Virus record (IMG/VR): IMGVR_UViG_3300032313_001465
Location: 84,582-148,581 of that record
Strand: one strand, 5' to 3'
DNA: 64,000 nucleotides
Origin: a virus
The notes beneath the pieces are model-generated. The model saw nothing but the letters and a program-made list of their open reading frames with translations, was not told where the DNA came from and searched no databases. The position numbers and the translations under genes were made by a program. Below are positions 1-64,000 of the stretch, piece after piece (positions within the stretch are counted from its first letter, which is position 1; each line of letters begins with the position of its first letter).

Positions 1-3000
1 TTATATGAGCCCCTACCTGCAGAATTTGATATTAAAAGTGAATGTTGGGTAGTAGAAAAAATATCGGATACTATAGCTTATTCTATTAATTCTTTTGAAA
101 CGTTTGAATTTACAGACAATAATATTTATTTATCTGGACCTAATACAAATATAGGAATAAAAGACCAAATAAATAATTCTACAGGGTATAGTAATTATAA
201 TTCATTAACTTCTAATACTTCAGTGTTAGGAACGGGAAGTTTATTTTATCAAGCAAAAAGTATTTTAGCCGAAAAAGGAATTGAAATTAATATAGATTAC
301 TCAGATTATTCTCAATTTGTAAACTTCTCATCAGCATATACTAGATTAGAAAACTTCTACTATAAACTTTCACTATTAGAACAATATCAAGTAAGTTCTA
401 GTTTTGGAGGATCTTCGGGTTATTATTTATCTTCTAGTAATGATTTATGGTTAAATAAAATAAATGACATCATAACTAATTTTGATGGTTATGAATATTA
501 TTTATATTTTGAGTCATCAAGTACCGCTTGGCCTAAAAGTAATAGTGTATTTCCATACAGAAATGTTATATCAACTTCAGCAGCCGGATTAACCTGGTTA
601 TCAGGACAATTAAGTACAGCATCACTATATGATGAAGAAAATTCAAACTATTTAATAAATACAATACCTGAATATTTAAGAGAAGATTCAAATAACGATA
701 AGTATAAATTATTTGTTGAGATGATAGGACAACACTTTGATAGTGTTTGGGTTTATCTTAAGGATGTAACTAATAAATCTAATGCTGATAATCGTTTAGA
801 TTATGGAGTATCAAAAGATATAGTAGCTGATATTTTAAGAGATTTAGGTGTAAAAATATACCAAAATAATTTTTCAACAAACGATCTATATTCAGCTTTA
901 ATAGGTATAACACCAACCGGAAATTTATATAACTTACCATATACAACAGGTTCGTTACCTACTCCAAGTGAATATGAATATATAAATTCTTATGTAACTT
1001 CTAACGCAACTGGATCTCTTGTTCCTGTTGATGATATTAATAAAGAAATTTATAAAAGAATTTATCATAATTTACCATATCTTCTTAAGAAAAAAGGCAC
1101 AGTAGAAGGATTAAGAGCATTAATTACAACTTATGGAATACCTGATACTATTTTAAGAATAAATGAATTTGGAGGAAAAGACAAAAATAGTAATACTTGG
1201 GATAGTTGGCAAGATGTATATGATTATGCTCTTAGATTTACTACATATGGAAGTGTATATGGTTCTTTTATTTTAAATAGTTTATGGCCTACTACGTTTG
1301 GAAATACACCTAACACAATACAATTTAGATTTAAAACTGACGGAGCCCCAACAGGTTCATATATTACATCGTCTTTAAACCAAAGTTTATTTTATGGAGA
1401 TATGGGTATATATCTCTCATTAAGATATAATGGGTCTGGTTCAACTACAGGCTCATACTCTGGAGCTCCTATTGACCCATATAACAAATATGGATATCTA
1501 GATCTTTCAATAGATGGATTTACATCTCAAAGTTTATATTTACCATTCTTTAATGGTGATTGGTGGTCAGTTCAAGTTACTAAAACCGATATTAATAACC
1601 TTACTGGAAGTTTTGTTTTATATTCTGCCAACAAACAGTATATCGGAGAGGATGGAAATATAATAGGTTTTAATAGTTCATCTTCTATGAACTCAGACCC
1701 ATCAGGGTGGAATACAAGTACATCTTGGCAAATGGGATATACTGGAGGTCCTGTATTTAAAGGAAATATACAAGAACTAAGATTTTATAGTCAAATTTTA
1801 AATAAAGATTCATTCTTTAAATATACTATGAATCCTAATTCTATTGAAGTTAATGAAATAAATGGTGCTGGAAATCATCTAGCTTTTAGAGCTTCTTTAG
1901 GTGGTGAATTATATACTGGTTCAAAATCCATTCATCCAAAAGTAACTGGTTCATGGGTTTCTACTTCATCTTTTGCATCTAATAGTAATTTTACAATAGA
2001 TAGTTGTTCATTTGAATCTAATACTGAAGTAATATTTTATGATCAAGTAACATCTGGTATTAGGAACGCAATATCAAACAAGATAAAACAAAAATCAAAC
2101 ATTTTACCATATAGTGGTAGCGACTCCAATACCTTCAATTCAGATGTATTATCACCGTTTAAATCGCTTCAACAATCGTTTTCAATAAGTGAAAGTTATA
2201 CTAGAGATATAGATTATGTTGAAATAGCATTTTCCCCTCAAAATGAAATAAATGAAGATATTAATTCTTCAATTGGGTATTTTAATATTGGAGAATATAT
2301 AGGAGATCCAAGAAATCAAAGTACAGATTTAACTTATTATCCGGATTTAAATGTTTTAAGAGATGAATATTTTAAAAAATATACTCATAACTATGATATA
2401 TGGGATTATACAAGATTAATCAAATATCTTGATAATTCATTATTTAAAATGTTACAAGATTGGGTTCCAGCTCACACAGACTTAGCATCCGGCATTGTTA
2501 TTAAACAACATTTACTTGAAAGAAATAAATATCCAGTACCTCAATTAACTCAATCTCAATATTACTATACAGCATCTATAGGAAGTTCGGGTTCAATGTT
2601 AAATGATCAAAAAATATATATTTCATCAACAGATCAACAATCATTTCCATTAGAAACTTTTGGTGGTGGTACAGCAGGTGTTATGCCGGATTTACCAGGA
2701 ACTTCTTCTATTAATTTATTTGTAAATATAAACCAAAACTGGTCAGGTTCTAATAATACAGTTTTAGGTATAGTTCCATTTATTCATAAAACACAAGACG
2801 AATTTTATAATGGAGAATTTAGTGGTTCTATTCTTCAAGTATCTCATCAAAGTCTTGTTGATATTGATTGTTTAGAATTATTACATGCCTCATCAACAGC
2901 TACTAGTTATAAAACAATATATTATAGAACTACTGATTTTGAAATACCATCTGGTTCTGCTTGGTATTCAGCATCTTTCCCTTTATTAAATAGTGTTAAT

Positions 3001-4995
3001 GCCGTTAATAATCAAATTAATTCATTCCTTAACTCTAATACCTCACCAAATAGTGGTGAAATATATATCTTTCAAAGAAATCCAACTGGCTATTTCTCTG
3101 GATTACCATCAGCAACTGATATAACGAGATATCCTCAATTTCAACCATATGGAGTTAATTATATTAAAATAAGCAAAACAGATTCAACAGGATTAGATAA
3201 TACTATTCCTTTAGGATTAGTAGATAATATAAGGATAAAATTTACAGATATTTTAGCAGGTGTAGATCATGCTGTTTTAAGCATAACTGAATATCCTACT
3301 TATTACTTATATAATATTTCTCCAGCACAAGATATTATTTCAACAAACACTGAAATATTAAATTATAGATCATCTGCTTCTTTTTCAGGTACAAAAGTAA
3401 TAAATTCCCCTTTTAAAACAATAATAGATAATTATAATTCAATAAGCGGAAATACACTTAGTTATTTTAACACTAGTTCGGGTTTATATACATTAAATAA
3501 TACTCCAAATATCCCAACAATATTTTCAGCATCAATAACCACAGACGTTAATAACCCAGGTACTCCTGGGGATGTAGGATATGTTTATATAGTAAAAAAA
3601 GACTCAAGTGGATTAGAAACTATTCTTAAAACTGAAATTTTTAATATAGTATCTGTAACTTCAATAAATACTAATATTTCTGCTTCTTATTTTGGAATCA
3701 AAGGAGACACTATAGGTTTATATTCTGCCGCCGGAATAGGCTTGTCATTCAATATGCGTAATGCTAGTTTTTTAATAACTCAATCTATAACCCCAATATC
3801 TGGCACAGTTAATCCTTTAATAATACCTGAACCATATATTGTAGAAGCAGGATACTATAATAGTGATTGTAATCCACTAATTAATAATGTTTTAGAAGCA
3901 AGTTCTAATAATGGTTTATATATGGATGTCGATTATTCTGATAATAATATAATAGCATTAAATCAATCTGGAATTTTAGCGGGTACAGCAACTTTAGCAA
4001 ATATAAACTTATGGAATTATTCATATGATTCACATATTAATGCTCGATATGTAGGAACAAAACAATTCCAAACTGCAAGTAATAAATATACTGCTGGAGA
4101 TACAGCCTTTGGTAAAGAACCACTTATTCAATCTTTAGATTCTTGTATATATGAAAAACTATGGGGAGGTAGTGGTTATCCTGAAAATACATCTGGAGGT
4201 AATATTCAATTATCAAATATTTTATTAGTAGGAGATAATAAAGATAGTATAACTGTAATCTCACCTTCTGACCCAGCATATAATGATACTATAGGAAGAG
4301 GCTTTAAACAATCTGTAGGACAAGCAGCATCAATGCAAAATTTCCAATATAATAATACAACTAATTTAATTTCACCACTACCTATTTTACACACAAATTT
4401 AGCAATGCAAGATGCAGCATATTGGGTTCCAACAAATTATGATAAACCAGTAGGTAGTCCTGTAGCTAATGTAGTAGTTTCTGAAAATAAAATGTATCTT
4501 ACAGCATCAAGTAATATCCAACTTGCTACAAGAAATTCTTCCAATCAACAAGTTTCATCTTCTACTACAGTTACAATGGGTGCAGCTTCAATGGTTATTA
4601 CTAGTTCATTTTATAATGGTGATAGGTGGTTTGTAAGTTTTTATAATAATTTAGGAGGCATAGCTACAGGAAATTTATATGCGGGCGGAGTATTTTATGG
4701 TCCACCTTGGGAAATAACATACGCTGGAACTCCTGGTTCATACAATACTTATAATATAATAAATCCTCCAGGATATAACATTGCTGATTATTTAAGTGAT
4801 TTCCAAATAGGAGTTGGTACTGGTATATTATTATTTAAAGGAATCCCATCTCCAGGTACTATGGTAATTTACGGCCCAGGTGGTGATAGATTCAGTAATT
4901 CAGGTCCGGGATACATGTTAGATTTATATCCGAAAAAAATAATTACTGATAATGTTCAATACATTACTAAAACTTATGGTTCAAACCCTAATTAA
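1..4995 (+). CDS. Giant tail/baseplate structural protein, 5' end outside window
   Basis: The frame is open from base 1 with no start codon, so the N-terminus lies upstream; at least 1,664 residues are visible (a GTG at 223 is internal). Numbering from base 1, residues about 240-290 and 353-393 (motif GTVEGLRALITTYGIP) look like the helical segment of baseplate and tail proteins of the P2 gpI kind. Residues about 417-600 alternate in a beta pattern (WWSVQV, then GNIQELRFY) typical of laminin-G/concanavalin-like domains. The rest is rich in Ser, Asn, Tyr and Gly, as in fibres. Three more fibre-like genes follow. A baseplate wedge-fibre hybrid is the best guess; the exact role is inferred. Confidence 0.6.
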   Translation, partial: LYEPLPAEFDIKSECWVVEKISDTIAYSINSFETFEFTDNNIYLSGPNTNIGIKDQINNSTGYSNYNSLTSNTSVLGTGSLFYQAKSILAEKGIEINIDYSDYSQFVNFSSAYTRLENFYYKLSLLEQYQVSSSFGGSSGYYLSSSNDLWLNKINDIITNFDGYEYYLYFESSSTAWPKSNSVFPYRNVISTSAAGLTWLSGQLSTASLYDEENSNYLINTIPEYLREDSNNDKYKLFVEMIGQHFDSVWVYLKDVTNKSNADNRLDYGVSKDIVADILRDLGVKIYQNNFSTNDLYSALIGITPTGNLYNLPYTTGSLPTPSEYEYINSYVTSNATGSLVPVDDINKEIYKRIYHNLPYLLKKKGTVEGLRALITTYGIPDTILRINEFGGKDKNSNTWDSWQDVYDYALRFTTYGSVYGSFILNSLWPTTFGNTPNTIQFRFKTDGAPTGSYITSSLNQSLFYGDMGIYLSLRYNGSGSTTGSYSGAPIDPYNKYGYLDLSIDGFTSQSLYLPFFNGDWWSVQVTKTDINNLTGSFVLYSANKQYIGEDGNIIGFNSSSSMNSDPSGWNTSTSWQMGYTGGPVFKGNIQELRFYSQILNKDSFFKYTMNPNSIEVNEINGAGNHLAFRASLGGELYTGSKSIHPKVTGSWVSTSSFASNSNFTIDSCSFESNTEVIFYDQVTSGIRNAISNKIKQKSNILPYSGSDSNTFNSDVLSPFKSLQQSFSISESYTRDIDYVEIAFSPQNEINEDINSSIGYFNIGEYIGDPRNQSTDLTYYPDLNVLRDEYFKKYTHNYDIWDYTRLIKYLDNSLFKMLQDWVPAHTDLASGIVIKQHLLERNKYPVPQLTQSQYYYTASIGSSGSMLNDQKIYISSTDQQSFPLETFGGGTAGVMPDLPGTSSINLFVNINQNWSGSNNTVLGIVPFIHKTQDEFYNGEFSGSILQVSHQSLVDIDCLELLHASSTATSYKTIYYRTTDFEIPSGSAWYSASFPLLNSVNAVNNQINSFLNSNTSPNSGEIYIFQRNPTGYFSGLPSATDITRYPQFQPYGVNYIKISKTDSTGLDNTIPLGLVDNIRIKFTDILAGVDHAVLSITEYPTYYLYNISPAQDIISTNTEILNYRSSASFSGTKVINSPFKTIIDNYNSISGNTLSYFNTSSGLYTLNNTPNIPTIFSASITTDVNNPGTPGDVGYVYIVKKDSSGLETILKTEIFNIVSVTSINTNISASYFGIKGDTIGLYSAAGIGLSFNMRNASFLITQSITPISGTVNPLIIPEPYIVEAGYYNSDCNPLINNVLEASSNNGLYMDVDYSDNNIIALNQSGILAGTATLANINLWNYSYDSHINARYVGTKQFQTASNKYTAGDTAFGKEPLIQSLDSCIYEKLWGGSGYPENTSGGNIQLSNILLVGDNKDSITVISPSDPAYNDTIGRGFKQSVGQAASMQNFQYNNTTNLISPLPILHTNLAMQDAAYWVPTNYDKPVGSPVANVVVSENKMYLTASSNIQLATRNSSNQQVSSSTTVTMGAASMVITSSFYNGDRWFVSFYNNLGGIATGNLYAGGVFYGPPWEITYAGTPGSYNTYNIINPPGYNIADYLSDFQIGVGTGILLFKGIPSPGTMVIYGPGGDRFSNSGPGYMLDLYPKKIITDNVQYITKTYGSNPN

Positions 4996-5012
4996 AAAAC
5001 ATAAAATTTATA

Positions 5013-5020
5013 TATTTATA
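5013..5020 (+). promoter_or_regulatory. TATTTATA motif, candidate late promoter
   Basis: TATTTATAA lies 17 bases before the ATG at 5038, in the short gap after the giant tail gene. Confidence 0.4.
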
Positions 5021-5037
5021 ACAAAAACATAAAATAA

Positions 5038-5691
5038 ATGGGATATCTTAACTCTTCTATTGTAACAATAGATGCAATTCTTACAACAAAAGGTAGACAG
5101 CTTTTAGCTAAAGGAGACGGCACTTTTAAAATAACTCAATTTGCATTAGCAGATGATGAAATTGATTATACATTATATAATCCGTCTCATCCATCTGGAT
5201 CAGCATATTACGGTGAAGCTATTGAAAACATGCCTATTCTAGAAGCATTTCCCCAAGAAACACAAGTTATGAAATATAAACTTATAACTTTACCAAGAGG
5301 AACAGCAAAATTACCAATTCTAGATTTAGGTTATACTTCGATTGTTATTAAACAAGGAGCATCATTAGCAATTACTCCACAAACATTAAATTATTTAGGA
5401 GGAAACACATTTGAATCTAGTGGATATACGGCAACAATATCTGATGTTAGATTGATGCAAACATTTGAAGGTGTTGGTATTAATACACCTCAGGCAACAT
5501 CTTTAAATTCGACAACAACATTGGGAACAAATGTATCTAAAACAGTTGTAGGTACTACAATCAACATTAGAGCAACAACCGTAAATACATTGTTTGGTTC
5601 TAATACCTCATTATATGCAACTTTAACAGTTGAAGGACGTGATTCAGGGAGCCGTTTAACAATTCCAATTACTGTAACTCGAGTATCTTAA
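5038..5691 (+). CDS. Probable virion structural protein, 217 aa
   Basis: The N-terminal half carries the segment ILTTKGRQLLAKGDG followed by a beta-rich stretch, loosely like the N-terminal attachment domain of tail-fibre proteins. The C-terminal half (about residues 150-217) is Thr-rich and beta-like (TTLGTNVSKTVVGTT), as in an immunoglobulin-like or fibre tip domain. There is no signal peptide or membrane segment. It lies between the giant tail gene and two fibre paralogues, so a baseplate or fibre role is likely. I do not recognise a named family. Confidence 0.5.
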   Translation: MGYLNSSIVTIDAILTTKGRQLLAKGDGTFKITQFALADDEIDYTLYNPSHPSGSAYYGEAIENMPILEAFPQETQVMKYKLITLPRGTAKLPILDLGYTSIVIKQGASLAITPQTLNYLGGNTFESSGYTATISDVRLMQTFEGVGINTPQATSLNSTTTLGTNVSKTVVGTTINIRATTVNTLFGSNTSLYATLTVEGRDSGSRLTIPITVTRVS

Positions 5692-5723
5692 TAAAAATAA
5701 TTAAATCAAAAATATATTAAAAA

Positions 5724-6764
5724 ATGAGCTTTAAAAGATTAGATGCAGAAGATTTTGTAGTTAGTTCGGATACTATTTCCGCTACTTTATGGTCATCAGC
5801 TTCCCCAACATTATCAACTTTCTTTACTTCATCCACCCAAGAAGCAGGATCCTCAGGTAATTATTATTTAAACATATACCAAACTTCATCATCAGATACT
5901 AGCGCAGCCATCCAATTTGCTTTAGCTTATGGAAATAACAATGGTAGTGGTAGTTTAAATTATAATAATGCGGTGAATGGAAGATCACCAACGTCAACTA
6001 TATATGGTCAATATCAAAACCTAGTGATAGGAGATGAAAACACAAATTTTGCTTTTGGTTCTGTAGTTTCAGATGAATTTTATGTTTTATCAATTGATAG
6101 AACAAGATATAAAGAGAAATTATTATTAGGATCTTTAGCATTAACAATATCTGGTTCATCCGGTTCTATAACATTAACAGATAATAGCGCATATGTCCCT
6201 TCAATTTCATTTAATGAAGCAGGTAGAGTATTTCAATTAATTACAGGGTCTCAAGGATTAATAGGCCCTACTTCCGCAGGAAACACAGCAGATGGATATT
6301 CTAAGAACTCAGGATCTTACGGTTGGTTCTTACCGGATATTGGAACTATAATTTTAAACTCTAAAGCATTAGCCGACTATGCTGTGAGTGGGGGCATAGG
6401 ACTACAATATAGTGGTTCATCAACAGGTTCAGTAACACCTAATAGAACTCCAAATGCAAGTTTATACACAGCCATAAGTGGAGGAGCCAATTTTAAATTA
6501 AATAGTCAAGAAACAATAACTTCAGATTATATATTTATTAGAGCTAGAAATGCAGAATTTAATTATTCAGAAAATCCAAGTTACATCTCGGGTTCAACTG
6601 GAGAAATAGTATATAGTTCATTTATTAATGCACCACAAACCTATATAACTACAGTTGGTCTTTATAATGATACTAATGAATTATTGGCTGTTGCAAAGAT
6701 ATCTAGACCTTTATTAAAAGACTTTACGAAAGAAGCACTTTTGAGGCTGAAGTTAGATTTTTAG
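5724..6764 (+). CDS. Fibre-like structural protein (paralogue A), 346 aa
   Basis: The protein is rich in Ser, Gly, Thr and Tyr with no catalytic motif. Its C-terminal 80 residues contain ARNAEFNYSENPSYISGSTG and then YITTVGLYNDTNELLAVAKI, which recur in order in the next gene (ESEFNFTLNPSVTSGST, YITTIGLYNDNKELLAIAKL). The two are therefore paralogues with diverged N-terminal regions, as expected for virion proteins sharing an attachment domain. The intergenic gap of 32 bases is A-rich without a Shine-Dalgarno motif. Role inferred from composition and place. Confidence 0.5.
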   Translation: MSFKRLDAEDFVVSSDTISATLWSSASPTLSTFFTSSTQEAGSSGNYYLNIYQTSSSDTSAAIQFALAYGNNNGSGSLNYNNAVNGRSPTSTIYGQYQNLVIGDENTNFAFGSVVSDEFYVLSIDRTRYKEKLLLGSLALTISGSSGSITLTDNSAYVPSISFNEAGRVFQLITGSQGLIGPTSAGNTADGYSKNSGSYGWFLPDIGTIILNSKALADYAVSGGIGLQYSGSSTGSVTPNRTPNASLYTAISGGANFKLNSQETITSDYIFIRARNAEFNYSENPSYISGSTGEIVYSSFINAPQTYITTVGLYNDTNELLAVAKISRPLLKDFTKEALLRLKLDF

Positions 6765-6788
6765 TATATACTTATATAAAAATAATAT

Positions 6789-7739
6789 ATGAGTGCCTAT
6801 AAACCATTTTTAGCATCTAACATAATTGTTACTCCCTTTGAGGTAAATAAAAATTTTACATTCACTGGAAGTTTAACATCATCTATAGGTAGATATTTAG
6901 GTACAAATATTACAACATCCCTTTTTTCTCCAACAACTGACCCAACATCTAATGGTCAATATCAAAGATTAATTTATAATTCTATAAAAGAATTATATTA
7001 TTCAAATTATTTGAGTTCAAGTTATGGAGATCCTGTTAATAGAGCTACTTTAATTCCTGGGAGAGATTCTGAAGGAGATAGATACGTAGGAAGTCCTCAA
7101 GCTCCAGGAATGTATGAAAACTATCAACCCACAACATTAACATTCCCTAAAAATTTTCCAACGGCATCTAATAGTGAAATAGCTGTTATTTCAATTCCTT
7201 CCACTTATTACGGGAACTACGTCAAGCCGTCTACATTCGTTTTTAAATGTCAGAGTGGTTCATTTTATGATGATGGAGAAGGAAATATAAAATCAGGTAG
7301 TATAAGCTTACCTTATTCTAAATCCTTATCTTATGGTAATATATTTTATGAACATGGGATAGCAATTATATATGGATTACCTTCACCATCATTATATAAT
7401 ATTACAAGCTCAGTTCAAAGTACAACTTGTTCATTCCAATCCTCTCTTACTATTTACGAAACTCAATATAAATGTACTATAAGAGAAAGTGAATTTAATT
7501 TTACATTAAATCCATCAGTAACTTCTGGAAGTACACCTATAACCGGGTCATTTTATAATTATTACCCTCCCTCAGAAAACTTAAATGATTTTGCTACAGG
7601 TTCAGTATTTCAACCTTATATAACTACTATTGGATTATATAATGATAATAAAGAATTATTAGCAATAGCTAAACTTGCTCAACCCTTACCCCTATCCAAA
7701 ACAACGGATACGAATATCGTCGTATCATTGGATCGTTAA
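6789..7739 (+). CDS. Fibre-like structural protein (paralogue B), 316 aa
   Basis: It shares the C-terminal signature (YITTIGLYNDNKELLAIAKL, about residues 277-297) with the upstream gene but differs over the first 200 residues. The N-terminal part has repeated Tyr/Ser/Pro-rich beta segments. No enzymatic motif, signal peptide or membrane segment is visible. As the last gene of the fibre group, it precedes a switch to DNA-metabolism genes. Structural function is inferred from paralogy and location. Confidence 0.5.
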   Translation: MSAYKPFLASNIIVTPFEVNKNFTFTGSLTSSIGRYLGTNITTSLFSPTTDPTSNGQYQRLIYNSIKELYYSNYLSSSYGDPVNRATLIPGRDSEGDRYVGSPQAPGMYENYQPTTLTFPKNFPTASNSEIAVISIPSTYYGNYVKPSTFVFKCQSGSFYDDGEGNIKSGSISLPYSKSLSYGNIFYEHGIAIIYGLPSPSLYNITSSVQSTTCSFQSSLTIYETQYKCTIRESEFNFTLNPSVTSGSTPITGSFYNYYPPSENLNDFATGSVFQPYITTIGLYNDNKELLAIAKLAQPLPLSKTTDTNIVVSLDR

Positions 7740-7752
7740 AAATAAATAAAAA

Positions 7753-8193
7753 ATGTGGTTATATAAAGAAAAAGAGGTTACATCTATATCAGATATGCCG
7801 GACAACACTTTTGGATTCATATATCAAATAGTTCACTTAGAAACCGGTCAATTTTACATTGGACGTAAAAATCTCCAACTAAAAAAGACTAAAAAGATAG
7901 GAAAAAAAGCCCAAGCATTGCAAGAAGGAAAAGGACGTAAAAAAACTAAAGAAGTAAAATACGAAGAAAGTGACTGGATAACATATTGGTCATCTTCTAA
8001 AATAATACATAAAATGGTAGAGGAACAAGGCCCACAAGTATTTAGAAGAGAAATATTAGAATACGCATATCATCCTAAACAATTAAGTTTCTTAGAAGCT
8101 GAATATCAATTTAAAGCAGATGTGTTACGCAACCCAAAAGCACTTAATGAAAATATACAAGCTAGATATTTTAGAAAAGATTTGGAGAACTAA
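7753..8193 (+). CDS. GIY-YIG-like endonuclease, 146 aa
   Basis: Residues 22-39 contain FIYQI, ten residues, then YIGRK, the spacing of a GIY-YIG core with the first Gly replaced by Phe (F22-I23-Y24, Y35-I36-G37). A downstream helix with LEAEYQFK near residue 117 could supply the catalytic Glu. A Lys-rich stretch (residues 43-70) could bind DNA. Unlike the longer GIY-YIG genes elsewhere in the window it has no NUMOD-type DNA-binding tail. It sits directly before the primase gene, so a resident phage nuclease is as likely as a homing enzyme. Confidence 0.6.
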   Translation: MWLYKEKEVTSISDMPDNTFGFIYQIVHLETGQFYIGRKNLQLKKTKKIGKKAQALQEGKGRKKTKEVKYEESDWITYWSSSKIIHKMVEEQGPQVFRREILEYAYHPKQLSFLEAEYQFKADVLRNPKALNENIQARYFRKDLEN

Positions 8194-8217
8194 AATATTA
8201 TCATTATATTAATAAGC

Positions 8218-9150
8218 ATGACTAATCAGTTATTAATAAATCTAGTAAACTCAGTTTTGGGTGTTGGTAAAGCTACATCACGTAATAATTATGCTTATCA
8301 TTGTCCGTTTTGCCATCATAGTAAGAAGAAATTAGAAATTAACTTTACTGAAAATCAGGAGGGATTAAACCCATGGAATTGTTGGACTTGTCTTACTAAA
8401 GGTAAAAAAATATATAGTTTATTTAAAAAAATAGGGGTAGCTCCTGAGAAATATGATGAACTAAGAAAATTAGTTACGTCTACTTCTTCATTTAACCCCA
8501 CCACTCAACCTATCCATAAATTAGTATTACCTACTGAATTTAAATCATTGATTAATGTTCCTAAAAGTAATATAATTGCTAAACACGCTCTTTTATACCT
8601 TAAAAAACGAGGAGTAAATGAACACGATATTATGAAACATAATATAGGATTTTGCGAATCCGGAGAATATAACAATATGATAATTATCCCATCATACGAT
8701 GCAGATGGTAAAATTAATTATTTTACAGCCCGTTCCTTTAATAAAGATTCATTTATAAAATTTAAAAATCCTGAAGTATCAAGAGATATAATAGCTAATG
8801 AATTATTTATAAATTGGGATTTACCCATAATAATATGTGAGGGGATGTTTGATGCACTAGCAATTAAACGTAATGTTATTCCACTATTAGGAAAAAACAT
8901 CCAAAATAGTTTAATGAAAAAATTAATCACTTCTAAAGTAAAAAAAATATATATAGCACTTGACAAAGATGCTATTAAACAATCTGTTAAGTTTTGTGAA
9001 AATCTAATTAATGAAGGAAAGGAAGTATATTTAGTAAAAATAGACGGAAAAGATCCAAGTGAATTAGGCTTCAATAGATTTACAGAATTAATTCAACATA
9101 CAAACCCGTTAAGTTATTTTGATTTAATGGAAGCAAAATTATCATTATAA
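8218..9150 (+). CDS. DnaG-type DNA primase (T4 gp61-like)
   Basis: This enzyme would make RNA primers for lagging-strand synthesis. A zinc-binding domain is visible at the N-terminus, with C29/C32 (HCPFC) and C55/C58 (NCWTC). A TOPRIM domain follows: ICEGMFDALA near residues 205-214 supplies the Glu, ALDKDA near 246-251 the DxD, and DGKDPSE near 275-281 the last acidic element. At 310 residues it is compact, like phage primases. Its stop codon overlaps the next start (TAATG), so it is translationally coupled to a RecB-like nuclease. The helicase partner is not in this window. Confidence 0.88.
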   Translation: MTNQLLINLVNSVLGVGKATSRNNYAYHCPFCHHSKKKLEINFTENQEGLNPWNCWTCLTKGKKIYSLFKKIGVAPEKYDELRKLVTSTSSFNPTTQPIHKLVLPTEFKSLINVPKSNIIAKHALLYLKKRGVNEHDIMKHNIGFCESGEYNNMIIIPSYDADGKINYFTARSFNKDSFIKFKNPEVSRDIIANELFINWDLPIIICEGMFDALAIKRNVIPLLGKNIQNSLMKKLITSKVKKIYIALDKDAIKQSVKFCENLINEGKEVYLVKIDGKDPSELGFNRFTELIQHTNPLSYFDLMEAKLSL

Positions 9151-9941
9151 TGTTAATAGAAAAAGATACACATGTTTATAAAAAAACAATCACAAGAATT
9201 CTAGAAATAGATCAAAAGGCAAAACAAGTTAATTTTTTAGACTCTCGTTTCTACAAAAGAAATAACTCATACTATCCTTCTATCACATCAGTATTACAAT
9301 ATTTTCCAAAAGGTAAATTTTTTGAAGACTGGATTAAGCAAGTAGGTTCTAATGCTGAACATATAGCATATAAATCAGCCAAAGAGGGTACTCATACACA
9401 TGATGCTATTGAAAGATATCTTAAAGGAGAAGAAATATTGTGGGTAAATGAATATGGTAATGCTAATTATTCCTTAGAAGTATGGAAAATGATATTAAGA
9501 TTTGCTGATTTTTGGGAAACATATAAACCAAAACTAATACATTCAGAAATACATCTCTTTTCAGACGTCCATAAAATAGCAGGTACCTGTGATTTAGTAT
9601 TAGAAATAAATGGAAAAATTTGGTTATTAGATATAAAAACATCAAACAATCTTCATACATCATATGATTTACAAACCGCGGCATATGCCGTATGTTGGAA
9701 TGAAACATTTGAAGAAAAAATAGAAAACACAGGCATAATATGGTTAAAATCAGGTAAAAGAGGACCTGATAAAAATCAGAAAATAATGTGTGGAAAGGGA
9801 TGGGAAATCTATGAATCTCCTCGTTCTATTCAAGAAAATTGGAATTTCTTTTCAAGTATATTAGATATATATAGAATGGAAAACAAAAACAATAAACCCG
9901 CTTTTGAGTCATTTCCTACCAGTGTAAAACTTAAAAATTAG
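9150..9941 (+). CDS. RecB/Cas4-like PD-(D/E)xK nuclease
   Basis: The core motifs of the RecB-type nuclease family appear in order: His in HTHDAIERYL (about residue 75), the metal-binding Asp in GTCDLV (D148), DIKTS (D161-I162-K163), and QTAAYA (Q175, Y179). No helicase domain or iron-sulfur Cys cluster is present, so it is a stand-alone nuclease of 263 residues. It probably processes DNA ends during recombination or replication; the target is unknown. Coupling to the primase gene (shared base 9150) supports a DNA-metabolism role. Confidence 0.82.
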   Translation: MLIEKDTHVYKKTITRILEIDQKAKQVNFLDSRFYKRNNSYYPSITSVLQYFPKGKFFEDWIKQVGSNAEHIAYKSAKEGTHTHDAIERYLKGEEILWVNEYGNANYSLEVWKMILRFADFWETYKPKLIHSEIHLFSDVHKIAGTCDLVLEINGKIWLLDIKTSNNLHTSYDLQTAAYAVCWNETFEEKIENTGIIWLKSGKRGPDKNQKIMCGKGWEIYESPRSIQENWNFFSSILDIYRMENKNNKPAFESFPTSVKLKN

Positions 9942-9976
9942 ATTTAACTATTATATTATCTGTCATATTTATGGGT

Positions 9977-10735
9977 ATGATTAAATTACTAAGTCTTTTA
10001 AAAGAAATAAAAGGTAAACCTAAAGCTATCTTTTTATCGGGTCCTGCAGGATCTGGGAAAACATTTATTTCTAAAAAATTAATCTCTTTAGACAAATTTC
10101 AAGTAATTAATATAGATGATACTTATGAGGAACTATTAAAATCTTCGGGTATGGGGATGAATCAAAAGAATTTTAGTCCTGAAGAGTTATCTCAAGCTAC
10201 TAAATTAATGGGTCGTGCTCAAGCAGTAACTAAAGAAAAATATGCTAAAGCACTTGAAGGATTAAACAATGTTATTATAGATGGTACAGGTGCTGCTTCA
10301 AAACCACTAATAAAGAAAAAATCAGAATTAGAAGCACTAGGATATGATACATTCATGTTAATAATTTGGACATCCCCTATAACTTCTTTATCTAGAAATG
10401 CAGAACGTGAACGTTCATTAATGCCAAGTATTGTGTTACGTACTTGGAGAGACATTAATAAAAATATAGATTTATATAAACAAGCATTTGGAGATAATAT
10501 AGCTATAATCAATAATGATCCTGAAGGTTTAGAAACCAAATTTGATGTTGAAGATATTAAGAAAAAATATTTTACAAAACAAATGGGAAAACCAAAAACA
10601 CCTGCAGAGCAAGAAAAATCTAAAAAAGAAACAGAACAGTTGAATAAAGATATAGAACAATTTATTAAAGAAAAACCACAATTCAACACCTTATCAGACG
10701 CTCAATCCAAAATAAATAAATTCATAAACAGCTAA
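9977..10735 (+). CDS. P-loop kinase (zeta-toxin/polynucleotide-kinase-like) with class B leader
   Basis: A Walker A motif SGPAGSGKT lies at residues 21-29, followed by NIDDTYEELL and a later basic RNAERERS segment that may form the lid. This is the fold of zeta-toxin and polynucleotide kinases; the phosphoryl acceptor cannot be told. The start is set at 9977, not 9971, because MIKLLSLLKE then matches the class B leader of many genes here, with LKE as a possible prohead-protease site. The last 60 residues form a charged helix. The gene is coupled to the LRR gene by TAATG. Packaging into the head is inferred. Confidence 0.72.
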   Translation: MIKLLSLLKEIKGKPKAIFLSGPAGSGKTFISKKLISLDKFQVINIDDTYEELLKSSGMGMNQKNFSPEELSQATKLMGRAQAVTKEKYAKALEGLNNVIIDGTGAASKPLIKKKSELEALGYDTFMLIIWTSPITSLSRNAERERSLMPSIVLRTWRDINKNIDLYKQAFGDNIAIINNDPEGLETKFDVEDIKKKYFTKQMGKPKTPAEQEKSKKETEQLNKDIEQFIKEKPQFNTLSDAQSKINKFINS

Positions 10736-11271
10736 TGATAAAACTTTTAGACCTCTTACGCGAAGAAAAACTAAATATTCTTAAACCTAGACGTTCCCCG
10801 GAAGAACGCCAATCTAACTTTCTTATTATAACCAATAAGAAAATTGAACAGTACATGAAGGATGGAGGCAAAGGTGATCTTGATTTAGCTAATACTAAAA
10901 TTACCTCACTACCAAATGGTCTAAAGGTTGGCGGTTTTCTGGATTTAAGAAATTCTTCCATCACTACATTACCAAATGGTTTAACGGTTGGAGATTATCT
11001 TTATTTAAGAGATACTAAAATTACATCATTACCCAATGATTTAACGGTTGGGGGTGAACTTGATTTAGCTAATATTAAAATTACTTCATTACCAAATGAT
11101 CTAACGGTTAGGGGTGATCTTAATTTAAGAGATACTAAAATTACATCATTACCAAATGGTCTAACAGTTGGAGGTAATCTTGATTTAGAAAATACTCCAA
11201 TAAGTAAAAAACATTCCGAAGAAGAAATTAAAAAAATGGTTCCGGGAGTAAAAGGCAATATTTATATATAA
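10735..11271 (+). CDS. Leucine-rich-repeat protein with class B leader (5 repeats)
   Basis: The leader MIKLLDLLREEK (possible cleavage after LRE) precedes a basic segment and five 20-residue repeats of the form DLxLxxTKITSLPNGLTVGG (about residues 47-146), then EEEIKKMVPGVKG. The repeats match a short bacterial LRR and would build a small solenoid for protein binding. A paralogue with fewer repeats lies at 21079 and shares the same leader, connector and tail. The target is unknown; a packaged effector that binds a host protein is one possibility. Confidence 0.72.
   Translation: MIKLLDLLREEKLNILKPRRSPEERQSNFLIITNKKIEQYMKDGGKGDLDLANTKITSLPNGLKVGGFLDLRNSSITTLPNGLTVGDYLYLRDTKITSLPNDLTVGGELDLANIKITSLPNDLTVRGDLNLRDTKITSLPNGLTVGGNLDLENTPISKKHSEEEIKKMVPGVKGNIYI
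10872..11171 (+). repeat. Five tandem 60-bp LRR-coding repeats
   Basis: Imperfect 60-base direct repeats, each containing TTACCAAATG or a variant followed by GTTGG, encode the 20-residue LRR units. Sequence similarity between units would allow gain or loss by slippage or recombination. Confidence 0.8.
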
Positions 11272-11282
11272 ACATAAAACAA

Positions 11283-11606
11283 ATGAAAAAATCAGAATTA
11301 AGACAAATTATTAAAGAGGAAATTAGTAAGGTGTTGAGTGAGATACAAACACCAATAGCTAATAAAACAGACAAATTTTTATTATATAGAAAGCCATCAT
11401 CTTCCCCTAGTCCGGGTCATGGTGCATATCTATTTTCATCTGGAAATACCCTAGATGAGTTATTTGATAATTGGATATTAACTATGCAATCCGGAGGATA
11501 TGGGTATAAAGGTCAATATTTAGATAATGAGCGCAAACGATTTGATATTGAACAAGAAAAATATTGGTCATCTCCTAGTTCATTTTACACACTCAAAATA
11601 AAATAA
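11283..11606 (+). CDS. Small protein of unknown function with class A leader, 107 aa
   Basis: The N-terminus MKKSELRQIIKEE then ISKVLSE is the archetype of the class A amphipathic leader, with IKE and LSE as (I/L)xE sites. The remaining 85 residues contain GHGAYLFSSGNTLDELFDNW and a Tyr/Gly-rich segment but no motif I can name. The gene starts 11 bases after the LRR gene and the next gene repeats the same 5' coding sequence. Probable packaged cargo. Confidence 0.6.
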   Translation: MKKSELRQIIKEEISKVLSEIQTPIANKTDKFLLYRKPSSSPSPGHGAYLFSSGNTLDELFDNWILTMQSGGYGYKGQYLDNERKRFDIEQEKYWSSPSSFYTLKIK

Positions 11607-11611
11607 ATATA

Positions 11612-12004
11612 ATGAAAAAATCAGAATTAAGACAACTTATTAAAGAAGAAGTTGAATCTATAGTAAATGAGACACGTACTAAAGATTTTGAAGTAAAAGA
11701 TGAAATTGGTAAATTTTTTGTAGTTACATCCCCATATAAAGATAGTACTAAAGAAGATATATTATTTGATTCTGATGTTTTTCATTTTGCAAATCAAGTT
11801 AAAGAAGGACTATCATTACATGATGTTATAGGATTATACAAAAACAAATCAGATGCCAATAGAATAGCAACTGAAGCCTTAAAAGAACGTGATACCCATT
11901 TAGATGAATTAAAATCATCAATGGAAGAATTCAGAAACCATAAAAAAGAAACAGAAGATAAAAAATCAAAAGCTAAGGAATTAATTCAAAAATTAAAAAA
12001 ATAA
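11612..12004 (+). CDS. Helical protein of unknown function with class A leader, 130 aa
   Basis: The leader MKKSELRQLIKEE then VESIVNE is nearly identical in DNA and protein to that of the gene before it. The body has a small alpha/beta segment (about residues 25-85) and ends in a highly charged Lys/Glu coiled-coil-like helix. It overlaps the next start by one base (TAATG). No family recognised. Confidence 0.58.
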   Translation: MKKSELRQLIKEEVESIVNETRTKDFEVKDEIGKFFVVTSPYKDSTKEDILFDSDVFHFANQVKEGLSLHDVIGLYKNKSDANRIATEALKERDTHLDELKSSMEEFRNHKKETEDKKSKAKELIQKLKK

Positions 12005-13056
12005 TGAATTCTTTAGTAGAATATTTAATTATGCCTATTATAGGAGAATCTACCTATAAACCGGGAGTAGTATTACTTCCAGGAGCATTCAAACCCCCAA
12101 CCGAAGGACATTTTAATTTAGTTAAGGAATTGGCTATGGATCCTAGAACAAAAGAACTAATAATTATTATATCCTCAGGTCAGAGAGAAAATATAGGTTC
12201 TGAAGAATCTGAAAAAATATGGAAAATATATCTTAAACATCTTCCAAGTAATGTTAAAGTAATGATATCTCCTGAAAGTTCTCCAGTTAAAGCAGCATAT
12301 AGTATTATAAAAGATAATCCCGATACTCATTATTTAGTAGCAGTAGGATATAGAAATGAAAAAGATAAAAAGGATATCGATAGAATCAAATCCTCAGAAA
12401 AATATCCAAATGCTGAAGGATTAGTATATAAAACAGATTCATCCACAAGAGCTATAGACGCCCGAAAAGAACTAGAGTCAAATAATCAAGAAGGATTTAA
12501 TGAATATTTACCATCTCAACTTACCCCATCTGAAAAAAATAAAGTGTGGAATATATTAACTAAACCCCCAATCCAAGAGTCGGATCGAAAAGGAATTAAA
12601 GCATTTTCCCGTGAAATTATAACAACCAATGAATCACAATCTAAAGATTTTTCATTTTCATTAGAGGGGGGTTGGCTTCTTAAAGATGGGTTATTATCTT
12701 TATCAAATTCCATGATTGAAAGTGGAATAAATATTAAGCCGCTTCCTAAAGTTATATTAATAGAAGATGATAAAAGCAATGCATCTAATATTTTAGGTAA
12801 AACCGCTTATTATGATCCACAGAATAAAACAATAGTGCTTTATACTTTAAATCGTCATCCTATTGATGTGATGAAGAGCTTTTGTCATGAAATGTGGCAT
12901 CATCATCAAAACCTAGAAGGTAGATTAAACAATATAAATACTACTAATACTAATGAAGATGATTATTTAAATGAAATAGAAAAAGAAACATACTTAAATA
13001 GTCAGATTATATATAGGAATTGGGCTGATAAAATGAGAAAATTAAATAATGATTAA
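12004..13056 (+). CDS. Nucleotidyltransferase-like domain fused to an HExxH metallopeptidase-like domain
   Basis: Residues 27-36 (GAFKPPTEGH) are the nucleotide-binding signature of the HxGH nucleotidyltransferase superfamily (NMNAT, PPAT, cytidylyltransferases), with T33-E34-G35-H36 in place of HxGH. SSTRAIDARKEL near residue 147 resembles the second (ISSTxIR) motif. The C-terminal part carries HEMWH (H295, E296, H299) with a later EIEKE helix that could give a third zinc ligand. The N-terminus has IIGE at residues 12-15, a possible prohead-protease site. The substrate of each domain is unknown. It overlaps the HAD gene by 8 bases. Confidence 0.68.
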   Translation: MNSLVEYLIMPIIGESTYKPGVVLLPGAFKPPTEGHFNLVKELAMDPRTKELIIIISSGQRENIGSEESEKIWKIYLKHLPSNVKVMISPESSPVKAAYSIIKDNPDTHYLVAVGYRNEKDKKDIDRIKSSEKYPNAEGLVYKTDSSTRAIDARKELESNNQEGFNEYLPSQLTPSEKNKVWNILTKPPIQESDRKGIKAFSREIITTNESQSKDFSFSLEGGWLLKDGLLSLSNSMIESGINIKPLPKVILIEDDKSNASNILGKTAYYDPQNKTIVLYTLNRHPIDVMKSFCHEMWHHHQNLEGRLNNINTTNTNEDDYLNEIEKETYLNSQIIYRNWADKMRKLNND

Positions 13057-13567
13057 ATTGAAAGACATATTCGAAAACGAAGTAATAGATCAGGTATTTC
13101 AAATATATTGTGATCTTGATGGGGTGTTAGCAGATTTTGATAAACGATTCGAATATTTTGCAGGGATGTCTCCTTCTGAATATGAAAAAGCATTCGGAAC
13201 TAAAAAGTTTTGGGAACTGATAGACGAAAAAGTAGGTGTAAAATTTTGGACAGGAATACCGTGGATGTCGGATGGTAAAACACTTTGGGAATTTCTTCAA
13301 CCACACAATCCTATACTTTTATCCGCTCCCTCTAGAAATGAATCAAGTAAAATGGGTAAAAGAATTTGGGTTAAACGAAACATGCCTGGAACTAAACTTA
13401 TTTTAGCAAGTAGAAGTAATAAACAAAACTATTCTGATAAGTCTAACATACTTATCGACGATAGATTAGACACAATTGAAGAATGGAGAGCAAGAGGAGG
13501 AATAGGGATCCATCATACTTCAGCCGCATCAACAATAGCACAATTAAAAAAATTAGGATTTAAATAA
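13049..13567 (+). CDS. HAD-family 5'(3')-deoxyribonucleotidase-like protein with class B leader
   Basis: After MIKLKDIFENE comes the HAD motif I DLDGVLADFD (D22 nucleophile, D24 acid/base). A conserved Ser region (LLSAPSRNE), a Lys-containing segment and motif IV-like ILIDDRLDTIEEW near residues 135-147 complete the fold. The order and the 172-residue length fit the NT5C-type 5'-nucleotidase group, which dephosphorylates deoxynucleotides. The leader suggests it is carried in the capsid, where IFE could be cut; that is inference. Confidence 0.78.
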   Translation: MIKLKDIFENEVIDQVFQIYCDLDGVLADFDKRFEYFAGMSPSEYEKAFGTKKFWELIDEKVGVKFWTGIPWMSDGKTLWEFLQPHNPILLSAPSRNESSKMGKRIWVKRNMPGTKLILASRSNKQNYSDKSNILIDDRLDTIEEWRARGGIGIHHTSAASTIAQLKKLGFK

Positions 13568-13573
13568 ATAAAT

Positions 13574-13969
13574 ATGAATATAAGATTAGTAGGTGATACC
13601 AAAGAAGATTTACAAGCCATTGTTAAAGACATTAAAGATTACTTTAAAAATGTTAACAAAGATTTTACAAGTAAATTTACAACCGAAAAACGTAAATTTG
13701 CAGAAGATGGAAAAATTGTTGAAAAATCAATAGATTTTATTACCGCTAAAGATAATGTTAATGGTAAAGAAACAACCATAAAACTTATTCCTATGTTAAA
13801 CCCAACTGAAATGAAAATTGAATTGGGAAATGAAGGAGAATCTGTTATTAAAGGTAAAATCAAAAATCAACTTAAGGGTCGTGGTAAGATTAAATCGTAT
13901 ACTAAGGATGCTAAAAAACCAATGAATGAAACACATTTATTGACTATAATCAAATCTATAATGAAATAA
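13574..13969 (+). CDS. Unknown protein, 131 aa
   Basis: It is an alpha/beta protein rich in Lys and Glu, with no leader at its N-terminus (MNIRLVGDTKEDLQAIVKD). The C-terminal 20 residues (NETHLLTIIKSIMK) form an amphipathic helix that resembles a displaced leader-like peptide. It overlaps the next gene by one base (TAATG). No catalytic motif or family is recognised. Confidence 0.5.
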   Translation: MNIRLVGDTKEDLQAIVKDIKDYFKNVNKDFTSKFTTEKRKFAEDGKIVEKSIDFITAKDNVNGKETTIKLIPMLNPTEMKIELGNEGESVIKGKIKNQLKGRGKIKSYTKDAKKPMNETHLLTIIKSIMK

Positions 13970-14541
13970 TGAGTGAAAATGTTTTAAAAAAGGAATTTAA
14001 TCCTAAAGATGTAAGTAGATTACGAAACCTTATCCAAGGTAAATATGGAGATAACACAATCACAGGAGTAGGTTATGCTAAGCCATTTATTTATAGAGAA
14101 GAAAATGATGTGTGGGAAGAAGATGGTAGAAGATGGACTATAAAAAACGGAATTAAACAAAATGTTACTAAATTAGACGAGGCTAAAAAAACACATCTTT
14201 TACCTTTATTATGTCCTTCTTGTAAATCACCAATGTCACCTCATAGAGATAGATCATTTTATAATATTCATAAGATGTGTTTAAATTGTGTTTCTGTAAT
14301 GGAAACTAAAATACGTCGTGAAGGAAAGTGGGAAGAATACGAAAGAAATATCCACAACAATGAAATAGATAATCTTATAAGAGAATTTAAGTTATGGGTA
14401 GAAGATGATTCAAAAGATAAAAACCAATCATATATCACGGAAGCTGGTGATCTTGAGAAATGGGTTGGGGGTTCTAGTACTGAACAAAAAGAACAACAAA
14501 TTCAAGAAACCCTCAAATATTTAGAAAATTTAAAGAAATGA
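13969..14541 (+). CDS. Zinc-finger protein of unknown function, 190 aa
   Basis: CPSC and CLNC pairs about 24 residues apart (near residues 82-109) make a likely zinc knuckle. The flanking part is charged and helical (VMETKIRREGKWEEYERN), and the last 30 residues contain YITEAGDLEKWVG and a helical end. The N-terminus FNPKDVSRLRNLIQGKYGD has no standard leader. The stop overlaps the next start by four bases (ATGA). Nucleic-acid binding is plausible but not shown. Confidence 0.58.
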   Translation: MSENVLKKEFNPKDVSRLRNLIQGKYGDNTITGVGYAKPFIYREENDVWEEDGRRWTIKNGIKQNVTKLDEAKKTHLLPLLCPSCKSPMSPHRDRSFYNIHKMCLNCVSVMETKIRREGKWEEYERNIHNNEIDNLIREFKLWVEDDSKDKNQSYITEAGDLEKWVGGSSTEQKEQQIQETLKYLENLKK

Positions 14542-15161
14542 ACATAACTTCTATTACATTATTATCTTCAATTTTAGTAGCACTAATTACTTCAGTATTA
14601 GGTCCCGTATTATTAGTATGGGTTCGAAGTAAATTTGATAATACTAAGAAAATCGATACATTAGGTGAAGCGTTTAAAGTCAATGAAGAAGTAGACCATC
14701 AATTAGATATTATGATGGACAAACTAAAATGTGATAGAATATGGATAGCTCAATTTCATAATGGAGGGCATTTTTACCCTACAGGAAAATCTATTCAAAA
14801 ATTCTCTATTTTCTACGAAAAAATATCACCACTAATAGTTCCAGTTAGAAACATATTCCAAAATATCCCGACCTCATTATTTCCTAAAACATTAGTTAAA
14901 CTACACAATGATGGGGAACTCATAATTCATGATAATGAAATAAGTAATTATCAAGATATATCCTATTTATTTGATAATTGTAAAGCTAAATCATTATATA
15001 TGATAGCCATAGAAGACTTAGAAGGACATTTTATAGGAATGATTTCAGTATCATATGAAAATAGTAAACATGTTCTGAATCAAGAAGAATGGATATTCTT
15101 ACGTCAAAAAATAGGAGCAATTGGAAGTATATTAACTAATTATTTAAACCCACAAAAATAA
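14538..15161 (+). CDS. Membrane-anchored GAF-like protein, 207 aa
   Basis: One N-terminal hydrophobic segment (residues about 6-30, ending LLVWVRSKF) would anchor it in the inner membrane with the rest in the cytoplasm. The soluble part (DRIWIAQFHNGGHF, then SLYMIAIEDLEGHFIGMISV) has the strand and helix order of GAF-type sensor domains. No effector domain follows. In a phage it could sense or signal at the host membrane during infection; no partner is visible. It is one of few predicted membrane proteins in the window. Confidence 0.55.
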   Translation: MNITSITLLSSILVALITSVLGPVLLVWVRSKFDNTKKIDTLGEAFKVNEEVDHQLDIMMDKLKCDRIWIAQFHNGGHFYPTGKSIQKFSIFYEKISPLIVPVRNIFQNIPTSLFPKTLVKLHNDGELIIHDNEISNYQDISYLFDNCKAKSLYMIAIEDLEGHFIGMISVSYENSKHVLNQEEWIFLRQKIGAIGSILTNYLNPQK

Positions 15162-15168
15162 AACAAAA

Positions 15169-15366
15169 ATGGATAATTTTAGCGTAACTAAATGGAATAG
15201 AGAAAGATATATTGATGAAAACAAAGATGTTAAATCAACTAAAAAAATACAAGAAGCATATAATTCATTAATTTCTATGATTGAGAAAAAATCAAAACAA
15301 TTAAATGATGATGAATTATATGAATTACATGAAAAAATGAAATCGTTTTTTACAAAATCAATTTAA
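15169..15366 (+). CDS. Small helical protein, 65 aa
   Basis: A short, charged, mostly helical protein without leader, cysteine or membrane segment (contains KKIQEAYNSLISMIEKKS). It begins 8 bases after the GAF-like gene with an A-rich start context. No family recognised. Confidence 0.5.
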   Translation: MDNFSVTKWNRERYIDENKDVKSTKKIQEAYNSLISMIEKKSKQLNDDELYELHEKMKSFFTKSI

Positions 15367-15384
15367 CTTTTATACTATTTTACA

Positions 15385-15392
15385 TATTTATT
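15385..15392 (+). promoter_or_regulatory. TATTTATT motif, candidate late promoter
   Basis: Variant of the recurring motif, 16 bases before the ATG at 15409 and within a 42-base gap. Confidence 0.35.
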
Positions 15393-15408
15393 AATAAACA
15401 ATAACATA

Positions 15409-15936
15409 ATGAACAACGAATTTGATTTCAAAGGGTATTTAAAAAATAACCCACTATTAAAAGAAACTAATATTAATATCAATATTAACGAATCTAAACT
15501 TAGAGAAAGAGTAAAAGCCGAAATTTTATCTGCATTAAAAGAAAATGATGCATATGAAGGAATTGGGGAATTTGATAGTAATAAATCCGCTCGTATTAAA
15601 GAATTTATTATAGCACTTAATAGGCTTGTAGATGAATATCACGCAGAATTATACTTAAATGATAGTGTATTTGATGCTATTTCAATGGTGATAAAATATG
15701 CTCAAGAAGAAGCAATGAATATGAATGAAGCTGAAGAAAAAGACCAACCAGAAGAAGAAGAAACTCCAGAAGTAGCAGACGTAGAACCTGAAATTACGGG
15801 TGATGAAAAAATAGTACAAGACGCTTTAACAAAGGCATATGAAACTGCTAGTAAAATGGGTGATAAAAAATTATTAGACCAAATAGGAAACACTATTACA
15901 TTTTTTACCCGTACTCACATTGTAAGTAACAAATAA
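15409..15936 (+). CDS. Acidic internal-type protein, 175 aa
   Basis: The N-terminus FDFKGYLKNNPLLKE carries an LKE site, and residues 27-46 (INESKLRERVKAEILSALKE) resemble a class A leader placed slightly inside the protein. The middle (about residues 103-130) is very acidic (EEKDQPEEEETPEV), and the C-terminus is helical. This acidic composition resembles phage core and scaffold-associated proteins. It is followed by a small basic Hc1-like gene, so the pair may be packaged together; this is inference. Confidence 0.55.
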   Translation: MNNEFDFKGYLKNNPLLKETNINININESKLRERVKAEILSALKENDAYEGIGEFDSNKSARIKEFIIALNRLVDEYHAELYLNDSVFDAISMVIKYAQEEAMNMNEAEEKDQPEEEETPEVADVEPEITGDEKIVQDALTKAYETASKMGDKKLLDQIGNTITFFTRTHIVSNK

Positions 15937-15964
15937 AATTTTTATAAACCAAAACCAATCATTT

Positions 15965-16141
15965 ATGAACACACAGGACTTAATTACCAGAATGCAAGAA
16001 GTATTTGAAACTCTAATTCATGAGGGCTCAAGTAAATTCAAATCAGGAAAAGCTAAAGCTAGAAAAGCAGCAAGTGAATTAAAAAAATTAGCAGGTGAAT
16101 ACAAAAGAGCATCTTTAGAAGAAAGCAAAACCACAATCTAA
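15965..16141 (+). CDS. Hc1-like histone-type basic protein, 58 aa
   Basis: A short ORF starting ATG at 15965 and ending TAA at 16139-16141 fills the gap between two genes and overlaps the next start by one base. Its second half, [20 protein letters not shown] then KRASLEE, follows the conserved pattern of the bacterial/chlamydial histone H1-like Hc1 family (RARKA, then KLxKEFRKxS). The first half, [20 protein letters not shown], is a leader-like helix ending in IHE. It probably binds DNA and could be packaged with the genome. The family call rests on motif recognition by eye. Confidence 0.65.
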
Positions 16142-17769
16142 TGACCCAAACATCAGGCCTCATCGTAAAAGGTGTAAATCCTATAGATAATCATGAAATA
16201 AGTAATGTTGTCCAAAGTGGTACATTTTACGGTGAGTGGTTTCCTGATAAAAATTATTGGTTTTTTCCTTTTGATGAGCAAAATTATGCATCATTAAGAG
16301 ATGATTTAGAACAAAAATTTATTGATACTGGAATTCATGCAGTATATACTGAAGTTAATGTTGATGTAGAATTAAACGAGTCTCTATCTAAAAAAGTAAT
16401 GGATGCTAGAGAGAAAATTCTTAAAAACATGAAATCAAATAAAAGAGAATTAGTAAAGCGATATGGTGCTGATGCTGAAAAAGTTATGTATGGTAGAGCA
16501 ACAAATTTAGCAAAAAAACAAATAAATAAAATGAATACAGAAAAATTAAGAGAACTTATAAAAAGTAAACTTCTAGAAGCTCCTAAAAAAGATCTAAATA
16601 ACGACGGAGAAATAAACTCAAAAGACTATTTAATGGCTCGTGATAAAGCTATTAAGGCAAATATGGGTACAAACGAAGCTGAAGAAGGTGATTATGTTTC
16701 TGATTTTATTAAAGCATTAGAAGATGTTAAAAGTGTTTTTTTATCTAAAGCCAAAAATAACAAAATAAAAGGCCCAATTTTAAAAGCATTTAATGAATTT
16801 ATTGACGAAATTGATAGACTTGCCCCTCAAAAATTAAAAGAAGACGAAAATGAATATCCAGAATTAACTGAAGCATATGTTCCAGATAATATTAAAGAAT
16901 TTTCCAAGAGAAAGGGTATTACTTCTTTAGTTAATAAAGCAGCAGGATGGGCTGAAAAAATAGGCAAAAGAATTACTGGAGGTACTGCTATTGGTAAAAA
17001 CTATGGTACATTAGTATTAGATATGGGTTATCAAAAGGGAGAAATTAGAATTAATATTGAAGATGAAATAATTGAATTATATGGTGAAGAAGTTAATAGC
17101 TTTCCTGAATTCAAACAAGTATATATGGATGAAAACGATAGTAAAGAATCGGAATCATTAAATGAAGATGATTATTTACAATCAGATGACGAATCAGATA
17201 TGGCTAAGTCGCAATTAATATCAATTCAATCTAGCGTTTCTAAATTAATGAATATGATTAAAGATAATGATCAACTAGACGCTTGGGTACAAGCTAAATT
17301 AACTAAAGCAGAAGATTATCTTGATTCAGTATCAGGATATTTAGAGGGTGAAAGTAGTTTAACTGAAAATGAAAAAGGATGGGATGTTAAAAAAGATACT
17401 CCAGAAATTAAAGCGTTAATGGTTACTGCAGATGATACATCAAAAACCCCATCAGAAAGAGATAAAGCAAGACAAAAAGCATACGATTTACGTAATAAAA
17501 TGTCTAAAGGTAAAATGGAAGAGAATGTAAGCTTAAGAAAAAATGATATTGTTATTTATAAAGGTAAAAAATTTAAAATAGGCATGATTGAAAATACTGG
17601 TGATTTTGATTTAGTTTATCTAAATACTATGGATGGTCAACCTGCCGAAGGTCCTAATGGAGGTTATTTAAGAGTACACGCTGATGGGTTACAAAAACAA
17701 TTGAAAGAGAATGATTTTGCTAAAACATTAGCTGAAAAATTAGCTAAACAAATTAAAGGAAATGACTAA
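16141..17769 (+). CDS. Modular internal-type protein with an EF-hand-like loop, 542 aa
   Basis: The N-terminal 70 residues form a small alpha/beta domain ([16 protein letters not shown]). A leader-like helix [20 protein letters not shown] lies near residues 130-150, directly followed by D151-x-N153-x-D155-G156-x-I158 to D162, which fits a 12-residue calcium-binding EF-hand/dockerin loop. Several acidic helical blocks follow, then a beta segment ([16 protein letters not shown], about residues 464-480). Multiple LNE, LLE and LKE sites suggest the prohead protease could cut it into pieces. It overlaps the next gene by 8 bases. Confidence 0.55.
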
Positions 17770-18199
17770 AACTGATCTTCGAAATTTAATTAGAAGTATA
17801 GCTCAACCTATTCTAAAGACTCCACCATCTACAGAAATACCAAATGTAGAATATGAGGAATTAGAAAAATTTCCTGAATTAAAAAAAACAATCGTCGATT
17901 TACTTACTCAAGACTATGCTCGTTTTTTAGATGGAATTGATTGGGTTGCTCCTCGCCCTACTACATTTAGAGTAAATTTATTAAATGGTCAAAATTTTTA
18001 TTTAATTTATGGAAAACGTAGCTGGATAGCTCAAGTTGAAGGTAAAAAATATTATCTTCTAAATTTAAACGAAGAAGAATCAGCATGCCAAGCAATTGCA
18101 AGGATATTAAGGTTTGGTGCTAAAAATGAACCAGTAGCAGAAGGAGAAGAAGAACCACCAAAAGAAGAAAAACCACCAAAAGAAGAAACCCCCGAATAA
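17762..18199 (+). CDS. Unknown protein with leader-like helix, 145 aa
   Basis: [18 protein letters not shown] resembles the class A leader but lacks the Glu needed for (I/L)xE cleavage. A beta-rich domain follows ([33 protein letters not shown]). The last 25 residues are a Pro/Glu/Lys repeat ([12 protein letters not shown]), likely disordered. It overlaps the modular gene before it. Function unknown. Confidence 0.52.
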
Positions 18200-18202
18200 A
18201 AT

Positions 18203-19414
18203 ATGGACGTATTTGATAAATTTTTTAAAAGATATTCATATAAATTTCCAAAAGGATATCCTGACATGAAAAATGAGCAGGATGTTTTACTATTAGAGAA
18301 TATACTTTATAATTTACTAGAAGAAAGAATTGTACTTAATGAGGCTTCTGCTAATAAATTTGCTAAAAATACATTATTATCTAAGAATCCTAAAGTATTT
18401 AGTGATACTGCTACTAATGATAGAATAGCAAATAAAGCTAACATATCAAATGATGAATTTGTTAAGCTAATTAAAAATACTTTTAAAGTAAAAAACGTTA
18501 AAGTTACACCTCCTAAACAAAAACCAAACCCTTCAAGTAAGTTTTCACTTTTCTCATTTGATACAAGTGAAGGTCCTGCTAATATTATTTTAGCGCTTCC
18601 TGCTACAGCAAATAAAGGAGTTGATTTTGAAAAAGGATTAACAAAAAGTCTACAAGATTATGCGGGTTATCCATTAGATGAAATTGATAATGAAATAGTA
18701 AAAAAAATATATAAAGATCTAAAAATAAACCCCGAATTATTATCTCCTGAAGACATAATAAATGCAGGAGAAACTGATACTAAACGTCCTATTAGTTTTA
18801 ATGGACCTCAATCTAGAGGAAAACAAATTGCTGATATTGTAATCACATATCAAAATAAACCATATTATTTATCCATTAAAGATCCTAAAGGCTCAGGAAT
18901 ATATAATGGTGGAACTTTAAAATCCATTAAATATAATAAGGATGAAACCAAAGTTATATTTGATGAAGGTGAATATAATTCTGATAAATTTAAAAAAGAA
19001 GTATTGGATGCATTTGGTGTTAATCCTAAAAGAATAGTAAAAGGCCTGAATGAATATTTAAACACTCAAGCTGGAATTAAATCAGGTAAACCTACCAATT
19101 TCGAAAGCACAAATGCTGATTTAGATAAAATATCAAAGTTCTTAGGCTCAGCACTAGATTATGGATATTATTATATAAGAAAAATTAATGATAATGACGT
19201 AAAAATATACAATATAAATTCAGCTAAAACAGCAAATCAATTAATGGGTACTCCAACAAGTGTTGAGGTAAAATATCCAGGTCCTACCACAAAAATAACA
19301 GCAGTAAAAGTAAACTTATCAGATTCAATATTTGGATTGAAAAATGCTACTCTAAACATTAGAAATGATCATGGTGGAGTAACAACCCCCGCTTTTAAAG
19401 TAACTATTAATTAA
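18203..19414 (+). CDS. Possible restriction-endonuclease-fold protein, 403 aa
   Basis: Near residues 213-232 the sequence KQIADIVITYQNKPYYLSIK has the order of a PD-(D/E)xK core (Asp, beta hairpin, then SIK in place of ExK), followed by DPKGSG. The Glu-to-Ser change occurs in some nuclease families but could mean an inactive enzyme. The N-terminal 50 residues (ENILYNLLEERIVLNEAS) are leader-like with an LNE site. The C-terminal 90 residues are beta-rich. A packaged nuclease-like protein is a working hypothesis only. Confidence 0.42.
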   Translation: MDVFDKFFKRYSYKFPKGYPDMKNEQDVLLLENILYNLLEERIVLNEASANKFAKNTLLSKNPKVFSDTATNDRIANKANISNDEFVKLIKNTFKVKNVKVTPPKQKPNPSSKFSLFSFDTSEGPANIILALPATANKGVDFEKGLTKSLQDYAGYPLDEIDNEIVKKIYKDLKINPELLSPEDIINAGETDTKRPISFNGPQSRGKQIADIVITYQNKPYYLSIKDPKGSGIYNGGTLKSIKYNKDETKVIFDEGEYNSDKFKKEVLDAFGVNPKRIVKGLNEYLNTQAGIKSGKPTNFESTNADLDKISKFLGSALDYGYYYIRKINDNDVKIYNINSAKTANQLMGTPTSVEVKYPGPTTKITAVKVNLSDSIFGLKNATLNIRNDHGGVTTPAFKVTIN

Positions 19415-19419
19415 ATAAG

Positions 19420-20232
19420 ATGAACAATAGACTCACTCGACTAATTAAAGAAGTATTATCATCCCCACCTAAAAAAGATTGTGGATGTGGTTGTCATGGA
19501 AAATGTACCAAATCCCCTACATTAAACGAAAATTTAGGAGTTAAAGTAATTATGACTGAAAATATGAAGTATCATATTGATAACAAAAAACCACTAATCG
19601 AAAATACATTCCGCTATGGTTCAAAAGCATTTTTAGATTTATGGGCTGAAGCTAGATACTTATATTCACGTGATGCTATTGATTTAAGTGAATCTGATAA
19701 ACAAATTATTTTAGAAACACATTTAGGAGAACGTGGTTTATTTAATGGTGAATTAGTTCCATTAGATTTACCTATGGAAGAATTAGACGAAAATACAGAT
19801 GATGTAGTGGCAGTATTGAATAATCCTAACATAGCTGACGACGTAAAGTCAATGTTATTCAACGCATATAAAAACGGACAATTAACATCTACCCAAGTAA
19901 TCAATATAATTAAAAAAACCGTTAAAGAGCATTTAAACGAAGCAGAATTTAAAGGTAAAGAAGTACAATTAGGTAAACCTAAACGTGGCGGTTCTAAAAA
20001 ATTCTTTGTATATGTAAAAGATCCTAAAACCAAGAAAGTTAAAAAAGTATCATTTGGAGATACAACTGGATTGTCAACTAAAATAAATAACCCCAAAGCA
20101 AGACAAGCTTTTGCCGCTCGTCATAAGTGTGGTACTGGGGAACCTAAAACAAGTGCTAAATATTGGTCATGTCGTTTACCTCGTTACAGCAAGCTTTTAG
20201 GATTAAAGAATTCATTTTCAGGATTTTGGTAG
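19420..20232 (+). CDS. Cys-rich conserved phage protein with class A-like leader, 270 aa
   Basis: MNNRLTRLIKEVLSS provides a leader with IKE, followed by a Cys cluster (CGCGCHGKC, residues 22-30) that could bind metal. An internal second leader-like helix (TVKEHLNEAEF, LNE site, about residues 167-177) precedes a basic C-terminal domain of about 90 residues with RHKCGTG and YWSCRLPRYSKLLGL. This C-terminal domain recalls small Cys/His-containing modules on phage proteins, here separable by proteolysis. Function unknown; processing is inferred. Confidence 0.58.
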   Translation: MNNRLTRLIKEVLSSPPKKDCGCGCHGKCTKSPTLNENLGVKVIMTENMKYHIDNKKPLIENTFRYGSKAFLDLWAEARYLYSRDAIDLSESDKQIILETHLGERGLFNGELVPLDLPMEELDENTDDVVAVLNNPNIADDVKSMLFNAYKNGQLTSTQVINIIKKTVKEHLNEAEFKGKEVQLGKPKRGGSKKFFVYVKDPKTKKVKKVSFGDTTGLSTKINNPKARQAFAARHKCGTGEPKTSAKYWSCRLPRYSKLLGLKNSFSGFW

Positions 20233-20289
20233 ACTCATATATTCCAGTAAACTGCCTTAATCCTGTCATATGTATGATAAATACATAAT

Positions 20290-21075
20290 ATGACAAAAAT
20301 ATATTATTTACATAGAGGAAACAACATTCCATTTTATATTGGGAAAACTATAAATGAAAAGGATAGAAAACACCAACATAAAAACAAGTTAGGGAAAGAT
20401 GTAACTTTAGAAATTATAGATGAAATTCCCACAAAGGAATGGAGATATTGGGAAGAATTTTATATTTCACTTTTTAAACATTGGGGATTTAAATTAGAAA
20501 ATAAAAATAATGGTGGTTGTGGTAGTATAGGAGGTTATAAAAACCCCTTAACCTCAGAAGCCCATAAAGGGAGAATTAGCCCAAATAAAAATAAAGGGAA
20601 AAAAATAATCCAATATGACTTAACAGGAAAATTTATTAATGAATGGGATAACATAAATGAGGCCATACTCACCTTAAATCTTACAATAACTAATGAAAGT
20701 ATTCGTCAATGTTTAATTGGTAAAAGTAAAAAATCAGCTAATTTTATCTGGAGAAATTTAACCCAAGATTACCCAATCCATTTATCTAGTAACGAAGTAG
20801 AATATATATTAAAAAAAACAAATGGTCCTAAAGGTCAAAAACTTAATACCGGAGAAAAAATCAGCCAATCTTTAAAAGGAAAACGAAAATCCCCTCAATT
20901 CATAAAAAATATAAGTAAACCTGTAGCTCAATATGATAAACAAGGAAACTATCTTACACAATATAAAAGTATCACAGAAGCCGCTTTGGCTGTTAATGGA
21001 TGGAACGAAAACATATGTCAGTGTTGTAAAGGAAACAAAAAATCATCAGCTGGATATTTTTGGCAATATTTATAA
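20290..21075 (+). CDS. GIY-YIG homing endonuclease with NUMOD1-like tail
   Basis: The nuclease core is at the N-terminus (IYYLHRGNNIPFYIGKT, residues 4-20), with R26 in the DRKHQH segment and WRYWEEFYISLF (about residues 52-63) giving the catalytic Glu region. Two NUMOD1/IENR1-type DNA-binding repeats follow (IIQYDLTGKFINEWDNINEA; VAQYDKQGNYLTQYKSITEA). The gene is free-standing: both neighbours look intact and no intron was seen. It lies just before the second LRR gene. A GATAAATA sequence 6 bases before the start could serve its expression. Confidence 0.85.
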   Translation: MTKIYYLHRGNNIPFYIGKTINEKDRKHQHKNKLGKDVTLEIIDEIPTKEWRYWEEFYISLFKHWGFKLENKNNGGCGSIGGYKNPLTSEAHKGRISPNKNKGKKIIQYDLTGKFINEWDNINEAILTLNLTITNESIRQCLIGKSKKSANFIWRNLTQDYPIHLSSNEVEYILKKTNGPKGQKLNTGEKISQSLKGKRKSPQFIKNISKPVAQYDKQGNYLTQYKSITEAALAVNGWNENICQCCKGNKKSSAGYFWQYL

Positions 21076-21078
21076 TAA

Positions 21079-21495
21079 ATGATAAAACTTTTAGATCTTT
21101 TACGCGAAGAAAAGCTTGATATCCTTAAACCTAGACGCTCTGAGGAAGAACGCCAAGCTAACTTTCTCATTGCAACCAATAAAAAAATTGAACAATACAT
21201 AAAGGATGGAGGCAAAGGTGATCTTAATCTACAAAATACCCCAATTACTACATTACCAAATGATTTAACAGTTGGAGGTAATCTTTATTTAGATGGTAGT
21301 AAAATTACTACATTACCAAATGGTCTAAAGGTTGGTGGTTATCTTGATTTAGATAATACTAAAATTTCCACATTACCAAATGATCTAAAAGTTGGTAGTG
21401 ATCTTGATTTAAGAAATACTCCAATAAGTGAAAAATATTCCGAAGAAGAAATTAAAAAAATGGTTCCCGGAGTAAAAGGCGATATTTATACATAA
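21079..21495 (+). CDS. Leucine-rich-repeat protein with class B leader (3 repeats)
   Basis: Paralogue of the protein at 10735: the same leader MIKLLDLLREEKL, the same connector (NKKIEQYIKDGGKGDL) and tail (EEEIKKMVPGVKG) flank three full 20-residue LRR units plus partial ends. At 138 residues it is two repeats shorter. High DNA similarity at both ends points to a fairly recent duplication with change in repeat number. Role unknown; likely a binding protein delivered with the head. Confidence 0.72.
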   Translation: MIKLLDLLREEKLDILKPRRSEEERQANFLIATNKKIEQYIKDGGKGDLNLQNTPITTLPNDLTVGGNLYLDGSKITTLPNGLKVGGYLDLDNTKISTLPNDLKVGSDLDLRNTPISEKYSEEEIKKMVPGVKGDIYT

Positions 21496-21505
21496 ACATA
21501 AAATA

Positions 21506-22051
21506 ATGAACAAACTAAACAACTTAAACGAAATTACATCAGCTAACCAAGCTGATATCAAAATCCCAAATACTCTATCCCCAGATGTAACTAAAATGTT
21601 AATCGAAAGAATAGGAGATGAATATACTGCTCATTATTTTTATAGAAATGCATCTAACTGGTGTGATGATAAAGCATATAAAAAAGCAGCCGCATTTTTT
21701 AAAGCCGAAGCTGAAAGCGAATTAACACATGCCGAAAAATTACAAACATATTTAACAGGATGGAATATAATGCCTATCATTCCTCCAGTAAAAATGATCC
21801 CTTCATTCACTAATCTTATTGATATAGTAAACAAAGCATATGAAATGGAATACAATTTATTCTTATCATACAATTCAAATTCATCATCTGTTTTTCCTAC
21901 TGACTTAGCAACTTTTGATTTTTTACAAGAATTAAGACAAATCCAAAACCAGGCAATAGCTGAATATTCTGATTTATTAAATGCAGCTCAATTAGTTAAT
22001 GTGTCTAATAATTTTGAATTATTATACTTCGAAGGAAAATATTTTAAATAA
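21506..22051 (+). CDS. Ferritin-like diiron protein
   Basis: A four-helix ferritin pattern is visible: DEYTAHYFYRNAS supplies E39, ESELTHAEKL supplies E72 and H75, a central helix (AYEMEYNLFLSY, near residue 113) supplies another Glu, and FLQELRQIQNQAIAEYSDLL the last Glu/Gln. Such enzymes oxidise Fe(II) and store iron in a shell. At 181 residues it is near the family length (about 165-175) plus an N-terminal extension MNKLNNLNE with an LNE site. The extension and its leader-gene neighbours suggest capsid packaging, which would be unusual for a ferritin. Confidence 0.82.
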   Translation: MNKLNNLNEITSANQADIKIPNTLSPDVTKMLIERIGDEYTAHYFYRNASNWCDDKAYKKAAAFFKAEAESELTHAEKLQTYLTGWNIMPIIPPVKMIPSFTNLIDIVNKAYEMEYNLFLSYNSNSSSVFPTDLATFDFLQELRQIQNQAIAEYSDLLNAAQLVNVSNNFELLYFEGKYFK

Positions 22052-22426
22052 GTGATTAAGCTTATAGACATATTCAATCAACTTCTTCAAGAAGAAAAAG
22101 AAAAACGTGATAGATGTTTACGTATTGCTGATCGCAAATACGATAAACCATCTGCTTATAAATCAGGAGCCGTTGTAAGGTGTCGTAAAGGAGAGATTTG
22201 GAAAGACTTAAAAGAAGAAGAATCACTCCATAAATGGTTTAAACGTTCTGGTCCTAAAGGTAAAGAAGGTGGATGGGTAGATTGCAACGCACCTGATGGT
22301 AGTGGAGGATATAAAGCATGTGGTAGAAAAAAAGGTGAAAAACGTTCTAAATACCCATCTTGTCGTCCTACACCTGCACAATGTAAATCACCTGGAAAAG
22401 GTAAAAAATGGGGAAAAACAAAATGA
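22052..22426 (+). CDS. Basic Cys-containing protein with class B leader, GTG start
   Basis: The GTG at 22052 is chosen because MIKLIDIFNQLLQEE then matches the class B leader (LQE site). The body is basic and Gly-rich: LHKWFKRSGPKGKEGGWVDC, then repeated K/G with single cysteines (KACGRK, PSCRPTPAQC). This LHKWF-type module recurs in large phages as a small conserved domain of unknown function. The stop overlaps the next start (ATGA at 22423-22426). Nucleic-acid binding is plausible from charge. Confidence 0.6.
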   Translation: MIKLIDIFNQLLQEEKEKRDRCLRIADRKYDKPSAYKSGAVVRCRKGEIWKDLKEEESLHKWFKRSGPKGKEGGWVDCNAPDGSGGYKACGRKKGEKRSKYPSCRPTPAQCKSPGKGKKWGKTK

Positions 22427-23121
22427 TCAAACTATCAGATATCTTAAAAGAAATTATTGAGGGAACTTGTGGATATAATACAGATGTTAAAACAGGTAAA
22501 AAATTAGATACACCTGGTGGATTAAAAGAAGTAGATCCTAAAAAAGGAACAGGTAAAAAACCTAAGGGATCAGGTCGTCGTTTATACACAGATGAAAATC
22601 CAAAAGATACTGTATCTATTAAATTCAAAACTAAAGAAGATATAGTTGATACATTAAATAAAGATTCATTTAAAGCTAAATCCCACGCTCGCCAATCCCA
22701 AATTATTAATTTAATACACCAACGCGTTAGAGCTGCATATGGTAAAGCAAAAGATCCTGAAGTAAAATCTAGATTAAAACGCGCTCTAGACTATATTGAA
22801 TCTCGTAAAGAATCATCTAAAAAGAAAACAGAACGTTTAAATAAGCTAAAAGAAACATCAGACCCACAATCAGGTAAAGCAGCACCTTATGGTTCAGGAT
22901 ATGCTCCTGTTAAAGAATTAGTAACAGATACAGAAGTTATCTGTGATAACTGTGGATGGGAATGGGATATTGAAGATGGAGGGGAAGATTTATATATTTG
23001 TCATAAATGTGGTCATGATAATACTCCAGAACAATTAAATGAAAAATGTTGGAAAGGATATACTCAAAAAGGTATGAAAACAATGTTTGGTAAAAAATAT
23101 CCAAATTGTGTAAAAAAATAA
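22423..23121 (+). CDS. Zinc-ribbon protein with class B leader, 232 aa
   Basis: Start placed at 22423 (MIKLSDILKEIIEG) and not 22408, since it restores the leader and an ATGA overlap. A basic helical domain follows (about residues 75-140), then a zinc ribbon CDNCGWEW plus ICHKCGHDN (near residues 170-195) and a C-terminal CWKGYTQKGMK module with KKYPNC. The parts look like beads on a string, with LNE between ribbon and tail. DNA or RNA binding is plausible; no enzyme motif seen. Confidence 0.6.
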   Translation: MIKLSDILKEIIEGTCGYNTDVKTGKKLDTPGGLKEVDPKKGTGKKPKGSGRRLYTDENPKDTVSIKFKTKEDIVDTLNKDSFKAKSHARQSQIINLIHQRVRAAYGKAKDPEVKSRLKRALDYIESRKESSKKKTERLNKLKETSDPQSGKAAPYGSGYAPVKELVTDTEVICDNCGWEWDIEDGGEDLYICHKCGHDNTPEQLNEKCWKGYTQKGMKTMFGKKYPNCVKK

Positions 23122-23123
23122 CA

Positions 23124-23131
23124 TATTTATA
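23124..23131 (+). promoter_or_regulatory. TATTTATA motif, candidate late promoter
   Basis: TATTTATAA ends within 8 bases of the ATG at 23140; it starts right after the stop codon of the zinc-ribbon gene. Confidence 0.4.
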
Positions 23132-23139
23132 ATTAAACA

Positions 23140-23457
23140 ATGGTAAAACTACTTCAATTACTAACTGAAGCTAAAGAAAGCTTTGAACAATTTGCTACAA
23201 ATCGTTTAGCAGGTGCTGAAAAAATTATAGCTAATGCCAAAGAAAAGGGTGGTGATGCTTTATTAACATACACCCACTTTAAAATAAAACCATCTTACTA
23301 TAAAAAAGCTATAGATGGGAAATTTGATAAAGAATCCGCTAAAAAAGAATTTGAGCAAACATACAAAAAAATATCATTAGATATGACTCAAACTGAATTT
23401 CAAAGAGAGGTTGGTCGTTTAGAAGTATTAGGTGAACTATTAATAAGAGAAAAATAA
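23140..23457 (+). CDS. Small helical protein with class B leader, 105 aa
   Basis: MVKLLQLLTEAKE is a class B leader variant with an LTE site. The remainder is helical and charged (NRLAGAEKIIANAKEKGGDA, FEQTYKKISLDMTQTEF) with no cysteines or catalytic motif. The next gene begins directly after its stop. No family recognised. Confidence 0.55.
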   Translation: MVKLLQLLTEAKESFEQFATNRLAGAEKIIANAKEKGGDALLTYTHFKIKPSYYKKAIDGKFDKESAKKEFEQTYKKISLDMTQTEFQREVGRLEVLGELLIREK

Positions 23458-23458
23458 T

Positions 23459-23878
23459 ATGATTAAATTAACAGATATATTAAACGAAGCAGAGATAAAT
23501 AAATGTCCGTCTCCAACTCAAAGTATTGAGTTAAACCTTCAAAATAGACAGAAGGCAATTAATGAATATGGATATGGTCCCTTAAATCCTAATGAACCTA
23601 ATGAAAAGTTTTGGCAAGCTAAAGCAGATATGTGGAAACTTGATTCTGTAAAAGAGGCTAAAACATCACGTTGTGGTAATTGTGCGGCATTTGATGTTAC
23701 AGAAAAAACACTAAATTGTATAGCTAAAGGAATAGGAAACGATGAAGGATCAGAAGATCCATTTGACGTAATTAAAGCAGGACAATTAGGATATTGTAGG
23801 TTTTTAAAATTCAAATGTGCTGCTGCTCGAACTTGCGATGCTTGGGTTGTTGGTGGTCCAATTAAAGATCCAATGTAA
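23459..23878 (+). CDS. Cys-cluster (metal-binding) protein with class B leader, 139 aa
   Basis: The leader MIKLTDILNEAE (LNE site) precedes a compact Cys-rich domain: CGNCAAF, NCIAKG, GYCRF, FKCAAARTCDAW. The six or so spaced cysteines with aromatic neighbours fit an iron-sulfur (high-potential-type) or zinc cluster. It is coupled to the cupin gene by TAATG. Redox or structural role cannot be settled from sequence alone. Confidence 0.6.
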   Translation: MIKLTDILNEAEINKCPSPTQSIELNLQNRQKAINEYGYGPLNPNEPNEKFWQAKADMWKLDSVKEAKTSRCGNCAAFDVTEKTLNCIAKGIGNDEGSEDPFDVIKAGQLGYCRFLKFKCAAARTCDAWVVGGPIKDPM

Positions 23879-24141
23879 TGAAACCATATACTGACGTTTT
23901 AACAACGGAAAATACAATTATTAGGGAGTTTGGTGATAACATAGACCCCGTTGAATTAAAATGGCATATGGACTCTTCTTCCCGCCACGTTACCATTTTA
24001 GAGGGTAAAGGATGGAAATATCAAGAAGATAATAAATTACCTTTGGAACTTAACGAAGGGGATTGTATATTTATACCAAAACAAACATTTCACCGTATTT
24101 ATAAAGGAACAACCCCATTAAAAATAAAAATTAAACAATGA
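23878..24141 (+). CDS. Small cupin-fold protein, 87 aa
   Basis: A single cupin domain: ELKWHMDSSSRHVTILEGKG contains H30 and H37 near the first metal motif, and LNEGDCIFIPKQTFHRIY carries the second motif with PxxxxH. It has no leader peptide, unlike both neighbours, so it may act in the cytoplasm. Metal and substrate are unknown. It overlaps the next gene by four bases. Confidence 0.68.
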   Translation: MKPYTDVLTTENTIIREFGDNIDPVELKWHMDSSSRHVTILEGKGWKYQEDNKLPLELNEGDCIFIPKQTFHRIYKGTTPLKIKIKQ

Positions 24142-24428
24142 AAAAACCAGAATTAAAGCAAATTATTAAAGAAGAAATACAAAAGATATTAAGTGAACAG
24201 CAAAAACGTATGCAAAAGCTTGCAGGTATTAACGAAGATAACACATTTAGTGACAATTACACAGTTAGTAATGAACAATATAAATTGATGGATAGTTATG
24301 TAAATCAACGTGCACTCCGTGATTTTCTAAATGCCGCTGAAAACATGATGGAAGATTTTCATGAAGCAGGATTTCCGGCAAGAGATGCATTTTATTGGTT
24401 TTATACTAAGCTAACTGCAAATATTTAG
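24138..24428 (+). CDS. Small protein with a composite class A plus class C leader, 96 aa
   Basis: MKKPELKQIIKEEIQKILSE is a class A leader and is followed directly by QQKRMQKLAGINE, the class C sequence, so both types occur in one protein. Sites LSE and INE could be cut in turn. The last 60 residues are helical (LRDFLNAAENMMEDFHEAGF). This gene links the two leader classes and supports a shared function. Body function unknown. Confidence 0.6.
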   Translation: MKKPELKQIIKEEIQKILSEQQKRMQKLAGINEDNTFSDNYTVSNEQYKLMDSYVNQRALRDFLNAAENMMEDFHEAGFPARDAFYWFYTKLTANI

Positions 24429-24463
24429 GTAGATTATATAACAGATAAAATAAGAAATGCATA

Positions 24464-24745
24464 ATGGCAAAATTAAACAAACAATTCCGACGTATGCAAA
24501 AGCTTGCAGGAATTCTTAACGAAAACGAGGAAATAGATAATTTTATTGATGTATTAACAGATATGGCTATTAAAGCTAACATCATTAAAGACAAAGATAT
24601 AAATAAAGACGAAGTAATAGATGCATTATATGATACATGGGAAGATATGGGATTTGATGATTATGAAGAAACAGGACAGGGGATTAGTACATCAGATTAT
24701 AATAGATCTTTAGAAATATTTACCAATTATATTAAAGATAAATAA
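24464..24745 (+). CDS. Small acidic protein with class C leader, 93 aa
   Basis: MAKLNKQFRRMQKLAGILNE is a class C leader with LNE at its end; FQKLAGII at the scaffold C-terminus is the closest match. The body is acidic and helical (DVLTDMAIKANIIKDKDINK). No catalytic residues are evident. It is the last gene before a GC-rich structured region. Confidence 0.58.
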   Translation: MAKLNKQFRRMQKLAGILNENEEIDNFIDVLTDMAIKANIIKDKDINKDEVIDALYDTWEDMGFDDYEETGQGISTSDYNRSLEIFTNYIKDK

Positions 24746-24756
24746 TAAAACATTTA

Positions 24757-24838
24757 AACCGATTTCATAGCCGGTTGCTCTAACAAGAGATAAAAATATG
24801 GAAGCTGTGGCTCCGATCGAAAGATTGGCGCCACTTTT
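24757..24838 (+). ncRNA. Candidate structured RNA with three hairpins
   Basis: Three adjacent inverted repeats occur in an intergenic region far richer in GC than its surroundings: AACCG/CGGTT (24757-24761 with 24772-24776), CTCT-AACA-AGAG (24778-24789), and GTGGC-t-CCGATC-GAAA-GATTGG-c-GCCAC (24807-24834) with a GNRA-type tetraloop. TTTT follows, so the last hairpin could also end transcription. Flanking TTTAAA copies could close the whole element. I could not match it to a known riboswitch, ribozyme or tRNA. Confidence 0.5.
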
Positions 24839-24895
24839 ACTTGGAAATTTAAACAAAATTTATTACATTAAAATATAAGTTAAAATAAAGAAATA

Positions 24896-26239
24896 ATGAA
24901 AAGAGACAAAATTGTAATTGTAGGTGGAGGAGTTGCAGGTATTAGTGCTGCTACTAAACTTGTAGATAATGGTTATCCTGGAGAACTTATCACAATAATT
25001 GATATGGGTAAGGATCCATATAAAAGATTACCTGAAGAAGTAATGACAGGTTTCCTAGGTGCTGGAGGTTGGAGTGATGGTAAATTGACTTACCACACAG
25101 CAATTGGAGGTCAATTATCAAAATATACAGGCGAGGATAAAGCAATGGAATTAATGGATCAAGTGATTACCAATTTTAAACGTTTTCATCCTAAACCTGA
25201 AGAAGTACAATGTTCAAATCCTGTTGAGGAACCTGAATTTATAAAACCATATTTTGGTTTACGATTGTTCCCTGTATGGCACGTTGGCACAGATTATCTA
25301 TCTGAAATTGCTAAAAATTGGTACGATTATTTAGTAGAGAAAGGTGTACAATTTCACTGGGAAACTAAGGTAAATTATATTGATTTTAATGATAATTATG
25401 TTGTTGGAGAAGTTCAAGAAAAAAATATAGATTGGCATTATGATGAACTTATTTTTGCTGTAGGTAAATCAGGTATTGATTTTGCTCAAGAATTAGCTAA
25501 TCAATATCAACTACCAGACGAACCTAAATCAGTACAAATTGGTGTTCGATTTGAAGCACCACAACACCATTTCCAAAAACTAATCGATATTTCATATGAT
25601 TTTAAACTTTATAGAAAATTTGAAGATAAAGGCGTTTCGCTTCGCTCTTTTTGTACAAACAACAATGCTGCTTATGTTGCTGTAGAAGAAACATATGGAG
25701 ACCATTCATATAATGGACATGCTAAGAAAGACGAAGCATATAGAAACAATATGACTAACTTTGGTATTTTGATGGAAATTAAAGGTATTGAAGACCCATT
25801 TACTTGGTCACGTGAGGTAGTAAATAAATTACAATCAAACAACACAGGTTTATATTACAGCCCGTCTCGTACTCCTTCAATTACATCTGAAGGCAATAAT
25901 GTAAGCGTAACTCAAATTAGTACTGAGGAATATTATGAGATGAAGAAAAATTTTGGAAAATATTTCAAATATGTTGAAGATTTTATAGTAGATATGAAAA
26001 AAGTATTCCCAACATTAGGTGATGATTGGGGTATTTATATTCCTGAGGTAAAATATTTATCACCTGAAGTAAAAGTAGATTACTCTAGTTTATCTCTAAT
26101 AGATTACCCAAATGTACACTTTGTTGGAGATGCTTTATCAGCTCGTGGTATAACAGTAGCAGGTTCTCAAGGTGTTTACGTAGCAGAACATATCCTTCAA
26201 AATACAGATTTCCCTGATTTTATAGAAAATTTTAATTAA
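24896..26239 (+). CDS. FAD-dependent oxidoreductase, 447 aa
   Basis: The N-terminal IVIVGGGVAGISAATKL (residues 6-22) is the GxGxxG dinucleotide-binding fold, with an acidic residue at the end of strand 2 (IIDMGKD). A C-terminal segment FVGDALSARGITVAGSQGVYVAEHIL (split here as VGDALSARGI and AGSQGVYVAEHIL) is the usual FAD-binding GD motif and closing helix. The full length suggests an active enzyme; the substrate is unknown. It has no capsid leader. It follows the structured RNA, so post-transcriptional control is possible. Uncommon in phage genomes. Confidence 0.78.
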   Translation: MKRDKIVIVGGGVAGISAATKLVDNGYPGELITIIDMGKDPYKRLPEEVMTGFLGAGGWSDGKLTYHTAIGGQLSKYTGEDKAMELMDQVITNFKRFHPKPEEVQCSNPVEEPEFIKPYFGLRLFPVWHVGTDYLSEIAKNWYDYLVEKGVQFHWETKVNYIDFNDNYVVGEVQEKNIDWHYDELIFAVGKSGIDFAQELANQYQLPDEPKSVQIGVRFEAPQHHFQKLIDISYDFKLYRKFEDKGVSLRSFCTNNNAAYVAVEETYGDHSYNGHAKKDEAYRNNMTNFGILMEIKGIEDPFTWSREVVNKLQSNNTGLYYSPSRTPSITSEGNNVSVTQISTEEYYEMKKNFGKYFKYVEDFIVDMKKVFPTLGDDWGIYIPEVKYLSPEVKVDYSSLSLIDYPNVHFVGDALSARGITVAGSQGVYVAEHILQNTDFPDFIENFN

Positions 26240-26244
26240 AATAT

Positions 26245-26520
26245 ATGTCTAAAAAAGAAAAATACTTCGAAACCAAAACCATGAAGATAGGAGGAGCACT
26301 CCATCATTTCTTTAGAACTGAGGAATCACCAAATTGGAAATACCATAATTTCTCAGGTCCTGCTATTGAACCTGTAGAAAGTGGAAGTACATTTAAGAAA
26401 TCATATTACTTATATGGTATTCAATATACATCTGAACAATTTAAAGAAGCAGTTAGAGATAGAGAAGGTCTTCCATTCCACAAAACGGCAGCATTTAAAC
26501 AAGGATCTAACAGAACTTAG
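26245..26520 (+). CDS. Small conserved-type protein, 91 aa
   Basis: The motif HNFSGPAIEP and the later YYLYGIQYTSEQFKEAV make a short repeat-like beta unit followed by a helix, a pattern seen in small phage proteins that read as W-x-N-GPA then YxxxG. It follows the oxidoreductase by 5 bases and probably shares its transcript. No function can be assigned. Confidence 0.5.
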   Translation: MSKKEKYFETKTMKIGGALHHFFRTEESPNWKYHNFSGPAIEPVESGSTFKKSYYLYGIQYTSEQFKEAVRDREGLPFHKTAAFKQGSNRT

Positions 26521-26564
26521 TTGGGAGTATAAATAAAATTTATTATCTTATAAAAAAATAAGTT

Positions 26565-27095
26565 ATGAAAATAGGATTTGTAGGAAGCATCAGTGTTGGG
26601 AAAACCACTTTAGTAAATGAATTAGCTAAATTAGAGCAATTTAAAGAATATTATATAGCAACTGAACGTTCTAAATATTTGAGAGATTTAGGCATTCCAT
26701 TAAATACAGACTCTACTTTATTAGGTCAAACTATATTCTTATCAGAACGTTGTTCTGAATTATTAAGGGATAAGGTATTAACAGATAGAAGTATAATTGA
26801 TGTAATGGCATTTACTTCTTTATCTAAATCAATGTCAAGAATAGAAATATTATCATTTTGTGATTATGCATCAAATTTTATATCTTTATACGATCATATA
26901 TTTTATGTGTCTCCGGAAGGTGTAAAGTTAGAGGACAATGGAGTGAGAGCGGTTGATGCAGAATATAGAGATCAAATTGATGAAGAAATTAAATATTTAT
27001 TAGGAATTTACAAATCTAAAATTAAAAACTTTCACGTAATATCAGGTACTGTTGAAGAACGTATAAAACAAGTTAAACAAGCACTTTCTTTATAA
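26565..27095 (+). CDS. P-loop kinase/ATPase of the NadR-kinase (AAA_28) type
   Basis: Walker A is GSISVGKTTL (residues 7-16) followed by a charged helix; LTDRSIIDVMAF (about residue 73) looks like the Walker B/DR region, and a basic lid-like segment follows. The 176-residue length and motif order fit the AAA_28/NadR ribosylnicotinamide-kinase-like group. Together with the HxGH nucleotidyltransferase at 12004 it could serve NAD salvage, but the substrate is not proven. No leader peptide, so probably cytoplasmic. Confidence 0.68.
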   Translation: MKIGFVGSISVGKTTLVNELAKLEQFKEYYIATERSKYLRDLGIPLNTDSTLLGQTIFLSERCSELLRDKVLTDRSIIDVMAFTSLSKSMSRIEILSFCDYASNFISLYDHIFYVSPEGVKLEDNGVRAVDAEYRDQIDEEIKYLLGIYKSKIKNFHVISGTVEERIKQVKQALSL

Positions 27096-27103
27096 TATTT
27101 ATC
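27096..27103 (+). promoter_or_regulatory. TATTTATC motif, candidate late promoter
   Basis: Variant motif 13 bases before the ATG at 27117, just after the kinase stop codon. Confidence 0.35.
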
Positions 27104-27116
27104 ATAAAAACATATA

Positions 27117-28016
27117 ATGAAGAAATCTGATCTTAAAAAACATATTAAAGAAGAAATACTTTCGATCCTAAAAGAAGCATCAACAGCATTAGTAACTACT
27201 AAAGGAGGAACAAAACCTGTATCATTCTCATCCCCTTCAGAATTAAGCGCTCTTAAAACGGATGCTAACGTATCATCAATCACAACAACAGCAGGGCAAA
27301 AGATTAAAGAAACTAAAAAAGAAATGAAAGAAGATAAATTCGATGATAAAATAACAAATCTTGAAAAATATACTTATACTGTAAATGGGAAAAAAGTAAC
27401 TCCGGAAATTGGTTATTTTGATCATTCATTAAAAGCTATGATATCCACTCCAAGAAGTGGTGATGAGTATTTTGATTATGAATTTTATAGAATTGGCGAA
27501 CCTGATGAAAGTGGTAATATTGAATTATCTCCTGAAAAAGGTAAAAAAGGAATGTATACTGAAGAAATGGATACTTCAGGATTTAAATCTGGTAGAGAAT
27601 TTATTAATATAAAATTACAAAAATATCCTAAAGCTGTAGCTAAAATTAATCAATTAATTAATATGATTGGTGAAGATAAATTCACAATGGAAATGGCTAA
27701 ATGGTTGTTTGATTTCTTTAATAATGCTTCATACGAAAGTCCAGTTAACGAAGCAAAAATTGAATCTGATTTTTTTGAACGAGAACCTAAATCTAAAGAT
27801 ATTGAGAAAGGAGAAGGCATAATAGCTAAAACTACAAAGCTTTTAAAATTTCAAAAAGAATTAAAAACATTATCTAAAGATATGCAAGATTTAGCTGCTG
27901 AATATAGAGAAGCTGAAGGATCTGATAAAGATGAAATTTTACGAACATTAAAAGTTAAAACTGCTGCTAAAAAGGAATTAGAGAAAAAAATAGAACAACT
28001 TGAAAGATATGTATAG
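27117..28016 (+). CDS. Internal-type protein with class A leader, 299 aa
   Basis: MKKSDLKKHIKEEILSILKE is a class A leader ending in LKE. A Thr/Ser-rich linker and an alpha/beta domain follow (YTYTVNGKKVTPEIGYFDHS, about residues 84-104). Residues 200-299 include another NEAK-type site and a long charged coiled coil (KKELEKKIEQLERY at the end). It immediately precedes the head module and overlaps the next start. Probably a capsid-internal protein; function unknown. Confidence 0.55.
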   Translation: MKKSDLKKHIKEEILSILKEASTALVTTKGGTKPVSFSSPSELSALKTDANVSSITTTAGQKIKETKKEMKEDKFDDKITNLEKYTYTVNGKKVTPEIGYFDHSLKAMISTPRSGDEYFDYEFYRIGEPDESGNIELSPEKGKKGMYTEEMDTSGFKSGREFINIKLQKYPKAVAKINQLINMIGEDKFTMEMAKWLFDFFNNASYESPVNEAKIESDFFEREPKSKDIEKGEGIIAKTTKLLKFQKELKTLSKDMQDLAAEYREAEGSDKDEILRTLKVKTAAKKELEKKIEQLERYV

Positions 28017-28671
28017 TATAGTATTAGGTGTATTAAAAAATATTTTAGTATTTCTAAAAAAATTAGATTTTAAATCTTTATTAATCATAGCACTAATCTT
28101 AATAATTTTATTTATTAAAGGATGTGGAGGTAATCACCCACCAACACCTACAAAAATTATTAAAATTGATGGAAAAAAATATAGCGTACTTAAACATACT
28201 ATTGATACTACATATATTCCAAAAAATACAGTTATATATCGTAAAGGTAAAGACATTGTTATTGAAAAAGAAATCCCAATCTATATTCCTCTAAACATAG
28301 ATACTTCAGCAATAATTAAAGATTATTATACAAGTAGATTATATAAAGATACACTTACATTAGATTCATTGTCGTTTGTTGTTATTAATGATACTATAGC
28401 AAAAAATAGAATAGAATCGAGAAAATTCACTTCACATATAGTATATCCTATTATTAAGGAAACTACAATAGTAAAAGAATTACCAAAAAATCAATTCTTC
28501 TTAGGCGCAACTCTTGGATTTGATAAAACAAACATAGTAAATTTCGCAGGTCCTTCATTTATATTTAAAAGTAAAAAAGATTATTTATACTCTTTTGGAA
28601 TAGGTTATAGTAATGCTAAAACCGTTAGTATACAGGGAGGAATGCTTTTTAAAATTAAATTAAAGAAATAA
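28009..28671 (+). CDS. Membrane-anchored protein before terminase, 220 aa
   Basis: The ATG at 28009 is preferred over the upstream TTG because it gives a short 8-base overlap with the previous gene. A hydrophobic segment (LLIIALILIILFIKGC, about residues 27-42) anchors the protein, with the Cys-Gly-Gly just after it. The rest is beta-rich with a C-terminal strand set (FFLGATLGFDKTNIVNFAG) that could form a small barrel or sandwich. A spanin, lipoprotein or envelope-modifying role is possible; nothing decides. Confidence 0.5.
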   Translation: MYSIVLGVLKNILVFLKKLDFKSLLIIALILIILFIKGCGGNHPPTPTKIIKIDGKKYSVLKHTIDTTYIPKNTVIYRKGKDIVIEKEIPIYIPLNIDTSAIIKDYYTSRLYKDTLTLDSLSFVVINDTIAKNRIESRKFTSHIVYPIIKETTIVKELPKNQFFLGATLGFDKTNIVNFAGPSFIFKSKKDYLYSFGIGYSNAKTVSIQGGMLFKIKLKK

Positions 28672-28674
28672 GTT

Positions 28675-30255
28675 TTGGAATCTCAAATAAAAGACATAAT
28701 GAGACAGGAATATATAAAATGTCTCCAAGATCCTGCCCATTTCATGAAAAAATATTGTTACATTAGTCATCCTCAAAGAGGAAGAATTATGTTTCACTTA
28801 TATCCATTTCAAGAAAAGGTATTAGGTTTATTTCAAAAAAATCCATACTCCATAATACTTAAATCTCGTCAGTTAGGTATATCTACATTAGCTGGTGGGT
28901 ATGCTTTATGGTTAATGTTATTCCATAAAGACAAGAATATTTTATGTATTGCAACTAAACAGGATACAGCTAAAAATATGGTTACTAAGGTAAAATTTAT
29001 GTACGATAATTTACCTTCATGGTTAAAAGAAAAAGGTAAACCCTTAGAAGACAATAAACTAACTCTCAAACTAAATAACGGCTCTCAAATTAAAGCAACG
29101 TCTGCCTCGAGTGATGCAGGTAGATCAGAAGCTGTGTCCTTACTATTAGTAGATGAGGCCGCTTTTATTGAGAATATAGGAGAGATTTGGGCATCCGCTC
29201 AACAAACATTAGCAACAGGAGGAGGAGCAATTGTTCTTAGTACTCCATATGGAACTGGAAACTGGTTCCATCAAACTTGGGTTAAAGCAGAATCATCTGA
29301 AAATGATTTCTTACCTATCAGACTTCCATGGTATGTTCATCCTGAAAGAGATCAAACATGGAGAGATAAACAAAATGACTTATTAGGAGATCCAAGATTA
29401 GCAGCCCAAGAGTGTGATTGCGACTTTTCAAATTCAGGAGATACTGTATTACATCCTGAATATATAAAATACTATGAAGAAACTTATATTAAGGAACCGT
29501 TGGAGAGGCGAGGAGTTGATCGTAACTTATGGGTATGGGAATCTCCAGATTATACTCGTCAGTATTTATTAGTAGCGGATGTAGCTCGAGGTGATGGAAA
29601 AGATTTCTCAGCATTTCACGTTATTGATGTAGAAACTAATACACAAGTAGCTGAATATAAAGGGCAAATTGGAACTAGAGAGTTTGGGTATTTATTAGTG
29701 GGAGTAGCTACTGAATATAATAATGCTTTATTAGTAGTAGAAAATGCAAATATAGGATGGAGTACATTACAAACCATTCAAGAAAGAAACTATGCTAATC
29801 TATATTATTCTCCAAAAAATGGAGAAATTACCGCAGATTCGTATTTTGATCAATTTATGGATTCAAGTAAAACAGTAGCTGGATTTACAATGTCTTTAAG
29901 AACAAGACCTATGGTAATAGGTAAATTCCAAGAATATGTTGGTGATAGATCAGTAGTTATTCAATCTAAAAGATTATTAGAAGAAATGAAAGTATTTGTT
30001 TGGAAAAATGGTAGAGCTGAAGCTCAACAAGGATATAATGATGATTTAATTACATCATTTTCTATTGCTATGTTTTTAAGAGATACAGCATTTAAGTTTA
30101 AACAACAAGGTCTAGATTTAACTAGAACCGCATTAAATAATTTTTCAACCGGAAAAAGTCAATACCAAGGAGCATATTTCGCAAGAGGAACAGATAACCC
30201 ATATTCTATGAATATAAAGGGCCAAAGCGAAGATTTAACATGGTTAACAAGATAA
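28675..30255 (+). CDS. Terminase large subunit (T4 gp17-like)
   Basis: The packaging motor ATPase-nuclease. The ATPase domain has a variant Walker A KSRQLGIST (about residues 63-71), in which the P-loop Lys is shifted, as in many T4-type terminases, and Walker B LLLVDEAAF (about 156-164). The nuclease domain shows VADVARGDGKDFS (about 300-312), VVENAN and YNDDLITSFS near the C-terminus. 526 residues is somewhat short of T4 gp17 (610). The start is TTG at 28675 or ATG at 28699; I cannot decide. No small terminase is recognised beside it. Confidence 0.9.
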   Translation: MESQIKDIMRQEYIKCLQDPAHFMKKYCYISHPQRGRIMFHLYPFQEKVLGLFQKNPYSIILKSRQLGISTLAGGYALWLMLFHKDKNILCIATKQDTAKNMVTKVKFMYDNLPSWLKEKGKPLEDNKLTLKLNNGSQIKATSASSDAGRSEAVSLLLVDEAAFIENIGEIWASAQQTLATGGGAIVLSTPYGTGNWFHQTWVKAESSENDFLPIRLPWYVHPERDQTWRDKQNDLLGDPRLAAQECDCDFSNSGDTVLHPEYIKYYEETYIKEPLERRGVDRNLWVWESPDYTRQYLLVADVARGDGKDFSAFHVIDVETNTQVAEYKGQIGTREFGYLLVGVATEYNNALLVVENANIGWSTLQTIQERNYANLYYSPKNGEITADSYFDQFMDSSKTVAGFTMSLRTRPMVIGKFQEYVGDRSVVIQSKRLLEEMKVFVWKNGRAEAQQGYNDDLITSFSIAMFLRDTAFKFKQQGLDLTRTALNNFSTGKSQYQGAYFARGTDNPYSMNIKGQSEDLTWLTR

Positions 30256-30266
30256 AATAAACAAAA

Positions 30267-32168
30267 ATGGCAGATAAAAGTGTATTTACAAGACTAAAAA
30301 GGTTATTTTCTACGGATGTAATCATCAGAAACCAAGGTGGGAATAACATTCGTGTAATAGATGTTAATCACATCCAAACTACTGGAGAAATTGAAACTAA
30401 TTCACTTCAAGATAGATTTAATCGAATATATAGTAGCACAAACCCATCATCTTTATATGGAGCTCAATTTAATCTTAACTATCAATATTTAAGAACACAA
30501 ATGTATTCTGAATATGATGTTATGGATACTGATGCTATTATAGCCTCTGCTCTAGATATTATTGCAGATGAAAGCACATTAAAAAATGAACAAGGAGAAG
30601 TATTACAAATTGTAAGTAGTGATGAAGATGTTCAAAAAATATTATATAACTTATTTTATGATGTATTAAATATAGAATTTAATATGTGGTCATGGGTAAG
30701 ACAAATGTGTAAATATGGTGACTTTTTCTTAAAATTAGAGATAGCTGATAAATTTGGAGTATATAATGTTATCCCATATACTGCATATCATATTGAAAGA
30801 CAAGAAGGATACGATAAAGCAAATCCTGCTTCTATAAGATATGCATTTTCACCTGATGGTTTTGCTGGGGGTAGTTATGGTTACTATAACTTACCAAATC
30901 AACCTACTAATTCAAATCGAATTTATTTTGATAACTATGAGATGGCTCATTTCAGACTAATCTCAGATGTAAATTATTTACCTTACGGAAGAGCATATAT
31001 TGAACCAGCGCGTAAATTATATAAACAATACTCTTTAATGGAAGATAGCATGCTTATCCATAGAATAGTTAGAGCGCCGGAAAAACGTGTATTTTATATT
31101 AATATTGGAGGCATTCCACCTAATGAAGTAGAAGCATTTATGCAAAAAACAATTTCTGCTATGAAACGTACTCCATATATTGATCCTGAAACTGGAGAAT
31201 ATAATTTGAAGTATAATATGCAGAATATGATGGAAGATTTCTATATTCCAGTTCGTGGGAATGATGCAACTACTAAAATTGATACTACAAAAGGTTTAGA
31301 GTATGATGGTATTAAGGATGTTGAGTATTTAAGAGATAAAATGTTTGCTGCCTTAAAAGTTCCAAAAGCTTTTATGGGTTATGAGAAAGATTTAACTGGA
31401 AAAGCTACATTAGCAGCCGAAGATATTAGATTTGCTCGTACAATTGATAGAATACAGAGAATAATATTATCTGAACTTGAAAAAATTGCTTTAATCCATT
31501 TATATACACAAGGATATGATGGTGAACAGTTAACTAATTTTAAATTATCTCTTACTACTCCTTCAATTATATACGATCAAGAACGTTTAGCTCTTTTAAA
31601 AGAAAAAGTAGATTTAGCTGTAACTATTTTCGAAAACGATGTTTTACCATCTGATTGGGTTTACACTAACGTATTCCATTTAAGTGAAAGTGAATTTGGT
31701 GAAATGAGAGATCTAAATGTGGAAGACGCAAAACGTAGATTTAGACTAAAACAAATATCAGAAGAAGGAAATGATCCATTAGAAACAGGTAAATCATATG
31801 GTACACCTCATGATTTAGCAACACTATATGGCACAGGAAGATATGATAATACAGCTGATGTTCCTGCTGGATATAATGAAAAAGCTACTTTAGGTCGTCC
31901 TGTAGAAAAAAGTTCAAATATAAATACTCAAGGCAATGCTTTTGGTAGAGATAGATTGGGGGTTGCTGCTATGAAAAAAGATGATCAACCATCATTTGGT
32001 AAAACCAATTATAAAGGAGGTTCACCTCTAGCATTAGAAGGAACCAAAAAATCTTATTTTCAAAATAGAAAATTATTAGAGAATATGAAAGTAGAACGCA
32101 AAGTAATGATTTTTGAATCAGACAAAAACAAAGAGTCATTACTAGATGATTCTCAGTTACTACCTTAA
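30267..32168 (+). CDS. Portal protein (T4 gp20-like)
   Basis: It forms the dodecameric portal at the special head vertex. The core starts with YSEYDVMDTDAIIASALDII (about residues 77-96), typical of T4-type portals, followed by WSWVRQMCKYGDFFLKLEI and a crown-like C-terminal region rich in Lys and Gly. Length 633 is longer than T4 gp20 (524), with an extended low-complexity tail (about residues 520-633). It lies between terminase and the protease/core genes, the canonical order. Confidence 0.9.
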   Translation: MADKSVFTRLKRLFSTDVIIRNQGGNNIRVIDVNHIQTTGEIETNSLQDRFNRIYSSTNPSSLYGAQFNLNYQYLRTQMYSEYDVMDTDAIIASALDIIADESTLKNEQGEVLQIVSSDEDVQKILYNLFYDVLNIEFNMWSWVRQMCKYGDFFLKLEIADKFGVYNVIPYTAYHIERQEGYDKANPASIRYAFSPDGFAGGSYGYYNLPNQPTNSNRIYFDNYEMAHFRLISDVNYLPYGRAYIEPARKLYKQYSLMEDSMLIHRIVRAPEKRVFYINIGGIPPNEVEAFMQKTISAMKRTPYIDPETGEYNLKYNMQNMMEDFYIPVRGNDATTKIDTTKGLEYDGIKDVEYLRDKMFAALKVPKAFMGYEKDLTGKATLAAEDIRFARTIDRIQRIILSELEKIALIHLYTQGYDGEQLTNFKLSLTTPSIIYDQERLALLKEKVDLAVTIFENDVLPSDWVYTNVFHLSESEFGEMRDLNVEDAKRRFRLKQISEEGNDPLETGKSYGTPHDLATLYGTGRYDNTADVPAGYNEKATLGRPVEKSSNINTQGNAFGRDRLGVAAMKKDDQPSFGKTNYKGGSPLALEGTKKSYFQNRKLLENMKVERKVMIFESDKNKESLLDDSQLLP

Positions 32169-32178
32169 TATTTATATA

Positions 32179-32186
32179 TATTTATA
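32179..32186 (+). promoter_or_regulatory. TATTTATA motif (second of two), candidate late promoter
   Basis: Two copies (32169-32176 and 32179-32186) follow the portal stop codon; the second is 12 bases before the ATG at 32199. Confidence 0.4.
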
Positions 32187-32198
32187 AAAAACACATTG

Positions 32199-33047
32199 AT
32201 GAAACATAATAGGACAAAAAATACAGGTATACTATTTGAATTATTAACAAGACAGATTACTTCAGATATTCTATCAGGTAAAGATTCACCTGCATCAAAA
32301 ATAATCAAATCTCATTTTGTTAATACTGAATTAGGGAAAGAATACAAGTTATATGAGTCTATTTTTAAAAATAACTTTGTTAGCGAAGCTAAAGCTAATA
32401 TGGTTATAAACACGGTATTAGAATCTTCTAAAAAGTTAAATCGTACAACTTTAAGAAAACAAAAATACAATTTAATTAAGGAAATAAAAGACCACTATAA
32501 CTTAGACGAATTTTTTAAAACTAAAGTTTCAAACTACAAAGAATTAGCATCTATATATGTTTTATTTGAAGTACATAGTGATCCAACATATTCAAATCCA
32601 CAAATTACTATAAATAATAAAACTACTCTTTTAGAATATTTAACAAAACCCAAAAGGGAAAAAGAACACACCCAAACCATTATTGAGGAGTTTCAAACAT
32701 ACGACAAAGATTTACGTATTTTAACTTACAAGATTTTACTTGATAAATTTAATACAAAACATGCTCATTTAAATGAGAACCAAAAATTAGTACTCAAAGA
32801 ATTTATCAACTCAATAGATTCAGCTCCAAAATTGATGAGATTTTATAATGATAAGATAAACGAAATCAAATCTGAAATAAAAACTCAAATCAACAAAACA
32901 GAAGATGCTGTTGTTAAAATTAAATTAAAGGAAGTAAGTAAACTACTAACTGAAGTTGATAAGAATCAAAAAGTTAAAACAAATAATTTAGTTGACTTAC
33001 TTCAATATTTTGAACTTTTAGAAGAATTAAAACATACTAATGGATAA
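32199..33047 (+). CDS. Head-module protein of unknown function, 282 aa
   Basis: The ATG at 32199 is preferred over the TTG at 32196. The protein is mostly helical: an N-terminal block (GILFELLTRQITSDILSG), a Lys-rich middle and a coiled C-terminal half (INEIKSEIKTQINKTEDAVV). Located between portal and protease, it sits where T4-type phages keep prohead core and head-assembly proteins. It overlaps the next gene by 8 bases. An assembly role is inferred from place. Confidence 0.55.
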   Translation: MKHNRTKNTGILFELLTRQITSDILSGKDSPASKIIKSHFVNTELGKEYKLYESIFKNNFVSEAKANMVINTVLESSKKLNRTTLRKQKYNLIKEIKDHYNLDEFFKTKVSNYKELASIYVLFEVHSDPTYSNPQITINNKTTLLEYLTKPKREKEHTQTIIEEFQTYDKDLRILTYKILLDKFNTKHAHLNENQKLVLKEFINSIDSAPKLMRFYNDKINEIKSEIKTQINKTEDAVVKIKLKEVSKLLTEVDKNQKVKTNNLVDLLQYFELLEELKHTNG

Positions 33048-33453
33048 TTTAAAAGGGAAAATTAAAAAGATATGTCAAGAATATCTTAAAAAACTAAAAG
33101 AAGAATCTACAACAGGTGGTGGAACAGCTAGTAGTGCCGGAATGACTACAGGTACTGGAGAACAATATGCTACACCATTTGCCTTTAATCCAAATAAAAA
33201 AGCTAAAGGTACAGCCAGTAATTACTACTATAAGTTAGGATATAAATTGGCACCTAACCAAGTAACTGAAATAGATAAATCTACATATGGAACCGGAAAT
33301 TTAGGACCGGGTCCAAAAGCAACTGAACGTGGAGTAGAAGATAATTATTATGTAAAGGCGTTTGGTTACAAAGTAGTTGATCGTAAAAAACAAGCAGACG
33401 CTTCTAAAGCTGTAGATTATAAAGATTTATGGGGAAAAACATATAAATATTAA
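33040..33453 (+). CDS. Small head protein with MCP-like segment after a cleavage site
   Basis: A leader-like basic helix (GKIKKICQEYLKKLKEE) ends in LKE at residues 19-21. The next residues contain TGGGT at 25-29 and GEQY at 40-43. The major capsid protein shows TGGGT (64-68) and GEQW (79-82) at the same spacing after its own probable cleavage site. The remainder is basic with NYYYKLGYKL. It may be a processed head protein that mimics or binds the capsid N-arm. Function unproven. Confidence 0.55.
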   Translation: MDNLKGKIKKICQEYLKKLKEESTTGGGTASSAGMTTGTGEQYATPFAFNPNKKAKGTASNYYYKLGYKLAPNQVTEIDKSTYGTGNLGPGPKATERGVEDNYYVKAFGYKVVDRKKQADASKAVDYKDLWGKTYKY

Positions 33454-33454
33454 T

Positions 33455-33694
33455 ATGTATAGATATAAATTAAAAGAAGAAACACCACAAACTCCTAAAC
33501 AATATCAACAAACCCGCTTAAACGGATTTGATGAAGTTATAGATTTAATAGGACAAATACAACCTCTTTTAAAAGAAGCTAGACAAAAAACGATAGAATA
33601 TTATAATGATAATCCTGAGTCGTATGATGTAGTATATGGTACTGATTTAATAAAAGATTACTTATTAGATATAACAAAAATATTAAAAAAATAA
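33455..33694 (+). CDS. Small helical head-module protein, 79 aa
   Basis: The N-terminus YRYKLKEETPQTP holds an LKE site within the first ten residues, followed by a helical domain (FDEVIDLIGQIQPLLKEARQ). Size and location resemble small prohead core proteins of T4-type phages (gp67/gp68 position), but sequence similarity cannot be judged here. It starts one base after the previous stop codon. Confidence 0.5.
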   Translation: MYRYKLKEETPQTPKQYQQTRLNGFDEVIDLIGQIQPLLKEARQKTIEYYNDNPESYDVVYGTDLIKDYLLDITKILKK

Positions 33695-33701
33695 AACAAA
33701 C

Positions 33702-33980
33702 ATGGTAAATATCCCAGTAAATTTAGGAGGAACATTTTTAACAGCCAGTCAATCAGCCACTGGAGCATTCTCAGGAATGATATGTTTAGGAACAGGATCA
33801 GCAACAGCAATAACAGGTTCAATTATTTCAGGTATTAAATATGGATATGCGTTTGCTAACAACAAAGTTTCAGAAGCTGTAGGGGTACCATTTACAATGG
33901 CTCCAGGAACTACATTTCCTATGGTTATAACTTCTTGTAGTTTAGCAGCAGGTAGCGCTCCAGTATTTTTATATTCATAA
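33702..33980 (+). CDS. Possible small head decoration/structural protein, 92 aa
   Basis: The sequence is Gly, Ala, Ser and Thr rich with hydrophobic strands (GTFLTASQSATGAFSGMICL; TTFPMVITSCSLAAGS), typical of a small beta-barrel virion protein. No leader, membrane anchor or enzyme motif. It lies within the head operon. Decoration or accessory capsid role is inferred from composition and place. Confidence 0.45.
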   Translation: MVNIPVNLGGTFLTASQSATGAFSGMICLGTGSATAITGSIISGIKYGYAFANNKVSEAVGVPFTMAPGTTFPMVITSCSLAAGSAPVFLYS

Positions 33981-33993
33981 TTTTAAATAAACA

Positions 33994-35205
33994 ATGAAAA
34001 CATTACAAACACAATATAATCTTATTAAAGAAGGAAAAGGAAGTAAACATGTATTTTTAAAGGAAGCAAAAAGCTTATATCCTGACATGATTACTAATTT
34101 TTCAACTTTTGAACAAACTGAAAAAATTCTTAAAAATAGAGGAGTAATTAACGAAAATTTTGTTGGATTACAACCTATTAACGATTGGGAACCATCTCCA
34201 AAACAAGACTATGAAATAGCATTTAAAAAATTCTTATCTGAAGTAGAAGAAGAAAAAGTTAAAGCTGATACTAAAAAAGTGTCTAAATATGTAGAAGATA
34301 CTGATGCTCATAGTTTTGATAATAAAGATCGTAAAAATATTGATAATTTAAGTGGTCAAGAAGTACTTAATGGGTTTTATACCGAATTAAAAGCGCCTAA
34401 AAACGCAGATAAAACGAAAGACGAATTAATGGATATCGTTACTAAAAATCTATCAAAAGATCCGTTATACTACATTAAAAACGGCCAATTTGGAACTGAA
34501 GGAGTGGGATATACTGAAGACGCTCCAGGTTTAGGTAAGCCTAAAGAAGCAAAAGGTAAATATAAATCAAGTGGATATGGCGATTTAGATAATAAACAAA
34601 CAGCTCCAAAATCAAACGTTAAGGATTCAGGAAAAAGTGAATACAAAACTGGTATGCCTAAGAAAGTAAAAGAAATGGATATGAAAGCTCAATCTTCTAA
34701 AGGTGTACAAAAAATGGCTACTCCTGGTAAACCAAAAACTATAAAACTAAATGAAATAGGAATGTTTCATGATCCTATGGGATATAATAAAGGAGCAAAA
34801 TCTCAAAAGGAAGTAGCTCGTGATATATTAATGAATGCTGGATTGTCTGATGAAGAAATAAAAAAGTTCATTAGTGATAATATGTTTAAAAAAGGAAGAT
34901 TAGATGATTTAGCTAAAGAATATATTAAATCCCTTAAAGGACTAAATGAAAATCAAGAATCAAATACAGATGTATTAAAAGATTTAATATCAAGACATGA
35001 TTGGTACTTTGAAATGAGTGATGATAATAGAAAATATAAAGATGGTCAAGCATCTGAAAAGAAAATTATGGATTTAGTAAATAGAATGGGAGATGAAGGC
35101 AAAAAAATCTATAATTCAATGGCACCAAAAGATAGACAATTAAAAGAATCCGTAGTTGATAGAATAATAGAATCTATTCTTGAAAGACTTAAGAAAATTA
35201 AATAA
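33994..35205 (+). CDS. Prohead core-like protein with multiple cleavage sites, 403 aa
   Basis: The leader MKTLQTQYNLIKEGKG has IKE, and HVFLKEAK adds LKE. MKTLQ and the charged composition resemble T4 internal proteins, which begin MKTYQ. Residues 90-240 are very hydrophilic and Lys-rich, probably disordered (KPKEAKGKYKSSGYGD). The C-terminal 120 residues are helical with further LNE and LKE sites. It immediately precedes the protease. A core component or internal protein that is chopped during maturation is the best reading. Confidence 0.6.
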   Translation: MKTLQTQYNLIKEGKGSKHVFLKEAKSLYPDMITNFSTFEQTEKILKNRGVINENFVGLQPINDWEPSPKQDYEIAFKKFLSEVEEEKVKADTKKVSKYVEDTDAHSFDNKDRKNIDNLSGQEVLNGFYTELKAPKNADKTKDELMDIVTKNLSKDPLYYIKNGQFGTEGVGYTEDAPGLGKPKEAKGKYKSSGYGDLDNKQTAPKSNVKDSGKSEYKTGMPKKVKEMDMKAQSSKGVQKMATPGKPKTIKLNEIGMFHDPMGYNKGAKSQKEVARDILMNAGLSDEEIKKFISDNMFKKGRLDDLAKEYIKSLKGLNENQESNTDVLKDLISRHDWYFEMSDDNRKYKDGQASEKKIMDLVNRMGDEGKKIYNSMAPKDRQLKESVVDRIIESILERLKKIK

Positions 35206-35206
35206 A

Positions 35207-35827
35207 ATGAGTAAACAACTTCTAATAGAAACTAGACCATTCCAAGTTAATCCAATGCAACTTGTTGAAGGAACCAAAGGATCTTCAGGAAATCCATTAG
35301 TAGAAGGTATTTTAGCTACAGTAGAAGTAAAAAATGGAAATGGAAGATACTACAAGAGAGAGTTATGGGAAAGGGAATTAGAAACATACATGCAAAGTAT
35401 TAAAGAAAATCGTGCAACTGGAGAATTAGATCACCCCAGCACTGAAGTTATTAACTTAAAAAATGTATCTCATGCTATCAAAGATATTTGGTGGGATGGG
35501 GACAACATAATGGGTAAAATCGAAATTCTACCTACCCCATCAGGTAATATCCTAAAAGCACTTATAGAAAGCAATATCTCAGTAGGAGTATCTTCAAGAG
35601 GAATGGGTACTTTAAAACAAGAAGGCGATTTAATGGAAGTACAAGATGATTTTACATTAACATGTTGGGATTTTGTATCTACTCCTTCTAATCCAGGTAG
35701 CTGGATGCATCCAATAAATGGAATGATGAACGAAGGTTTACAATCAATTAAAACAAATAAGTATTCTAAAGTAAATTCTATTCTTTTTGAAATATTATGC
35801 GCTCACGGCACTTGCCCAATAATTTAA
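35207..35827 (+). CDS. Prohead core protease (T4 gp21-like, peptidase S77 family)
   Basis: The start at 35207 (MSKQLLIE) is chosen over an in-frame upstream codon that would overlap the previous gene by 26 bases. Catalytic motifs are GELDHPS (H76) and GVSSRGMG (S129 or S130, nucleophile), as in T4 gp21, with length 206 against 212. Its own N-terminus has LIE and LVE sites that fit self-processing. It should cut scaffold, capsid and leader peptides after (I/L)xE. A strong terminator follows. Confidence 0.88.
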   Translation: MSKQLLIETRPFQVNPMQLVEGTKGSSGNPLVEGILATVEVKNGNGRYYKRELWERELETYMQSIKENRATGELDHPSTEVINLKNVSHAIKDIWWDGDNIMGKIEILPTPSGNILKALIESNISVGVSSRGMGTLKQEGDLMEVQDDFTLTCWDFVSTPSNPGSWMHPINGMMNEGLQSIKTNKYSKVNSILFEILCAHGTCPII

Positions 35828-35857
35828 AATCTATCATAAAATAATATTTTAGAACTG

Positions 35858-35889
35858 ATGTCTCCCCTAAAAAGGAGACATTTTTTTTT
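35858..35889 (+). terminator. Rho-independent terminator after protease gene
   Basis: ATGTCTCC pairs with GGAGACAT around the loop CCTAAAAA, followed by nine T. It separates the upstream head genes from the scaffold/capsid unit. Confidence 0.85.
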
Positions 35890-35904
35890 CTTCAAAACGC
35901 GACT

Positions 35905-35937
35905 TTGACAAAAATGCGACATACGTATAGCTATAAT
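35905..35937 (+). promoter_or_regulatory. Candidate promoter for scaffold and capsid genes
   Basis: TTGACA (35905-35910) and TATAAT (35932-35937) are perfect sigma-70 hexamers but are 21 bases apart, which is longer than the usual 17. TTTG before ACA also fits the upstream element of Bacteroidota promoters. It lies between a terminator and the scaffold gene, in a 200-base gap with no other feature apart from an AT-rich leader. Confidence 0.5.
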
Positions 35938-36028
35938 GTACTATTCTCATTCTACTATATAGTACCAAACAATCATAACCCCAATTACAATTACTAATAA
36001 TTGTATTTCCAAAACAAATTTAAGGAAA

Positions 36029-37096
36029 ATGTCAACAAACAGAGATTTATTAAAAGAAGCGATCGCTGACGCTAAAGCAGTAAAAGATACAGCAATTGCA
36101 AACGCAAAAATGGCTCTTGAAGAAGCATTTACTCCACATTTAAAATCTATGTTCTCCGCTAAAATCAACGAGATGGAAGAGGAAGATATGGATGAAGATA
36201 TGGATTACAATGACGAAAACATAGAGCAAAACGAAGCCAAAAAAAGAGGTGGAAAAAATGAAAAGGTTGTTAAAGAATTCTATTTAGAAGAAGACGAAAT
36301 CAATCTAGAAGAACTTATGTCTGAATTAGAAAAAGATGAAATGGAAGAAGTAATTAATGATCCTAGAGGTCCTAGAGCTCACGGTAATATAGCTTCTGGA
36401 GGAATGTCAGATGATGCTTTAATGGAAGCCGAAGAAGAAACTGAGGAAGAAATGAGTATTGAAGACATGTCTGAAGAAGATTTAAAAGATTTCATTGAAA
36501 GTGTAATTAAAGACATGGTTGAAGCTGGAGAAATTGAAGCTGGTTCTGAAGAAGAAGAAGAAGAAGAAGAAGAAGGTGAAAGTATTGATGAGTTCTTAAA
36601 CGAAATGGAAGGTGATGACCTTAAAGAATATGGTCAAGAACAACCTATATCAGTTGAAGACGCTTTATCAATTGTATGTAAATCATATCCAAACAATGCA
36701 TTATGTAAAGGAATGAAAGAAGGCAAAGGTGCAAAAGAAAAATCAAACAAAGAATTAGAAGAAGCATACAGAGTTATTAGATCAATGAAAAAAGACATTA
36801 ACGAAGTTAACTTACTAAACGCAAAATTACTTTACACCAATAAAATCTTCAGAGGTAAGAGCTTAACTGAATCTCAAAAGATTAATGTATTAGGTGCTTT
36901 TGACAGAGCAACAACCGCTAAAGAAGCTAAACTGGTATATGAATCATTGTTGAGTAATTTAAAAACACCAACAAGAAACATTCAAGAAAATTTAGGTAGA
37001 GCTTCCAAGTCAGTAACTGTTCCTCAAACAAAACAACCTATTATTGAATCAAATGATATGGTAGCAAGGTTCCAAAAATTAGCAGGTATTATTTAA
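36029..37096 (+). CDS. Prohead scaffold/core protein (T4 gp22-like)
   Basis: It is highly acidic, helical and just upstream of the capsid gene, as expected for the scaffold. Residues 1-50 contain DLLKEAIADAKAVKD, a heptad pattern; Glu runs lie near residues 150-190 (EEEEEEEEGESIDEF). The extreme C-terminus VARFQKLAGII matches the class C cargo leader (FRRMQKLAGII). This suggests that the cargo leader mimics a scaffold assembly element. Many LKE, INE and LME-type sites fit destruction by the protease. T4 gp22 is 269 residues; this one is 355. Confidence 0.82.
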   Translation: MSTNRDLLKEAIADAKAVKDTAIANAKMALEEAFTPHLKSMFSAKINEMEEEDMDEDMDYNDENIEQNEAKKRGGKNEKVVKEFYLEEDEINLEELMSELEKDEMEEVINDPRGPRAHGNIASGGMSDDALMEAEEETEEEMSIEDMSEEDLKDFIESVIKDMVEAGEIEAGSEEEEEEEEEGESIDEFLNEMEGDDLKEYGQEQPISVEDALSIVCKSYPNNALCKGMKEGKGAKEKSNKELEEAYRVIRSMKKDINEVNLLNAKLLYTNKIFRGKSLTESQKINVLGAFDRATTAKEAKLVYESLLSNLKTPTRNIQENLGRASKSVTVPQTKQPIIESNDMVARFQKLAGII

Positions 37097-37136
37097 AATT
37101 AACAAACAAACAAACAAAAACAAAACAACAGAAAAA

Positions 37137-38780
37137 ATGGCAAACATTCAAAACTTACTCGAATCAGCTAACCCGTATAAATCACTACAAGGTGATGCGG
37201 CTAGATTAGCAAACAAATGGAGTAGAACAGGATTGTTAGAAGGTATCAAAAATGAAACCGAGAAAAACAATATGTCTATGATCCTTGAAAACCAAGCAAA
37301 ACAATTGGTAATTGAAGCCTCTCAAACAGGAGGTGGTACTTCTTCAACAGCTACTTTTACAGCAGGTGTTGGTGAACAATGGGCAGGTGTAGCTCTTCCG
37401 TTAGTTCGTAAGATCTTCGGTCAAATTGCATCAAAAGAATTCGTTAGTGTTCAACCAATGAACTTACCTTCAGGTCTAGTGTTTTTCTTAGATTTCCAAT
37501 ATGGTACATCTAAAAATCCATTTACAGCAGGTAAATCAATGTATGGTGATACTGGTTCTAACTTTGGTAATACAAACACTGGTGGTCTATATGGTGCTGG
37601 TAGATTTGGTTACTCAGTTAACAACACTTCATCTATTCAGGCAGCAACAACTGGTTCAGCTACTTGGTCTACTTTTGATCTAGATAGTGATTATTCAGCT
37701 TCAGCAGCCGCTGGTTCTTGGAAAACATTAACTGTAACTTTATCATCTACAACTGATTTCTTAGCAGCTAGATCATTTACTCTTACTTCTGCTTCTAACA
37801 TCGCAGTAACAGATAACTTACCTGCATTTACTACTTTTAATACAGCAAATAACACTGTAACTTTCGTTATTACTGGTTCAAAAATAACTGATGCTTTTGC
37901 TCCAGCTGGTTCATTACCAAACGTTACTTGTTCATATTCATTACAACCAACTGATAAATACAGAGGTGATTTTGAAGATGCTAACACTGCTTTGAACGCA
38001 AACAACAGTTCAATTACAATTCCTCAAATCAACGTTCAAATGAGATCTGAAGCAATTGTTGCTAAAACAAGAAAATTAAAAGCAGCATGGACTCCGGAAT
38101 TCGCTCAAGATTTAAATGCCTACCATGCATTAGATGCTGAAGCTGAATTAACTAGCATTATGAGTGAATACATCAGTTTAGAAATTGACTTAGAAATTTT
38201 GGATATGTTGATCGAAACAGCAGCCGCAGGTACTGAATATTGGTCAGCAGTAAATAACCAAAGTTTAAGTGTAAGTGGTACTACTGTAACTAACAACCCA
38301 TCTTTAGGTTTCTTTAACACACAAGGACAATGGTTCCAAACTTTAGGAACTAAAATCCAAAAATTATCAAACGCAATTCACCAAAGAACATTAAGAGGTG
38401 GTGCAAACTTCATCGTTTGTTCTCCAACAGTAGCAACTATCTTGGAATCAATCCCAGGTTTTGCAAGTACTTCTGATGGTGAAGCTTCAAAAATGACTTA
38501 TGCATTTGGTGTACAAAAAATGGGTCAATTGAATGGTAGATATCAAGTATACAAAAATCCATACATGACAGAAAACACTATATTGATGGGTTACAGAGGT
38601 CAACAATTCTTGGAAACAGGTGCAGTTTTTGCTCCATATATTCCATTGATCATGACTCCGTTAGTGTACGATCCAAACACATTTACTCCTAACAAAGGTC
38701 TATTAACTAGATATGCAAAGAAAATGGTAAGACCTGAGTTTTATGCAAAGATCTTCGTTTCAGGTTTAAATACTCTATAG
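37137..38780 (+). CDS. Major capsid protein (T4 gp23-like, HK97 fold)
   Basis: MANIQNLLESANPYKSL starts an N-terminal delta domain of about 60 residues; the probable cleavage is after VIE60, just before ASQTGGGT, similar to T4 gp23 cut after residue 65. Recognisable core parts include RKIFGQIASKEFVSVQPMN, the E-loop region, and the C-terminal RYAKKMVRPEFYAKI. Length 547 is close to T4 gp23 (521). An A-rich leader and codon choice unlike neighbours (more GGT, GCT) fit very high expression. A terminator follows. Confidence 0.93.
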   Translation: MANIQNLLESANPYKSLQGDAARLANKWSRTGLLEGIKNETEKNNMSMILENQAKQLVIEASQTGGGTSSTATFTAGVGEQWAGVALPLVRKIFGQIASKEFVSVQPMNLPSGLVFFLDFQYGTSKNPFTAGKSMYGDTGSNFGNTNTGGLYGAGRFGYSVNNTSSIQAATTGSATWSTFDLDSDYSASAAAGSWKTLTVTLSSTTDFLAARSFTLTSASNIAVTDNLPAFTTFNTANNTVTFVITGSKITDAFAPAGSLPNVTCSYSLQPTDKYRGDFEDANTALNANNSSITIPQINVQMRSEAIVAKTRKLKAAWTPEFAQDLNAYHALDAEAELTSIMSEYISLEIDLEILDMLIETAAAGTEYWSAVNNQSLSVSGTTVTNNPSLGFFNTQGQWFQTLGTKIQKLSNAIHQRTLRGGANFIVCSPTVATILESIPGFASTSDGEASKMTYAFGVQKMGQLNGRYQVYKNPYMTENTILMGYRGQQFLETGAVFAPYIPLIMTPLVYDPNTFTPNKGLLTRYAKKMVRPEFYAKIFVSGLNTL

Positions 38781-38802
38781 TAATAACCTTACTTTTTAAA
38801 TT

Positions 38803-38830
38803 AAGCCGAACTTTTAGTTCGGCTTTTTTT
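38803..38830 (+). terminator. Rho-independent terminator after major capsid gene
   Basis: AAGCCGAACT pairs with AGTTCGGCTT around TTT, followed by a T-run. It ends the capsid transcript before the homing endonuclease gene. Confidence 0.88.
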
Positions 38831-38850
38831 ATCCTAAAAAATATTTTGTA

Positions 38851-38858
38851 TATTTATA
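38851..38858 (+). promoter_or_regulatory. TATTTATA motif, candidate late promoter
   Basis: TATTTATAA lies 30 bases before the ATG at 38889, just past the capsid terminator. Confidence 0.4.
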
Positions 38859-38888
38859 AACGACAAGATGTGTTAAATAAATAGTAGG

Positions 38889-40388
38889 ATGAAAAAACAA
38901 TATAATTCAAAAATTATACAATATTCAATATCTGGGGATGTTATAAATATATTTAATTCACCACATGATGCTGTACATATTGTTAATTATGATTCTATAA
39001 TTAGTTGTTGCAAGGGAAAATATAAAACAGCAGGTGGATTTATATGGGAATTTGAAGATAATAAAATTCCAAATATATCTAAGGACGGAGACATACAATG
39101 TAAAATATGCAAATCCAAAGAATCAGTACGTTCTATGGCTATGCATTTAAGGTGGGTACATAACATAAAAACAAATGAATATGTAAAGGAGTTTGGAGAA
39201 TTTAGACCTAAAGAACTAAAATCAAATACAAAAAAACAAGAATCTGGGTTTGAATGTAAGGAATGTGGTGAAAAATTAAAAAGTAATCAAAATTTAATGT
39301 ATCATATTACAAAGTCTCACCCTGAAATAACTAAACATGACTATATAATTAAACATTTATATAAGGAAATCCATCCAACTTGTAAATGTGGATGTGGGGA
39401 GGAGGTAACAATATTAGAAAACGGTAAAAATTGTGATTTAGGTAAAGAAACGTATTCTAGAGACTATATAAAAGGACACTGGGATTGGGAAGTATTTTCA
39501 AACATAGGGAAACAATCTAAAGAAGAAATAAAATTAGTAGATTTCATAAAAACAATATATTCAGGTGAAATCCAAACCAGTGTTAGGGGGATAATCCCTA
39601 AATCAGAAATAGATATATATTTACCTGAATTAAATATTGGAATTGAATATAATGGATTATATTGGCACTCTGAAAAAGGAGGGAGATTTAAAGAATATCA
39701 TTTAGAAAAATTAAAAAAAGCTAATGAAGTAAATATTAGATTAATACAAATATTTTCAGATGAGTGGTTAAATAAAAATGAGATTACTAAAAATAAACTA
39801 ATATCAATCATTCAGCCTAAATCAAATAGAGTATATGCTCGAAAGTGTAATATAAAAGAAATATCATCAACTGATAAAAATATTTTTTTAAATAAATATC
39901 ATATTCAAGGTGAAGATAGAAGTACATATAAGTTAGGAATTTTTAATTTAGATGAATTGATAGGAGTTATGACTTTTTCCAAACCTAGAATATCATTAGG
40001 AGGTAATATAAAATTAGAAGATACTTATGAATTATCAAGGTACGCCTCTTCAACATATATTGTTGGTGGAGCTGCTAAATTAATAAAATATTTTAAAAAA
40101 CTCATCAACCCAAAATTAATATATTCATATTCAGATAATAGATGGACTAATCCTAACAATAATATGTACCTGAAATTAGGGTTTAAACATGTTAAAACTT
40201 CCTCCCCTAATTATTTTTATACAAAAAATTATCTAACACGAATTCATAGATATAATTTTAATAAATTTAATCTTAAAAAAATGGGAGCAGATGTACAAAA
40301 TCATACTGAGTTTCAAATTATGGAAGGATTGGGATATACTAAAATATGGGACTGTGGTTCTTCTAGGTATGAGTTAAAATTTAGTTAA
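38889..40388 (+). CDS. EDxHD-type homing endonuclease with NUMOD1-like and zinc-finger domains
   Basis: Domain order: NUMOD1-like repeat at the N-terminus (IIQYSISGDVINIFNSPHDA), two C2H2-like fingers (CKICK, CKECG with HLRWVH and HITKSH), a CKCGCG cluster near residue 160, then a Vsr-like EDxHD nuclease core (EIDIYLPELNIGIEYNGLYW, then H in WHSE and YHLEK, D in FSDEW, about residues 238-300). A C-terminal domain (IYSYSDNRWT, YTKIWDCGSSRYEL) is shared with the minus-strand gene at 49849. Free-standing, after the capsid terminator. Confidence 0.78.
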   Translation: MKKQYNSKIIQYSISGDVINIFNSPHDAVHIVNYDSIISCCKGKYKTAGGFIWEFEDNKIPNISKDGDIQCKICKSKESVRSMAMHLRWVHNIKTNEYVKEFGEFRPKELKSNTKKQESGFECKECGEKLKSNQNLMYHITKSHPEITKHDYIIKHLYKEIHPTCKCGCGEEVTILENGKNCDLGKETYSRDYIKGHWDWEVFSNIGKQSKEEIKLVDFIKTIYSGEIQTSVRGIIPKSEIDIYLPELNIGIEYNGLYWHSEKGGRFKEYHLEKLKKANEVNIRLIQIFSDEWLNKNEITKNKLISIIQPKSNRVYARKCNIKEISSTDKNIFLNKYHIQGEDRSTYKLGIFNLDELIGVMTFSKPRISLGGNIKLEDTYELSRYASSTYIVGGAAKLIKYFKKLINPKLIYSYSDNRWTNPNNNMYLKLGFKHVKTSSPNYFYTKNYLTRIHRYNFNKFNLKKMGADVQNHTEFQIMEGLGYTKIWDCGSSRYELKFS

Positions 40389-40396
40389 TATTTATA
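40389..40396 (+). promoter_or_regulatory. TATTTATA motif, candidate late promoter
   Basis: TATTTATAATAAA begins directly after the homing gene's stop and ends before the ATG at 40409 (12-base gap from the 8-mer). Confidence 0.45.
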
Positions 40397-40408
40397 ATAA
40401 AAATACTT

Positions 40409-41107
40409 ATGTCTGATTATAACAAATCTAAAGAAGCACAAGAAGTTTTTAAAAATAAAACTAAACCAAAAACTCCAATTAAATTCGGAATTTCATTAAA
40501 TGAAGAACAAAAAGAGGGCAAAAAAATTATTCTAGATAATACCATATCTGTACTTAAGGGTAAAGCAGGTTCTGGAAAAACTCTTACAGCAATTCAAATA
40601 GGTTTAGATTTATTATTTCAAAAAGAAATAGACAAAATAATAATAGCTAGACCCTATATTACTGCTGGAGAAGATATAGGATTTTTACCTGGAGGGGTGG
40701 ATGAAAAATTAGCATACTTAACAGCTCCTATATATAATATTATGCATGATCTAATTGGTATCCAGAAAACAGAGAGTTTAGTAGCAGAAGGAAAAATCAT
40801 AATAGCACCATTTGGGTTTCTTAGAGGAAATACATTTTCATCTTGTTATGTTATAATAGATGAGGCCCAAAATGCAACTCACGGTCAAATAGAGTTAATG
40901 TTAGGGAGACTAGGATTAAATAGTAAAATGATATTTTGTGGTGATATGTCTCAATGTGACCTAAAAGACAAAAAATCTTCAGGATTTGATTTCTTTTCAA
41001 GACTAGAAACTAATGTAGATCAAATCAAAATCATAAGTTTAAAACAAAACCATAGACATCCAATAGTAGATAAAATATTAGATGTGTATAATGAATATAG
41101 AAATTAA
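40409..41107 (+). CDS. phoH: PhoH-like ATPase
   Basis: Walker A is LKGKAGSGKTLTA (about residues 49-61) and Walker B IIDEAQNATHGQ (about 149-160), with the PhoH-typical IIIARPYI and NHRHP near the C-terminus. The 232 residues give one helicase-like NTPase domain and no added RNase (PIN) or RNA-binding domain. PhoH-like genes are widespread in T4-type phages; RNA helicase or phosphate-stress roles have been suggested for the family. It begins a new block of neck and fibre genes. Confidence 0.88.
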   Translation: MSDYNKSKEAQEVFKNKTKPKTPIKFGISLNEEQKEGKKIILDNTISVLKGKAGSGKTLTAIQIGLDLLFQKEIDKIIIARPYITAGEDIGFLPGGVDEKLAYLTAPIYNIMHDLIGIQKTESLVAEGKIIIAPFGFLRGNTFSSCYVIIDEAQNATHGQIELMLGRLGLNSKMIFCGDMSQCDLKDKKSSGFDFFSRLETNVDQIKIISLKQNHRHPIVDKILDVYNEYRN

Positions 41108-41116
41108 ATTTTATAA

Positions 41117-41124
41117 TATTTATA
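41117..41124 (+). promoter_or_regulatory. TATTTATA motif, candidate late promoter
   Basis: TATTTATAAC is 19 bases before the ATG at 41144, just after the phoH stop. Confidence 0.4.
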
Positions 41125-41143
41125 ACGAACCAATAAACAAACA

Positions 41144-41530
41144 ATGGGCGCAGGTAGGTATTCATTCACAATTGAACAAGGTTCAACATTAAATTTTGAA
41201 TTACAGTATAAAAACGCAACAGGTAGTGCCATAAACTTATCAGGATATAGTGGTAAAATGCAAATTAAATCAAATTATGCCGATAATTCTCCTACAATAT
41301 ATCTTACATTAAGTAGTTCCCTTCAAGCAGATGGAACAGGACTAAATTTCAGCGGATCTAACGGCTCTACTCCAACGGCTTCAGGTTCTATTGGGGTATT
41401 TATATCAGCTGCTACTTCGTCGTTACTTATGTTTGATACCGCTTTATACGATTTAGAAATTACATCAGGTAGTATAGTAACAAGAATTTTAGAAGGACAA
41501 GTAAAATTATCAAAAGAAGTAACTAGATAA
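41144..41530 (+). CDS. Virion structural protein (fibre attachment-like), 128 aa
   Basis: An all-beta sequence (GRYSFTIEQGSTLNFELQYK; LYDLEITSGSIVTRILEGQV) with regular strand spacing, like N-terminal attachment or receptor-binding-accessory domains of tail proteins. It overlaps the collagen-like fibre gene by one base (TAATG), so the two are made together. No enzymatic motif. Probable partner of the downstream fibre. Confidence 0.55.
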   Translation: MGAGRYSFTIEQGSTLNFELQYKNATGSAINLSGYSGKMQIKSNYADNSPTIYLTLSSSLQADGTGLNFSGSNGSTPTASGSIGVFISAATSSLLMFDTALYDLEITSGSIVTRILEGQVKLSKEVTR

Positions 41531-43587
41531 TGGCAGATTGTGCAAAACCAATAAATATTATTCCAAATAATAATACTGTTAAGATAGTAAATACTAATAA
41601 TACTATCAAGATAATAGATAATGATTGCTGTAAAACGGTTAGTGTTGAACAGCCCATTACTAGCGTCGTTCAGGTATTAACTGGTCCATTAGGTTTACCA
41701 GGAAACACGGGACCTTCAGGATCGCAAGGTCCTTCTGGTTCACAGGGACCTTCCGGTTCACAAGGACCTTCAGGATCGCAAGGTCCTTCCGGTTCACAAG
41801 GACCTTCAGGATCGCAAGGACCTTCTGGTTCACAGGGGCCTTCCGGTTCACAAGGTATCCAAGGTCCTTCCGGTTCACAGGGACCTTCCGGTTCACAAGG
41901 ACCTTCCGGTTCACAAGGTATCCAAGGTCCTTCCGGTTCATCTGCTCCATTTATATTTGTTGGGGGAAATGTTTGGAACACAACAAGTAGTATTGAAATT
42001 ACAGGCTCATTTACAGTTTCAGGATCTTCTACTTTTACAAATATAGGACCTGCTATTTTTAGTGGTAGCGTAACATCAACACAAGGATTTACAGGTTCAT
42101 TGCTTGGAACTTCTAGCTATGCATTAACAGCTTCATACGTTGAAAATGCACAAAGTGCATCTTATGTTTTAAATGCAGTATCAAGTTCTTTTGCAATTAC
42201 CGCATCATATGCTTTAAATGGAGGAGTAACACAATTACTAGCAGGACCAAATGTATTATTATCACCAACCAATGGTTTAGGACAAGTTACAATCTCATCA
42301 ACTAGTGGCGGAGGTGGATTTAACACAGCGACAGGATCATATGGGTCATTTTACTCTACTCAAACTCAAACCAATGTTGCTGGTACTGCTCGTTCAATGT
42401 CTCTTAATACAACAGACATTACAAACGGAGTATCTATCTCAGGATCAACAAATCCATATAACACATATATTAAAGTAGAAAATGCCGGTGTATATGATAT
42501 ACAATTTTCTGCTCAAGTAGATAAAAGCGATGCTGGAGCAGACGAGATATGGATATGGCTTAGAAAAAATGGAACAAATTTAACAGATACTGCAACCTCG
42601 ATAAAATTAACTGGTAATGCGGATCATCAAGTAGCAGCATGGAATTTCTTTGCTAATGCAGCTGCAAATGATTACTTTCAATTAATGTGGTATTCACCAG
42701 ACGCAAATGTTCGTTTACATGCAGAACCTGCATTCGGAGTAGTACCAGGTATTCCTTCTTTAATAGTAACAGTAAATAGAGTAGATCAATTTTTAAGTAA
42801 TACCGGATCATTTAGTGGATCGTTTGTTGGGATTGCAACTACTGCATCATTTGCTCAAACCGCTTCATACGTCCAAAATGCACAAAGTGCATCTTATGTT
42901 TTAAATGCAGTATCAAGTTCTTTTGCAATTACCGCATCATATATTCAGTTTGAAGGAAAACCTTTATCTCCTGGGTATCCCAATAACTACATACTTCCAG
43001 TTCGAACTTCAACTGGAATAATAAGCTTAGCAGCAGGTAATTTATTAGATTCTCCCGCTAACATAAGATACTATCCTATCCAACTATCAAGAGATACTTT
43101 GGTATCATCTATTGGAGCACTTGTAAGAGGAACTTTATCAACTACCACAGGTTCATATAGATTAGGAATTTACAATAGTACTGAAGCATCTTCATCATTA
43201 TTACAAGGAGCTACTGCACTTCCCGGAACGTTATTAGGAGATTATGGTGTAGTCCGTCAAATAGGAGTAGCACAAGCATTTGTTGAAATATTATTTGCAC
43301 CTGCAAATAGACCAACCTTAAAAAAAGGAGAAATATACTGGTTAGCAATCTCACCTTCAGGAAGCACAACAACCGCAGTAAATCCAACTAATGGTACTGT
43401 ATGGAATGATTATTTTGGCGCAACACCATCTGCTACTACTATAGCATCATACCTAGGGCTAGGTGTTACAGCGGATGCAGGGGCTGGATTTCCCAACCCT
43501 GCTAATATTACTTCATCCTTAACTTTAATAACCACTACCAATAGTAGACCTTTCCCAATGTTGAAGGTAACAGGTTCAATAGCATAA
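41530..43587 (+). CDS. Collagen-like tail/head fibre protein, 685 aa
   Basis: A beta N-terminus is followed by a collagen-like rod of Gly-x-y triplets, mainly GPSGSQ units with GIQ interruptions (about residues 53-138). The C-terminal part holds Thr/Ser/Ala-rich strands, a duplicated segment (ASYVLNAVSSSFAITASY occurs twice), a TNF/C1q-like beta region (VYDIQFSAQVDKSDAGADEI, about 318-340) and a final jelly-roll-like region. Such rods trimerise and often present receptor-binding or Ig-binding heads. Host surface adhesion is likely. Confidence 0.75.
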   Translation: MADCAKPINIIPNNNTVKIVNTNNTIKIIDNDCCKTVSVEQPITSVVQVLTGPLGLPGNTGPSGSQGPSGSQGPSGSQGPSGSQGPSGSQGPSGSQGPSGSQGPSGSQGIQGPSGSQGPSGSQGPSGSQGIQGPSGSSAPFIFVGGNVWNTTSSIEITGSFTVSGSSTFTNIGPAIFSGSVTSTQGFTGSLLGTSSYALTASYVENAQSASYVLNAVSSSFAITASYALNGGVTQLLAGPNVLLSPTNGLGQVTISSTSGGGGFNTATGSYGSFYSTQTQTNVAGTARSMSLNTTDITNGVSISGSTNPYNTYIKVENAGVYDIQFSAQVDKSDAGADEIWIWLRKNGTNLTDTATSIKLTGNADHQVAAWNFFANAAANDYFQLMWYSPDANVRLHAEPAFGVVPGIPSLIVTVNRVDQFLSNTGSFSGSFVGIATTASFAQTASYVQNAQSASYVLNAVSSSFAITASYIQFEGKPLSPGYPNNYILPVRTSTGIISLAAGNLLDSPANIRYYPIQLSRDTLVSSIGALVRGTLSTTTGSYRLGIYNSTEASSSLLQGATALPGTLLGDYGVVRQIGVAQAFVEILFAPANRPTLKKGEIYWLAISPSGSTTTAVNPTNGTVWNDYFGATPSATTIASYLGLGVTADAGAGFPNPANITSSLTLITTTNSRPFPMLKVTGSIA
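41710..41943 (+). repeat. 18-bp tandem repeats coding GPSGSQ collagen-like rod
   Basis: Eight 18-base units, a 9-base GIQ spacer, three units, another spacer and a final GPSGSS unit. Two synonymous versions (TCAGGATCG and TCCGGTTCA) alternate in part, which suggests higher-order duplication. Confidence 0.9.
42143..42210 (+). repeat. 68-bp direct repeat, copy 1
   Basis: Identical over 68 bases to 42875-42942 in the same gene and frame. Confidence 0.9.
42875..42942 (+). repeat. 68-bp direct repeat, copy 2
   Basis: Second copy; the identity includes third codon positions, so the duplication is recent or maintained by gene conversion. Confidence 0.9.
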
Positions 43588-43598
43588 AATAATTAATA

Positions 43599-43802
43599 AT
43601 GGCAATACATAGAGTAATACAAAGAGTAGAAAATGAACAAGGCCAACCTATTTTAGATAAAGATGGTAGAGAGCAATATATAACTTTAAGTGAAACTATA
43701 ACTGAAGATATTCCTGAAGTTCAACCTACAATTGATATTAATAACTTAACTACCGATCAATTAATAGAACTAAAAAAGAAATTAGACAGTTTATCTTTAT
43801 AA
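43599..43802 (+). CDS. Small protein, 67 aa
   Basis: A short beta start (HRVIQRVENEQGQPI) and a C-terminal helix (TTDQLIELKKKLDSLSL) that could be a coiled-coil or docking element. It follows the collagen-like fibre by 11 bases and may be a chaperone or accessory of it. No known family recognised. Confidence 0.5.
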   Translation: MAIHRVIQRVENEQGQPILDKDGREQYITLSETITEDIPEVQPTIDINNLTTDQLIELKKKLDSLSL

Positions 43803-43810
43803 TATTTATA
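43803..43810 (+). promoter_or_regulatory. TATTTATA motif, candidate late promoter
   Basis: TATTTATAATAAA starts immediately after the preceding stop and is 16 bases before the ATG at 43827. Confidence 0.45.
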
Positions 43811-43826
43811 ATAAACATACAAATTC

Positions 43827-44972
43827 ATGAACATTCCAATATATCCTGGTTCCTCATCATTTTTTCCTGGTAATACTCCATTTGGATTTTATGATTTAGA
43901 CTACCAATTCCAGGTAGATGCTGATAAAGTAACATTATTCTGTGCTAGAAGATTAGGATACCCAATTATAGATATTGAGTTACAAGATATAAACTTTTAT
44001 GCTGCATTCGAAGAAGCAGTTACTACTTATGGTAATGAATTATATGCATTTAGAGTTAGAGATAATTACTTAACTTTAGAAGGAGCATCTACAAGTACTA
44101 CTATTAATGATGCTATTATAACTCCAAATTTAGGAAATCTAATTAAAATATCTGAAATGTATGCTGCAGAAGCAGGAGCAGGTGGTAATGTTCCTTGGTA
44201 CAAATCAGCAATATCAGCATCATCTGGAGTTCAAGATTATGACTTAAATGAATGGGCAATTTCTCAAAGTTATAGTAATAACGATATTGAGATTAAAAGA
44301 ATATTTTGGGAACAATCTCCAGCAATTGTTAGATTCTTTGACCCATATGCAGGTACAGGTACTGGTATGATTAACTTAATGGATTCATTTGGATGGGGAG
44401 GATACAGTCCAGCTATTAACTTCCTAATAATGCCTTTAAGTTATGACTTACAAAAAATACAGGCTATTGAAATGAACGATATGGTCCGTAAATCTAACTT
44501 CTCATTTGAAATGCATAATAATGTGTTAAGAATATTCCCCATTCCTAGAAATGATGGTAAAATTTGGTTTGAATATATTCTTAAATCCGAAAGAACAGCA
44601 GGTTCAATTGATGCGAATAGTGGAGGTAATGTAAGTAATGTATCAAACGTTCCTTATACTAACCCAACATACTCAGAAATAAACTCAATAGGAAGGCAAT
44701 GGATATTTGAATATACTTTAGCATTAGTTAAAGAAATATTAGGATATGTTAGAGGAAAATACACTAATATTCCTATACCAAATGATAATTTAACTTTAAA
44801 TTATGGAGATTTAGTAACAGCAGCAACATCAGAAAAAATAGCGTTGATTGAAAAATTAAGATTATTTTTTGATGATACATCAAGACAAAAACTCTTGGAA
44901 AGAAGAGGAGCCGAAAGTGATGCTATGCAAACTGAATTAAATAAGATTCCATTCGTAATTTATATAGCTTAA
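43827..44972 (+). CDS. Neck protein (T4 gp13-like)
   Basis: The protein begins with a Pro-rich segment, then FQVDADKVTLFCARRLGYP and EAVTTYGNELYAFRVRDNYL, a helix-plus-beta pattern common to gp13-type neck proteins of T4-like phages. The C-terminal third is helical (WIFEYTLALVKEILGYVRGK). Length 381 compares with 309 in T4. It is followed by a gp14-like gene, matching T4 order. It would help close the packaged head for tail attachment. Confidence 0.68.
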   Translation: MNIPIYPGSSSFFPGNTPFGFYDLDYQFQVDADKVTLFCARRLGYPIIDIELQDINFYAAFEEAVTTYGNELYAFRVRDNYLTLEGASTSTTINDAIITPNLGNLIKISEMYAAEAGAGGNVPWYKSAISASSGVQDYDLNEWAISQSYSNNDIEIKRIFWEQSPAIVRFFDPYAGTGTGMINLMDSFGWGGYSPAINFLIMPLSYDLQKIQAIEMNDMVRKSNFSFEMHNNVLRIFPIPRNDGKIWFEYILKSERTAGSIDANSGGNVSNVSNVPYTNPTYSEINSIGRQWIFEYTLALVKEILGYVRGKYTNIPIPNDNLTLNYGDLVTAATSEKIALIEKLRLFFDDTSRQKLLERRGAESDAMQTELNKIPFVIYIA

Positions 44973-44982
44973 TAAATAAATC

Positions 44983-45492
44983 ATGGCATTATTTGGATCT
45001 AGTCGAGACGTGTCTTTAGTAAGGCATTTAAATAAAGAATTATTACATAATGTAATAAATCAACAGTGTGCCTTTTATAAGTACGAACTTGAAAAAACAA
45101 ATACTAATATATATGGAGAATCAGCAGGCGGGAAGTATTATTCTGGACCTATATTATTTAACTCATTAATTAACATTGGAGACAATACAAGTCCAACAAA
45201 TGATTTTGGAGTAGATTTTGATTGGAGTATTACAGTAGCATTATTAAGAGATGATTTAGTAGAAGCGAATGTCCATCCTGAAGTAGGGGATATTATATTA
45301 TATCAAGAAAGTTATTTTGAAATAGATAATACAGTTTTTACGCAATTTTGGGCTGGTAAAGATCCTGATTATCCTTATGAAAACAATCCTTTAAATCCCG
45401 GATTATCCGAATTTGGATATAATGTTTCAGTAGTATGTTTTTGTCATTATGTTCCCGAAGACAGAATTGGGATTTCTAGAACCAGATTATAA
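44983..45492 (+). CDS. Neck protein (T4 gp14-like)
   Basis: MALFGSSRDVSLVRHLNKEL starts a helix, followed by a beta domain (FDWSITVALLRDDLVEANVH; GDIILYQESYFEIDN). Position directly after the gp13-like gene and before a gp15-like gene supports a neck role, although at 169 residues it is shorter than T4 gp14 (256). A GIY-YIG gene is inserted directly after its stop codon. Confidence 0.62.
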   Translation: MALFGSSRDVSLVRHLNKELLHNVINQQCAFYKYELEKTNTNIYGESAGGKYYSGPILFNSLINIGDNTSPTNDFGVDFDWSITVALLRDDLVEANVHPEVGDIILYQESYFEIDNTVFTQFWAGKDPDYPYENNPLNPGLSEFGYNVSVVCFCHYVPEDRIGISRTRL

Positions 45493-45500
45493 TATTTATA
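45493..45500 (+). promoter_or_regulatory. TATTTATA motif abutting a start codon
   Basis: TATTTATAATAAA is immediately followed by the ATG at 45506. If it is a promoter, the message would be leaderless or nearly so. Confidence 0.42.
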
Positions 45501-45505
45501 ATAAA

Positions 45506-46129
45506 ATGAAAATAACTTATATTTATTATCTATGTAAGGGAGATGGAATACCTATATATGTTGGGAAAACTAAAAATTCACCAAACCTAAGATTAAATGA
45601 TCATCATTTTAAAAAAGAAAAAGAATTAAAAATAGAAATTATAGATGAAGTTCCCACTTCTGAATGGGAATTTTGGGAAAAACACTATATAAGTTTATTT
45701 AAAAGTTGGGGGTTTGAGTTAATTAATAAAAATATAGGAGGAGGTGGTCCTCAAGGAGGATATTTTTTAACTCAAGATATTAAAGATAAAATAGGCAAAT
45801 CTAATTCTAAACTTAAACCTAAAGGATTCGGGGATAAACTAAGTAAAATAAAAATGGGCACTCCTCTACCATTAGGGACTGGAGATAAAATAGGAAAAAG
45901 TAAAACAAACCATAAGTGTTATAGTGATCCTAAACGAGGAGAAAAAATTAGAGAGTCTAAAAATAAACCTGTCCTTCAATATGATTTAAATGATAATTTT
46001 ATTAAAGAATTTGAAAGTGGACAACAGGCATCTAAACATACACTAATAGATGCTAGAGGTATATCATTATGTTGTAGAAATAAAGGAAAAAAAGCAGGTG
46101 GATTTAAATGGAAATTTAAATATTTATAA
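45506..46129 (+). CDS. GIY-YIG homing endonuclease with NUMOD-type tail
   Basis: The ATG at 45506 is chosen; a longer in-frame ORF from 45449 would overlap the neck gene. Core: YIYYLCKGDGIPIYVGKT (residues 4-21), then WEFWEKHYISLFKSWG with the catalytic Glu region. NUMOD3-like Gly/Lys segments (KGFGDKLSKIKMG) and a NUMOD1-like unit (VLQYDLNDNFIKEFESGQQA) follow. Its closest relative in the window is the gene at 20290. Free-standing between gp14-like and gp15-like genes, both intact. Confidence 0.85.
   Translation: MKITYIYYLCKGDGIPIYVGKTKNSPNLRLNDHHFKKEKELKIEIIDEVPTSEWEFWEKHYISLFKSWGFELINKNIGGGGPQGGYFLTQDIKDKIGKSNSKLKPKGFGDKLSKIKMGTPLPLGTGDKIGKSKTNHKCYSDPKRGEKIRESKNKPVLQYDLNDNFIKEFESGQQASKHTLIDARGISLCCRNKGKKAGGFKWKFKYL
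46121..46128 (+). promoter_or_regulatory. TATTTATA motif, candidate late promoter
   Basis: TATTTATAATAAA encodes the last codons and stop of the GIY-YIG gene and lies 7 bases before the ATG at 46136. Confidence 0.42.
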
Positions 46130-46135
46130 TAAAAA

Positions 46136-46996
46136 ATGGCTAGAAAAAATAACCCAACACCTAAAACACAAAAAGAAATATCTATTTCTTTACAGACTCC
46201 TACTGAACAAAGAGGAGTGGGTTTTCAGCCTGTGGGAAATCCAAATGATGTAGTTGTTCCTAATAGAGCACAACAAACTTCATTTGATGGAGATGATGTA
46301 AAACCATTTAGTATTGGTATTCAAGATATTGATGAAGCGGTAATGTATTATTTTAAAAATGTTATTCAACCATTTGTAATTCAAAATGGAGAAAGATTAG
46401 CAGTTCCCATAATTTATGGTTCTCCTGAAAAATGGAAATCATTTCAAAAAGATGGATATTATAGAGATGTTCAAGGTAGGATAATGGCACCTATGATAAT
46501 GTTTAAATTAGATTCAATTTCTAAGAATAGAACTATAGCAAATAAATTAGATGCTAATATGCCTAACAATTTTGGAGTATTTACTAAAAAGTATTCTCAA
46601 AAAAACACGTACGACCAATTCTCAGTTCTAAATAATGTTGTTCCTGAACAAACATTTTATGCTACAGTTATGCCCGATTATTTAACAGTAACTTATTCAT
46701 GCGCTGTAATGACTTATTATGTAGAACAGTTAAATAAAATTATAGAAGCAGTAGAATACGCTTCTGATTCATATTGGGGAGATCCTGAAAAATTCAAATT
46801 CCAAGCAAGAATAGATTCATTTGATAGAATACATGAATTATCAGATGATAAAGAAAGAGTAGTAAAAACCACATTTAGTATTAAATTAAATGGACATATA
46901 GTTCCGGATGTTCCTCAGAAAGATATAAATGCAATAAAAAAGTTTACTAATAAATCAAAATTAGTATTCACAACCGAAGTAGTAAATAAAATCTAA
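46136..46996 (+). CDS. Tail completion/sheath stabiliser (T4 gp15-like)
   Basis: The strand and helix order matches T4 gp15: AVPIIYGSPEKW (T4 has RVPITYASKEHF), then PMIMFKLDSISKNRT, then VTYSCAVMTYYVEQLNKII, and near the end TTFSIKLNGHIVPDVP (T4 has LTFEVNGWMYPPV). Length 286 against 272. gp15 caps the contracted or mature tail and joins it to the head. Its place before the sheath gene agrees. Confidence 0.78.
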   Translation: MARKNNPTPKTQKEISISLQTPTEQRGVGFQPVGNPNDVVVPNRAQQTSFDGDDVKPFSIGIQDIDEAVMYYFKNVIQPFVIQNGERLAVPIIYGSPEKWKSFQKDGYYRDVQGRIMAPMIMFKLDSISKNRTIANKLDANMPNNFGVFTKKYSQKNTYDQFSVLNNVVPEQTFYATVMPDYLTVTYSCAVMTYYVEQLNKIIEAVEYASDSYWGDPEKFKFQARIDSFDRIHELSDDKERVVKTTFSIKLNGHIVPDVPQKDINAIKKFTNKSKLVFTTEVVNKI

Positions 46997-47009
46997 ATAA
47001 ATAATAGTT

Positions 47010-47261
47010 ATGGAAACTAAACAATTAACACCCGAAGAAATACAAACCATTAAAACCATTAGACAAGAAAGATCAAAAATAACTGATGAATTTGGTGATA
47101 TTGAAATTCTTATTCAAGAATATGAAATAATTAAGCAAGACTTAATAGAACAATTATCATCTCTTAAAAAAAGAGAAGTAAAAGTAGGCCAAGAATTGCA
47201 AGAAAAATACGGAGATGGAGTTATAAATATAGAAAAGGGAGAATTTGTTAGTAATATTTAA
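47010..47261 (+). CDS. Small coiled-coil protein, 83 aa
   Basis: Almost entirely one charged helix with heptads (FGDIEILIQEYEIIKQDLIE), ending in a short beta hairpin (GDGVINIEKGEF). It resembles prefoldin-like small chaperones found near tail genes in T4-type marine phages. A tail assembly accessory is plausible, not shown. Confidence 0.5.
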   Translation: METKQLTPEEIQTIKTIRQERSKITDEFGDIEILIQEYEIIKQDLIEQLSSLKKREVKVGQELQEKYGDGVINIEKGEFVSNI

Positions 47262-47280
47262 CTTTAACAAAAACTTGTCA

Positions 47281-47288
47281 TATTTATA
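47281..47288 (+). promoter_or_regulatory. TATTTATA motif, candidate late promoter
   Basis: TATTTATATTAAA is 19 bases before the sheath ATG at 47308 and follows TTGTCA by one base. Confidence 0.42.
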
Positions 47289-47307
47289 TTAAAACATAAT
47301 ATAAAAC

Positions 47308-49035
47308 ATGGCAACAACCCTAATTTCTCCAGGTGTACTTTCTATTGAGAATGATGCATCACAAATAAGTCAACAACCAGTTACTGTAGGTGCCGCTATT
47401 ATAGGTCCAACAGTAAAAGGTCCTTTAGAAATCCCTACAGTAGTAACATCATATAGTGACTACCAAAATAAATTTGGTACCACATTTGTAAGTGGTAGTG
47501 ATGTTTATACTTATTTTACATCAATTGCAGCTTATAATTATTTTAACAATGGTGGTGAATCATTATTAGTAGCAAGAGTAGCAAGTGCAAGTAGCGCTTG
47601 GACCTTTGCAACTACAGCAACTGCTTCAGCAGGTAATAGTGCTATTAAGAGCATTATTGGAAACAATGAAGTATTTGTTCTTGAAACATTATCTAAAGGT
47701 ACTATTATGAATTCTTCAAGTAGTATAGATGCTTCAGGAGCACTTGATAGTGGATCTACTGATAACGTTAGATGGGAAATTGTAAATTCTAATACAAGTT
47801 CAGGTACATTTAATTTATTAGTTAGAAGAGGAAATGATAATACATTAACTCCAACAATTTTAGAAACATGGACTAACTTATCATTAGATCCATTTTCTCC
47901 AAATTATATTTCAAGTGTAATTGGTGATTACACATATGCATATAATTCAACTAAAAACCAGATTGAATTAACAGGTTCATATCCAAATGCATCAAGATAC
48001 GTAAGAGTAAAATCAGTTCTTTTAACAACACCAAACTATTTTGACAACTCAGGAGCTCCAAAGGCAGCATTTACAGGTTCAATCCCAGCAATAGCTAGTG
48101 GTTCATTTAGTGGAGGAGTAGGAGCATTATTTGGGGCAGCAGCCGCTAAATATTATGATACTATATCAAATCAAACTCAAGGTTTAACAGGAAGTGATTA
48201 TAATAACATGATTAATTTATTATCTAATACTGATGATTATAAATTTAACTTATTATTAACTCCTGGTTTATGTGATTCTCTTCATACCACACAATGTACT
48301 TCAATTATTAGTAATACAGCAAATAGAGGTGATAACTTATTTGTTCTAGATTTAGTTCCATATAATTCAACAACAACAGCAGTTACTGGACAAGCAGCAA
48401 CAAGAAACAACTCATATGCAGCTTCATATTGGCCTTGGGTTCAAACACAAGATCCTGATTCAGGTAGAAATGTTTGGGTCCCAGCTTCAACTTTAATGGC
48501 TGGTGTATTCGCATATAATGATAAAGTAGCAGAACCTTGGTTCGCACCTGCCGGCATTAATAGAGGAGGTTTGACAAGTGTAATTAGAGCAGAACAAAAA
48601 TTAACTCAATCAGATAGAGATACATTATACCAAGGTAAAGTAAACCCAATAGCAACTTTCCCAGGTCAAGGAGTAGTAGCATATGGTCAGAAAACATTAC
48701 AAACTCAAGCATCTGCTTTAGATAGAGTAAATGTTAGAAGATTATTAATTTCACTAAAATCATATATTGGTCAAACAGCAAACGCTTTAGTATTTGAACA
48801 AAACACATTAGCAACAAGAAACCAATTCTTAGCCCAAGTAAATCCATATTTACAGTCAGTACAACAAAGACAAGGTTTATATGCATTTAAAGTGGTAATG
48901 GATGAAAGTAATAATACCGCTGATGTGATCGATAGAAACCAATTAGTCGGAGCAATTTATATTCAACCTACTAGAACAGCTGAATTTATATATTTGAACT
49001 TTAACATTATGCCTACAGGAACTTCTTTCTCTTAA
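47308..49035 (+). CDS. Tail sheath protein (T4 gp18-like)
   Basis: The N-terminus TTLISPGVLSIENDAS and VTVGAAIIGPTVKGPLEIP is the standard start of contractile sheath subunits. The conserved C-terminal region includes VVMDESNNTADVIDRNQLVG and IYIQPTRTAEFIYLNFNI, which form the interlocking handshake strands. The middle (residues about 100-280) is variable. Length 575 against 659 in T4. It polymerises around the tube and contracts on infection. Confidence 0.93.
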   Translation: MATTLISPGVLSIENDASQISQQPVTVGAAIIGPTVKGPLEIPTVVTSYSDYQNKFGTTFVSGSDVYTYFTSIAAYNYFNNGGESLLVARVASASSAWTFATTATASAGNSAIKSIIGNNEVFVLETLSKGTIMNSSSSIDASGALDSGSTDNVRWEIVNSNTSSGTFNLLVRRGNDNTLTPTILETWTNLSLDPFSPNYISSVIGDYTYAYNSTKNQIELTGSYPNASRYVRVKSVLLTTPNYFDNSGAPKAAFTGSIPAIASGSFSGGVGALFGAAAAKYYDTISNQTQGLTGSDYNNMINLLSNTDDYKFNLLLTPGLCDSLHTTQCTSIISNTANRGDNLFVLDLVPYNSTTTAVTGQAATRNNSYAASYWPWVQTQDPDSGRNVWVPASTLMAGVFAYNDKVAEPWFAPAGINRGGLTSVIRAEQKLTQSDRDTLYQGKVNPIATFPGQGVVAYGQKTLQTQASALDRVNVRRLLISLKSYIGQTANALVFEQNTLATRNQFLAQVNPYLQSVQQRQGLYAFKVVMDESNNTADVIDRNQLVGAIYIQPTRTAEFIYLNFNIMPTGTSFS

Positions 49036-49073
49036 AGGCTTTAAGTAAAATATTAAAATATTAAAATATTTAT

Positions 49074-49111
49074 CCTCTTCGTATATGTATAATAAACGAA
49101 GGGGATTTTTT
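49074..49111 (+). terminator. Rho-independent terminator after sheath gene
   Basis: CCTCTTCGT pairs with ACGAAGGGG (one G-U pair) around a 13-base loop, then six T. The T-run abuts the ATG of the GIY-YIG gene, so the terminator sits where that gene's leader would be. Confidence 0.8.
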
Positions 49112-49819
49112 ATGGTAATATATATTACAACAAATGCAATTAATGGTAAAAAATATATAGGTAAGGATTCAAATAATAATCCTAAATATCTAGGCTCTGG
49201 TACTTTATTAAAAGATGATATAATTAAGTATGGTAGAGATAATTTCAAAAAAGAAATATTAGAGCACTGTAATACTGATGAAGAATTAATGATAAGAGAA
49301 AGTTATTGGATTAAATACTATAATGCTATATTATCTGATAAATACTATAATTTAGTAGATTTTAGTGCTGGGTGGAATTTGAATAAACTTGGGGAAGAAA
49401 AATATAATTTTATTAGAGAAAAATTATCTAAGTCTAAAATAGGCATAAAACCCAATATAAAAGATAGGGATGCTAAAAATAAAAAAATTCAAAAATCATC
49501 AAAAGGGAAAGCAAAACCTGAAGGATTTGGTGATAAAATATCTAAAACTAAACAAACCCAAAACCTTAAATATTCTCAAGAACACTGTGATAAAATATCT
49601 AAAGCCAAAACCGGAAAAAAACAACCCCAATCATTTTTAGATAAAAAATATAAACCTATATTGCAACTAGATAAAGAAAATAACATAATATGTACATTTA
49701 AAAGTATAAATGATGCGGCTAATAGTAATTTATTATTTAAAAGATCTAATATAAGCTGTTGTTTAACAGGACTTTCAAAATCTGCATATGGTTTTAAATG
49801 GATATATAAAAATAGTTAA
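49112..49819 (+). CDS. GIY-YIG homing endonuclease, 235 aa
   Basis: The ATG at 49112 is used because the upstream ATG at 49085 lies in a terminator loop. VIYITTNAINGKKYIGKDS (residues 2-20) is the catalytic core, followed by YLGSGTLLKDDIIKYGRDNF and RESYWIKYYNA with the Glu. NUMOD3-like (KPEGFGDKISKTK, EHCDKISKAKTGKKQP) and NUMOD1-like (ILQLDKENNIICTFKSINDA) elements bind DNA. This subfamily differs from those at 20290 and 45506. How it is transcribed past the terminator is unclear. Confidence 0.85.
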   Translation: MVIYITTNAINGKKYIGKDSNNNPKYLGSGTLLKDDIIKYGRDNFKKEILEHCNTDEELMIRESYWIKYYNAILSDKYYNLVDFSAGWNLNKLGEEKYNFIREKLSKSKIGIKPNIKDRDAKNKKIQKSSKGKAKPEGFGDKISKTKQTQNLKYSQEHCDKISKAKTGKKQPQSFLDKKYKPILQLDKENNIICTFKSINDAANSNLLFKRSNISCCLTGLSKSAYGFKWIYKNS

Positions 49820-49842
49820 TAAAAATACTTAATAAATAAAGA

Positions 49843-49869
49843 GGGAACCTATTTAGGTTCCCTTTTTTT
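49843..49869 (+). terminator. Terminator between convergent homing genes
   Basis: GGGAACCT pairs with AGGTTCCC around ATTT, followed by seven T. A shorter A-run on the left would give T on the other strand, so it could also serve the minus-strand gene whose coding end overlaps it. Confidence 0.8.
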
Positions 49870-51333
49870 ATATATAAATTTCATATTACCACAATCCCAA
49901 ACCCTCCTAAATCCATTATCTAACATGTTTTGATATTCCGATTTTTCTGCATCAAATATATCTAATAATTTATTTAATTTGTGTTTTTGACATGACATCC
50001 TATTTAATATATTATTATTTTTCCAATATATGTAAGATGGAGATGTATTAGTATTAAATTCAAAACCTAATGTTTTATACAAATTCCCATCAAAAAACCT
50101 CCTATCAGCAAAACTCACAATATCTAAATTATCATTATTACTAATGAAATATTTAAATAATTTTGAGGCTCCTCCGACAACAGTAGTATTTAATTTATTA
50201 CAAAATCTAATCATTTCAAATTCATTTGAATTTTTCTTAAATCTATTTTTACCAAAAGTCATAATAGAAACTAATTCATTATTATAATACAATCCTAAAG
50301 AAACAGAAGCATGAGTATAACCTTGCATGTGATTTTCATTTAGAAATTTTCTAATTATAGTAGTATCTTCAATTTTATTAACTGTACATTTACGAGCATA
50401 TATTTTATCATCAAATACTCCCAATTTACTTAAAATTATAGATTGTATAATTGGTTTTTTAAAAATCCATTCATAATCTAAAATATGAATTAAATTAATC
50501 CCCACTTCATTACATTTTTCTGTTTTATATAAATGGTAATTTTTATATTTCCCCATAGATTCTGAATGCCAGTATACTCCATTTATTTCAATAGCTAAAT
50601 TATGTGACTTTATAAAAACATCAATTTCCTGTCTATTAGGTAATATATCTCTTCTATTTAAACATATATCTGAAGATAAAAGATGATTAGATAAGAAAAC
50701 TACCAATTCATCTTCAATTAAAGAGTATCCTTTATAATCAGAACACTTACATGATGGAAGATAACCATTACTTAAAAATACTTCAGTAACCTCAGAACAT
50801 TTATTACATTGAAATTTAAATTTATTCCTAAATAAATGATTTACTTTATTTTGCTCTAAATATTCTTTATCAAATAAAGGAACCATTCCGGATGTATTTT
50901 GATAGTTTATTAATTTTTCCCACTTTAAATTAACAAAATTTTTTCTATCATGTATTTGCCCTTTTAATTTTACAGATATCTTATCTGAAATATCTTTATT
51001 TTGAGATGCAAATACACACCCATATCTTTCAAAAACAGTATTGTTAGATTTATCTTTAAACTCTTTAACTAAAAATGGATTATTAACACCATATTTTTCA
51101 ATTAAATTATTTTTATATTTATCTTGTACTTCTTTAGATTTAAAGGCTATTTCATTCCCATATTTTTCTAAACATGTTTTTTTTCTTTTTTCCATCCACT
51201 CTCTATCAACTCCCTTATGTTGTTGAGCACATTTTTTAGTACAAAAATCTCTAGCAGATGAGGGTCGAGTTTCAAACATAACGGAACAATGTTTACATGT
51301 ATTTTGAATTGGTGGTTTTTTTGGACGTGCCAT
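49849..51333 (-). CDS. EDxHD-type homing endonuclease on the minus strand
   Basis: The only minus-strand gene in the window. N-terminal zinc knuckle (CKHCSVMFETRPSSARDFC, then KKCAQQH), repeated YG-x-x-N/F units (TCLEKYGNEIAFKSKEVQ, then IEKYGVNNPFLVKEF) that look like NUMOD-type DNA-binding modules, then a second Cys cluster (CNKCSE, CKCSD). The nuclease core is EIDVFIKSHNLAIEINGVYW, WHSES, YHLYK and HILDYEW. The C-terminal domain (IVSFADRRFF, RVWDCGNMKFIY) is shared with the gene at 38889. It lies between sheath and tube. Confidence 0.78.
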   Translation of the reverse strand: MARPKKPPIQNTCKHCSVMFETRPSSARDFCTKKCAQQHKGVDREWMEKRKKTCLEKYGNEIAFKSKEVQDKYKNNLIEKYGVNNPFLVKEFKDKSNNTVFERYGCVFASQNKDISDKISVKLKGQIHDRKNFVNLKWEKLINYQNTSGMVPLFDKEYLEQNKVNHLFRNKFKFQCNKCSEVTEVFLSNGYLPSCKCSDYKGYSLIEDELVVFLSNHLLSSDICLNRRDILPNRQEIDVFIKSHNLAIEINGVYWHSESMGKYKNYHLYKTEKCNEVGINLIHILDYEWIFKKPIIQSIILSKLGVFDDKIYARKCTVNKIEDTTIIRKFLNENHMQGYTHASVSLGLYYNNELVSIMTFGKNRFKKNSNEFEMIRFCNKLNTTVVGGASKLFKYFISNNDNLDIVSFADRRFFDGNLYKTLGFEFNTNTSPSYIYWKNNNILNRMSCQKHKLNKLLDIFDAEKSEYQNMLDNGFRRVWDCGNMKFIYKKREPK

Positions 51334-51361
51334 ATGGTTTAGGTTTAAATGATGTTACGTT

Positions 51362-51369
51362 GATAAATA
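51362..51369 (-). promoter_or_regulatory. TATTTATC motif on the minus strand
   Basis: Read on the minus strand, TATTTATC lies 28 bases before the ATG of the minus-strand homing gene. The motif thus turns with the gene, which supports a directional signal. Confidence 0.4.
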
Positions 51370-51402
51370 TACGAAAAATTCCTTAGAAATCAAAACTAAT
51401 TA

Positions 51403-51410
51403 TATTTATA
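51403..51410 (+). promoter_or_regulatory. TATTTATA motif, candidate late promoter
   Basis: TATTTATAATAAA is 16 bases before the tube ATG at 51427. Confidence 0.45.
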
Positions 51411-51426
51411 ATAAAAACACAAAACT

Positions 51427-51915
51427 ATGGCAGTATTAAACCCAAATGAAATATTCTTTACGGCATTCGAGCCTAAACAGCAAAATAGGTTTATTATGTA
51501 TGTTGATGGTATTCCATCATATACTATTAAAGGAATAAGCGCAATTACTTTAACTCAAGACGAAGTAGTATTAAATCACATTAACATTTTACGTAAAGTA
51601 AAAGGAAAATCAAAATGGAGTAACATCACAATGACTCTTTTTGATCCAATCACACCTTCCGGAGCTCAAGCAGTAATGGAATGGGTACGTTTACATCACG
51701 AATCAGTAACTGGTAGAGATGGTTATTCTGACTTTTATAAGAAAGATTTAACTATGAACGTATTAGGTCCAGTAGGTGATATCGTAAGTGAATGGATTAT
51801 TAAAGGCGCTTTAATTGTAAATGCCAACTTTGGTGAGTATAGCTGGGATAATGAATCTGCAGCACAAAACTTAACACTGGAAGTCGCAATGGATTATTGT
51901 GTGCTCAATTATTGA
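51427..51915 (+). CDS. Tail tube protein (T4 gp19-like)
   Basis: At 162 residues it equals T4 gp19 (163). It begins NPNEIFFTAFEPKQQNRF and has the tube-family beta core, including ITMTLFDPITPSGAQAVMEW and the C-terminal LTLEVAMDYCVLNY. Hexameric rings stack to form the DNA conduit inside the sheath. A strong terminator follows. Confidence 0.92.
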   Translation: MAVLNPNEIFFTAFEPKQQNRFIMYVDGIPSYTIKGISAITLTQDEVVLNHINILRKVKGKSKWSNITMTLFDPITPSGAQAVMEWVRLHHESVTGRDGYSDFYKKDLTMNVLGPVGDIVSEWIIKGALIVNANFGEYSWDNESAAQNLTLEVAMDYCVLNY

Positions 51916-51946
51916 TATATATTTATATACAAATCTACAATTATTA

Positions 51947-51978
51947 TCCTCCTTTCTGAAAAGATAGGAGGATTTTTT
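51947..51978 (+). terminator. Rho-independent terminator after tube gene
   Basis: TCCTCCT pairs with AGGAGGA across a 12-base loop, then a run of six T. Confidence 0.85.
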
Positions 51979-51999
51979 ATCAAAAGTAATATCTGTATA

Positions 52000-52007
52000 T
52001 ATTTATA
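52000..52007 (+). promoter_or_regulatory. TATTTATA motif, candidate late promoter
   Basis: TATTTATAATAAA is 14 bases before the chaperone ATG at 52022, just past the tube terminator. Confidence 0.45.
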
Positions 52008-52021
52008 ATAAAATAAAATCT

Positions 52022-52780
52022 ATGTCAAACGAAGTTACAAACAAATCCCCATTCCCAACTGAAATAGTTGAATTACCTTCTAAAGGTTTAGTCTATCCAT
52101 CAACAAATCCGCTTTCAAGTGGAAAAATTGAAATGAGATACATGACTGCAGCCCATGAAGATATTTTAACAAATCAAAGTTACATTCAAAATGGTACAGT
52201 TTTGGATAAATTAATTGAATCCCTTATAGTATCAAAGATTAATTATGGGGATATTATAGTTGGTGATAAAAATGCATTATTAATAGCAGCCCGTGTTTTA
52301 GGATATGGAAAAGATTATGAATTTACTTACAAAGGAGAAAATGTAACTGTAGATTTAAGTACATTAGAACCTAAACCTATTGATGAAAGTTTATTCACTC
52401 CTGGTAAAAATGAATTTGAATATGAATTACCATCATCAGGTACTAAAATTACTTTTAAGTTATTAACACATAGTGATGAAAATAAAATAAATCAAGAACT
52501 TCAGGGATTAAAGAAAATCAATAAAAATGCTTCACCAGAATCATCTACTAGGTTTAAATACATGATTACCTCAGTTAATGGAGATAGTACAACAAAAACA
52601 ATTAGAGAATTTGTTGATAATTATTTTTTAGCTAAAGATACTAGATCACTTCGAGAATATATTAAGTTAATTCAACCAGATATCGATATGAAATTTGATT
52701 TTGAAGGTCCAAATGGCTTAGAGGAGGGCTTAACGATCCCTATGGGGATTAGCTTTTTTTGGCCTGACGCAAGAATATAG
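52022..52780 (+). CDS. Tail assembly chaperone, short (zero-frame) product
   Basis: A cytoplasmic assembly factor is inferred from its place between tube and tape measure genes, where contractile phages encode the G-type chaperone. The start FPTEIVELPSKGLVYPSTNP and MRYMTAAHEDILTNQSYI match T4-type proteins of this position (some are annotated gp26- or hub-like). A run of seven T at 52754-52760 near the 3' end and an open downstream frame suggest a frameshifted longer product. Zero-frame reading ends after FFWPDARI. Confidence 0.7.
   Translation: MSNEVTNKSPFPTEIVELPSKGLVYPSTNPLSSGKIEMRYMTAAHEDILTNQSYIQNGTVLDKLIESLIVSKINYGDIIVGDKNALLIAARVLGYGKDYEFTYKGENVTVDLSTLEPKPIDESLFTPGKNEFEYELPSSGTKITFKLLTHSDENKINQELQGLKKINKNASPESSTRFKYMITSVNGDSTTKTIREFVDNYFLAKDTRSLREYIKLIQPDIDMKFDFEGPNGLEEGLTIPMGISFFWPDARI
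52754..52760 (+). other. Probable frameshift site, T7 slippery run
   Basis: The zero frame reads AGC TTT TTT TGG. A +1 or -2 shift enters the frame GGC CTG ACG CAA, which is open to 53054. The -2 mode is known for Mu-type chaperones; -1 would not reach this frame. Confidence 0.6.
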
Positions 52781-53054
52781 ACTTCATTTATTTTCTCAAA
52801 TTCATGAAATAGTATTTCATGGAAATGGTGGCTATGATTGGGATACTATTTATAATATGCCTATTTGGTTACGAAAGTTTACATTTAATAAAATTAAAGA
52901 ATACTACGATAAACAAAATAAAAACCACCAAAACGAAGATTCATGGACTAATAAATCAGGAGCAGCTGCTCAAAACGCATCAAAAAATGTAAAAATACCT
53001 GATTTTATCAGTAAATCCCCACAAACATACCAAACTAAGGCATCGCGAAAGTGA
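52761..53054 (+). CDS. Tail assembly chaperone, frameshift extension (T-type part)
   Basis: This frame is open from the slippery run but has no ATG until 52857, so independent translation would lose 32 conserved-looking residues. The extension starts GLTQEYRLHLFSQIHEIVFH and includes YDWDTIYNMPIWLRKFTFNK, a pattern (Trp, then MPIxxRK and a basic helix) common in chaperone C-terminal domains. Fused product about 343 residues (+1) or 344 (-2). It would bind the tape measure protein as the tube polymerises. Its stop lies in a terminator-like hairpin. Confidence 0.68.
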   Translation, partial: GLTQEYRLHLFSQIHEIVFHGNGGYDWDTIYNMPIWLRKFTFNKIKEYYDKQNKNHQNEDSWTNKSGAAAQNASKNVKIPDFISKSPQTYQTKASRK

Positions 53055-53062
53055 TGCCTTTT
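53037..53062 (+). terminator. Terminator-like hairpin after chaperone
   Basis: AAGGCATC pairs with GATGCCTT around GCGAAAGT, followed by a short TT. The weak T-run suggests partial attenuation or an RNA-processing site. Confidence 0.55.
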
Positions 53063-53064
53063 AA

Positions 53065-53072
53065 TATTTATT
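53065..53072 (+). promoter_or_regulatory. TATTTATT motif, candidate late promoter
   Basis: Variant motif 17 bases before the tape measure ATG at 53090. Confidence 0.35.
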
Positions 53073-53089
53073 ATAAATACATTTATTAA

Positions 53090-55426
53090 ATGGCAGATCC
53101 TAAAGATAATCAAAATCAAGATACTTCAAAACTTCAAGAAACAATTAAATTTCAAAAAGAAGAAAATGATTTACTACGTAAAAGACTAACCCTTCAGGAA
53201 GAAGGATATTCTTTGTCAAGTTCATATTTAGAATCTTTAAAAGAGGTATTAGGAGTTAAAACTAAATTGACTACTTTTGAAAATGACATATATGGGATTA
53301 GTAAACAAATAAATAAATCTCTTCTTTCTCAAAAGGGAGAATATGACGATATTAAAGATTTAACCAAACAAATTAAATCGAATAAAGACTTAATAGCAAA
53401 ATCAACAATCTTAGAAAGAAATCTATCCAAAATAAGTAATGAAGAAAAAGTAAAAGCAGCTGCTAAAGAATTAAATAATATAAATAATTTTTATCATCAA
53501 AGACAAGAACTAATCCAAGGATTACAGGAAGAAAATGATTTAGAACAATTTCAATTAGATTTAATCCAACAAAGTATTAAAGAATTAAATGAAAAAATAA
53601 ATACTAGTGAAGAAAATTTCAATATATTAAATAAATCCTTAAGCGTTGAAGAACAGCAGCTTCTTTATTTACAGTTACAGACTAAAGAATTAGAAAAACA
53701 AAACGAAGAAAGAAAGGATGAAGAAAAATATCTCGAAGATTTAAATAGAAGAATGGGAGTAATAGGAGCCACCATGGCTGGGATTTCAAAAATTCCAATC
53801 ATCGGAAATCTTCCGGGAATAAGTACTGCTTTCGAAAAAGTCAAAACACAAATTAAAGAATTAGAAAAAGAAGAAAATAGAATTATTGGTAAAACTGAGG
53901 CTATGGGAATGGCCTTTAAGCATATTGGTAAGTCTATAAAAGAAAATCTACTTGATCCTACAGTACTTGTATCAGCGGCAGTAGGATTAATAGTAAAAGG
54001 ATTTTTATCATTAAACGAAGCCCAAACCGATTTTGGAAGAGAAACAGGAAGAACAGCAAGTAGGTGGGATGCTACAAGTACAAGTGTAACTACACTTTCT
54101 GATTATATTAAAACTGCTACTAATTTAACTAAACAATTAGGATTTCAAGCGGATTTAATTTTTACCTCTAAAACTCTACAAGAGGCAACTGAAATGGTTG
54201 AACTTATGGGAATGAGTAGTGAAGAGGCAGGTAAATTAGCTATGCTTTCTAAATTAAATGGAACTGAATTAAAAAAGGCAAATGAAAGTGTAATTAAAAC
54301 AGCGGGTAATTTTAATAAAACTAATAGAACAGCAATATCGCAAAAACAAATATTAAGTGATGTAGCCAATACCTCAAATGTTATTGCAGTTAATTTAGGA
54401 GGAAATGCTTCAAAAATTGCTCAAGCTAATTTAGAAGCAAGAAAGTTTGGTTTATCATTAGAAAAAGCAGATCAAATAGCAAGTTCATTACTAGATTTTG
54501 AATCATCTATCTCAGCAGAAATTGAAGCCGAATTATTAACTGGAAAAGATTTAAATCTTGAAAAGGCTAGATTATTAGCTTTAAATAATGATATGGCTGG
54601 ACTTACTAAAGAAATAGGCCAAAATCAAGATATAATAAATGCATATACATCAGGAAATAGGTTACAACAAGAAGCAATAGCTAAATCTGTTGGTTTACAA
54701 AAAGATGATATTGCTAAAATGATAATCGACCAAAAATCACAATTAGGATTAACAGATGAACAAGTACAAAAAGCATCTGGAATGAATGAAGAAGACTTCA
54801 AACGATTATCAGTTCAAGAAAGTATAAATAAATCAATTAGTAAAATGGGTGAAGCATTAGCGGGCCCATTAGAAATGTTAGCATCTATGGCTGAACATAC
54901 CGGGTTGATGAAAGCATTATTTGTAGGGATTGCAGGAATTATGACAGGAGCTATGTTAGTAGGATTAACAAAAAACATACTACAATTAGGGACAATGCTA
55001 GGTCTTAATTTAGCTAATGCGGCTGCTGCTACTGCAACCGCTGAAGCATCCACCTTAGGTTTAGCTACTCCTTTAATTATAGGAGGAATTGCACTAGTAA
55101 TGGGTGCAGTAATGGGAGCAGTAGGTACAGCAATGGCAATGAAAGATGGTGTTATTGATCCTAAAAAAGGCCCTATAGTTTCAGGAGAATTTGGTACAGT
55201 GCAATTAAATCCTAATGATCAAATAGTAGCAGGAACAGATTTAGCAGGTGATAAAAAGCCAAAAGGTGGTAAATCTCAACCTTCAATGGATATAACTCCT
55301 ATGGTACAAGAACTTCAAGCTGTAAAAGCTGTTTTAAATCAAATCCTAGCAAAAGATACTACAGTTAAAATGGATAGTAATAAAGTAGGACAAGCTCACA
55401 ATGTGGGAGCAGTTAAAGTTCAATAG
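53090..55426 (+). CDS. Tape measure protein (T4 gp29-position)
   Basis: The N-terminal 240 residues are a long coiled coil (QEENDLEQFQLDLIQQSIKE). A hydrophobic stretch (PTVLVSAAVGLIVKGFLS, near 288) and two more near residues 610-690 (LFVGIAGIMTGAMLVGL; IIGGIALVMGAVMGAVG) are typical of tape measure proteins that enter the host membrane. Helical repeats fill the middle. 778 residues exceeds T4 gp29 (590), implying a longer tail. It sits right after the frameshifted chaperone. Confidence 0.85.
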   Translation: MADPKDNQNQDTSKLQETIKFQKEENDLLRKRLTLQEEGYSLSSSYLESLKEVLGVKTKLTTFENDIYGISKQINKSLLSQKGEYDDIKDLTKQIKSNKDLIAKSTILERNLSKISNEEKVKAAAKELNNINNFYHQRQELIQGLQEENDLEQFQLDLIQQSIKELNEKINTSEENFNILNKSLSVEEQQLLYLQLQTKELEKQNEERKDEEKYLEDLNRRMGVIGATMAGISKIPIIGNLPGISTAFEKVKTQIKELEKEENRIIGKTEAMGMAFKHIGKSIKENLLDPTVLVSAAVGLIVKGFLSLNEAQTDFGRETGRTASRWDATSTSVTTLSDYIKTATNLTKQLGFQADLIFTSKTLQEATEMVELMGMSSEEAGKLAMLSKLNGTELKKANESVIKTAGNFNKTNRTAISQKQILSDVANTSNVIAVNLGGNASKIAQANLEARKFGLSLEKADQIASSLLDFESSISAEIEAELLTGKDLNLEKARLLALNNDMAGLTKEIGQNQDIINAYTSGNRLQQEAIAKSVGLQKDDIAKMIIDQKSQLGLTDEQVQKASGMNEEDFKRLSVQESINKSISKMGEALAGPLEMLASMAEHTGLMKALFVGIAGIMTGAMLVGLTKNILQLGTMLGLNLANAAAATATAEASTLGLATPLIIGGIALVMGAVMGAVGTAMAMKDGVIDPKKGPIVSGEFGTVQLNPNDQIVAGTDLAGDKKPKGGKSQPSMDITPMVQELQAVKAVLNQILAKDTTVKMDSNKVGQAHNVGAVKVQ

Positions 55427-55433
55427 TATATAA

Positions 55434-55441
55434 TATTTATA
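55434..55441 (+). promoter_or_regulatory. TATTTATA motif, candidate late promoter
   Basis: TATTTATAACAAA is 21 bases before the ATG at 55463. Confidence 0.42.
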
Positions 55442-55462
55442 ACAAACAAATAAAAACATAAC

Positions 55463-55750
55463 ATGGCACTTTTAGACAGATTAACATCAGGTCCCGGTTC
55501 TGTACTTTCAACAGGTAATGGAACAACACCCCCAACAAACGTAGGAGCAACTACATTATCAAAACTTCATGCTGATAATGATCAACCAGGATATTCATTA
55601 AATGGCGCAAATGCAGTCGACGTAAGAGCGGCATACAACGCTTATAACGACGGAGTTCCTAACTTGATACCAAACCCATCATTATTAGACTTAGACGGAA
55701 GAAGACCCGCTACTTACAGAGATACTGGCCCTATTGATGGACATTATTAA
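55463..55750 (+). CDS. Small baseplate/tail protein, 95 aa
   Basis: A Gly, Pro, Asn and Thr rich, probably extended protein (GSVLSTGNGTTPPTNVG) with PNPSLLDLDGRRPATYRDTG at the end. MALLDRLTSGPGSV resembles the start of the next protein (MPLLDLKTNLKSL). No enzymatic motif. It lies between tape measure and hub genes, so a hub or tube-tip component is inferred. Confidence 0.5.
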   Translation: MALLDRLTSGPGSVLSTGNGTTPPTNVGATTLSKLHADNDQPGYSLNGANAVDVRAAYNAYNDGVPNLIPNPSLLDLDGRRPATYRDTGPIDGHY

Positions 55751-55759
55751 TAATTAAGT

Positions 55760-57676
55760 ATGCCTCTTTTAGATTTAAAAACAAACCTAAAATCCCTAAA
55801 ATATGGGAATGATAGGCCTGGAGGTGGTGATAGTGGGCAACCATATATCAAGAAACCTCTATATGCCGATCCCAACAAAATTCCTGTTGGTAATGGGGTG
55901 GTATTAGCTTCGATTCATACTCTTGAAGATATATCAAGGTTAACAAAAATGTTTTTTGATCTAAAATCTCCAAATGGCTATTTATTTACTTTAAATCAAA
56001 ATCTATTATCAAGAACTGGAGTTAAAACTCAAGCATCTGGTCTTTTAAATGACGGAGTATATTTACCAACAAGTACTTTAGCACAAGCCGGAGTTAGTGC
56101 AGCGGGTTTACATTTTAACAAACAAGGAATAAATCCGGTTCCTGGAACTTTTGGCTCTAGAACAACTTATTCTGATGTAGTTACTAATGATCAAGATAAT
56201 AATAATAATAGACTTTATGCTTTATATGAAACTAAAATGCAAACTGGATCATTGGGTGGATTTTCTAAAGTAACTAATGTAACATCTAAAGATGATCAAG
56301 TTAATCTTATATTATATCCGGGAGGCCCGGGCTCAGTATTAGGAGTAGGACCAACCCATATTAGATTTGCAGATCAAAGAACAGGTATTAATAATCCATA
56401 TTTTAAAGATAAAAAGGAGTTTTTTACTGGAGAATATATACCAGATGCTAGTAGAAACAAAACTTATTTTTCTTTAGGAACAAATATACCTGTTCCTGAA
56501 AATGATTATAATAACTTCCTTAGATTTACTAGATTTAATACACTTAATGCAAGTCCTACTTATGAAGATAATCAAATGTTAATTTATAATAAAATTTCAA
56601 ATGATATTACTAATATAGTAGGTAGAATTAAAAATTTTGATTACAGAAATAGTCCTAGTCCTAATTTCCCAAACAATACTCTAGTTTACACTCAAGAGAA
56701 TATCATATCGGCATCATTATCAATAAATGTAAGTAAAGATGCTCCTAGTTATACCCCAGAAATCCAAGATTTTAGAGTTCCATTAAGAACTAGCCTAAAG
56801 GGAAGATCTACAGTAATGTCAGATGCTCCTAATTATCAAACTCAAAATATTGAAACTCGAGTTAATATAGGAGGAACAAAGTCAAAACAAGGTCCTGGGC
56901 ATAAAGATTCTGATAAAAATTTATATTCATATACAAGCGGATCAGGAATAGGTCCAATAGATAGAATAAATCACTATCCTATATATTACAGTGATGAGGT
57001 CAGAAAAAATTATGAAGCTCCTATAAATGATTTAGTAAAATTTAGAATAGCATCAATTGATGCGGGTAAGCCTAATTATAAAACATTTATGCATTTTAGA
57101 GCATTTTTAAATTCAATTACTGATAATTATAGTGCTGATTGGAATTCATATAATTATGTGGGGAGAGGTGAAAAGTTTTATTCTTATGGTGGGTTTAATA
57201 GAACTTTATCTTTATCATGGACTGTAGCTGCTCAATCAAGAGAGGAATTATCCCCAATGTATAAAAAACTAAATTATCTAGCTTCAACATTAGCTCCTAG
57301 TTATAGTCCAAGTGGATACATGCGTGGGCCTTTAGTACAATTAACAATTGGAGGATATGTTTATGAACAAGTTGGATTCATAACTGGTTTAACATTTGAA
57401 ATTGGTGAGGATTCACCTTGGGAAATAGGAATTACAGATAAAGGAATTGACGAACCACTAAATAAATATGATAAAACTGTTAAAGAATTATGTCATTATA
57501 TTAAAGTAAGTAGTTTTAACTTTACACCAATTCATGATTTTGTACCTAAAACACAAGATATAGAAGATTGGGGTGGTACAAGTAGATTTATATCACTAGA
57601 TGATGGTTTAGGTAATAATCTATATGATATATTCCCCCCTAGTGAAGCTCAAAACATCAATGAAGTAAAGAAGTAA
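55760..57676 (+). CDS. Baseplate/tail-tip protein, tube-initiator-like, 638 aa
   Basis: The last 200 residues hold MHFRAFLNSITDNYSADWNS, then RTLSLSWTVAAQSREEL, SGYMRGPLVQLTIGGYVYEQ and FITGLTFEIGEDSPWEIGI. This strand order resembles tube-like folds in baseplate proteins that start the tail tube (gp48/gp54-type). The N-terminal 400 residues are rich in Asn, Tyr and Gly and are probably an elongated domain. It is followed by a LysM-type baseplate protein, as in T4-type clusters. The assignment is tentative. Confidence 0.5.
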   Translation: MPLLDLKTNLKSLKYGNDRPGGGDSGQPYIKKPLYADPNKIPVGNGVVLASIHTLEDISRLTKMFFDLKSPNGYLFTLNQNLLSRTGVKTQASGLLNDGVYLPTSTLAQAGVSAAGLHFNKQGINPVPGTFGSRTTYSDVVTNDQDNNNNRLYALYETKMQTGSLGGFSKVTNVTSKDDQVNLILYPGGPGSVLGVGPTHIRFADQRTGINNPYFKDKKEFFTGEYIPDASRNKTYFSLGTNIPVPENDYNNFLRFTRFNTLNASPTYEDNQMLIYNKISNDITNIVGRIKNFDYRNSPSPNFPNNTLVYTQENIISASLSINVSKDAPSYTPEIQDFRVPLRTSLKGRSTVMSDAPNYQTQNIETRVNIGGTKSKQGPGHKDSDKNLYSYTSGSGIGPIDRINHYPIYYSDEVRKNYEAPINDLVKFRIASIDAGKPNYKTFMHFRAFLNSITDNYSADWNSYNYVGRGEKFYSYGGFNRTLSLSWTVAAQSREELSPMYKKLNYLASTLAPSYSPSGYMRGPLVQLTIGGYVYEQVGFITGLTFEIGEDSPWEIGITDKGIDEPLNKYDKTVKELCHYIKVSSFNFTPIHDFVPKTQDIEDWGGTSRFISLDDGLGNNLYDIFPPSEAQNINEVKK

Positions 57677-57685
57677 AAGTAAAAA

Positions 57686-57985
57686 ATGAATAGATATCAA
57701 GACATACCCCAAACAAAAATAGATGGTAAAGTAGTTTATAAAACTTCTCGCTATCCTGAAATTCCTTTGTCCCCTGATGATATTTATGTATATACAGTAC
57801 AAGGAGATAGGTTTGATATTTTAGCACAGCAGTTTTTCCAAGATAGTTCATTATGGTGGGTAATATCAATAGCAAATGCTAGTATTTTAAATCAAAGTTC
57901 ATTAGTTATCCCGGGAGGTATACAAATCCGAATTCCTGCCTCTTATATAGATGTTATAAGAAGTTTTAATTCAATAAATCAGTAG
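57686..57985 (+). CDS. LysM-containing baseplate protein (T4 gp53-like)
   Basis: A LysM-like core: YTVQGDRFDILAQQFFQDSS, WWVISIANAS, then LVIPGGIQIRIPA (about residues 32-86). Baseplate wedge gp53 and tail protein X share this fold and bind peptidoglycan or bridge hub and wedge. At 99 residues it is shorter than T4 gp53 (196). Location next to hub genes fits. Confidence 0.7.
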   Translation: MNRYQDIPQTKIDGKVVYKTSRYPEIPLSPDDIYVYTVQGDRFDILAQQFFQDSSLWWVISIANASILNQSSLVIPGGIQIRIPASYIDVIRSFNSINQ

Positions 57986-57987
57986 TT

Positions 57988-59031
57988 ATGAATATTGTAG
58001 GAGAAAATTTTCCAAAAGAAATAGTAGATCAAATAAATCTAAGGCAAACTAAATTAGGTTCATTACATAGAGATAATGAGTTATTAAGTTGGATGAATTC
58101 TAAAACAGGATGGGTAAGATTGGTTTCATCTGTAGATGTTAATCAAGAAATCAACCCCAGAAAAGTTTTAGATGGATTAAGAGGGGACGGAGAATCAGCA
58201 TTAGCTGAACAATATGTTTTATTCGGAGGAGTTACTAAATATACTCCAAATGTAACAGAAGGAGCAACAGTAAAACAAAGATCCGGAATCGCAAGAGAAG
58301 ATGGTTCCGTCCATAATATGGGAGCGTATGGATTAGGAGGTTTAGATTATGGACTAAGTCCAATGCCGGGTATAGTAAGTGCAAATATAAAAACAGAAAA
58401 TAGAGGATCATTAAGAACTTCCACAATTAATATAAAAGCATATAATCGAAAACAATTTGATATTATTGATTTATTATATCTTAGATTAGGATATACAGTT
58501 TTGTTAGAGTGGGGACATAGTATGTTTTACACTAATAGTGGAGAATTTCAAAAAGATGTTGATGGTAAGGCTACTTTAGAAAGTTTATTTTTAACAGGTA
58601 AAGATAAAAATGGAGCCTCTATAAACTATAATTCTTTATTACCCTTAATAGATAAAAGAAGAAAACAACTTTTTGGTAATTATGATGCAGTTTTAGGAAA
58701 AGTTGTGAATTATAGTTGGACTATAAATAAAGATTTAAGCTATGATATAACATTAACTGTTAGAAGTGTTGGAGATGTTATTGAATCACTCAAAATGAAT
58801 ACTTCTTTAGGAGGAACAATAGGTATTAATACAACCAAAGATGATACAACTGAAAGTTCAACTACTCCTAAAACTGATAGAGAAGCAATCGAAGCATTTA
58901 AAAAGAAAACCAAAATAGGAGAATATTTTTATTCTTTAATAGATGGTCAAGATAATGAATATGATATTGATTTTATATCCCCACCTTCTACCCCACCCAA
59001 TAATCAAGTTTCTACTCCAAAAACCAAATAA
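57988..59031 (+). CDS. Baseplate hub-type protein, 347 aa
   Basis: The middle carries SANIKTENRGSLRTSTINIK, then IDLLYLRLGYTVLLEWGHSM (residues about 130-178), a pattern shared by hub proteins of T4-type marine phages near gp27 position. The C-terminal 60 residues are Ser/Thr/Pro rich and probably flexible. It is coupled closely to the next hub gene (2-base gap). Function inferred from position and pattern. Confidence 0.55.
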   Translation: MNIVGENFPKEIVDQINLRQTKLGSLHRDNELLSWMNSKTGWVRLVSSVDVNQEINPRKVLDGLRGDGESALAEQYVLFGGVTKYTPNVTEGATVKQRSGIAREDGSVHNMGAYGLGGLDYGLSPMPGIVSANIKTENRGSLRTSTINIKAYNRKQFDIIDLLYLRLGYTVLLEWGHSMFYTNSGEFQKDVDGKATLESLFLTGKDKNGASINYNSLLPLIDKRRKQLFGNYDAVLGKVVNYSWTINKDLSYDITLTVRSVGDVIESLKMNTSLGGTIGINTTKDDTTESSTTPKTDREAIEAFKKKTKIGEYFYSLIDGQDNEYDIDFISPPSTPPNNQVSTPKTK

Positions 59032-59033
59032 AT

Positions 59034-61097
59034 ATGTCAACAGATATTAATTTTCTATTTTTTACAGATAACGTAAATAAATATCAAGTAAATCAGCATG
59101 ATCAAAAAACATATAAAAATGGAATATTTTATATTCGACTGGGGCACTTATTAGATTGGATACAAGATAATATAATTCCAACTATTAGAGATAAAAATGG
59201 ATCAACATCAAATGGGAAAGTTATAAAAATAAATACAGATACAAAAACGAATATTATTCATTTAGAACAAAGACAAATAATTACGGATCCTAGAATTTGT
59301 GTTTTTAAAACTACTATAGTTAACCCACTGTTTGGTTTAAATATTGATAGTTTTTTAAGTACTTCTCAAACCCCAATAAATCCACTAAACATTGCATCAA
59401 CCTTATCAACTACATACAATAATACTTTAATACAAGCTGCATCTAAACAAGAATTTTCGTCACCTATATGTTCTGACTTTGAAGAAGGAGAATTTTTAGA
59501 AAATAATAATCGTTATCTTTATTTAATGAATACCTACTTTAGTATGAGTTGGATTTTAAATAAAATGAATTCAATAGTAGATAGTGAAGGGAATATAATA
59601 TTACTTGATTTTTTACAATCATTGTGTGATGGATTTGCTGAGGCTACTTGCTATTATAATAAGTTAACTCCAACGATAAATGAAAATAATGAAATAATTT
59701 TTATAGATGAAATAGGCCTTCCTGATAGAGATAACATTTTAAAAAAACCAGATTTCGTTGATAAAGCAGTTCAAACCGTTGGAGATGGCCCAGAATTAGC
59801 TAAATTCAATATGTTTGGATATAAAGAAAGTGGAGGACAGGCTAGTTTTATTAGAGATTTCTCATTCAAAACAGAAATCCCAGCAAGTTTTGCAACTATG
59901 ATAACAGTAGGAGCCCAAGCTCGTGGGTTAGTTGTTGGAGAAGATGCTACATGTTTATCTAAAATGAATTATGGTTTAACAGATAGAATGAAGCCGGAAA
60001 TAATAGACGCAGACATAGACTTAACTGTTAGTGAAAATCAACAATTAATTAATAACTTCTTTGAAAAAACTTTTCCAATTATTTCTGTGGTTTTTGATTT
60101 TTTAAATAAAACATACAAACAAAGAGAATTAGACCCTGAACTAATAGATAGTATGAAGAATATAGGAAAAGATTTAGTAAAATTAAATGCAACCATATCT
60201 TCTATTAATCAAGCAATACAATTAGCCTTAGTAATGACAGCAGGTAAATCGCTCCCTAAATCATCCCCAGGAAGCGGTTTTATTCCATTTAACCTTCAAT
60301 TAACAATGGATGGACTCTCAGGATTTAAAATTTATCAAAAATACACCTCAGAACAAGAATTTCTTCCAACAAATTATCCTGAAAGTTTAGATTTTATTAT
60401 TAAAGGAATAACACATAACATAGAAAATAACCAATGGACTACGATAATAGAATCTTTTGGAATGCCTAGAAATCCTGAAGGAAGTGGGCATATTAAGGCA
60501 TCTGAAGCCGCAATTCAATTAGCTAAAAATATAGTTATCTTAGCCCCAGCAGCTGCTTCAAACCCAAATCTAACAGCATATGACTCAAATAATACTCCAC
60601 GATTAAGAAAAGCCGTTTTAGACCAGTCTTCATTTGTATATAATAAATTTGGTGAAAATACAGGAAATTGTGGAAAATATACATATAGTATAGCAAAATA
60701 TTTAAAAAAATACTTAGATAATAATAGTAATAAAGCAATCCCAGTAGATACCATTGGTGGAAGTGGTGGAAATACAAACCTAGATTCATTTCGAGCAGGA
60801 ATTATTGCTTTAGGCATTTATGATCAAGTTTATCTAGGAAGTTTCACAGCCTCTACTTTAAAAGCCGGATACTTTGGTACATTAAAATGGAATTATGGAG
60901 ATATATTAAATTATTATTCTCCTGGTAATTCACCTGGTCATAACATGCATGCTCAAATATATACTGGAGATATATGGTCCTCTACAAAATGGTCAACAGA
61001 TCGAAAAAATAACTATGGATCTAGTTTTATATACAAATCAGATAATAAAGTATTTAATGTATATGCGTTTAAAGTTAAAAAACAATATTTAGTATAA
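59034..61097 (+). CDS. Baseplate hub protein with C-terminal Cys/His hydrolase-like domain
   Basis: The first 480 residues are a hub-like domain (NKYQVNQHDQKTYKNGIFYI, IKGITHNIENNQWTTIIE). The last 150 residues look like a CHAP/NlpC-P60-type fold: C546 in GNCGKYTYSIAKYL, then GDILNYY and HNMHAQIYTG with H636/H639, followed by strands. The Cys at a helix N-terminus and the later His in a strand are the catalytic geometry of peptidoglycan amidases or peptidases. It would cut the cell wall during penetration, as gp5 lysozyme does in T4. No other tail lysozyme was found. Confidence 0.6.
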   Translation: MSTDINFLFFTDNVNKYQVNQHDQKTYKNGIFYIRLGHLLDWIQDNIIPTIRDKNGSTSNGKVIKINTDTKTNIIHLEQRQIITDPRICVFKTTIVNPLFGLNIDSFLSTSQTPINPLNIASTLSTTYNNTLIQAASKQEFSSPICSDFEEGEFLENNNRYLYLMNTYFSMSWILNKMNSIVDSEGNIILLDFLQSLCDGFAEATCYYNKLTPTINENNEIIFIDEIGLPDRDNILKKPDFVDKAVQTVGDGPELAKFNMFGYKESGGQASFIRDFSFKTEIPASFATMITVGAQARGLVVGEDATCLSKMNYGLTDRMKPEIIDADIDLTVSENQQLINNFFEKTFPIISVVFDFLNKTYKQRELDPELIDSMKNIGKDLVKLNATISSINQAIQLALVMTAGKSLPKSSPGSGFIPFNLQLTMDGLSGFKIYQKYTSEQEFLPTNYPESLDFIIKGITHNIENNQWTTIIESFGMPRNPEGSGHIKASEAAIQLAKNIVILAPAAASNPNLTAYDSNNTPRLRKAVLDQSSFVYNKFGENTGNCGKYTYSIAKYLKKYLDNNSNKAIPVDTIGGSGGNTNLDSFRAGIIALGIYDQVYLGSFTASTLKAGYFGTLKWNYGDILNYYSPGNSPGHNMHAQIYTGDIWSSTKWSTDRKNNYGSSFIYKSDNKVFNVYAFKVKKQYLV

Positions 61098-61098
61098 A

Positions 61099-61725
61099 AT
61101 GCCATATTATCCACTCTCTCAAATAAAAACCAATTTATATACTAATGGGCAAGAATTTACTTTTACCCCATATACTCCAAGTAATTCATATGTCGGATCG
61201 TATTGGAGTACATCTGATGGGAAATTTTTTACAGGTAAAACCCCCCAAGATCTTCCAAATAATGAGATATTTAAAATACCAAATGGTGATCCTACAATAC
61301 CTCAACCATTCTCACAAATTACTTTAGATATAATTTCATCAGTTGAAAGTCAACCTAGTCTTGAAACATATGTAGTGACTAAAAAAATAGATCCTAATTT
61401 TTCAATTTCCGTCCCTTCTCAAAACATAACACTTCCAACAACCCAAGACTATCAAGTAGGTGAATTTAGAAGATATTTTTGTAAAAAAACAAACGAGTTA
61501 ATATATATAGAAATTGATAAATCTACTTACGATAAATTAGTAAGTAAAAATCCACAAATTATATGGCAGTTATATACTCCCATTAATTTAGCATGGCAAA
61601 TATCGGGAAATAAAGAAAAAGTAGCTATAACTAATAAAAACATAGTATCATTAGCTATGCAGAGACAAAAATTATATCAATTTGATGAATATTTAAAATT
61701 TGATTATACAAAATATTTTCAATAA
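61099..61725 (+). CDS. Tail/baseplate structural protein, 208 aa
   Basis: A beta-rich N-terminus (NGQEFTFTPYTPSNSYVGSY; DGKFFTGKTPQDLPNNEIF) is followed by a helical C-terminus (IVSLAMQRQKLYQFDEYLKF). It begins one base after the hub gene stop and is the last gene of the tail cluster. Composition is virion-like, without enzyme motif. Confidence 0.5.
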   Translation: MPYYPLSQIKTNLYTNGQEFTFTPYTPSNSYVGSYWSTSDGKFFTGKTPQDLPNNEIFKIPNGDPTIPQPFSQITLDIISSVESQPSLETYVVTKKIDPNFSISVPSQNITLPTTQDYQVGEFRRYFCKKTNELIYIEIDKSTYDKLVSKNPQIIWQLYTPINLAWQISGNKEKVAITNKNIVSLAMQRQKLYQFDEYLKFDYTKYFQ

Positions 61726-61751
61726 TTTGGTACTTTAACCCCCCTTTAATA

Positions 61752-61759
61752 TATTTATA
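61752..61759 (+). promoter_or_regulatory. TATTTATA motif, candidate late promoter
   Basis: TATTTATATAAAA is 17 bases before the ATG at 61777 and begins the second array of leader genes. Confidence 0.42.
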
Positions 61760-61776
61760 TAAAACAAACAAAAACA

Positions 61777-62205
61777 ATGAAAGTAACAGAATTTAGAAAA
61801 CTAATCCGAGAAGAAATAAGTAAGGTGTTGAAAGAAGAGAAACTTCCTGAAGACACAAAATACGATATTGATGATTTAATTGATAATGTTATTATAACCA
61901 CACTTATTGAAGATATGGGATTAACCCCTATAGGTCTGACTCAAGCTATTCATTATTTGATTCAAAAATTACAAATAAAGTATCAACAAATAAAAGGTGA
62001 AAATAGTTTAGCTGAAAATAGTATTAATACTTATTACAAAGACTTAATAATCCAACAAATTAATAAACGATTGTTTAAAATATTTGATAGAGGTGGAATG
62101 GTAGAATCTGAATACCAAGATCTTCAAAATTATCTTAAAATGTTAGATGATAAAAACAACAAACAATCAAAAACAAACAAAAACAATGAAAACAACAGAA
62201 TTTAG
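61777..62205 (+). CDS. Class A leader protein of unknown function, 142 aa
   Basis: MKVTEFRKLIREEISKVLKEE is a class A leader with IRE and LKE sites. The body is helical (DDLIDNVIITTLIEDMGLTP; HYLIQKLQIKYQQIKGENSL) and ends in a hydrophilic Asn/Lys tail translated from the CAAAAAC repeats that precede the next leader. That tail suggests the stop codon was acquired by read-in to the neighbour's spacer. It overlaps the next gene by 20 bases. Confidence 0.58.
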   Translation: MKVTEFRKLIREEISKVLKEEKLPEDTKYDIDDLIDNVIITTLIEDMGLTPIGLTQAIHYLIQKLQIKYQQIKGENSLAENSINTYYKDLIIQQINKRLFKIFDRGGMVESEYQDLQNYLKMLDDKNNKQSKTNKNNENNRI

Positions 62206-62491
62206 AAAACTAATCCGAGAAGAAGTTCGTAAAGTAGTTAAAGAAAATGAATTTAATGATTTAAATTCAATAGTTCAAAAACTTAAACCAAGATGGGGTG
62301 ATGTATCTATAAAAGATAATAAAATACGGTTGAGAACTTATTATAAGAACGGTAATCTAAAAAATTGGTATACTATTGAAAAAATAGGTGATGATATGTA
62401 TCGTTTTGGTAGAGGAGGAAAACAATTAAGAGATTGGTCTTTAGATGATTTAATGTTTAATCTTGTATATAACAAAAATATTAGTTTATAA
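62186..62491 (+). CDS. Class A leader protein of unknown function, 101 aa
   Basis: The ATG at 62186 gives MKTTEFRKLIREEVRKVVKE, an exact class A leader; an upstream in-frame ATG is inside the previous gene. The body (about residues 25-101) has a beta hairpin (NKIRLRTYYKNGNLKNWYTI) and ends in a helix. No known motif. The leader DNA is nearly the same as at 61777, 62940 and 63845. Confidence 0.58.
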   Translation: MKTTEFRKLIREEVRKVVKENEFNDLNSIVQKLKPRWGDVSIKDNKIRLRTYYKNGNLKNWYTIEKIGDDMYRFGRGGKQLRDWSLDDLMFNLVYNKNISL

Positions 62492-62527
62492 AAACAACAA
62501 ACAATCAAAAACAAAAACAAAAACAAA
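62465..62527 (+). repeat. AACAATCAAAAAC-type spacer repeats
   Basis: CAATCAAAAACAAAAACA-type spacers recur before the leader genes at 62186 (62158-62185), 62528 (62493-62527) and 63493 (63462-63492). They contain no gene and could serve as homology for cassette exchange. Confidence 0.6.
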
Positions 62528-62926
62528 ATGAAAAAACAAATACTAAGCGAACAATTTCGACGTATGCAAAAATTAGCAGGAATTATTAATGAAGGTCAAG
62601 AAAAATATCCAAAAGGTTTTACTCCATATACACCCACCAAAGAAGACGATGAAAATTATGATGGAAAAGTATTAGCTGCCTATACAGCACCTATGGATGG
62701 GTGGGATGAAAATAATTCGGATACTGTAGTAGTTATGAAAGATGAGGAGGGCTTTTGGGTAGATGGATATCTTAGCTTTGGTGATTTTGAAGACGAGGAA
62801 GGTACAGGACCATTCAAAACCCAAAAAGAAGCCGAAGATAAGGCTTATGAAATAATGGAAGACATTGTAGATAATTGGGAAGATGAGGATTATGATGATG
62901 AAGATGATGACGACGATGATTATTAA
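62528..62926 (+). CDS. Acidic protein with class C leader, 132 aa
   Basis: MKKQILSEQFRRMQKLAGII then NE is the purest class C leader and is repeated almost base for base at 63493. The middle contains VVVMKDEEGFWVDGYLSFGD, a small beta domain, and the C-terminus is a run of Asp and Glu. Sites LSE and INE could be cut. The acidic tail resembles DNA-mimic or core proteins. Function unknown. Confidence 0.6.
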   Translation: MKKQILSEQFRRMQKLAGIINEGQEKYPKGFTPYTPTKEDDENYDGKVLAAYTAPMDGWDENNSDTVVVMKDEEGFWVDGYLSFGDFEDEEGTGPFKTQKEAEDKAYEIMEDIVDNWEDEDYDDEDDDDDDY

Positions 62927-62939
62927 TTAAAAATAAACA

Positions 62940-63461
62940 ATGAAAGCAACAGAATTTAGAAAACTAATCCGTGAAGAAGTTAGAAAAATATTAACTGAAG
63001 CAAAATCCGAAAATTATCCTTTTATGTCAACTCCAGAGCAAGAAAAATTATATGATAGACTTGCTACAGACTTAGAAAAATTTATAAATAATATAGCTAC
63101 AAAATTAGAAATTAATCCTTCAAATATTAGAATGATATGTAGTGGATTAGGGGATAAAGGAGAATATAGAAATAAAGGATTAGTAGTTCAAATTAAAGCT
63201 AATGATAGTAAATGGAAAGGGATACATGGTAATAATCTTATTATACAAACTATAAATGACGAAGGTGTATTAATAGATACAAAAGAGGTTGAAATAAAAG
63301 GATCTAAAAATAAAGAATTAAGAGATATTTGGAATAAAGCAATAGATCTAGAAATGGACGATTATGTGTCACAGTTTAATACAAAATTAGCAAGTTCACT
63401 TACCCCAGAAGAAGCAAAATTAATACATCAATATACTCCAGTAATAATAACTGGTAAATAA
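62940..63461 (+). CDS. Class A leader protein of unknown function, 173 aa
   Basis: MKATEFRKLIREEVRKILTE is a class A leader with LTE. The body is alpha/beta (LEINPSNIRMICSGLGDKGE; GLVVQIKANDSKWKGIHGNN) and ends in a helical Pro/Glu segment. No catalytic motif recognised. With the gene before it, it forms one copy of a repeated two-gene cassette. Confidence 0.58.
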   Translation: MKATEFRKLIREEVRKILTEAKSENYPFMSTPEQEKLYDRLATDLEKFINNIATKLEINPSNIRMICSGLGDKGEYRNKGLVVQIKANDSKWKGIHGNNLIIQTINDEGVLIDTKEVEIKGSKNKELRDIWNKAIDLEMDDYVSQFNTKLASSLTPEEAKLIHQYTPVIITGK

Positions 63462-63492
63462 TCAAAAACAATCAAAAACAATCAAAAACAAA

Positions 63493-63831
63493 ATGAAAAA
63501 ACAAATACTAAGCGAACAATTTCGACGTATGCAAAAATTAGCAGGAATTATTAATGAAAGCGAATTTAAAGTGGGGGATACAATAAAAATACCATTTACT
63601 TTATCTACAGGTGATGAAAGTGAAGGAGAAATTTTAGCAATTTCTACATATTTATCTAACAAAAAAGCAATTGATAAGGCTATTAGAGACAGTGGATGGG
63701 AAGGTGGAGAAAAAGAAGAATTAACTTGGTACAAAATAAAAACTCCAGATGGGATCGAATGGATAGATAGTGAGGAATTATCGGTAATGGGTGATGAAGA
63801 TGATGAAGATGATGACGACGATGATTATTAA
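63493..63831 (+). CDS. Acidic protein with class C leader, 112 aa
   Basis: The first 22 residues are the same as those of the protein at 62528 up to MKKQILSEQFRRMQKLAGII, and the last residues again are an Asp run ending in Tyr. The middle differs (FKVGDTIKIPFTLSTGDESE, beta-rich). Ends conserved and centre replaced: a swapped cassette. Function unknown. Confidence 0.6.
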   Translation: MKKQILSEQFRRMQKLAGIINESEFKVGDTIKIPFTLSTGDESEGEILAISTYLSNKKAIDKAIRDSGWEGGEKEELTWYKIKTPDGIEWIDSEELSVMGDEDDEDDDDDDY

Positions 63832-63844
63832 TTAAAAATAAACA

Positions 63845-64000
63845 ATGAAAGCAACAGAATTTAGAAAACTAATCCAAGAAGAAGTTCGTAAAGTATTAAA
63901 CGAGGCTATGTCTTGGGACAAAAACACAATTAACAAATTTTTTGCATATTTGAAACGTCAGCACGGTATGAAAGCAGTCCCTGAATTTAAAACAGATACC
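63845..64000 (+). CDS. Class A leader protein, 3' end outside window
   Basis: The ATG at 63845 starts MKATEFRKLIQEEVRKVLNE (LNE site), then AMSWDKNTINKFFAYLKRQ. The frame stays open to base 64000; 52 residues are visible. It is the second-cassette equivalent of the gene at 62940 with a different body. Confidence 0.6.
   Translation, partial: MKATEFRKLIQEEVRKVLNEAMSWDKNTINKFFAYLKRQHGMKAVPEFKTDT

Follow-up and report, generated by a model that had tools for sequence, protein, structure and literature searches.

A phage ferritin with a conserved leader resembling a prohead-protease site in a T4-like genome

Introduction

Why should a T4-like phage carry a ferritin gene whose product begins with a short extension resembling a capsid-targeting leader, and would such a protein act in the infected cell or in the virion? 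The question is raised by a locus in a stretch of 64,000 nucleotides, here called the window, which comprises bases 84582–148581 of the 148,581-base virus record IMGVR_UViG_3300032313_001465. Judged by its genes for portal, prohead protease, capsid, sheath and terminase, the phage is T4-like; the sheath gene was found by family search and the others are listed with the ferritin features in Table 1.

Table 1. Features of the ferritin gene and of the surrounding window (positions of the window).
Feature	Position	Strand	Evidence
Upstream partner, Cys-rich N-terminus and basic C-terminal domain	19420..20232	+	phrog_7595, PHROG E=1.7e-12
Ferritin CDS, 181 aa	21506..22051	+	PF00210 E=1.7e-17; PDB ferritins E to 3e-14; AF2 model
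Leader residues 1-9 MNKLNNLNE, putative capsid-targeting propeptide	21506..21532	+	18/21 clade rows, pN/pS
Predicted prohead protease site E9/I10	21530..21535	+	KVP20 MCP LNE/A; S77 protease in genome; cleavage inferred
Ferroxidase ligand E39 (FtnA E17 / human H E27)	21620..21622	+	71/71 rows
Ferroxidase residue Y46 (human H Y34)	21641..21643	+	71/71 rows
Bridging ligand E72 (FtnA E50 / human H E62)	21719..21721	+	71/71 rows
Ligand H75 (FtnA H53 / human H H65)	21728..21730	+	71/71 rows
Ligand E115 (FtnA E94 / human H E107)	21848..21850	+	71/71 rows
Q147 (FtnA Q127 / human H Q141)	21944..21946	+	71/71 rows
Helix E, residues 169-179	22010..22042	+	AF2 model
Neighbour ORF, gp24-like leader	23140..23457	+	leader pattern; relatives near ferritin in 10 loci
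Neighbour ORF, leader MIKLTDILNE/A	23459..23878	+	leader pattern; relatives in 9 loci
Terminase large subunit	28675..30255	+	phrog_2 E=1.7e-49
T4 gp20-type portal	30267..32168	+	PF07230 E=7e-65
S77 prohead protease (gp21 type)	35207..35827	+	PF03420 E=3.7e-29
Putative scaffold, gp22 position	36029..37096	+	sits between protease and MCP
Major capsid protein Gp23	37137..38780	+	PF07068 E=2.6e-78

Results

Fold and ferroxidase centre

The ferritin ORF has a single clear start, an ATG, and its span includes the stop codon. The initial annotation took its product for a ferritin, and this is almost certainly what it is. It matches the Pfam Ferritin family at 64.1 bits against a cut-off of 24.5, and among solved bacterial ferritins in the PDB it matches 50 distinct sequences with E no higher than 0.01, 1krq being the best. 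These matches begin at residue 21 or later, so that the first 20 residues fall outside the matched part. In the AlphaFold2 single-chain model, which was built with 23 phage relatives (mean pLDDT 91.1, pTM 0.83), the helices at residues 26–55, 59–85, 104–129, 134–164 and 169–179 correspond to ferritin helices A to E, and there is a weak helix at residues 4–9, inside the leader. Structure alignment of residues 19–181 to ferritins gives Z 22.8–23.5 and 1.1–1.8 Å among the 50 matches listed; the four-helix bundle and the C-terminal helix E are both present, aligned with ferritins through residue 181. In helix E, E176 is kept in 71, Y179 in 69 and L173 in 68 of the 71 aligned proteins.

E39, Y46, E72, H75, E115 and Q147 align with E17, Y24, E50, H53, E94 and Q127 of Campylobacter jejuni 1krq, and all six H-type ferroxidase residues are kept in every one of the 71 distinct aligned phage proteins, which bears out the earlier reading of E39, E72 and H75 as ferroxidase ligands. 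Their correspondence to human H numbering in Table 1 is in part one that we take to be correct. The third-site set of FtnA (E49, E126, E129, E130) is not kept in the window protein, which has S71, I146, Q149 and A150 at these places, and an E at the place of FtnA E130 is found in one of the 71 rows. By alignment, then, every residue of an H-type centre is in place and the third iron site is lacking; PMC7557750 lists the H-type residues as E27, Y34, E62, H65, E107 and Q141. With an H-type di-iron centre and all five helices, the protein should therefore form an iron-mineralising cage, of 24 subunits as the fold and family lead one to expect.

Distribution of the family

An alignment query finds the ferritin family in at least 117 viral contigs, as against 29 viral loci for a single query; 80 of the 117 matches were returned for analysis and 37 were left out. 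The tree and alignment hold 71 proteins, with identical proteins counted once and one locus (L060), whose start lies on a stop, dropped. A tblastn search with three family members as queries gave no ferritin match in 50,697 named phage records. The scan of bacterial and archaeal genome contigs, for which the search patterns were phage-specific and may miss cellular sister ferritins, yielded one relative (L091), in a small MAG beside phage tail and replication genes; in the phylum of this MAG, 1 of 192 genomes matched, namely the MAG itself.

Foldseek against viral models returned ferritin-like proteins of uncultured phages, the nearest being a fragment named Ftn with 55% identity. Any idea that ferritins as such are new to phages is thus wrong, those of uncultured phages being already annotated in databases; what is new is the tagged form. 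Our literature search found no study of phage ferritins and no packaged phage ferritin, only a paper on giant viruses (PMC7136201). Three uncultured-phage entries in BFVD named "prohead protease" (A0A6J7XDU5, A0A6J7WPK9 and A0A6J7WIS1) match the ferritin model weakly (E 0.04–0.13), which suggests that in other phages a head protease is joined to a ferritin/Dps-like domain.

Conservation and register of the leader

In the tree, the window protein sits in a well-supported clade of 22 (99/93), the tag of which is 7–13 residues long and has the form K/Q-L-x-x-hydrophobic-N-E. The N-terminus is intact in 21 clade rows: the site reads hydrophobic-N-E in 18 of them, IKE in L008 and ING in L013 and L091, where G replaces the E of the site; L013 keeps an LGE upstream. 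Across the clade the motif is preceded by 5 to 10 residues, and the distance from its end to an invariant proline is 11 residues in 21 of 21 rows, those with IKE and ING counted. Directly behind the predicted cut, all 21 rows have I, L or M.

Codon comparison of the 21 clade genes indicates strong purifying selection on N8-E9, where pN/pS is 0.053 as against 0.565 in leader residues 2–6 and 0.573 in linker residues 10–20, values that come from non-independent pairs with every region compared on identical pairs. A13 in the linker is as invariant as the site, which means that the site is not the sole constraint on the N-terminus.

About half of the relatives are without the leader. The motif is lacking in 37 of the 71 family rows (a count that includes L005, truncated at its N-terminus by the contig end) and 9 have only hydrophobic-x-E, the row labels "none" and "PhiNE" considering only residues before the fixed proline. 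The motif-less rows include the sister group L016–19 and the clade located in a head operon, and no such leader is present in most of the distant relatives. Outside the clade, hydrophobic-N-E occurs in 5 of 18 lineages compared with 1.14 in shuffles (P=0.003); the loose form hydrophobic-x-E shows no excess there (9 of 18 versus 9.05). Five leaderless proteins (L044, L046, L049, L050 and L058) have 12 residues before the proline and I as second residue, so that their Met stands at the place of E9 and their I at the predicted mature start. Other leaderless groups begin at different positions.

The T4 IP proteins and gp24 carry propeptides of 10–20 residues that are described as capsid targeting sequences (PMC5694885), and a 10-residue leader is reported to load about 370 LacI copies into T4 heads, where gp21 removes the leader (PMC10229621). 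In the T4 record, gp24 starts MAKINELLRES and IPIII starts MKTYQEFIAEA. The major capsid protein of the T4-like phage KVP20 has its annotated mature start after GLNE, that is, LNE followed by A, and so differs after the cut from the clade ferritins with their I, L or M. It is likely, on these sequence comparisons, that the leader is a conserved element with the form of a prohead-protease site. The initial proposal that MNKLNNLNE is a leader thus holds as a sequence feature, given the conservation of N8-E9, the fixed register, the S77 protease of the same genome, the KVP20 LNE and the gp24-like leaders of neighbours described below.

Leaders of neighbouring genes

Neighbouring ORFs in the window have the leaders MIKLLDLLREE, MIKLTDILNEAE and MVKLLQLLTEAK. 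Leaders of the gp24-like pattern, which was modelled on gp24 and the neighbour leaders and devised after seeing the latter, are found in 7 of 31 ORFs of the ferritin block (8.2–28.7 kb, ferritin included) as compared with 1 of 158 elsewhere; with the ferritin excluded the figures are 6 of 30 and 1 of 158 (Fisher P=7e-5). Over the whole genome the pattern is moderately above shuffles (8 of 189, versus a mean of 2.24 and a maximum of 9 in 2000). The plain hydrophobic-x-E criterion picks out 21 of 31 ORFs in the block and, in three further regions of the genome, 46 of 141 (P=4e-4). Across the family, gp24-like neighbours number 33 of 304 near ferritins of the leader clade and 2 of 65, 12 of 108 and 53 of 644 near three groups of leaderless ferritins; being about as common near the latter, such neighbours are not predictive of a ferritin leader. 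A test of whether each ferritin leader follows the style of the other leaders in its genome was mostly negative: similarity to leaders of the own contig exceeded that to other contigs at P<0.05 in 5 of 44 ferritins, with P=0.068 for the window. The ferritin leader does not, on this test, clearly form one module with those of other genes in the genome.

In the window genome and in Flavobacterium phage immuto, the leader types MKKSELRQIIKEEI and MKKQILSEQFRRMQKLAGIINE turn up repeatedly on proteins that otherwise differ. Two stretches of the window, 10735–11271 and 21079–21495, encode near-copies of a leucine-rich-repeat-like protein, which share the leader MIKLLDLLREEK. At the right end of the record, ORFs with leaders (MKVTEFRKLIREEI, MKKQILSEQFRRMQKLAGIINE) form a second cluster at 61777–63831.

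Head genes and gene places

Both an S77 protease and a T4-type head are encoded in the ferritin's own genome, and of 22 large records with a ferritin, 20 have the protease. The putative scaffold has no family match and no PHROG at E 0.05. Immuto is the nearest named relative by capsid (58.8% identity over 99%), which means that leader-bearing phages may have Flavobacterium-like hosts. Its gene order is similar: the tail genes are followed by those for primase, exonuclease, a cytidylyltransferase-like protein and a nucleotidase, and then by the terminase. The cytidylyltransferase-like and 5'-nucleotidase-like genes of the window (12004–13056 and 13049–13567), which lie in the ferritin's block and have leader-like N-termini, have counterparts at 107131–110455 of immuto that are annotated as NMN adenylyltransferase and deoxyribonucleotidase; the pair is possible NAD-related cargo. 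In four loci (L071, L074, L075 and L077; G011 and G013–G015) there is a second, short S77 protease-like ORF (132 aa) about 4 kb from the ferritin.

In 19 of 71 loci a relative of the upstream partner is the gene directly before the ferritin; the window has two ORFs between the two genes, one of them with NUMOD homing-endonuclease domains. Many members of this partner family have a CGCGC-type N-terminal cysteine cluster, followed by a conserved middle part and by LNE, LDE or LTE and an A just before a basic C-terminal domain that ends in YW(S/A/G)C. Going by this motif, the partner may be cut by the prohead protease, freeing a basic peptide.

In one clade, leaderless ferritins lie between the S77 protease and scaffold-like and capsid genes, with both sides visible in six loci (L027, L054, L061, L063, L066 and L085), for the last of which Pfam confirms the setting; two more, L021 and L026, are cut by contig ends. 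The ferritin is adjacent to a tail tube gene in L044, L058 and L064 and within a few genes of one in L046, L049 and L050, and in some other loci it precedes the terminase by a few kb. General nearness to head or tail genes (25 of 71 loci) was discounted as evidence, because such genes fill much of these genomes; of the gene places, the fixed one between protease and scaffold is the one that we count. Early in one record (L032:1006–2919) there are GroES- and GroEL-type chaperonin-like ORFs, named from their N-termini.

Discussion

We tentatively propose, giving it a little less than an even chance, that in the window's clade the ferritin is docked by its tag, packaged in the head and trimmed. 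The front tag would act as a T4-type propeptide and dock the ferritin in the prohead, within its scaffolding core; the S77 protease that the phage encodes would cut after E9; and the trimmed ferritin, starting at residue 10, would stay with the packaged DNA and, by holding or oxidising iron, keep down the DNA damage that metal drives. Docking, cleavage, presence in the virion, cage assembly and benefit are all steps that we infer, and the purpose inside the head could be to guard the DNA from iron-driven damage rather than to carry iron. The virus may, as we read its genes, be carrying an iron cage with its DNA. A broader scheme, in which a T4-like lineage turns its head into a ferritin compartment by means of a cleavable tag and the gene of a sister lineage has instead come to lie in the head operon, flanked by protease and scaffold, is somewhat less likely than not.

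A serious alternative, which we put somewhat below an even chance, is that the ferritin works only in the infected cell, storing or detoxifying iron freed from the host or buffering iron for phage enzymes, and that the N-terminal site serves some other end, for example contacts between subunits or with a partner. All lineages keep the core, but not all keep the leader; the invariance of A13 is consistent with a structural N-terminus; and a passage of the giant-virus paper discusses viral ferritin likewise, as iron regulation (PMC7136201). Of the 22 large records with a ferritin, 13 also encode the small subunit of an iron-dependent class I ribonucleotide reductase. No match to such a subunit occurs in the record of the window, however, and iron supply to the reductase was rejected as a general reason. 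A role confined to the cell also leaves unexplained the T4-type form and fixed register of the conserved site, as well as the gp24-like leaders of the neighbours.

The packaged ferritin might mainly be a carrier of iron to the next host or to virion parts rather than a protector of DNA. The tail tube genes next to or close to some ferritins speak for this, and ideas on iron delivery by phages have appeared in print, but we found no sequence evidence for iron release. A ferritin cage measures about 12 nm and could not pass a tail tube intact. For the giant phage SPN3US a tail tube of about 30 Å is given (PMC5694885). At such dimensions intact cages would hardly exit and, if formed before packaging, would stay in the head, and we regard iron carriage as improbable. 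It is very unlikely that the ORF is a functionless gene captured from a host, or that it encodes some ferritin-like di-iron protein other than ferritin, the replacement of the third-site and B-site ligands E126, E129 and E130 of FtnA by I146, Q149 and A150 being the one point found in its favour, against a core pN/pS of 0.281 in the 21 clade genes, six H-type ligands in all 71 rows, and five helices with Z about 23 to ferritins.

Present in more than 100 viral contigs and in none of the 50,697 named phage records, the family represents a widespread and unstudied viral iron function. Should the tag work as its form suggests, this would be the first case known to us of a phage head being loaded with an iron cage. 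If true, it would bear on how virions survive oxidative damage and on virus-borne movement of iron in water, and would offer a viral parallel to iron-storing encapsulins, with a bearing on the link between phage heads and encapsulins.

Among characterized ferritins, the window protein shares its fold over residues 23–181 with the FtnA proteins (E. coli 1eum, C. jejuni 1krq and Helicobacter pylori 3bve; Z 22.8–22.9 and 1.4 Å for 1eum and 1krq), together with the equivalents of E17, E50, H53, E94 and Q127. Unlike FtnA, it lacks the third-site ligands and has about 20 extra N-terminal residues, and at 45.8 versus 178 bits it falls under the NCBIfam equivalog cut-off for E. coli-type ferritin. With human H-chain and mitochondrial ferritin it shares the six aligned H-type residues (Z 22.8–23.2 and 1.2–1.8 Å among the matches listed), but identity is about 19%, the human proteins have no prohead-site propeptide, and the window gene is viral. 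The uncultured-phage ferritins A0A6J5MFB8 (the 55% identical fragment) and A0A8D9C9X5 have the same fold, and we know of no leader analysis for them.

As in the T4 internal proteins and gp24, a short N-terminal leader ending in hydrophobic-x-E precedes a separate domain, and an S77 protease is present; the differences are the hydrophobic residue after the predicted cut, a body that belongs to a known enzyme family, and targeting and cleavage that are putative here. Encapsulins have an HK97-fold shell, into which iron-oxidising cargo of the ferritin superfamily is brought by a terminal peptide, and their cargo tags are C-terminal and not cleaved. The window system resembles them in an HK97-fold shell that would hold ferritin-type cargo by means of a terminal peptide, and departs from them in that its shell is a phage head, its tag is N-terminal and a protease is part of the system.

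Follow-up and report, generated by a model that had tools for sequence, protein, structure and literature searches.

In bacteriophage T4, the protease takes 65 residues off the major capsid protein gp23, and the next stretch, residues 66–91, forms the N-fist, which contacts four subunits, bridges capsomers and helps form the Soc sites; it becomes ordered on expansion and, at positions facing the portal, is disordered (PMC9958956, PMC7136217). The gp21 protease also processes gp22, gp24 and gp67/68 (PMC9958956). A capsid targeting sequence of 10 residues is cut at L/I-X-E (PMC9026906, PMC10229621), and what the T4 internal proteins are known to have in common is the propeptide, ahead of the cut (PMC9026906, PMC3012670). 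Here we describe a small protein (sp) from the head gene cluster of a T4-like virus, in which the part held in common with the major capsid protein (MCP) lies behind the predicted cut.

Results

The head gene cluster and the segment shared by sp and MCP

The window is a 64,000-nucleotide part of a viral record of 148,581 bases (IMG/VR IMGVR_UViG_3300032313_001465), and its MCP shares 59% identity with that of Flavobacterium phage immuto and 50% with that of Microcystis phage Mel-JY01, the nearest among isolates. The head genes follow the order terminase, portal, 283-aa protein, sp, 79-aa protein, two ORFs, gp21-type protease, probable scaffold and gp23-type MCP (Table 1), and the start of sp overlaps the stop of the 283-aa ORF. 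Pfam and PHROG searches gave no confident family match for the probable scaffold. The record contains a single match to PF07068, a model that does detect T4 gp24, and no second Gp23-family gene; a separate gp24-type vertex protein thus seems to be absent from the record, which may be incomplete.

Table 1. Positions of the head-cluster features in the window, and of the corresponding proteins in T4 and S-CAM9.
Feature	Coordinates	Strand	Basis
Portal protein (gp20 type)	30267..32168	+	PHROG 213, E=4e-56
283-aa protein, conserved, 5' of sp; also in immuto and Mel-JY01	32196..33047	+	
sp, 137 aa, head-cluster protein with N-fist mimic	33040..33453	+	ORF; relatives in 80 viral loci
sp residues 1–21, predicted propeptide: amphipathic helix ending in gp21-type site LKE	33040..33102	+	AF2 helix 2–22
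sp residues 22–42, N-fist mimic segment ESTTGGGTASSAGMTTGTGEQ	33103..33165	+	Coupling tests; MCP is best match of all ORFs
Remainder of sp (YATPFAFNPNKKAKG..KLGYK..), net charge +8, conserved family core	33166..33450	+	Alignments
79-aa module, separate ORF here, start MYRYKLKE (another possible protease site)	33455..33694	+	
Prohead protease, gp21 type, Peptidase_S77	35180..35827	+	PF03420, E=4e-29
Probable scaffold, acidic	36029..37096	+	gp22 position and composition
Major capsid protein (MCP), gp23 type	37137..38780	+	PF07068, E=3e-78; Foldseek best matches T4 gp23
MCP residues 61–81, N-fist counterpart copied by sp	37317..37379	+	
T4 gp61.1	NC_000866.4 18966-19130 (L171 967-1131)	-	gp23 66–95 search
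S-CAM9 gp090, PHROG 3286, copy of own MCP post-cleavage arm	NC_031922.1 135836-136069 (L214 537-770)		

The initial annotation described a pair of motifs that recur at the same offset in sp and MCP, and this holds in every detail: LKE of sp ends at E21 and is followed by TGGGT at 25–29 and GEQY at 40–43, VIE of the MCP ends at E60 and is followed by TGGGT at 64–68 and GEQW at 79–82, and the offset is 15 residues in both proteins. The sequences around the predicted cuts read LKE21|ESTTGGGTASSAGMTTGTGEQY in sp and VIE60|ASQTGGGTSSTATFTAGVGEQW in the MCP. Since TGGGT begins four residues past the glutamate in both, their register to the predicted cut is identical. The pair of segments scores 65 as compared with 14.6 ± 7.4 for order-shuffled copies, none of 20,000 of which scored as high. 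When the whole 148.6-kb record was searched with a segment profile, which contains both sequences by construction, only two places were found at E≤10 (7.9e-21 and 2.8e-19); a search with sp alone also recovers the MCP (E=7e-4).

Aligned by landmarks, the MCP segment is placed like the T4 N-fist, between the cut and a ..LVRK/MVRR helix; the MCP model (pLDDT 55) is too poor to place the arm structurally, though Foldseek picked T4 gp23. The N-fist of gp23* resembles the sp segment in its position directly behind the protease cut, before a ..VRR/VRK helix, and in its similar length, but it belongs to the shell protein itself, whereas sp has no capsid fold behind the arm. The earlier suggestion that sp mimics an N-terminal arm is strongly supported, and can be sharpened to mimicry of the N-fist, the copied stretch being the post-cleavage stretch that forms this element in T4 gp23*.

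The segments of sp and MCP vary together

Among 77 pairs of sp and MCP, the segment is long in 42 and short in 35, with borders assigned by pattern matching and, where this failed, by manual correction. For the long form, pairs from the same genome score 53.6 versus 35.2 for permuted pairs (36 non-redundant pairs; z=10.7, p=5e-5), and the coupling persists when the set is collapsed to 12 clades at 70% MCP identity (z=6.6); the post-cleavage segment of sp co-varies with the N-fist of its own MCP. No ORF matches the sp segment better than the MCP at any of the 42 long loci, each with about 123 ORFs, and striking pairs are STIASNSGFTSGGEGEN with NEIASNSYYTSGGQGEN (L150) and ATSQGGASFSPGAGEQ with STNQGGATFSVGQGEQ (L160). 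Short-form sp shows no coupling to the MCP segment (p=0.14).

By region, the coupling amounts to z=5.3 at P1'–P4', 9.0 at P5'–P9', 6.8 in the middle and 6.6 over the last seven residues, and it is absent (z about 0) on both flanks, so that its limits are P1' and the segment end. This sharp stop of the similarity at the segment borders, the lack of Pfam and PHROG matches for sp and the single Gp23-family gene in the record argue against the proposal that sp is a minor capsid relative. We also rejected sp as a major or minor capsid protein of HK97 fold (PF07068), given that its model is of low confidence and mostly disordered. A capsid plug, the remaining role put forward for sp, is possible.

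Absence of the segment from one protein, or a different spacing, had been taken in advance to speak against the relationship. Both occur: sp of 35 among the 77 relatives is without the long segment, and the spacing is not constant across relatives. Segment length, where sp does have the segment, nevertheless follows that of the MCP, being equal in 61% of own pairs and in 28% of mismatched ones (p=0.0017 for the length difference by permutation). Length coupling is most clearly broken at two loci (L030, L031) where the MCP arm has gained an SQTAVN-type insertion and the sp arm is uninserted; a 12-genome clade with SQTAVN-type insertions has short-type sp only. A contig filed under a Maricaulis MAG (L170, NZMJ01000057.1) contains a head cluster of this phage type, its sp being of the long form (ELSATGTGATFTPGVGAQYATPYAF) and its MCP segment reading EQSSTGTGGSFSAGQGEQW; it is probably a mis-binned phage.

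Architecture and distribution of the sp family

The AF2 model of sp (pLDDT 59) comprises a helix at residues 2–22 followed by disorder (24–43 predicted disordered), with the remainder weakly predicted. The predicted propeptide ends in a protease motif of the L/I-X-E type (LKE21). The family core consists of [LIVM]xE, the segment, xTPxAF and a KLGYK-like part, and of 73 distinct relatives, 72 have [LIVM]xE directly in front of the segment, as compared with 28% at other glutamates; the glutamate served as anchor in this count, and the residue two before it did not. Codon differences between sp and close relatives are mostly synonymous (19 vs 5, 16 vs 6).

Relatives were found in 80 viral loci by a scan with sp, and a second scan, with an MCP alignment, gave another 80 loci; in the latter, an sp relative is present at every one of the 45 MCP loci that extend 6.9 kb or more upstream, one of the matches being weak (E=0.06). 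These relatives lie near portal and protease genes, at a median of 4.2 kb upstream of the MCP. A tblastn search of isolated phages with sp gave no match. An upstream domain is fused to sp in 53 of 135 loci, and a downstream module of the 79-aa type in 45 of 135. Of 32 distinct fusions, 22 have [LIVM]xE close to the downstream junction, and where the downstream protein is separate it mostly starts with such a site. As judged by these sites, sp with its fused modules looks like a core polyprotein that would be cut into pieces.

Like sp, the T4 internal proteins IPI–III and Alt are small and mostly basic, with an N-terminal propeptide ending in a gp21-type site, but the common part of sp is the mature arm behind the cut, which tracks the MCP. 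The genes for T4 gp67 and gp68, as that for sp, are located between portal and protease; when compared directly, by eye only, neither protein has a visibly similar segment, gp67 is acidic, and sp does not match the GP67 Pfam model.

Equivalents in T4 and cyanophages

We searched T4 with its own gp23 residues 66–95 and found, apart from gp23, one other place, gp61.1 (E=2.8e-4). This protein consists of MKTFKEFIKE, then DMVAGDSGGNPENISIGTTSGAVVNKGP and a lysine-rich tail, and its alignment to gp23 scores 82 versus 30 ± 4.6 for shuffles. The first ten residues, ending in IKE, would fit the 10-residue capsid targeting sequence. The same form, with a short start, an IKE-type site and a 28-residue N-fist copy, is present in 17 of 17 diverse phages, at a mean ungapped identity of 52% and with a length equal to that in gp23 in all but one. 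Own-pair coupling of gp61.1 and gp23 in the Straboviridae is weak (p=0.045) because gp23 varies little there. A clear late promoter was not seen upstream of T4 gp61.1.

gp61.1 is uncharacterised, widespread in Straboviridae and matched in about 1,400 phage records; annotations of its homologues read hypothetical, 'T4 gp23-like' or 'major capsid protein'. Our search of the open-access literature on gp61.1, the N-fist and capsid-arm mimicry returned nothing on function and no description of mimicry; the resemblance of gp61.1 to gp23 may have been noticed before. In long homologues (L176, L183, L184) the N-terminal domain of about 100 residues is elsewhere a separate PHROG of unknown function, phrog_18642.

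The gp61.1 family (PHROG 1823/2086) shares with sp a short propeptide or domain, [ILVM]xE, a copy of the own-capsid N-fist and a lysine-rich tail, but its gene adjoins primase gene 61 and the tail of T4 gp61.1, though lysine-rich, is net neutral. Homology of the two was not detectable by hhalign (probability below 1%), and sp matches no PHROG.

An equivalent search of cyanophage S-CAM9 with its own MCP arm found gp090 (63% over 24 residues, E=1.1e-5). In six cyanophages, two of them close relatives, own pairs win (exact p=0.003), and in S-T4 a unique YRGSG..DSG.PT occurs in both the small protein and the MCP. These PHROG 3286 proteins resemble sp in having a short helix, a copy of the own-MCP arm and a basic tail, but differ in arm sequence and gene position, and the cut motif of S-CAM9 is less clear (FREE). 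Own-arm searches gave no second match in pelagiphage HTVC008M, whose MCP arm is very short, or in immuto, which has a short-type sp. The lack of an hhalign match between sp and gp61.1 suggests more than one origin of the mimicry.

Some small proteins with the N-fist mimic are labelled 'major head/capsid protein', in S-SCSM1 (L225 340-525), Shigella phage KNP5 (H38), teqdroes (H48) and Roth04 (H65); the labels apparently come from the N-fist segment alone. The segment explains this annotation trap, in which mimic proteins are called 'major capsid protein' or 'gp23-like'.

Discussion

Because the copies change together across many phages and have T4 and cyanophage equivalents in unrelated genes, the pattern looks like selected mimicry of the capsid-locking arm. 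We propose, at about even chances, that sp is a protein of the prohead core that is cut by the protease and whose freed arm mimics the MCP N-fist. The N-terminal helix would act as a capsid-targeting propeptide by which sp is built into the core. The gp21-type protease is predicted to cut sp at the conserved site, behind LKE21, and the MCP correspondingly behind VIE60; both proteins would then start with a new N-terminal arm of one kind. In sequence, the sp arm is kept like that of its own MCP in both residues and length. On expansion, the sp arm may then dock in N-fist sockets between capsomers, most plausibly sockets without an MCP arm, for instance those surrounding the portal vertex, and would thereby seal or anchor them; the rest of sp, mostly basic, would lie inside near the DNA. 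With no separate gp24-type protein seen in the record, the portal vertex remains the common candidate. Alternatively, the sp arm might compete with the MCP arm during expansion. Evidently, the 35 short-segment relatives do without the mimic, which counts against the N-fist-mimic reading.

The coupling could instead reflect a shared partner, a third protein (scaffold, protease exosite or portal) that recognizes the segment before or during maturation, so that both copies track the partner and not a socket. In this main rival, which we consider rather unlikely, it is fitting that sp and MCP are both predicted prohead protease substrates, that their genes lie together and that coupling starts exactly at P1'; against it, the coupling spans about 20 residues past the cut and includes length. 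The segment is also not a general substrate tag, since no third protein in the record has it, and in T4, where gp22, gp24 and gp67/68 are gp21 substrates as well, the gp23 stretch is matched by gp61.1 only. Protease recognition alone was rejected, as the coupling runs that far and is confined to the prime side. A simple ancestral duplication whose copies drifted independently predicts no own-pair excess and was likewise discarded as sole cause.

If recurrent recombination or gene conversion copied the MCP segment into sp, where it would be a tolerated flexible spacer behind the cleavage site, shared codons would be expected in excess: of 484 codons for residues identical in the two segments, 252 are the same, against 228 ± 9 predicted by codon usage elsewhere in the MCP, within a test limited by synonymous saturation. 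With so slight an excess, the main cause is not a recent copying of DNA, although old or occasional copying of the segment is possible. Repeated changes of form also suit such copying, the MCP tree needing seven long/short switches, at least five of them forced by well-supported branches, but the borders follow the protein cut, and the same pattern recurs in three families of unrelated genes, located far from that for the MCP in T4 and S-CAM9; we regard this explanation as improbable. A decoy role, with the mimic protecting the capsid arm against recognition by a sensor or protease of the host, is more doubtful still: capsid proteins can trigger host defence (for example, PMC9712102), but a mimic behind a head-targeting propeptide and a protease site suits the prohead interior and not the cytoplasm. 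Chance or low-complexity convergence of linkers, which the Gly/Thr/Ser-rich composition of both segments might suggest, is refuted by the permutation tests and has next to no credibility; the mispairing and shuffling controls rule it out, with order-shuffled segments at 8.0 ± 1.2, mispaired genomes at 35.2 and own pairs at 53.6, and short-type sp lacks coupling.

More broadly, and with slightly less than even confidence, we suggest that T4-superfamily phages have repeatedly and independently evolved small head proteins (sp, gp61.1, PHROG 3286) that copy and follow the N-fist of the phage's own MCP to occupy its sockets, as a general part of capsid maturation or portal-vertex sealing. This gives gp61.1 and the cyanophage PHROG 3286 family a testable role, and points to an unrecognized player at the inter-capsomer lock formed on expansion in the best-studied large phage head.

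Elsewhere in the window, several small proteins (27117-28016, 24138-24428 and 24464-24745) begin with an amphipathic helix that ends in an LxE-like site (ILKEAS, ILSEQ) or have an RMQKLAGI motif, the latter resembling the scaffold end (FQKLAGII); from their sequences, these are possible further head-targeting signals.

Follow-up and report, generated by a model that had tools for sequence, protein, structure and literature searches.

How T4-like phages choose the cargo that they enclose in the head and inject has been an open question since targeting sequences were described in 1996. In T4, internal proteins carry short N-terminal leaders, which gp21 removes after L/I-X-E and in which residues 4 and 7 matter for targeting (PMC9026906). 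A 2023 review calls the localisation mechanism of these sequences "mysterious" and, as reported there, the T4 capsid-targeting sequence (CTS) is absent from other core proteins (PMC9958956). At the locus described here, the last residues of a putative scaffold recur near the N-terminus of several small proteins of the same phage. The initial annotation of this DNA proposed that cargo joins the core by mimicking a scaffold contact point. We analysed whether the likeness is real, how far it extends among phages and what it may mean.

The Putative Scaffold and Its Terminal Peptide

The window, i.e., the whole stretch of 64,000 nucleotides that was analysed, is the final 64 kb of a 148,581-base record and belongs to a T4-like phage. 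Its head genes keep the T4 order: terminase (28675), portal (30267), protease (35180), scaffold (36029-37096) and major capsid protein (37137). Capsid-targeting leaders of the T4 type operate in genomes that encode, in this order, a prohead protease of the gp21 kind, a scaffold and a capsid protein of the gp23 kind, as the present one does. The features of this block are as follows.

35180 to 35827, plus strand: gp21-like prohead maturation protease (phrog_207, head maturation protease, E 1.8e-58)
36029 to 37096, plus strand: scaffold (gp22 position), 355 aa, between the protease (phrog_207) and the capsid gene (phrog_138)
37040 to 37048, plus strand: predicted prohead-protease site I-I-E / S, scaffold residues 338-340 ([LIVM]xE spacing; T4 L/I-X-E rule)
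37049 to 37093, plus strand: scaffold tail SNDMVARFQKLAGII, with the motif R347-I354 at 37067-37090
37137 to 38780, plus strand: gp23-like major capsid protein (phrog_138, major head protein, E 6.8e-73)

The protease is presumed to be the enzyme that removes the leaders and the scaffold tail. The major capsid protein presumably bears an N-terminal propeptide, and it is a candidate partner of the scaffold tail.

The open reading frame at 36029-37096 has no PHROG match, and we identify it as the scaffold from its gene position, from comparison with relatives whose scaffolds are annotated, and from a build that is helical and acidic. It comprises a long N-terminal helix, an acidic middle, a conserved helix (residues 224-276), a disordered linker and a C-terminal tail helix. 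Its translation closes with KQPIIESNDMVARFQKLAGII, that is, IIE, then the predicted cut, then the tail. In a single-chain AF2 model (mean pLDDT 68), the tail forms a helix at residues 343-351 (pLDDT about 76), and the disordered linker that precedes it (324-340) holds the predicted cleavage site. The initial annotation gave this end as VARFQKLAGII at 37064-37096: the peptide is right and the coordinates are not, that span encoding ARFQKLAGII plus the stop codon, with the V one codon upstream.

The Same Peptide in Leaders of Small Proteins

As had been noted, RMQKLAGI is present in the translated leaders of the cargo genes at 24138, 24464, 62528 and 63493. We call these leaders class C.

24138 to 24236, plus strand: hybrid leader of a 96-aa protein, class A (MKKPELKQIIKEEIQKILSE) followed by class C (QQKRMQKLAGINE); full N-terminal leader MKKPELKQIIKEEIQKILSEQQKRMQKLAGINE
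24464 to 24523, plus strand: class C leader MAKLNKQFRRMQKLAGILNE of a 93-aa cargo protein
62528 to 62593, plus strand: class C leader MKKQILSEQFRRMQKLAGIINE of a 132-aa cargo protein with an acidic C-terminus
63493 to 63558, plus strand: class C leader, likewise MKKQILSEQFRRMQKLAGIINE, of a 112-aa cargo protein with an acidic C-terminus

A six-frame search of the window found QKLAG in the scaffold and in these four leaders only, and a degenerate DNA pattern has exactly five matches in the entire 148,581-base record, the same scaffold and four leaders. None of the four cargo proteins has a Pfam match over the curated cut-off.

The Likeness Weighed Against Chance

Short amphipathic helices rich in K and E could resemble one another by chance or by composition. 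We therefore scored blindly, genome by genome, each C-terminus (12 aa) against each N-terminus (40 aa). In the window genome, the pairs of the scaffold with 62528 and 63493 rank 1 and 2 of 42,230; the single-genome evidence is weak, as the top pair is barely ahead of the next (37 vs 35), which is what the chance explanation has in its favour. The scaffold-leader pair also ranks first in Flavobacterium phage immuto (NC_055915; 44,732 pairs) and in the genomes G028 and G062. In G035, another tagged C-terminus comes first and the scaffold fourth; in G027, the pair lies outside the top eight, a result that counts against mimicry.

The decisive evidence is a census of the relaxed motif across 19 related phage genomes or long contigs, with expectations taken from shuffles. 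It returned 27 occurrences in the first 30 residues of proteins where 0.45 were expected (these leaders are mutually related and so represent fewer independent events), 22 in the last 14 residues where 0.15 were expected, and 3 elsewhere in proteins where 2.7 were expected. Relatedness does not explain the restriction of the motif to termini. With the recurrence of the pattern in a distant phage (see below), these counts leave chance a negligible place: the similarity between tail and leader is real and far above chance.

The Tail in the Scaffold Family

We assembled a non-redundant set of 85 scaffolds, located mostly via their capsid gene. All 85 end in R-[MFWI]-x-x-[LI]-A, in which R and A are invariant and the second position is M in 44, F in 21, W in 19 and I in one. 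A protease-type [LIVM]xE lies upstream in 77, with 5-6 residues between its E and the R of the motif. Nearly all relatives found through the capsid protein have an ORF ending in the motif just upstream, and this way of retrieving them introduces no bias toward the tail. Among 59 aligned scaffolds (19-92% identity to that of the window), the only invariant columns are E32, R347, L351 and A352; three of the four belong to the tail, which is thus conserved like a contact. A conserved C-terminal peptide behind a protease site is also the mark by which a contact peptide of the herpesvirus kind would be recognised. From the alignments, the tail is ancestral and family-wide.

The motif reaches Mel-JY01, RM378, Atu_ph07, Phosso, PA5oct and two huge uncultured phages. 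Several near-complete or long genomes (Mel-JY01, RM378, G030, G031 and G032) have the tail and no class C leader. This counts against mimicry, and it implies that class C loading is optional and the leader dispensable; it fits an order of events in which the tail came first and the leader was a later copy. T4, its relatives and cyanophages (L160, which is T4, and L359-L364) share a different scaffold tail, roughly M-[AS]-x-Y-x-x-A, and a pattern search found no class C-type leaders in phages with that tail (T4, HTVC008M and S-CAM9). The SCTP-2 tail, MLINAGIKKN, was too degenerate to be counted. A tblastn search with the scaffold tail as query gave no matches, which we attribute to the length of the query.

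Leaders as Exchangeable Tags

Leaders were collected by pattern (81 distinct; 56 source contigs retrieved with FRRMQKLAG), so that their motif letters are partly selected, while the flanking sites are free of this selection. In 72 of the 81, [LIVMF]xE follows the motif within 6 residues, and in 66 a protease-type site precedes it. Class C leaders thus resemble the T4 type in two respects: they are short N-terminal leaders on unrelated small proteins (the 27 census occurrences, on diverse proteins) and, as far as sequence can tell, they end at an L/I-X-E prohead-protease site. A search with the leader peptide over 50,697 phage records, in which E values as high as 10 were allowed, matched immuto only.

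In comparisons of orthologous cargo, class C leaders behave as exchangeable tags. The G038 protein at 53000, with the class C leader MAQFINEAKRWQQLAGIITE, and the immuto protein at 102294-102869, with the class A leader MKKSELVKLIKEELNIQ, are 66% identical over 175 aa in their mature parts, and this identity starts just past the leaders. Leaders are likewise exchanged between L236 8246 and L085 3936 (60% over 82) and between G035 30187 and immuto 1803-2318 (57% over 68). Finally, a domain ending in QIxNTITYFTR is preceded by class C, class D or class A leaders, depending on the phage, and its G068 member combines a class A leader with a C-terminal class C copy. The window has its own member of this family:

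15409 to 15936, plus strand: NTITYFTR-family cargo (..QIGNTITFFTRTHI) under another leader (MNNEFDFKGYLKNNPLLKE); elsewhere, relatives have the class C tag N- or C-terminally

Copies of the class C motif also stand at the C-termini of other, non-scaffold proteins, and one 914-residue protein (G028:C1:112288-115032, minus strand) has the motif at both termini. Four class C-tagged proteins (G027 97842, G035 31059, G038 53000 and G042 40028) have long hydrophobic stretches, a feature that would suit proteins injected to act on membranes.

If the leader copies the tail, the two could be expected to covary, as the initial annotation suggested. Within the clade this is nearly absent, which counts against mimicry: 74 of the 81 leaders keep M at the F/M/W position, at which scaffolds vary, and there is a single W/W pair. 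Between distant clades it holds, through the variant of Atu_ph07. The opposite case, class C leaders in a phage whose scaffold lacks the tail, was not found: in about 20 contigs that offered both a class C leader and a scaffold, every scaffold has the tail.

The Pattern in Distant Phages

In the Agrobacterium phage Atu_ph07, the scaffold ends in EINDLKRLAGIKK (DLKRLAGIKK). When this tail was compared with 637 other N-termini from the first 400 kb of the genome, the best leader was MNIDKLKKLAGIKK (KLKKLAGIKK, score 45), on a protein annotated as a nudix hydrolase, and the second was MDIERLKILAGLE (RLKILAGLE, score 29), against a background of 25. Leader and scaffold both have L where the Bacteroidota-type clade has M/F/W. 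This distant jumbo phage repeats the tail-leader pattern with its own clade variant. Cleavage is less clear there, the leaders having no obvious [LI]xE directly past the motif.

In Phosso, a 976-residue protein ends in ARLRKLAGI; a further candidate of that phage (355634-357334, ending in LQKLAGITPERRVRK) was set aside as it may be a chance match. A PA5oct protein annotated as structural (virion-detected, ESI-MS/MS) contains IDRIKKLAGI about 40 residues from its C-terminus. Its presence in virions speaks for mimicry and, like the leader exchange on orthologues, is an indirect sign that the motif may direct proteins into the head; its non-terminal position counts against mimicry.

A Model for Cargo Loading and Its Alternatives

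The mimicry proposed by the initial annotation draws support from a tail present in all 85 scaffolds and conserved like a contact, from the confinement of the peptide to termini, from leader exchange on orthologues and from the repeat in Atu_ph07. We consider it likely that class C leaders target proteins to the capsid by copying the C-terminal contact peptide of the scaffold, and that the prohead protease then takes them off. The docking, its partner, the cut and the ejection are steps that we infer, as follows. In the prohead, the last 14-17 residues of the scaffold would form a short helix on a flexible linker and dock on a partner, which is most likely the major capsid protein, at its inner face or its N-terminal propeptide. 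Small late proteins bearing the same helix at their N-terminus, or occasionally at their C-terminus, would dock at the same kind of site and become enclosed. The gp21-like protease would then make two kinds of cut. One, at the [LIV]xE after the leader motif, would set the cargo loose inside the head, ready to be ejected; the other, at the [LIV]xE before the scaffold tail, would detach the scaffold so that it can be cleared. Among the parts of this model, a targeting role for the class C leader is highly probable and a docking site common to leader and tail quite probable; the capsid protein as the partner is an evenly balanced call, the main alternative being the scaffold itself.

That alternative, which is a sub-case of mimicry, is somewhat unlikely in our estimate. 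It takes the tail for a contact between scaffolds within the core, so that leaders would bind scaffold and not capsid protein. It is the literal form of the original idea, and in T4 gp22 co-purifies with the internal proteins, which are described as having an affinity for the core (PMC9026906). On the other hand, herpesvirus scaffold-to-capsid contacts are laid out in this way, with a C-terminal helix that follows a flexible linker open to cleavage (PMC12474303), and the capsid-protein reading is drawn from this match in conserved terminal helix, linker and protease site. What the initial annotation calls joining the core might just as well be attachment to the capsid protein, a partner that the scaffold tail may also have. 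The motif might instead be a docking peptide for the prohead protease, recruiting gp21 to nearby [LI]xE sites while targeting is achieved otherwise. It nearly always lies a few residues from a predicted cleavage site; however, [LIV]xE-type sites occur without it in the capsid propeptide and in the remaining leader classes of this phage, some copies end their protein with no site after them, and on orthologues it substitutes for whole leaders instead of being added to them, all of which makes protease docking quite improbable. That the copies of the motif descend from a common source is plausible and agrees with the data, and the leaders might be relics of gene fusion, descended from scaffold tails and since deprived of any related function. 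A relic would decay, whereas R, L, A and G are kept in nearly all 81 leaders, on otherwise unrelated proteins (partly through search selection), and the motif is terminal only and swapped with other leader types; we regard a mere leftover as very improbable.

Comparison with Known Systems

Like the class C leader, the T4 CTS of IPII, IPIII and related internal proteins is a short N-terminal leader that ends at L/I-X-E on diverse small proteins. The T4 sequence (about 10 residues) has no QKLAGI, whereas the class C leader reproduces the C-terminal peptide of the scaffold itself. The tail of T4 gp22, VYAKVASRF, is unlike that of the window, and the T4 leader differs too, which counts against mimicry.

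In herpesviruses, the C-terminus of the pre-scaffold binds the capsid protein and is cut off by the maturation protease, and the protease precursor carries the same tail (PMC12474303). There, the tail is shared through overlapping genes and belongs to one scaffold polypeptide, whereas the class C peptide is N-terminal on many unrelated proteins; also, the herpesvirus tail binds the capsid protein, while for the window tail such binding is a prediction. In P22 designs, cargo is fused to scaffold sequence with its C-terminal coat-binding part, and in encapsulins cargo enters an HK97-fold shell by means of a short peptide at one terminus. The P22 fusions are engineered, whereas the class C leader occurs naturally, is predicted to be cleaved and copies about 8-14 residues, mostly at the N-terminus; the targeting peptides of encapsulins are usually C-terminal and, unlike class C leaders, work without scaffold or protease. 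Engineered cargo enclosure in P22 nanocages is a field already covered by review (PMC9962691).

The cleavable capsid-targeting sequence is known as a kind, and what seems to be new is a natural leader that reproduces the terminal peptide of the scaffold. The literature that we searched, with most subscription journals outside its coverage, held no report of leaders copying a scaffold tail, and a search of it for the peptide gave no matches.

Other Leader Classes

Class C is one of several leader classes in the window:

Class A, MKxSELRxxIKEE..: window 11283, 11612, 27117, 61777, 62147 and 62940
Class B, MIKLxDILxE: window 9971, 10735, 13049, 21079, 22408, 23140 and 23459
Class D, FDFKGYLKNNPLLKE: window 15409

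Besides class C, many small genes of the window bear leaders of at least three more types, all closing in [LIV]xE-like sites; among these genes are those for a kinase-like ATPase and for a nucleotidase that is weakly NT5C-like. The set of proteins that this phage encloses is probably large.

The small protein encoded between portal and protease (window 33040-33453; L112 8454-8675) has an N-terminus that resembles class A leaders; in both genomes, the best N-terminal matches of this product are mostly such leaders. It is possible that class A is a second case of core mimicry, although this is uncertain with K/E helices of low information. Class B leaders were considered as mimics of the scaffold N-terminus and rejected: DLLKEA against DLLREE is mostly cleavage-site consensus, and the pair was unremarkable in blind scoring.

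Some other genes of the window may be mentioned. The paralogues at 10735-11271 and 21079-21495 are closely similar (MIKLLDLLREEKL[ND]ILKPRRS..), and a ferritin-like protein (21506-22051; Pfam Ferritin, E 1.7e-17) lies among the leader-bearing genes. By eye, the genes at 7753, 20290, 38889, 45449, 49085 and 49849 (minus strand), among the structural genes, look like homing endonucleases of GIY-YIG or HNH type.

Implications for Cargo Choice in T4-Like Phages

One could extend the idea to a general rule for T4-like heads, by which the cargo leaders of each lineage copy termini of its own scaffold or core proteins; we hold this to be rather doubtful. Under such a rule, the scaffold tail would be the model for class C in Bacteroidota and jumbo phages, and the N-terminus of the small core protein between portal and protease the one that class A resembles. 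For T4 there is a lead only: its leader has a Y-x-x-F that could echo the Y-x-x-V at the end of gp22, both fitting Y-x-x-[FV].

For the family described here, our comparisons suggest that class C cargo boards the head posing as scaffold and is then cut loose. If leaders copy a scaffold contact, their docking site could be looked for as the site of the scaffold tail. If this is true, the cargo repertoire of a phage would be readable from its genome alone, by comparing its own scaffold tail with its own N- and C-termini, and a short cleavable tag for head loading would be defined. It would also give a handle on the ejected proteins of a large environmental phage family, in which the leader-bearing proteins are mostly unannotated.

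Follow-up and report, generated by a model that had tools for sequence, protein, structure and literature searches.

In phage lambda, gene G gives a short tail assembly chaperone and a frameshifted long form (G/GT), and it lies ahead of the tape measure gene. The lambda shift is −1 at GGGAAAG, and the 252-residue G described here is nearly twice as long as lambda G. prfB (RF2) resembles the site described here in its upstream Shine-Dalgarno (SD)-like element and in P-site slippage from CUU/UUU onto UUU, as proposed below; prfB has UGA in the A site and its SD 3 nt away, whereas our site has UGG in the A site and GGAGG 26 nt away. In T4, the two forms come from two paralogous genes of the same protein family, gp26 resembling the short form and gp51 the short form plus a C-domain. 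Among contractile phages of other hosts, the haloarchaeal myovirus HSTV-2 likewise shows a +1 frame relation in its chaperone gene, its host belonging to another domain of life; a 2016 review called it 'very likely +1' and described G-T frameshifting as conserved in long-tailed phages 'except T4' (PMC5009743). According to PMC10885494 and PMC12846349, which cite the work, the chaperone genes of T4-like phages were identified by Vladimirov, Gautam and Davidson (Virology 2022), who assigned the T4 forms to two genes; passages in these articles also mention T4-like phages with one short and one fused long gene (the PRFect authors, PMC10885494) and, citing the same study, poly-T −1 sites in T4-like phages (PMC12846349). 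An earlier sequence-only reading of the present locus held that T4 is not known for this mechanism, which needs updating in the light of the paralogues gp26 and gp51 as cited in PMC10885494 and PMC12846349.

Here we describe positions 52022–53054 of the window (the 64,000-nucleotide stretch that was analysed) within an IMG/VR virus record of 148,581 bases; this region is very probably a single tail assembly chaperone gene that yields two products, the longer of which, TAC-NC, would come from a +1 slip. Whereas T4 has two paralogous genes, a single gene with a +1 slip site would provide both forms. The zero-frame ORF (52022–52780, plus strand) has 252 codons and ends ATT AGC TTT TTT TGG CCT GAC GCA AGA ATA TAG, with the stop TAG at 52778–52780; its 252-residue product, TAC-N ('G'), is related to T4 gp26 as well as to the N-part of gp51. 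A second frame, offset by +1 from this ORF, is open from 52734, after a TAA at 52731, to the TGA at 53052–53054. The C-domain ('T', 52761–53054, plus strand) occupies 97 codons of it (52761–53051), and its frame can be reached from the ORF solely by a shift of +1 (or −2). The slip site TTT TTT TGG lies at 52754–52762 (plus strand), and the expected GT fusion is about 343 residues long. Seven consecutive Ts (T7) were found on the sense strand of 0 of the 14 other long ORFs checked, and 12 times on the plus strand of the 64 kb. The T-run and the 97-codon open frame needing +1 or −2, which had been noticed from the letters alone, were thus borne out, the T7 run being located at 52754–52760. A terminator-like hairpin at 53037–53060 overlaps the second-frame stop codon.

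The phage itself is of the T4 type, as indicated by a gp20 portal (PF07230, 7e-65), a gp23 capsid protein (PF07068, 2.6e-78), a gp17-like terminase and sheath homologues. The gene pair is located between a gp19-like tail tube gene (51427–51915, plus strand; phrog_4542, 5e-20) and a presumed tape measure gene (53090–55426, plus strand), which encodes 778 residues and was assigned by position and size; profile searches gave no family match for its product, and the gene at the same position in Flavobacterium phage immuto is annotated as tape measure. Four homing-endonuclease-like genes are found among the head and tail genes (38889–40388, 45449–46129, 49085–49819 and 49849–51333 (−)), the first and last of which have a Mom-like part, and no tRNA genes were found in the window. 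Both the TAC-N domain (one phrog_150 match) and the C-domain are present as single copies in the 148.6-kb record, which may be incomplete, so that neither a separate long-form gene nor a T4-like pair of separate paralogous genes was found there.

The product of 52022–52780 matched phrog_150 (6.6e-12), and T4 gp26 and gp51 both belong to phrog_150 and PF12322. Its match to PF12322 (E 1.9e-4) was below Pfam's cut-off (21.6 vs 24.5 bits); the relatives in RM378 and SP-15 pass this cut-off, and those in RM378, SP-15 and GXN1 match both profiles well. In hhalign, the G profile was only weakly aligned with single T4 sequences (Prob 7 for gp26, Prob 2 for gp51), and hence it is the PHROGs and Pfam profiles that link the N-domain to gp26/gp51. 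The two T4 proteins gave a 189-column alignment with each other (Prob 99.4), in which gp26 stops at the beginning of the gp51 C-domain. The C-domains of T4-type phages with a −1 arrangement aligned with the C-terminus of gp51, starting at the junction (Prob 97.6, E 3.5e-12), and the +1 C-domains matched the −1 C-domains (Prob 89.7, E 1.9e-6); compared directly with gp51, the +1 C-domain gave Prob 43 and E 2.5e-4, the stronger link running via the −1 group. No solved structure was matched to the protein by sequence search. An AF2 model of the N-part (pLDDT 90) had as its best two PDB matches YqbN (3klu, Z 5.2), a PBSX-type chaperone, and, from HK97, the tail assembly chaperone 2ob9 (Z 4.5); both are middling (about 90 residues, rmsd about 6 Å), and they support but do not prove a chaperone fold for TAC-N. 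The C-domain model was poor (pLDDT 68), and a fold search with it gave no matches. These comparisons support a tail assembly chaperone, as a TAC-N/TAC-NC pair, in a genuine T4-type phage; a chaperone in a T4-type phage is what the sequence-only reading had proposed.

Two scans of IMG/VR plus phage records yielded 162 related loci with both parts, and in 160 of them the homologue of the second part lies in the +1 frame, a count that includes L049 and L050, although the parts are separate genes there. Conservation of the T-run in relatives had been suggested as a check. In a set of 68 representatives (<85% nucleotide identity to each other), the motif TTTTTTTGGCCTGAC was exact in 55, the first Phe codon was TTT in all 68 (79.6% expected, p=2e-7), and the second codon, where it encodes Phe, was TTT in 62/62 (p=7e-7); elsewhere in these genes, TTT accounts for 79.6% of Phe codons and GAC for 16.3% of Asp codons. 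The following CCT (68/68) and GAC (61/61 Asp) were also invariant at the site, but these codons are constrained by the second frame too, and the Phe third positions are therefore the cleaner test. Within the interval that permits the shift, 121 of 121 distinct +1 loci have a TTT in frame whose next base is T or C; the smallest such interval is 20 nt, e.g., TAA-ACTTTTTTTGGCCTGACCTC-TAG. TGG is the A-site codon in most cases, and it occurs just 4 times among all other counted codons of the 68 genes. The frame arrangement and motif conservation are far beyond chance, and what is conserved is a slip-prone P-site codon allowing +1 re-pairing, a feature expected of +1 programmed ribosomal frameshifting.

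Upstream of the run, an SD-like GGAGG (52723–52727, plus strand) lies 26 nt from the T-run. GGAGG begins at −31 from the run in 46 of the 68 representatives, with GAG in place of GAA at −30 in 51/55 (14.5% expected, p=3e-38), and the remaining 45.5 kb of these genes hold it just 11 times. These counts show selection on the nucleotides themselves. The element is complementary to the anti-SD but is 26 nt away and has no start codon, and the 13 representatives that lack it retain the frame relation. A single fold showed GGAGG paired with the T-run, but this was rejected as the cause of the GAG codons, because the computed duplex energy with the run is equal for GAG and GAA (−2.6); with the anti-SD, it is −10.5 for GAG and −1.2 for GAA. 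A small hairpin, GATCCC-TATG-GGGATT (52735–52750, plus strand), may form between GGAGG and the slip site. Among the representatives, hairpins in this interval were modestly stronger than in synonymous shuffles (mean z −0.73, p=2.6e-4), compared with mean z of −0.23, 0.14 and −0.01 in three control intervals; no conserved pairs were found in the interval, for which RNAalifold gave no consensus. The downstream 80 nt are weakly structured (mean z −1.15 vs mononucleotide shuffles), and no Rfam match for an RNA stimulator was obtained; a conserved RNA structure as stimulator was set aside on these grounds.

The same hairpins bear on transcriptional slippage, in which RNA polymerase would drop one T or add two at T7 to give an in-frame mRNA. 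A terminator-like hairpin precedes the run in the window and could help, and the hairpins in the interval are slightly stronger than expected. A T7 run is short for transcriptional slippage, and sites with just three consecutive Ts (the TTTCTTTGG loci and GXN1) keep the frame relation, so that we consider this explanation distinctly unlikely. Five loci (L002, L017, L024, L004 and L007) carry such departures from the motif, namely TTT CTT TGG in immuto and others, TTT CTA TTC in LR756508, and TTC TTT CGT in Streptococcus GXN1, and in none of them is there a cognate −2 position, whereas each permits +1, by UUU to UUC or CUU to UUU. These variants (TTTCTTTGG, TTTCTA and TTCTTTCGT), being without −2 re-pairing, favour +1 over −2 and argue against transcriptional slippage also.

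An independent protein with its own start, at the ATG 52857–52859 (plus strand) or at an upstream second-frame start, is very unlikely, even though GenBank has a short separate ORF annotated at the second frame in immuto and a few loci do have a separate C-domain gene. This ATG is codon 33 of T and encodes the conserved Met of NMPIWLR. The MPIWLRK stretch, named in the sequence-only reading as typical of a chaperone C-domain, is indeed conserved, but its ATG is not the domain start: it lies inside the conserved domain, and conserved coding begins 32 codons earlier. No SD-like sequence was found before it. In 47 representatives without indels, divergence over codons 4–32 of the second frame was 0.25/0.15/0.48 at positions 1/2/3, a pattern that shows the stretch upstream of ATG 52857 to be coding in the second frame; by this measure, protein-type evolution of the second frame extends back as far as the T-run. 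No ATG, GTG or TTG precedes codon 32 of the second frame in 19 of the 68 representatives, and 35 of the 68 have no start codon near the junction.

Truly separate copies of the C-domain, moreover, lack the slip run. They are found at four loci, L049, its near copy L050, L066 and L160, where the C-domain starts at an ATG of its own and FFWPD is still the end of the first gene's product, coded TTC TTC TGG CCn GAT. The protein tail is kept and the slip run is lost, and by sequence these loci serve as natural loss-of-site controls. A GIY-YIG endonuclease gene lies between the parts in L049 and L050 (PF01541, 1.3e-5; NUMOD-like, 5e-7; coordinates 3718–4401 in L049), an apparent remnant of such a gene, judged by eye, lies at the junction in L160, and a short spacer divides the parts in L066. 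At the chaperone junction, a GIY-YIG endonuclease or, in L160, its apparent remnant is linked with slip-site loss and a new C-domain start.

If the ribosome shifted by −2 at T7, as it does in phage Mu, one extra Phe would be added; T7 allows re-pairing two bases back and the resulting frame is identical. This reading is highly improbable, since the TTT CTT TGG, TTT CTA TTC and TTC TTT CGT loci keep UUU then C/U yet have no cognate −2 position; of the two directions first considered possible, +1 is therefore supported and −2 disfavoured. A sequencing or assembly error splitting one gene, suggested by the homopolymer location, is already refuted by relatives and has a negligible probability, the identical state being present in 121 distinct loci that include the cultured immuto and Mel-JY01 and the separately read RM378.

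For the +1 slip, we infer P-site slippage with a slow A-site codon, by the ribosome rather than by the polymerase. Most ribosomes would stop at 52780 and yield TAC-N (252 residues). In a minority, a pause at the A-site codon UGG, while tRNA-Phe holds UUU in the P site, would let the ribosome move ahead by a single base (UUU to UUU or UUC); decoding would then continue with GGC CUG ACG and yield TAC-NC, the N-domain plus the 97-residue C-domain. By analogy with lambda G/GT, TAC-N would coat the tape measure protein, the C-domain of TAC-NC would recruit the tube subunit, and both would be expected to be absent from the virion.

In the wider family, the slip site of RM378 is TTTTTTTGG, with +1, and the chaperone genes of SP-15, LIS04 and GXN1 are also +1; the C-domains of RM378 (L005), SP-15 (L006), GXN1 (L007) and LIS04 (L173) are annotated as short hypothetical ORFs or are unannotated. 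Other T4-type phages, including Straboviridae, have a −1 site at the homologous place. The −1 genes (Kyanoviridae, the Aeromonas phiAS5 group, Rhizobium, Vibrio K575) share the terminal Phe-Phe slip place and an overlapping-frame C-domain with the +1 genes, and differ in using T_TTT_TTC and −1. The cyanophages have T_TTT_TTC in 26/26 representatives with the C-domain in −1, their second Phe being TTC vs 29% elsewhere (p=1e-14); they add GAG GG (GGAGGG) 10 nt upstream of the slip site and a separate conserved C-domain ATG, so that frameshift and own start are both possible in them. The phiAS5 group has the same T_TTT_TTC site with no start near it, and much the same is seen in Rhizobium IC12 and RL38J1, Atu_ph07, Paride and Vibrio K575; in Cygsa01, Vibrio K444 and LR756511, the arrangement looks like stop-start coupling. 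Given these −1 relatives, the phage is not, as had been supposed, a link from T4-type to other contractile phages, but rather a +1 variant inside a T4-type family that already uses the strategy.

In an unrooted tree of 40 rows, the duplicated gp26/gp51 set formed one clade (99/99) among single-gene −1 lineages, and the +1 rows formed one side of a branch with modest support (82/84), LR756511 being left unclassed for this split; a single +1 clade was not rejected (p 0.24). The +1 variant apparently arose by one switch from −1 at the homologous Phe-Phe site, the simpler reading of this unrooted tree. A tentative history, which we regard as possible rather than probable, is that one −1 to +1 change took place at the same Phe-Phe codons, that the +1 clade (Bacteroidota-type phages) gained a new kind of stimulator, an SD-like GGAGG at a fixed 26 nt that a small hairpin possibly draws close to the slip codon, and that homing endonucleases later split the gene in some lineages.

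The gp26/gp51 duplication had been considered as an unreported solution and was dropped, since the articles citing Vladimirov et al. 2022 place it there already. For this reason, what is offered as new is limited to the +1 clade, the splitting linked with endonucleases and the conserved GGAGG upstream, and it depends on the full content of that study. Annotation of the cultured relatives examined either gives the second product as a short hypothetical ORF or omits it. Two-product tail genes are common in phages, but a forward shift is rare in phage tail genes. With more than 100 natural variants of one +1 site, loss-of-site controls, and −1 relatives at the same codons, this clade is suited to asking what sets frameshift direction and how a two-product gene becomes two genes.
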